The notes under the pieces: generated by a model
What the model was told of the DNA's origin: nothing
Seen by the model: the letters and a program-made list of their open reading frames with translations, nothing else
Database searches by the model: none
Assembly: GCA_028717465.1 (NCBI GenBank)
Contig: JAQUNS010000011.1
Coordinates: 1-10,463 of the forward strand
Origin: Candidatus Omnitrophota bacterium
Lineage (GTDB): Bacteria > Omnitrophota > Gorgyraeia > Kaelpiales > Kaelpiaceae
Direction of reading: 5' to 3'
Length of the DNA: 10,463 bases
Position numbers and translations under genes: made by a program
Shown: positions 1 through 10,463 of the stretch, one piece after another
Layout of the letters: every line of letters begins with the position of its first letter
Position numbering within the stretch: the first letter of the stretch is position 1

Positions 1-157
1 AATCGTTGCCAGAATGGGAGTGCCGTACAAAGAAAGGGGCTGTTCGGTCATTACTATTATTATTGACGCTGACACTGATCAGCTTGGCGCTTTAACCGGA
101 AAGCTTGGCAGGATAAGCGGCCTTTCGGTGAAATCCGCTTTAAGTAAAGGTAAATAA
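1..157 (+). CDS. TM1266-type iron-only hydrogenase system regulator, C-terminal part
   Basis: Reading from base 2, the window opens inside a gene and gives about 51 residues before TAA at 155-157. The peptide contains ARMGVPYKERGCSVITIII, then DADTDQLGALTGKLGRISG, then LSVKSALSKGK. This matches the C-terminal half of the small (about 80-90 residue) ACT-like proteins known as TM1266 or 'putative iron-only hydrogenase system regulator', which typically contain GRMG(I/V)PY and LTGKLGRI..VSVK. These proteins are found next to hydE/hydF/hydG and are presumed regulatory; the mechanism and ligand are not established to my knowledge. The stop codon is only 3 bases before hydF, so the genes are probably co-transcribed. 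The start lies outside the window. Identification rests on motif recall plus the neighbouring hyd genes. Confidence 0.85.
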   Translation, partial: IVARMGVPYKERGCSVITIIIDADTDQLGALTGKLGRISGLSVKSALSKGK

Positions 158-160
158 TCC

Positions 161-1429
161 ATGAAGACAACGCCTAAATCTTTAAGGTTGCAGATAGGAA
201 TTTTCGGACGTACCAATGTGGGTAAGTCCAGCTTTTTAAATTTAGTTACCGGCCAAGATGTCTCAATTACTTCAGACCAGCCCGGCACGACTACCGATGT
301 TGTCGAAAAAGTCATGGAACTTCTTCCGGTAGGGCCTGTTGTCTTTTTAGATACAGCCGGATTAGACGACAGATCTTTTTTAGGAGAGAAGAGGCTGAAA
401 AAAACAGAAAAAATATTTAATCGCTCTGAAATAATAGTTCTAATTGTAGAACCGGATATCTGGACAAATTACGAACAGAGAGTTTTTCAGGAATCATGCC
501 TCAGAGAAAGGCCGCTCATAATAGTCGTCAATAAAGTAGATATCAATTCTGTTTCGGATAAGTTTATTGGTTTTATTGAATCCAAAACAAAAAATTTTAT
601 TTTAGTTTCCAGCACCGATTCTAAAAACAGAGACAGATACCTAGCTCCGTTTAAAGAACTTCTGTTAAAATTATGCCCGGATAATTTTCTAAAAACCCCG
701 CCCATACTCAACGATCTTATCCCCAAAGGTGGTGTTGCAGTTTTAATTGTTCCGATAGACTTAGAAGCGCCCAAGGGCAGGATTATCCTTCCTCAGGTCC
801 AGGCTATCAGGGATGCTTTAGACGGAAATCAGGCTGCTCTGGTGGTTAAAGAGAGCGAGTATCTTGAGGTTTTAAACAAGTTTTCCGTCAGGCCTGACAT
901 TGTTGTCTGTGATTCCCAGGTAGTTGATTTTATGATTAAAAATACTCCGGCTGATATCCCGGCTACGACTTTCTCGATATTGTTTTCACGTTACAGAGGA
1001 GATATAGCTCAGGAGATAAAAGGTGTTTTAACAATAGATAATTTAAACCCAGAAGACAGGATTTTAATAGCAGAAGCATGTTCTCACCATCCCATAGAAG
1101 ATGATATCGGCAGAGTCAAGCTGCCTAAATGGTTGAGCGAATATCTTGGTTTTAATGTGCGATGGGACAGCTGCGCAGGCAGGGATTACCCTGAAAACTT
1201 TCAGAGTTATAAACTGATAATTCACTGCGGTGCCTGTATGATTACCAGATATGAGATGTTAAACCGCATAGAACAGGCCATTAAAGCAGGTGTTGCCATT
1301 ACGAATTACGGTATCTGCATATCTTATCTTAAAGGCGTCTTAGAGCGCGTTATTGCACCGATACCCGGGGCAGTCGATCTGTTTAATAATTATAAAAAGG
1401 AGTTTAAATATGGGGTTAAACGCAACTAA
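161..1429 (+). CDS. hydF: HydF, [FeFe]-hydrogenase H-cluster maturation GTPase
   Basis: HydF is the cytoplasmic GTPase and scaffold on which the 2Fe subcluster is assembled before transfer to apo-hydrogenase. The 422-residue product has the usual length and order. The N-terminal GTPase domain has a P-loop at residues 16-24 (GRTNVGKSS), the G3 motif DTAG at 64-67 and the G4 motif NKVD at 124-127. A middle dimerisation segment includes FSRYRGDI. The C-terminal iron-sulfur domain has C307-S-H309 and H355-C356-G-A-C359. The three cysteines match the cluster ligands known in the family (CxH...HCxxC). The start ATG follows the preceding stop by 3 bases, with AAAGG at 146-150 as a possible ribosome site. 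The 3' end overlaps hydG by 20 bases, which suggests translational coupling. All key residues are present, so it should be functional. Confidence 0.97.
   Translation: MKTTPKSLRLQIGIFGRTNVGKSSFLNLVTGQDVSITSDQPGTTTDVVEKVMELLPVGPVVFLDTAGLDDRSFLGEKRLKKTEKIFNRSEIIVLIVEPDIWTNYEQRVFQESCLRERPLIIVVNKVDINSVSDKFIGFIESKTKNFILVSSTDSKNRDRYLAPFKELLLKLCPDNFLKTPPILNDLIPKGGVAVLIVPIDLEAPKGRIILPQVQAIRDALDGNQAALVVKESEYLEVLNKFSVRPDIVVCDSQVVDFMIKNTPADIPATTFSILFSRYRGDIAQEIKGVLTIDNLNPEDRILIAEACSHHPIEDDIGRVKLPKWLSEYLGFNVRWDSCAGRDYPENFQSYKLIIHCGACMITRYEMLNRIEQAIKAGVAITNYGICISYLKGVLERVIAPIPGAVDLFNNYKKEFKYGVKRN
1396..1402 (+). promoter_or_regulatory. Ribosome binding site that sets the hydG start
   Basis: AAAGGAG lies 7 bases before ATG at 1410, inside the end of hydF. 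It decides between this ATG and an in-frame start at 1353 that would add 19 residues lying deeper inside hydF and without such a site. The resulting hydF-hydG overlap is 20 bases. Confidence 0.8.
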
Positions 1430-2906
1430 AACACTTAAGTGGGAGCAGTCCAGGATTAAAGAGCAGGAGATAAGCAAGTACCTTAAGGCCGGCCGCGATT
1501 TCATAGACGATTCTAAAATAGAGAGCATTTTAAAAAGAAATAAAACTCAAGATAAAAAAATCATATCGGATATAATTTCAAAATCACTCACCATCCAAAC
1601 TCTAACTATGGATGAGTCAGCTTACCTTCTTAACATAGAAGATAAAGATTTACTTGTGATGATGGAAGATGCTGCGCTCAAAGTGAAGAAAAAGGTTTAT
1701 GACAATAGGATTGTTACGTTCGCTCCTCTATATATGTCTAATATGTGCGTTAACGATTGTTTATATTGCGGATTTCGCAAATCCAATCTTTCAGCCCAGA
1801 GGCGATTACTCGGTAGAGAAGAGGTGGTAAAAGAGACAGAGGTTTTAGCCGGCTCTATCGGACATAAGAGGTTAATAGCAGTTTATGGCGAACATTATTT
1901 AACCGATACAGACTATATTGAAGAAACGCTGCGTGCTATTTACAGCGTGAAAGTGAAAACCAAAAATGGTTTTGGAGCTATCCGGCGGGTGAATATCAAT
2001 GCCGCCCCTCTTGCGATAGCTGATTTAAAGAGACTCCATAATGCCGGTATCGGGACCTATCAGGTTTTTCAGGAGACCTACCACCATGCAACTTATGCTT
2101 CGGTTCATCCTCAGGATACTATCAAAGGGGATTATAGGTGGCGTCTTTACTCTATGCACAGGGCTATGGAGGCAGGCGTAGATGATGTTGGCCTGGGAGT
2201 CTTGTTTGGGTTATACGACTGGAAATTTGATGTTATGGGCCTGGTTGCCCATACCAGGGATTTAGAAGAGAAATTTAAAATAGGAGCCCATACTATATCT
2301 TTTCCCCGTTTGGAGCCGGCCGAGAATACGCCTTTTACCGAAAATCCCATGTATAAAGTATCAGACGATGATTTCAAAAAGCTGATAACAGTTATACGTC
2401 TTGCGGTACCTCATACAGGCATGATTATAACTGCCCGGGAAAATTCCAAAATCAGAACAGAGGCCATTAGGCTGGGTATTACCCAGACCGATGCTTCAAC
2501 ACGCATAGGCGTAGGCTCCTATAGCGATAATTACTCAGATCAGGATGGTTCCAGGCAGCAGTTTTATCTTGGAGATACCAGGTCTTTGGACGAAGTCATA
2601 AGAGAGCTGGCCGGAATGGGCTATATTACGTCTTTCTGTACAGCCGGATACAGGTGCGGCCGTACCGGAGAGAATATCATGCGTCTTTTAAGGACCGGAG
2701 AGGAAGGAAAGTTTTGTAAGCTTAATGCTGTTTTAACTTTTCGTGAATGGCTGGACGATTTTGCAACCGAAGAGACCAGGAAGGTATCCGAGCCTTTACT
2801 GAGCAGAGAGATAAACGATATTAAACATCAAATGCCCGGCATCTATGAAGAGTTTGAAAGATATTACCACAGGATAAAAAATGGAGAGAGAGATCTTTAC
2901 TTCTGA
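1410..2906 (+). CDS. hydG: HydG, radical SAM tyrosine lyase of H-cluster maturation
   Basis: HydG cleaves tyrosine with SAM chemistry and makes the Fe(CO)2(CN)-cysteine synthon for the 2Fe subcluster. From ATG 1410 the product has 498 residues, normal for the family. The SAM-cluster motif is C113-VND-C117-LY-C120, followed by GFRKSN. A GE motif (VYGEHY) and the conserved stretch FQETYHHATYASVHP follow, the latter from the region that holds the dangler-iron histidine. PRLEPAENTP is also typical. The C-terminal auxiliary cluster normally uses CX2CX22C. Here the aligned positions are C410, G413 and C436, so the second cysteine is glycine, while an extra cysteine sits at 416 (CTAGYRC). Spacing of the outer two cysteines is exact, so this is a substitution rather than a frame error. 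The hydE start overlaps the hydG end by 26 bases. The family call is firm; full activity is less certain because of the changed motif. Confidence 0.95.
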   Translation: MGLNATKTLKWEQSRIKEQEISKYLKAGRDFIDDSKIESILKRNKTQDKKIISDIISKSLTIQTLTMDESAYLLNIEDKDLLVMMEDAALKVKKKVYDNRIVTFAPLYMSNMCVNDCLYCGFRKSNLSAQRRLLGREEVVKETEVLAGSIGHKRLIAVYGEHYLTDTDYIEETLRAIYSVKVKTKNGFGAIRRVNINAAPLAIADLKRLHNAGIGTYQVFQETYHHATYASVHPQDTIKGDYRWRLYSMHRAMEAGVDDVGLGVLFGLYDWKFDVMGLVAHTRDLEEKFKIGAHTISFPRLEPAENTPFTENPMYKVSDDDFKKLITVIRLAVPHTGMIITARENSKIRTEAIRLGITQTDASTRIGVGSYSDNYSDQDGSRQQFYLGDTRSLDEVIRELAGMGYITSFCTAGYRCGRTGENIMRLLRTGEEGKFCKLNAVLTFREWLDDFATEETRKVSEPLLSREINDIKHQMPGIYEEFERYYHRIKNGERDLYF

Positions 2907-3915
2907 CAATATCGATTTTGAGTTTACCGAGCAAGGCATAGAGTCTCTACTGGCCTGCAAAGAGAGTGAAAAAATTATTTCTTATGCCAATAACCTATGC
3001 CGGAAGAATTTTAGGGGCAGCGTTTGGATAAGAGGGTTAATTGAGTTCTCCAACTATTGCTGCCGCAACTGTTTATATTGCGGGCTCCGCCGTGACAATA
3101 AAAACATAAAACGCTACCGAATGAGCAGCGACGATATTTTAAAAACTGCAGAGACGATTATAAAAGAAGGCATCGAAACAGTAGTTCTACAGTCCGGAGA
3201 CGATCTTTATTACTCTAGATACGAAATATCCGATATAATTAAAAAAATAAAAAAAATTAACCCGAAGCAAGCCCTAACGCTCTCTGTAGGAGAAAGAGAT
3301 CTTGACGATTATAAGTATTTTTTTGATGCCGGAGCAGATAGGTTTCTTATGAAGCACGAAACTTTCAGCGAGAATCTATATAATAAAATTCATCCGGGCC
3401 AGAGTTTCAAAGCAAGGATCAAGACTATAGAGTTATTGAAAAAGATAGGTTTTCAAACAGGTATAGGCAATATAATCGGACTTCCTTACCAGACCTTGAA
3501 AGACTTGGCAAAAGATATAATGTTTTACTATGATTTTCAACCCGACATGATAGGCTCAGGGCCATTTATACCCCAGGGCGATACTATTTTTAAAGATTTC
3601 AAATCTCCAAGCTGCGAGCTGGTGCTAAAGTGTTATGCCTTGGCCAGGATTGCGGTTAAAAGTGCCCAGATACCGGTCTCAACTGCTTCCTTAACTCTAG
3701 GCCAGGAGAAGTTTCAAATCTCTGCGCTAAAGTCAGGGTGTAACGTTGTAATGGCTGGCTTTACTCCTGAACATATCAGATTAAATTATAAAATATATGA
3801 TAACAGATTTAAACAGAGCCTATCTGGTATTAGAGATACTATAGAGAAAGCCGGATTTACCCCTGACTGCACTAGAGGGGATTCTTTAAATCTATTTAGT
3901 TCTGCCAGATTTTAA
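2881..3915 (+). CDS. hydE: HydE, radical SAM maturase of [FeFe]-hydrogenase
   Basis: HydE is a cytoplasmic radical SAM enzyme that works after HydG and processes its iron synthon during 2Fe-subcluster assembly. The 344-residue product has the usual length. The cluster motif is C60-CRN-C64-LY-C67, followed by [14 protein letters not shown], a hallmark of HydE (biotin-synthase-like fold). Later features are [22 protein letters not shown] and the glycine-rich [12 protein letters not shown]. The C-terminal second cluster seen in some homologues needs three cysteines, and only a single cysteine occurs in the last 35 residues, so that non-essential cluster is absent. ATG 2881 has AGGA at 2872-2875 just upstream and lies inside hydG, so coupled translation is likely. 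The 3' end overlaps the oppositely oriented pgk gene by 24 bases. Confidence 0.96.
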
Positions 3916-3948
3916 GGCTGCAACTCCCGGCAGAACTTTGCCCTCTAG
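3872..3948. repeat. Nested inverted repeats at the hydE/pgk convergence
   Basis: Two perfect inverted repeats are nested here. The inner arms are AGTTCTGCC (3898-3906) and GGCAGAACT (3929-3937), 9 base pairs around a 22-base loop. The outer arms are CTAGAGGG (3872-3879) and CCCTCTAG (3941-3948), 8 base pairs. The inner stem spans the hydE stop and the last pgk codons. The plus-strand inner stem is followed only by TTT and the minus-strand one by AAATAG, so neither direction has a proper U-tract. It may act as a shared mRNA 3' end structure for the convergent genes, but this is inference. Confidence 0.45.
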
Positions 3949-5169
3949 ATATTCCAAAGATGCTCCTCCTCCCGTTGATACATGGCTAAAATGATCCGCA
4001 AGCCCGAGCTGATTTATAGCTGCAGCGGTATCTCCTCCGCCAACTACCGTTGTTGCGCTTAATCCGGCTATGAAACGGGCTATCTCTTCTGTGCCTCTGG
4101 CAAAGGCTGCTATTTCGAACATACCTAGAGGCCCGTTCCAGACTACTGTTTCAGTCTCTAGGAGAGCTTCTTTTATAATTGCTATTGTTTTTGGCCCTAT
4201 ATCTATTGCCATCGTTCCTTCCGGAATGCTCTCTACTATTTGGGTGGCGGCATCAGCGGTTATCTCGTTTACAACAACATGGTCTATTGGCAGTATGATG
4301 TTTACACCTTTTTCTTGAGCAGCATTTAGTATCTCTCTTGCCAGCCCTATTTTATCATTTTCGACTTTGGAATTTCCTATCTCTTTACCCATCGCTGCCA
4401 GAAAAGTATATGCCATACCTCCGCCTATTATTATAGTATCTGCTAAATCCAGCAGATTGGTCAGGACCTCTATTTTGTCTGAAACCTTGGCGCCCCCTAA
4501 AATTGCACACAGAGGGCGTGACGGATTTTGCAAAATTCTGTCAAAATATTCTACTTCTTTGCCCATAAGGAATCCTGCGGCCGAAGGAAGGTGTTCTGCT
4601 ATTCCGGCTGTGGATGCATGCGCTCTATGTGCTGTGCCGAAGGCATCGTTAATATATACATCTGCCAGAGAAGCCAGAGCCCGGGCGAATCCGGGGTCAT
4701 TTGCCTCTTCTTCGTTATGGTACCTAAGGTTTTCCAGCATCATAATGCTTCCAGGTTTAAGCTGTTGTGCCATGCTGCGCACTTCTTCTCCTACGCAGTC
4801 CGGAGCCATTATTACCTCTTGGCCAAGAAGCCTGGATAAGTATTCGGCAACCGGTTTTAAGCTGTATTCTGGATTAGCTTGGCCCTTAGGGCGCCCTAGA
4901 TGGCTCATCAGTATTACGCTGGCACCTTGACTTAAGGCATATCTTATTGTTGGCAATGCAGCGGTTATTCTTGTATCATCAGCCACTTCACCGTTCTCCA
5001 GCGGTACGTTGAAATCAACCCTGACAATAACTCTCTTGCCTTGCAAGTTAATGCCCTCAATAGAAGGCATAGAATCAGCAAGCTTGCTTCTACGGGCAAA
5101 AGAACTCTTGTAGGTTGTTAACAGCAGGCAGAAAGACACCAAAACGGCAAAGACTTTTATTTTGAGCAT
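3892..5169 (-). CDS. pgk: Phosphoglycerate kinase with signal-like N-terminal extension
   Basis: This enzyme interconverts 1,3-bisphosphoglycerate plus ADP and 3-phosphoglycerate plus ATP in glycolysis and gluconeogenesis. The catalytic body is complete: RVDFNVPL at 50-57, SHLGRPKG at 89-96, then [26 protein letters not shown] at 377-384 and [14 protein letters not shown] near the end. The ATG at 5167-5169 is preceded by a strong AAGGAGG, giving 425 residues. Typical bacterial enzymes are about 390-400 residues and would start near M34 (codon 5068-5070), which has no evident ribosome site. Residues 1-33 have lysines at 3 and 5, a hydrophobic run from V6 to L17 and a polar end with S23-F-A25, which looks like a signal peptidase I site. 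The protein could therefore be exported, membrane-anchored or cleaved, or a second start could supply the cytosolic form. The enzyme identity is certain; the location is not. Confidence 0.96.
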
Positions 5170-5177
5170 AATATTTG

Positions 5178-5184
5178 CCTCCTT
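5178..5184 (-). promoter_or_regulatory. Strong ribosome binding site for extended pgk start
   Basis: On the minus strand this reads AAGGAGG, 8 bases before the ATG at 5167-5169. It is among the clearest Shine-Dalgarno sites in the window and supports translation of the long form of pgk. A TTG further upstream at 5191-5193 lies before this site and is not a credible start. Confidence 0.85.
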
Positions 5185-5195
5185 CCCTTGCAAAT

Positions 5196-5224
5196 AATTT
5201 ATTATACTTGTTGTTTTCTGTCAA
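5196..5224 (-). promoter_or_regulatory. Putative pgk promoter
   Basis: On the minus strand a perfect -35 TTGACA (5219-5224) is followed after 17 bases by TAAATT (5196-5201), a 4 of 6 match to the -10 box. A perfect TATAAT (5201-5206) also occurs, but at a 12-base spacing that does not suit a sigma-70 promoter. The position just ahead of the pgk ribosome site makes a promoter here likely, though which -10 box is used is unclear. Confidence 0.5.
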
Positions 5225-5253
5225 TTTTAATATTTATAAAGCAATAGGTTGCG

Positions 5254-5282
5254 TTGACCTGGCTTATAAATTCTGTTACAAT
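5254..5282 (+). promoter_or_regulatory. Sigma-70-type promoter for tRNA-Lys
   Basis: TTGACC at 5254-5259 and TACAAT at 5277-5282 are separated by exactly 17 bases, 5 of 6 matches at each box. Transcription would start near 5289, about 15 bases before the mature tRNA-Lys. It diverges from the pgk promoter 30 bases away. Confidence 0.75.
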
Positions 5283-5303
5283 TTTTAATCATTTTGTTTT
5301 TAT

Positions 5304-5376
5304 GGGCCGTTGGCTCAACCGGCAGAGCAGGGGCCTCTTAAGCCCAAGGTTGCAGGTTCAAGTCCTGCACGGCCCA
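5304..5376 (+). tRNA. tRNA-Lys(CTT)
   Basis: A complete cloverleaf of 73 bases. The acceptor arms are GGGCCGT and ACGGCCC with discriminator A at 5376. The D stem is GCTC/GAGC, the anticodon loop CTCTTAA has anticodon CTT at 5337-5339, and the T arm is GCAGG-TTCAAGT-CCTGC. The outermost anticodon-stem pair is G5330 against A5346, a mismatch. The CCA tail is not encoded, since TTTT follows, so a CCA-adding enzyme is needed. The next tRNA starts 63 bases downstream and could be on the same transcript. Confidence 0.95.
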
Positions 5377-5439
5377 TTTTATTGATCGGATTTGCTTTTG
5401 CGGTTAAGCGACGCAGGCTATAAAGCTATCAGCTAAGAT

Positions 5440-5521
5440 GCCGAGGTGGCGGAATGGCAGACGCGCATGGCTTAGGACCATGTGGGTAACCCCCGTGCGG
5501 GTTCAAGTCCCGCCTTCGGCA
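5440..5521 (+). tRNA. tRNA-Leu(TAG)
   Basis: A class II tRNA of 82 bases. The acceptor arms GCCGAGG and CTTCGGC pair with one G-T wobble, and the discriminator is A at 5521. The anticodon arm is CATGG-CTTAGGA-CCATG with anticodon TAG at 5473-5475. A long variable arm (TGGGTAACCCCCGT) is typical for leucine tRNAs, and the T arm is GCGGG-TTCAAGT-CCCGC. CCA is not encoded. A TATAAA at 5419-5424 sits where a -10 box could be, but I see no good -35 box with it, so read-through from tRNA-Lys is an equal possibility. Confidence 0.96.
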
Positions 5522-5608
5522 TTTAATTATACCTAAAACAGGCTGGAAAAAATTTTAACAGGGTAATTTTATTAGGCTGCTGGCTTTAGAAAGTTTAATG
5601 AAGTTGTC

Positions 5609-5637
5609 TTGCTCATAAATAGCAATTTTGGTATAAT
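5609..5637 (+). promoter_or_regulatory. Sigma-70-type promoter before tRNA-Gly
   Basis: TTGCTC at 5609-5614 and a perfect TATAAT at 5632-5637 are separated by 17 bases. The start would be near 5644, leaving a leader of about 54 bases before tRNA-Gly. No clear promoter lies between tRNA-Gly and the following EIIA gene, so this one may also drive the PTS/yvcK operon. Confidence 0.7.
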
Positions 5638-5641
5638 AAAC

Positions 5642-5682
5642 ACCGCTTTTGTTAATTAAAGTCTGTCTAAATTGCGGTTTTT
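5642..5682 (+). terminator. Weak stem-loop with U-tract in the tRNA-Gly leader
   Basis: ACCGC at 5642-5646 can pair with GCGGT at 5674-5678, and the T run 5678-5682 follows or overlaps the stem. The stem is only 5 pairs with a 27-base loop, partly helped by TTT/AAA pairing. It resembles a weak intrinsic terminator or attenuator placed between promoter and tRNA. It could equally be chance in AT-rich sequence. Confidence 0.2.
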
Positions 5683-5697
5683 ATGTGTTTTGTTTAT

Positions 5698-5772
5698 GCG
5701 GGAGTAGCTCAGCGGTAGAGCATAACCTTGCCAAGGTTGGGGTCGCGGGTTCGAATCCCGTCTCCCGCTCCA
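5698..5772 (+). tRNA. tRNA-Gly(GCC) with encoded CCA
   Basis: A full cloverleaf. The acceptor arms are GCGGGAG and CTCCCGC, the D stem is GCTC/GAGC, the anticodon arm is TAACC-TTGCCAA-GGTTG with GCC at 5730-5732, and the T arm is GCGGG-TTCGAAT-CCCGT. The last T-stem pair is G-T. The discriminator is T5769, and CCA follows at 5770-5772, unlike the other two tRNAs here. The EIIA gene begins 61 bases further on. Confidence 0.97.
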
Positions 5773-5833
5773 TAGTGTTTTTGGAAAGAACATAATGGGT
5801 CGTGCGTTAACCTGAAAATGGCGGGCAATAAAA

Positions 5834-6304
5834 ATGAATATATCCGAACTGCTTACCGTCGATACGATAAAATTAAATTTTAGCGCTAAAGATAAAGAAG
5901 AGGTTATAGAACAGATGCTGGATATTTTAGTCAAAGCTAAAAAAATTTCAAAAACACATAAACCTAAAATACAGAAAGCCCTCATTGCCAGAGAGAACCT
6001 GGGCTCTACGGGTATAGGGCAGGGAGTCGGAATTCCTCATGCCAAAGACGATTGCATCAAGAAAATAACTGCTTGTTGCGCCATTGCCAAAAAAGGCATC
6101 GATTTCGATGCTTTAGACGGAGAGCCTGCCCAGATATTTTTTATGCTGCTGGCTCCCAAAGAAGCCACAGGAGAACACCTGAAAACTCTGGCCAAAATTT
6201 CAAGGTTGGTCAGGGCTAGATTTTTCCGTTCCTCACTCATTCAGTGCAAGACCCCAGATAACCTGCTCTCTATTTTGAAAAGAGAAGAAGGAGAGCTAGG
6301 ATAA
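5834..6304 (+). CDS. PTS EIIA domain protein, fructose/nitrogen (PtsN) type
   Basis: The 156-residue protein is a single PTS EIIA type-2 domain, the size of PtsN (EIIA-Ntr). The phosphorylated histidine is H69 in GVGIPHAK, preceded by the typical ALIARENLGSTGIGQG. The C-terminal part (FMLLAPKEATGEHLKTLAKISRL) is also characteristic. It accepts phosphate from HPr and either passes it to a sugar permease or, in PtsN-like proteins, regulates partners directly. No EIIB or EIIC gene is seen here, and HPr and Enzyme I genes lie downstream, so a regulatory role is more likely. It is cytoplasmic, with no membrane segment. The ribosome site is weak (GGCGGG at 5820-5825). It is 61 bases from tRNA-Gly without an evident promoter and 19 bases before yvcK. 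I leave the symbol blank because ptsN and other EIIA names cannot be separated from sequence alone. Confidence 0.9.
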   Translation: MNISELLTVDTIKLNFSAKDKEEVIEQMLDILVKAKKISKTHKPKIQKALIARENLGSTGIGQGVGIPHAKDDCIKKITACCAIAKKGIDFDALDGEPAQIFFMLLAPKEATGEHLKTLAKISRLVRARFFRSSLIQCKTPDNLLSILKREEGELG

Positions 6305-6323
6305 ATTTGCAGAGTCAATAGCG

Positions 6324-7568
6324 ATGAAGAGCAAATTGCGCTGGCTATACCCTGGCATAGGAGTTAAAAGATGGATATTCCTTTCTGCGGTGGGAATAAT
6401 ACTGGTATCTTTAAGCTCAGCCAGTTTAGTGAAATCTAAAAGCTATGCCTCAAATATCTTCTCCGGCCTGGGCCTTGTTTTCGGAGCTCTTACAATAATA
6501 ATTGGCATAAGAGAACTAGTGACTTCTGTAGTAAATGTCATATATCCGGAACGGTCTAAGGAACTCTTGGAAGTTTTTTTAGAAAAGAAAAGATTAGGCA
6601 AAGGCCCCAATATCGTTGCTATTGGCGGCGGCACCGGATTGTCTACTCTGCTGCAGGGGCTAAAAAATATAACTGCCAATACCACTGCTATTGTTACCGT
6701 TGCTGATGACGGTGGTTCATCAGGCAGGCTGCGCAGGGATTTTAACACTCTTCCTCCGGGCGATATCAGAAACTGTCTTGTTGCTTTAGCCGATGCCCAG
6801 CCTCTTATGAGAGAACTGTTCCAATACCGGTTTGAAGCAGAAGGAGATTTAAAAGGCCATAGTTTCGGAAATCTTTTTATTACCGCTCTCTCTCAAATAA
6901 CCGGAGATTTTGAAAAAGCCATAAAAGAGTCATCTAAGGTTCTGGCTATAAAAGGCAGGGTGATACCAGCTACGACGGCTAAAGTTCAGCTTATCGCAGA
7001 ACATATCAATGGCAAAGAGACAGTTGGTGAGTCCAAGATACCCCAAGCCAAGCTAAAGATCAAAAATGTTCGCTTGGAGCCTTCCAATTGCGAACCCGCT
7101 TATGAAGCTATAGAGGCTATAAACAGTGCCGAAGTCATAGTTTTCGGGCCCGGGAGCCTATACACCAGCATAATTCCGAATCTTCTTGTTCCGGGCATGT
7201 CAGAGGCAATAAATAGGTCTAATGCAACTAAAATCTATGTTTGCAATATAATGACTCAGAATGGAGAGACCGATGGTTACAGCGTCTTTGATCACATCAA
7301 AGCTCTTTTAGATCATTCTTCGCCTGGCCTGTTCCAGTACTGCATTGTTAATCTATCTTTTATTTCGGAAGCCCTTTTGAGCAGATATAAACAAGAGCAG
7401 TCCTCTGTAGTCGAGCCGGATATTATTAAAGTTGAAAAGCTTGGCATCAGAGCCATTGTGCGCGATTTAGCCGATCTAGGGGATGTGGTCAGGCACAATC
7501 CCTTTAAGCTTGCAGAGCTGATTTTAGAAGTCATGGGACTGGATAAAGGCAAAGGGAAATGGTTTTAG
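6324..7568 (+). CDS. yvcK: YvcK/CofD-like protein with N-terminal membrane anchor
   Basis: The 414-residue protein has two parts. Residues about 16-36 and 45-67 are hydrophobic and look like two membrane helices. The rest is a YvcK domain of the CofD-like superfamily. It has the nucleotide-binding loop AIGGGTGLSTLL (G101-G103), VADDGGSSGRLR (A127 to R137), the LPPGDIRNCLVAL motif, the GHSFGNLFITAL motif and GPGSLYTSIIPNLL (G275 onward). In Bacillus, YvcK is needed for growth on gluconeogenic carbon and for cell-wall homeostasis, and it binds UDP-sugars; that is family knowledge. The classical Bacillus form lacks the membrane segments, which occur in some other phyla. The gene overlaps the next one by 10 bases. 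The Bacillus yvcK cluster also contains an HPr-like gene (crh), and an HPr gene lies two genes downstream here. No strong ribosome site precedes ATG 6324. Confidence 0.92.
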   Translation: MKSKLRWLYPGIGVKRWIFLSAVGIILVSLSSASLVKSKSYASNIFSGLGLVFGALTIIIGIRELVTSVVNVIYPERSKELLEVFLEKKRLGKGPNIVAIGGGTGLSTLLQGLKNITANTTAIVTVADDGGSSGRLRRDFNTLPPGDIRNCLVALADAQPLMRELFQYRFEAEGDLKGHSFGNLFITALSQITGDFEKAIKESSKVLAIKGRVIPATTAKVQLIAEHINGKETVGESKIPQAKLKIKNVRLEPSNCEPAYEAIEAINSAEVIVFGPGSLYTSIIPNLLVPGMSEAINRSNATKIYVCNIMTQNGETDGYSVFDHIKALLDHSSPGLFQYCIVNLSFISEALLSRYKQEQSSVVEPDIIKVEKLGIRAIVRDLADLGDVVRHNPFKLAELILEVMGLDKGKGKWF

Positions 7569-9514
7569 ACAAAAACAATATCTATTTAAGCATGGCTGTG
7601 CATGCCCACCAGCCGGTCGATAATTTTGATGATGTTTTTTCTCAATCCTTTAAGAAGTCTTACTGGCCGTTTTTCCGCACCCTGCATGAATTTCCTGAAA
7701 TCAAGATTTCTTTCCATATTAGCGGGAGTCTTTTAGACTGGGCCGTTAAAAATCAGGCCGATTTTATAGAATTTATAAGTAATCTTGTCAGAAAAGGGCA
7801 GCTTGAAATTTTGACCGCGGGATATTATGAGCCTATTCTGGCTTTGATTTCCGACCGTGATAAAAAAGGCCAGATTCTTATGCACATCGATAAAATGAAA
7901 AAGTTTTTTGGATTTAAACCCCAGGGTCTCTGGCTTACCGAACGAGTTTGGGAACCGGAATTAATCAAAGCGGTTCAAGAGACCGGACTTAAATTTATAT
8001 TAGTAGACGATGAACATTTTAAAAGAGCAGGCATGGATCCAGAAAAATTAGACGGCTATTATATGGCCCAGCATAATTCAAGTGAAATAGCGGTATTTGG
8101 CGGGTCTAAATTCTTGAGGTACTCTATGCCGTTTAAATTGCCCAACGAAACAGTAGGCTATCTTTTATCCCAAAAGCATCAGTCCATAGGAGCAATTTCT
8201 TTTGCCGATGATTTGGAAAAGTTCGGTTTTTGGCCACATACCTATGAGTGGGTATATGAGAAAAAATGGTTTTTTAATTTTTTTCAAGTTCTTTCTGAAA
8301 ACAAAAACTGGCTTAAAACAGTCCATTTTCAAGATATAGTACAGCACCGTTCTCCTACTGCCCGCGTTGATCTGCCCTGCGGTAGTTATCCGGAGATGAT
8401 GGAATGGTCTGATAATATGTTTAAAAGTTTCTTAGTTAAGTATCCTGAGAGCAACCATCTTCAAAAGAGAATGCTTGTAGTTAGCGCCGGCATTTCAGAG
8501 CATAAAGACGCAGCAAAAAAGCAATTGGAGGCAGCTCAAATAGCTATATATAAATCTCAGAGTAATGACGTATACTGGCATGGAGTTTACGGCGGGTTGT
8601 ACCTAACTCACTTAAGATATGTCGCTTACAAGTATTTGATTGAATCCGAAAACCAGTTCGATAGCTATGCAAAAACCATTCTCCCTCACTATGAACTGAA
8701 AGATTTTGATTTAGATGGAAATAAAGAGTTAATTTTTAAAGATGAGATCTATAACATTTATATTGCTCCTCACTCAGGAGGAATGATTACAGAAATAGAT
8801 TATAAGCCAAGCTGTATGAATATATTAAACACCTTGGCCAGGAGGCCGGAAAAGTACCATAAAAAGGTTCTGGACTCATTAGCCGTTAATTGTTTGCCAT
8901 CCTGTAATTCTGGGCCAGTAAGCATACATGATATTCAAAGCCAGAATTTAGAAGATCTTAAAAGTGCCCTTGTCTACGATTATTATCGCAAGGCTGCCTG
9001 GATAGACCATATATATTTCCAGCGGGACTTGGACTCTCAGGCCATTATAAGAAACTCTATTAATGATATTTCCCAGCTCTGGGAGAAGCCCTACAAAGCC
9101 AGGGTGAGCAAAAATAAAATAACCCAGACCGTAAAAACTCCAGAGCTCTCTTTAACAAAAAGCCTGTTGGTGAAAGATAACATACTCGGTTTTCGCTATG
9201 AATTAAAGAGCAATTTCAAAGAGCATGTTGTATTTGATTCCGAGTTTAATCTGCTCTTGTATTCTTCCGCGGCTATGAAAGATAAAGATTTTAAATCCGT
9301 AACCGAGATTAATTTAGAGGATGAGTGGTTTAGATTAAAATACAAGTTCTCTTTTTCCAGAGAGATTCATTTTCTTGCCTATCCTATAGAGACAGTCTCA
9401 GATTCAGAGTCGGGCATACAGAGGACTTATCAGGGCCTGTCTTTACACTTTGTCTGGCCGGTAAATAACAGCTTTACGGATATCAGTTTTACAATAGATA
9501 TAGACAAAATATGA
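7559..9514 (+). CDS. GH57 4-alpha-glucanotransferase / alpha-amylase-like enzyme
   Basis: The 651-residue protein has the layout of the GH57 glucanotransferase/AmyA group. There is a catalytic barrel at about residues 8-290, a helical domain (DUF1925 type) to about 380, and a C-terminal beta-rich domain (DUF1926 type) from about 390. Conserved regions are HAHQPV (H17-Q18-P19), AGYYEPIL, WLTERVWEPEL with the presumed nucleophile E128, and FADDLEKFGFWP with the presumed acid/base D218. The family normally has DDGEKFG, so L219 replaces glycine. Members cleave or transfer alpha-1,4-glucan chains. No signal peptide is present, so the substrate is probably intracellular glycogen or maltodextrin. 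AAAGGCAAAGGG just before ATG 7559 can serve as ribosome site. It overlaps yvcK by 10 bases and HPr by 4 (ATGA), so it is coupled to the PTS genes. Amylase and transferase cannot be told apart here. Confidence 0.9.
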   Translation: MVLDKNNIYLSMAVHAHQPVDNFDDVFSQSFKKSYWPFFRTLHEFPEIKISFHISGSLLDWAVKNQADFIEFISNLVRKGQLEILTAGYYEPILALISDRDKKGQILMHIDKMKKFFGFKPQGLWLTERVWEPELIKAVQETGLKFILVDDEHFKRAGMDPEKLDGYYMAQHNSSEIAVFGGSKFLRYSMPFKLPNETVGYLLSQKHQSIGAISFADDLEKFGFWPHTYEWVYEKKWFFNFFQVLSENKNWLKTVHFQDIVQHRSPTARVDLPCGSYPEMMEWSDNMFKSFLVKYPESNHLQKRMLVVSAGISEHKDAAKKQLEAAQIAIYKSQSNDVYWHGVYGGLYLTHLRYVAYKYLIESENQFDSYAKTILPHYELKDFDLDGNKELIFKDEIYNIYIAPHSGGMITEIDYKPSCMNILNTLARRPEKYHKKVLDSLAVNCLPSCNSGPVSIHDIQSQNLEDLKSALVYDYYRKAAWIDHIYFQRDLDSQAIIRNSINDISQLWEKPYKARVSKNKITQTVKTPELSLTKSLLVKDNILGFRYELKSNFKEHVVFDSEFNLLLYSSAAMKDKDFKSVTEINLEDEWFRLKYKFSFSREIHFLAYPIETVSDSESGIQRTYQGLSLHFVWPVNNSFTDISFTIDIDKI

Positions 9515-9774
9515 AGTATGTTAAAAGATTAACCGTTGTATCAAAGCAGGGCTTGCACGCCAGGCCAGCTGCTATATTTGTCGAGACAGCCAATAAATTT
9601 TCTTCTAAAGTAACCGTTAAAAAAGCAGATTCTGAAGTTAGCGGAAAATCCATTTTAAATATATTAACGCTGGGTGTAGAATGTGGAGACGAAATAGTTC
9701 TTGAAGTTGAAGGAGAAGACGCTGATGAGGCAATCCAGCTCTTAGAAGAAGTCCTAACAAGAAAATATGTTTGA
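9511..9774 (+). CDS. ptsH: HPr phosphocarrier protein
   Basis: The 87-residue protein is a full-length HPr, the small cytoplasmic carrier that moves phosphate from Enzyme I to EIIA domains. The active-site histidine is H16 in KQGLHARPA. S47 in SGKSILNILTLG corresponds to the regulatory Ser46 of Bacillus HPr, the target of HPr kinase, so serine phosphorylation is possible; no hprK gene is seen here. H16 separates it from Crh, which lacks that residue. The ATG overlaps the GH57 stop as ATGA with no clear ribosome site, so translation is probably coupled. The stop overlaps the next gene by 8 bases. Together with the upstream EIIA and downstream Enzyme I this gives a phosphorelay without a permease. 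Confidence 0.96.
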   Translation: MKYVKRLTVVSKQGLHARPAAIFVETANKFSSKVTVKKADSEVSGKSILNILTLGVECGDEIVLEVEGEDADEAIQLLEEVLTRKYV

Positions 9775-10463
9775 AAGAGAGATATTATTAAAAGGTATTC
9801 CGGCATCTCCAGGCATAGGGATAGGCAAAGCCTATGTAATATCCGACGATATATCTAAAGTAGATAAGCGAGCCATCAAAGAATCTGATTTAAGTGAAGA
9901 GATTAAAAATTTGGAGCATGCTCTTTTGAAAACTAAAAAAGAAATTCTGGATATTCAGAATAAAATGGCTAAAGAAATAGGCTCTAATTATGCCGATATA
10001 TTTGATGTGCAGCTTATGCTGCTTGAGGACAGGGTTTTACTGGAAGAGATCGTAGAGAGGCTTAGAAAAGAACTTTGCGGAGTAGAGTTTGTTTTTTTTG
10101 ATGTGCTTAAGAAATACAAAAAAGCTTTAGCCAAACTCGACGACCCTTATCTTAAAGAGCGGGCTCAGGATATAAACGATTTCGGCAAGCGGGTCCTTAA
10201 AAACCTTATGGGCAGAGATGTATCGCATATAAAAGATTTGCATGAAAAATCTATAGTGGTGGCTCATGATATCTCTCCTTCAGATGCTGCAGCATTAAAC
10301 AGGGATTTTGTTTTAGGGCTTGTTACTGAAAGCGGAGAAAGAAAATTTGCCTGGTTCTTTTCTATTTTATTTCATCCTTTGTTGATTACCAGTTATACGC
10401 TGGGTTTATTGTTTTCCATCCGGACCATTTTTAATTCAGCCATTACATTGCAGGGAAAGCTCA
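9767..10463 (+). CDS. ptsI: PTS Enzyme I, N-terminal part, broken at a sequence junction
   Basis: Enzyme I takes phosphate from phosphoenolpyruvate and gives it to HPr. From ATG 9767 the first 190 residues match the family: LLKGIPASPGIGIGKAYV, a helical HPr-binding region with FDVQLMLLEDRVLLEEI, then DINDFGKRVL, VVAHDISPSDAAALN and FVLGLVTESG. There is no GAF domain ahead of it, so this is the general Enzyme I type, not PtsP. At residue 191 the sequence should continue as a GGRTSH-like motif with the phospho-histidine. Instead it reads ERKFAWFFSILFHPLLITSY and stays hydrophobic to the window end. No other frame restores the family sequence. As written the product lacks the catalytic histidine and the PEP-binding domain. 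A chimeric contig end is the likeliest cause. It overlaps HPr by 8 bases. Confidence 0.9.
   Translation, partial: MFEREILLKGIPASPGIGIGKAYVISDDISKVDKRAIKESDLSEEIKNLEHALLKTKKEILDIQNKMAKEIGSNYADIFDVQLMLLEDRVLLEEIVERLRKELCGVEFVFFDVLKKYKKALAKLDDPYLKERAQDINDFGKRVLKNLMGRDVSHIKDLHEKSIVVAHDISPSDAAALNRDFVLGLVTESGERKFAWFFSILFHPLLITSYTLGLLFSIRTIFNSAITLQGKL
10337..10463 (+). other. Foreign-looking membrane-protein sequence joined to ptsI
   Basis: These 127 bases read in the ptsI frame as about 42 residues with a strongly hydrophobic stretch (FAWFFSILFHPLLITSYTLGLLFSI). This bears no resemblance to Enzyme I. It resembles the start of small multi-helix membrane proteins with an (L/F)HPLL motif that I associate with Bacteroidota, though I cannot verify that. 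The breakpoint must lie within a few codons of 10334-10345. An assembly chimera, a recombination event or a true in-frame fusion are the options, in that order of likelihood. Confidence 0.55.

What the first reader, a model, noticed from the sequence alone, without database searches (positions are those of the whole stretch)
5068..5169. Phosphoglycerate kinase starting with a signal-peptide-like segment
The only start with a strong Shine-Dalgarno site (AAGGAGG, 8 bases upstream) gives pgk 33 extra residues: two lysines, a hydrophobic run V6-L17 and S-F-A as a possible cleavage site. The rest is a complete glycolytic kinase. Export or membrane anchoring of this enzyme would be unusual and could imply a surface (moonlighting) role or a membrane-bound glycolytic assembly. 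Alternatively two starts could give two forms.
Basis: partly seen in the sequence, partly recalled or inferred. Interest (0 to 1): 0.7.

Follow-up and report, generated by a model that had tools for sequence, protein, structure and literature searches.

The report
Glycolysis enzyme with a sorting leader
This bacterium carries an extra copy of an ordinary sugar-burning enzyme with an export-like front tag that ends in two arginines, and relatives carry the same kind of tag on several other enzymes of the same pathway, which points to an undescribed way of sending metabolic enzymes out of the normal cell interior.

Summary
The pgk at 5169-3892 (-) is 425 aa: a 33-residue leader (ATG with AAGGAGG 8 nt upstream; lysines, hydrophobic core, S-F-A site) plus an intact PGK core. 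It is not a conserved pgk extension: the single pgk found in each of three relatives lacks it, and the window pgk is an extra or foreign copy inserted between a hydE-like gene and tRNA-Lys, a site empty in sister genome G002. The leader ends SSFA|RRSK. Following that, I found what looks like a lineage-specific tag: a signal-like segment followed by RR-[VIL]-[KR]. In sister genome G001, 34 of 126 signal-like proteins carry RR just after the hydrophobic core, against 20 of 423 control windows. Tagged PGK, GAPDH, PFK, enolase, phosphoglycerate mutase and FBPase copies occur in two Omnitrophota families, with plain PGK, GAPDH or PFK copies in the same genomes. The window pgk is best read as the tagged PGK of such a set. 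Export is inferred; a cytoplasm-facing anchor remains possible. Blind samples of the window's own genome (3 of 58) and of four other genomes show no excess of the tag.

The parts
3892..5169 (-). pgk, 425 aa form: leader plus complete phosphoglycerate kinase
   Evidence: AlphaFold2 model mean pLDDT 90.2 matches 1php at TM 0.90
5071..5169 (-). leader, residues 1-33 (n-region MLKIK, uncharged V6-Y20, c-region KSSFA, then RRSKLADS)
   Evidence: helix 4-22 in the model, pLDDT under 50 for residues 12-32
5089..5094 (-). codons of R26-R27 directly after the S-F-A site (A25): the RR motif
   Evidence: sequence; motif statistics
5178..5184 (-). Shine-Dalgarno AAGGAGG, 8 nt before ATG 5169
   Evidence: sequence
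5201..5230 (-). promoter-like TTAAAA-18-TATAAT upstream of the long start
   Evidence: weak: 6 sites found, 3.0 +/- 1.6 in shuffles
3892..5070 (-). PGK core from M34; 13 of 13 catalytic or substrate residues checked are present
   Evidence: which residues matter is recalled
2881..3915 (+). hydE-like gene (named by eye), convergent neighbour; left side of the insertion site
5303..5377 (+). tRNA-Lys(CTT), first of three tRNA genes; right side of the insertion site, next to hydE in sister genome G002

Best explanation
The gene is an additional, catalytically intact phosphoglycerate kinase of an Omnitrophota bacterium (family of Ca. Saelkia), inserted between a hydE-like gene and a tRNA cluster, translated from the SD-equipped ATG at 5169 with a Sec-type signal peptide whose predicted cleavage leaves RR at the mature N-terminus. 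That leader is one example of a lineage-specific sorting tag (signal-peptide-like segment + RR-[VIL]-[KR]) which marks a set of proteins, among them second copies of several glycolytic enzymes, for a place other than the free cytoplasm. Shown: the leader, its SD, the insertion and its non-orthologous origin, the motif's enrichment in G001 and the tagged glycolytic paralogues. Inferred: that the species also has a plain pgk, that the leader is translated and cleaved, that the tag directs export (periplasm, surface, a partner cell or an internal compartment), and that the PGK works there.
For: SD and open leader. Not the orthologue: YvcK of the same contig is 73-75% identical to G001/G002 while this pgk is only 57-58%; G002 has hydE next to tRNA-Lys; grouping this pgk with the genus pgk is rejected (AU p 7.6e-5). 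Leader PGKs elsewhere: P0003/P0121/P0122 (SAQA|RRGK), G061 461 aa (YALRRSK) and G035 1059 aa (VFRRIKS), with plain pgk copies in the same two genomes. Tagged GAPDH in G001, G003, G061; PFK in G003, G001; enolase in G035, G083; iPGM-like and FBPase in G035. Motif in the G001 sample 34/126 vs 20/423, polytopic 0/60, 18 with small-x-[AGSC]|RR; +4 K/R 20/34, background 0.11; +3 VILMT 26/34, background 0.30; -1 A 16/34. Similar leaders recur on unlike mature proteins (leader score 111, mature 35); enolase pair: leader 9/28 identical, 323/385 from RR on, RR[VI]KE kept. Active site 13/13.
Against: The blind samples of the window's own genome (3/58 vs 8/192), of G003 (0/22 vs 1/74), G035 (0/5), G002 (0/2) and G027 (2/22 vs 4/74) show no excess; tagged genes seem to sit in islands. 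The window leader has S at +3, not V/I/L. Window and P0003 leaders are no more alike than region-wise shuffles (1332 of 5000 reach the score), and a clade of the two is rejected (p 0.002), so they may be independent fusions. Positive charge right after a Sec cleavage site is unusual: 0 of 13 signal-like family proteins exceeded +1, the window has +2. Tagged GGDEF and HATPase proteins would normally need cytoplasmic nucleotides. The tagged G035 enolase has too weak a hydrophobic core to be called signal-like by my rule (it is missing from the list). No dedicated signal-peptide program was available; no expression data.
Confidence: 0.58

Rival explanations
1. Uncleaved membrane anchor facing the cytoplasm: the hydrophobic segment inserts with the short N-tail out, the RR-K cluster stays inside (positive-inside rule, recalled), and the kinase is tethered to the inner face of the membrane as part of a membrane-bound metabolic assembly.
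For: More positive charge after than before the hydrophobic stretch in window and P0003 leaders (sequences); tagged GGDEF and HATPase domains normally act in the cytoplasm; nucleotide substrates are available there.
Against: The uncharged stretch is only 15 residues; 18 of 34 G001 RR leaders have a small-x-[AGSC] site exactly before RR, which an anchor would not need; polytopic proteins rarely show RR after the first helix (G001 0 of 60, G000 2 of 35).
Confidence: 0.22
2. Exported single moonlighting PGK: ordinary export of one glycolytic enzyme for surface binding, unrelated to a wider system.
For: Surface PGK is described for streptococci and other bacteria (PMC7729029, passages); no other tagged gene was noticed in this window (one search lists only pgk).
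Against: The same leader type recurs on other glycolytic enzymes and on unrelated proteins in relatives; known surface PGKs lack signal peptides (recalled).
Confidence: 0.1
3. Ordinary cytoplasmic PGK translated from M34; the leader frame is an untranslated accident.
For: One gene set uses M34 (P0002); 76 of 166 start sites chosen have no SD of 4 or more bases either; plain relatives start near this place.
Against: Strong SD only at ATG 5169; a signal-like open frame was seen in no other plain pgk examined; the same architecture in P0003/P0121/P0122.
Confidence: 0.08
4. Relic: an extra pgk whose leader is real but which is decaying and does little.
For: P0121 and P0122 are 28 and 179 residues shorter than P0003 through internal gaps; the f32 tagged PGKs have lost the GGGD aspartate and the HRAHAS arginine; long branch of the window pgk (0.53).
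Against: The window copy keeps 13 of 13 checked residues and folds with high confidence.
Confidence: 0.1

Closest known systems
Phosphoglycerate kinase family (PF00162), bacterial
   Same: full-length fold, 58% identity to Thermotoga 1vpe in the structural alignment, all 13 checked residues
   Different: 33-residue signal-like leader; gene outside the usual pgk-tpiA surroundings
Moonlighting surface glycolytic enzymes (PGK, GAPDH, enolase of streptococci, Candida and others)
   Same: glycolytic enzymes outside the cytosol
   Different: those are the housekeeping copy without a signal peptide (recalled; said of GAPDH in an abstract listed); here separate tagged copies
Kinetoplastid glycosomes and targeted PGK isoenzymes (PMC7729029, passages)
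   Same: paralogous PGKs carrying targeting signals, compartmented glycolysis
   Different: peroxisomal signals in a eukaryote; no resemblance of the signal
PEXEL/TEXEL and RXLR motifs after a signal peptide (Plasmodium, Toxoplasma, oomycetes; recalled)
   Same: works-like resemblance only: secretory signal followed by a short arginine motif that decides a second destination
   Different: different motif (RR-hydrophobic-K/R), bacteria, no evidence of delivery into another cell
Tat twin-arginine signal
   Same: two arginines and a hydrophobic core
   Different: Tat RR precedes the hydrophobic core (recalled); here it follows it

Membership tests
Phosphoglycerate kinase (PF00162) | full-length family match and catalytic residues | tested here: met
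   PF00162 precomputed for P0001, PDB relatives, fold 1php TM 0.90, 13 of 13 residues
Sec/SPase I signal peptide | basic n-region, hydrophobic core, small residues at -3 and -1 | tested here: met
   K3, K5; core V6-Y20; S23-F24-A25; simple rules only, no SignalP
Sec/SPase I signal peptide | no strong positive charge just after the cleavage site (recalled rule, a tendency more than a definition) | tested here: not met
   RRSKLADS, net +2; 13 signal-like family proteins ranged -4 to +1
Sec/SPase I signal peptide | cleavage and export in the cell | not testable with these tools
   needs N-terminal proteomics or a reporter
Tat signal peptide | twin arginine before the hydrophobic core | tested here: not met
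   RR at 26-27, after the core (sequence)
Lipoprotein signal (SPase II) | lipobox with Cys at +1 | tested here: not met
   only C14, inside the core (sequence)
RR-leader set described here | signal-like core then RR at its end, A or L before it | tested here: met
   SSFA|RR; compare
RR-leader set described here | V/I/L/M/T at +3 and K/R at +4 | tested here: inconclusive
   +3 is S, +4 is K; the G061 tagged PGK has the same RRSK
RR-leader set described here | common dedicated transport machinery | not tested
   no candidate machinery looked for

The most novel reading that the evidence does not exclude
Saelkia-type and related Omnitrophota use a two-part N-terminal tag (signal peptide followed by RR-[VIL]-[KR]) to send a second, paralogous glycolysis (PFK, FBPase, GAPDH, PGK, phosphoglycerate mutase, enolase) together with signalling and repeat proteins across the cytoplasmic membrane, into an internal or periplasmic compartment or into a partner or prey cell; the window pgk is the catalytically intact PGK of that pathway.
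Probability: 0.3. Interest if true: 0.95.

Novelty: categorically new. Interest (0 to 1): 0.78.

Why it matters
A glycolysis outside the bacterial cytoplasm is, to my knowledge, not a known arrangement, and Omnitrophota are poorly known, not isolated, mostly ultra-small and suspected to depend on other cells (PMC10066038, start of abstract and passages). A short tag that marks metabolic enzymes would give a direct handle on how they interact with partners or are built inside, would let the sorted set of any genome be listed, and would be a new kind of sorting signal. If it proves to be a cytoplasm-facing anchor instead, it would still be a genome-encoded membrane-bound glycolytic assembly. The set can be tested with a reporter fusion in E. 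coli and with existing environmental proteomes.

Tried and rejected
Leader as a conserved pgk extension: rejected, plain relatives lack it. One clade of window + P0003 + P0121: rejected, AU p 0.002. Homology of the window and P0003 leaders: not supported. Mosaic or converted core: sliding identity showed no clear break. Second pgk of the MAG on C167 as the native copy: it groups with G041 (family f3), and its tpiA is 54% to f1 against 67-89% within f1, so probably a contaminant. Native pgk lost from the genome: cannot be told, because native rpoD and binding-protein genes of the canonical locus were not found either in the 76% complete MAG. Search of 5.8 billion proteins with residues 1-46 found only the query. 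Genome-contig scan with P0003: 12 loci, none matching from the start of the leader (matches begin at residues 18-39); their N-termini were not read. NCBIfam showed no sorting-signal model among the families listed for nine tagged proteins (one list was cut at 25 of 69). E. coli 50 kb as a control held only 4 signal-like calls, 0 with RR: too few. Supplements, proteomes and the phylum outside this class were not searched.

Full report
1. The observation. On the minus strand an ATG at 5169 is preceded by AAGGAGG with an 8-nt spacer and opens a 425-codon pgk ending at 3892. The first 33 residues are [33 protein letters not shown]: two lysines, 15 uncharged residues, K, S-S-F-A, then RRSK. M34 has no SD-like match. 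Two promoter-like sites lie 27-61 nt upstream of the long start, but the number in the region is only weakly above shuffles. The kinase core is complete: PF00162, 47 distinct PDB sequences matched with Thermotoga 1vpe best, AlphaFold2 mean pLDDT 90.2 with a helix at 4-22 and low confidence at 12-32, best fold match 1php, TM 0.90, and 13 of 13 catalytic or substrate residues present (which residues matter is recalled).

2. Where it sits. The window is contig C11 of a MAG (G000, 1.04 Mb, 76% complete). Family f1 holds five genomes; G003 is in all likelihood Ca. Saelkia tenebricola (identical pgk and equal contig length to JAVCDA010000016.1), an Omnitrophota bacterium. The contig belongs to the genus: YvcK is 73-75% identical to G001/G002 and 65-67% to G003/G004, and the gene order hydF-hydG-hydE / tRNA-Lys-Leu-Gly / PTS-IIA / yvcK / GH57 / HPr / PtsI (names by eye) is that of G002. 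In G002 hydE and tRNA-Lys are about 370 bp apart with no pgk between; in G001 about 7 kb of other genes lie between hydG and the tRNAs. So the pgk is an insertion beside the tRNA cluster.

3. Not the orthologue. In each of G001, G002 and G003 one pgk was found, without a leader, downstream of an rpoD-like gene and followed by tpiA (partial in G002, where the contig ends) and, in G001 and G003, a secG-like gene. The window pgk is only 57-61% identical to them, branches outside them, and grouping it with the genus pgk is rejected (AU p 7.6e-5). The MAG lacks the canonical locus: a search with rpoD gave only a 43% partial match, one with the binding protein gave only C167, and the only tpiA is on C167 with a second pgk that groups with G041 (family f3) and is probably a contaminant. 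Whether the species also has a plain pgk is therefore inferred, not seen.

4. The leader in other PGKs. Of 31 pgk loci read and 50 rows, only the window's has a signal-like extension behind a start codon (nearest: L065, mean hydrophobicity 1.84 behind a TTG). In 384 class genomes (353 with a match) only the G000 match, among those listed (the list was cut), starts at profile position 3 with no stop. In the protein collection three metagenomic proteins share the architecture, P0003 (426 aa), P0121 (398) and P0122 (247), with ...SAQA|RRGKTTF (the best 120 of 7794 hits were listed); P0121 and P0122 show internal gaps against P0003. A clade of window + P0003 + P0121 is rejected (p 0.002) and the two leaders are not more alike than shuffles, so the leader was probably gained more than once or lost in plain copies.

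5. What led further. A GAPDH search of family f1 and divergent pgk matches in large frames pointed to GAPDH and PGK domains inside larger proteins with signal-like N-termini. Reading them showed the same end of the leader: G001 GAPDH ...DVC RRVQT, G003 GAPDH ...LIC RRVQT, G003 PFK ...YTT RRVHT, G035 PGK+GAPDH ...FVF RRIKS, enolase ...WGL RRVKE, iPGM-like ...ETL RRIKD, FBPase ...AEA RRVKG. I wrote this down as a hypothesis before fetching further contigs.

6. Test on samples. Contigs were taken by number, without looking at content, plus stretches fetched earlier for synteny. Signal-like N-termini with at most one further membrane helix and RR in the 25 residues after the core: G001 34 of 126 against 20 of 423 control windows from the same proteins (Fisher p 2.6e-11), 0 of 60 polytopic proteins, 18 with small-x-[AGSC] exactly before RR. 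One of the 34 (L032) had been seen before the hypothesis; a few look like false calls. G000 3 of 58 (control 8 of 192; polytopic 2 of 35), G003 0 of 22 (1 of 74), G035 0 of 5 (1 of 20), G002 0 of 2 (1 of 5), G027 2 of 22 (4 of 74): no excess. Loci chosen because of PGK or GAPDH gave 9 of 14 (1 of 49), which is no test. So the tag is common in G001 and at most local elsewhere. Among the 34: A at -1 in 16, L in 10; V/I/L/M/T at +3 in 26 (background 0.30, p 3e-8); K/R at +4 in 20 (background 0.11, p 4e-11). Proteins were treated as independent although some leaders are related; near-identical leaders sit on unlike mature proteins (leader score 111, mature 35), as if leaders were exchangeable cassettes.

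7. What is tagged. Pfam on 40 proteins with RR after the hydrophobic stretch, at E up to 0.01: 22 match nothing; 18 match something: GAPDH (2), PFK, PGK, enolase, iPGM-like, FBPase, PRK/uridine-kinase-like, GNAT, HATPase, GGDEF+PAS, TPR, and, below the family cut-offs, a second TPR, LRR, methyltransferase-like (2) and an MCM winged helix; one CdaA-like protein is a false member. NCBIfam adds a type II GAPDH half to the G035 PGK protein, below its cut-off. Further tagged copies: G061 GAPDH 813 aa (LLRRLR) and, about 0.4 kb before it, G061 PGK 461 aa (YALRRSK, the same RRSK as the window), G001 PFK in a 1041-aa frame (VSRRTM), G083 enolase (SLRRIK). Plain, leaderless copies were read for pgk in G035, G061 and G083, GAPDH in G000, G001 and G003, PFK in G000-G003 and enolase in G000, G001 and G003. 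G000 itself holds a PFK fragment on C146 closest to the tagged PFK (41%), whose N-terminus is not on the contig, and two further leader-RR proteins (L175, L227). The tag is kept while the rest of the leader drifts: enolase of G035 and G083, leader 9 of 28 identical, from RR on 323 of 385, RR[VI]KE in both. Large PGK-containing proteins of G006 and G051 have signal-like starts without RR; that of G032 is cut at its start.

8. Reading. The most economical account is a lineage-specific sorting tag on a set of proteins that includes a second glycolysis, with the window pgk as its PGK. The exact small-x-A|RR arrangement speaks for cleavage and thus export; the arginines right after the site, unusual for Sec substrates (recalled; 0 of 13 family proteins above +1), would then be the recognisable part. 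The presence of GGDEF and HATPase domains and the need of PGK for ADP or ATP speak for a cytosol-like destination or for a cytoplasm-facing anchor. The tagged PGKs of G035 and G061 have lost the GGGD aspartate and the HRAHAS arginine, so not all tagged copies need be active; the window copy is intact.

9. Known or not. Moonlighting PGK on bacterial surfaces is well known (PMC7729029, passages; listing) and compartmented glycolysis with targeted PGK isoenzymes is known in kinetoplastids (same passages). In two Omnitrophota papers a term search of the main text found no phosphoglycerate kinase (PMC10066038; PMC8542988), and the passages shown mention no such tag. Paper searches showed no title or abstract start reporting an exported glycolysis or this tag in Omnitrophota; only open-licence PMC papers are held, and the listed papers other than those named here were not opened.

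10. Verdict. Observation confirmed; interpretation partly supported and widened. Interest is high because a simple reporter or proteomic test decides between export, anchor and accident.

Noticed in passing
L136 (G035:C33), 2-9333: Four consecutive leader-RR glycolytic or gluconeogenic genes: iPGM-like, PGK + type II GAPDH-like fusion, enolase, type V FBPase.
   Followed up: partly
L133 and L188 (G003:C30): Island with leader-RR PFK, GAPDH, methyltransferase-like and other proteins, not far from genes that look like hydrogenase/Mrp parts (by eye).
   Followed up: partly
L135 (G006:C53), 402-7916 and 8421-12608: 2505-aa protein with a signal-like start, PGK and PPDK domains, and a 1396-aa neighbour with a near-identical start; neither has RR after the signal-like segment.
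   Followed up: partly
L137 (G051:C54), 3870-10640: 2257-aa protein with a signal-like start and a divergent PGK domain; parts of the rest look like GAPDH and UDP-sugar pyrophosphorylase by eye.
   Followed up: no
L144 (G001:C7), 8521-14841: Five consecutive leader-RR genes (GNAT, TPR and unknown proteins).
   Followed up: partly
L032 (G001:C8), 10654-11376: Leader-RR PRK/uridine-kinase-like gene lying between the plain pgk and the rpoD-like gene of G001, on the opposite strand.
   Followed up: partly
L175 (G000:C19) 6907-7863 and L227 (G000:C31) 162-1025: Two further leader-RR proteins in the window's own genome (CCC RRVQ, no family; AAL RRSS, weak leucine-rich repeats).
   Followed up: partly
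G000:C167 (L002): pgk-tpiA-secG-like contig in the MAG that groups with another Omnitrophota family; probable contamination.
   Followed up: yes
window 3916-5302: The space between hydE and the tRNA-Lys-Leu-Gly cluster varies: empty in G002, pgk in G000, and in G001 about 7 kb of radical-SAM- and membrane-like genes (by eye) between hydG and the tRNAs.
   Followed up: yes
P0121, P0122: Metagenomic leader-PGKs with internal gaps against P0003 (assembly artefact or decaying copies).
   Followed up: no
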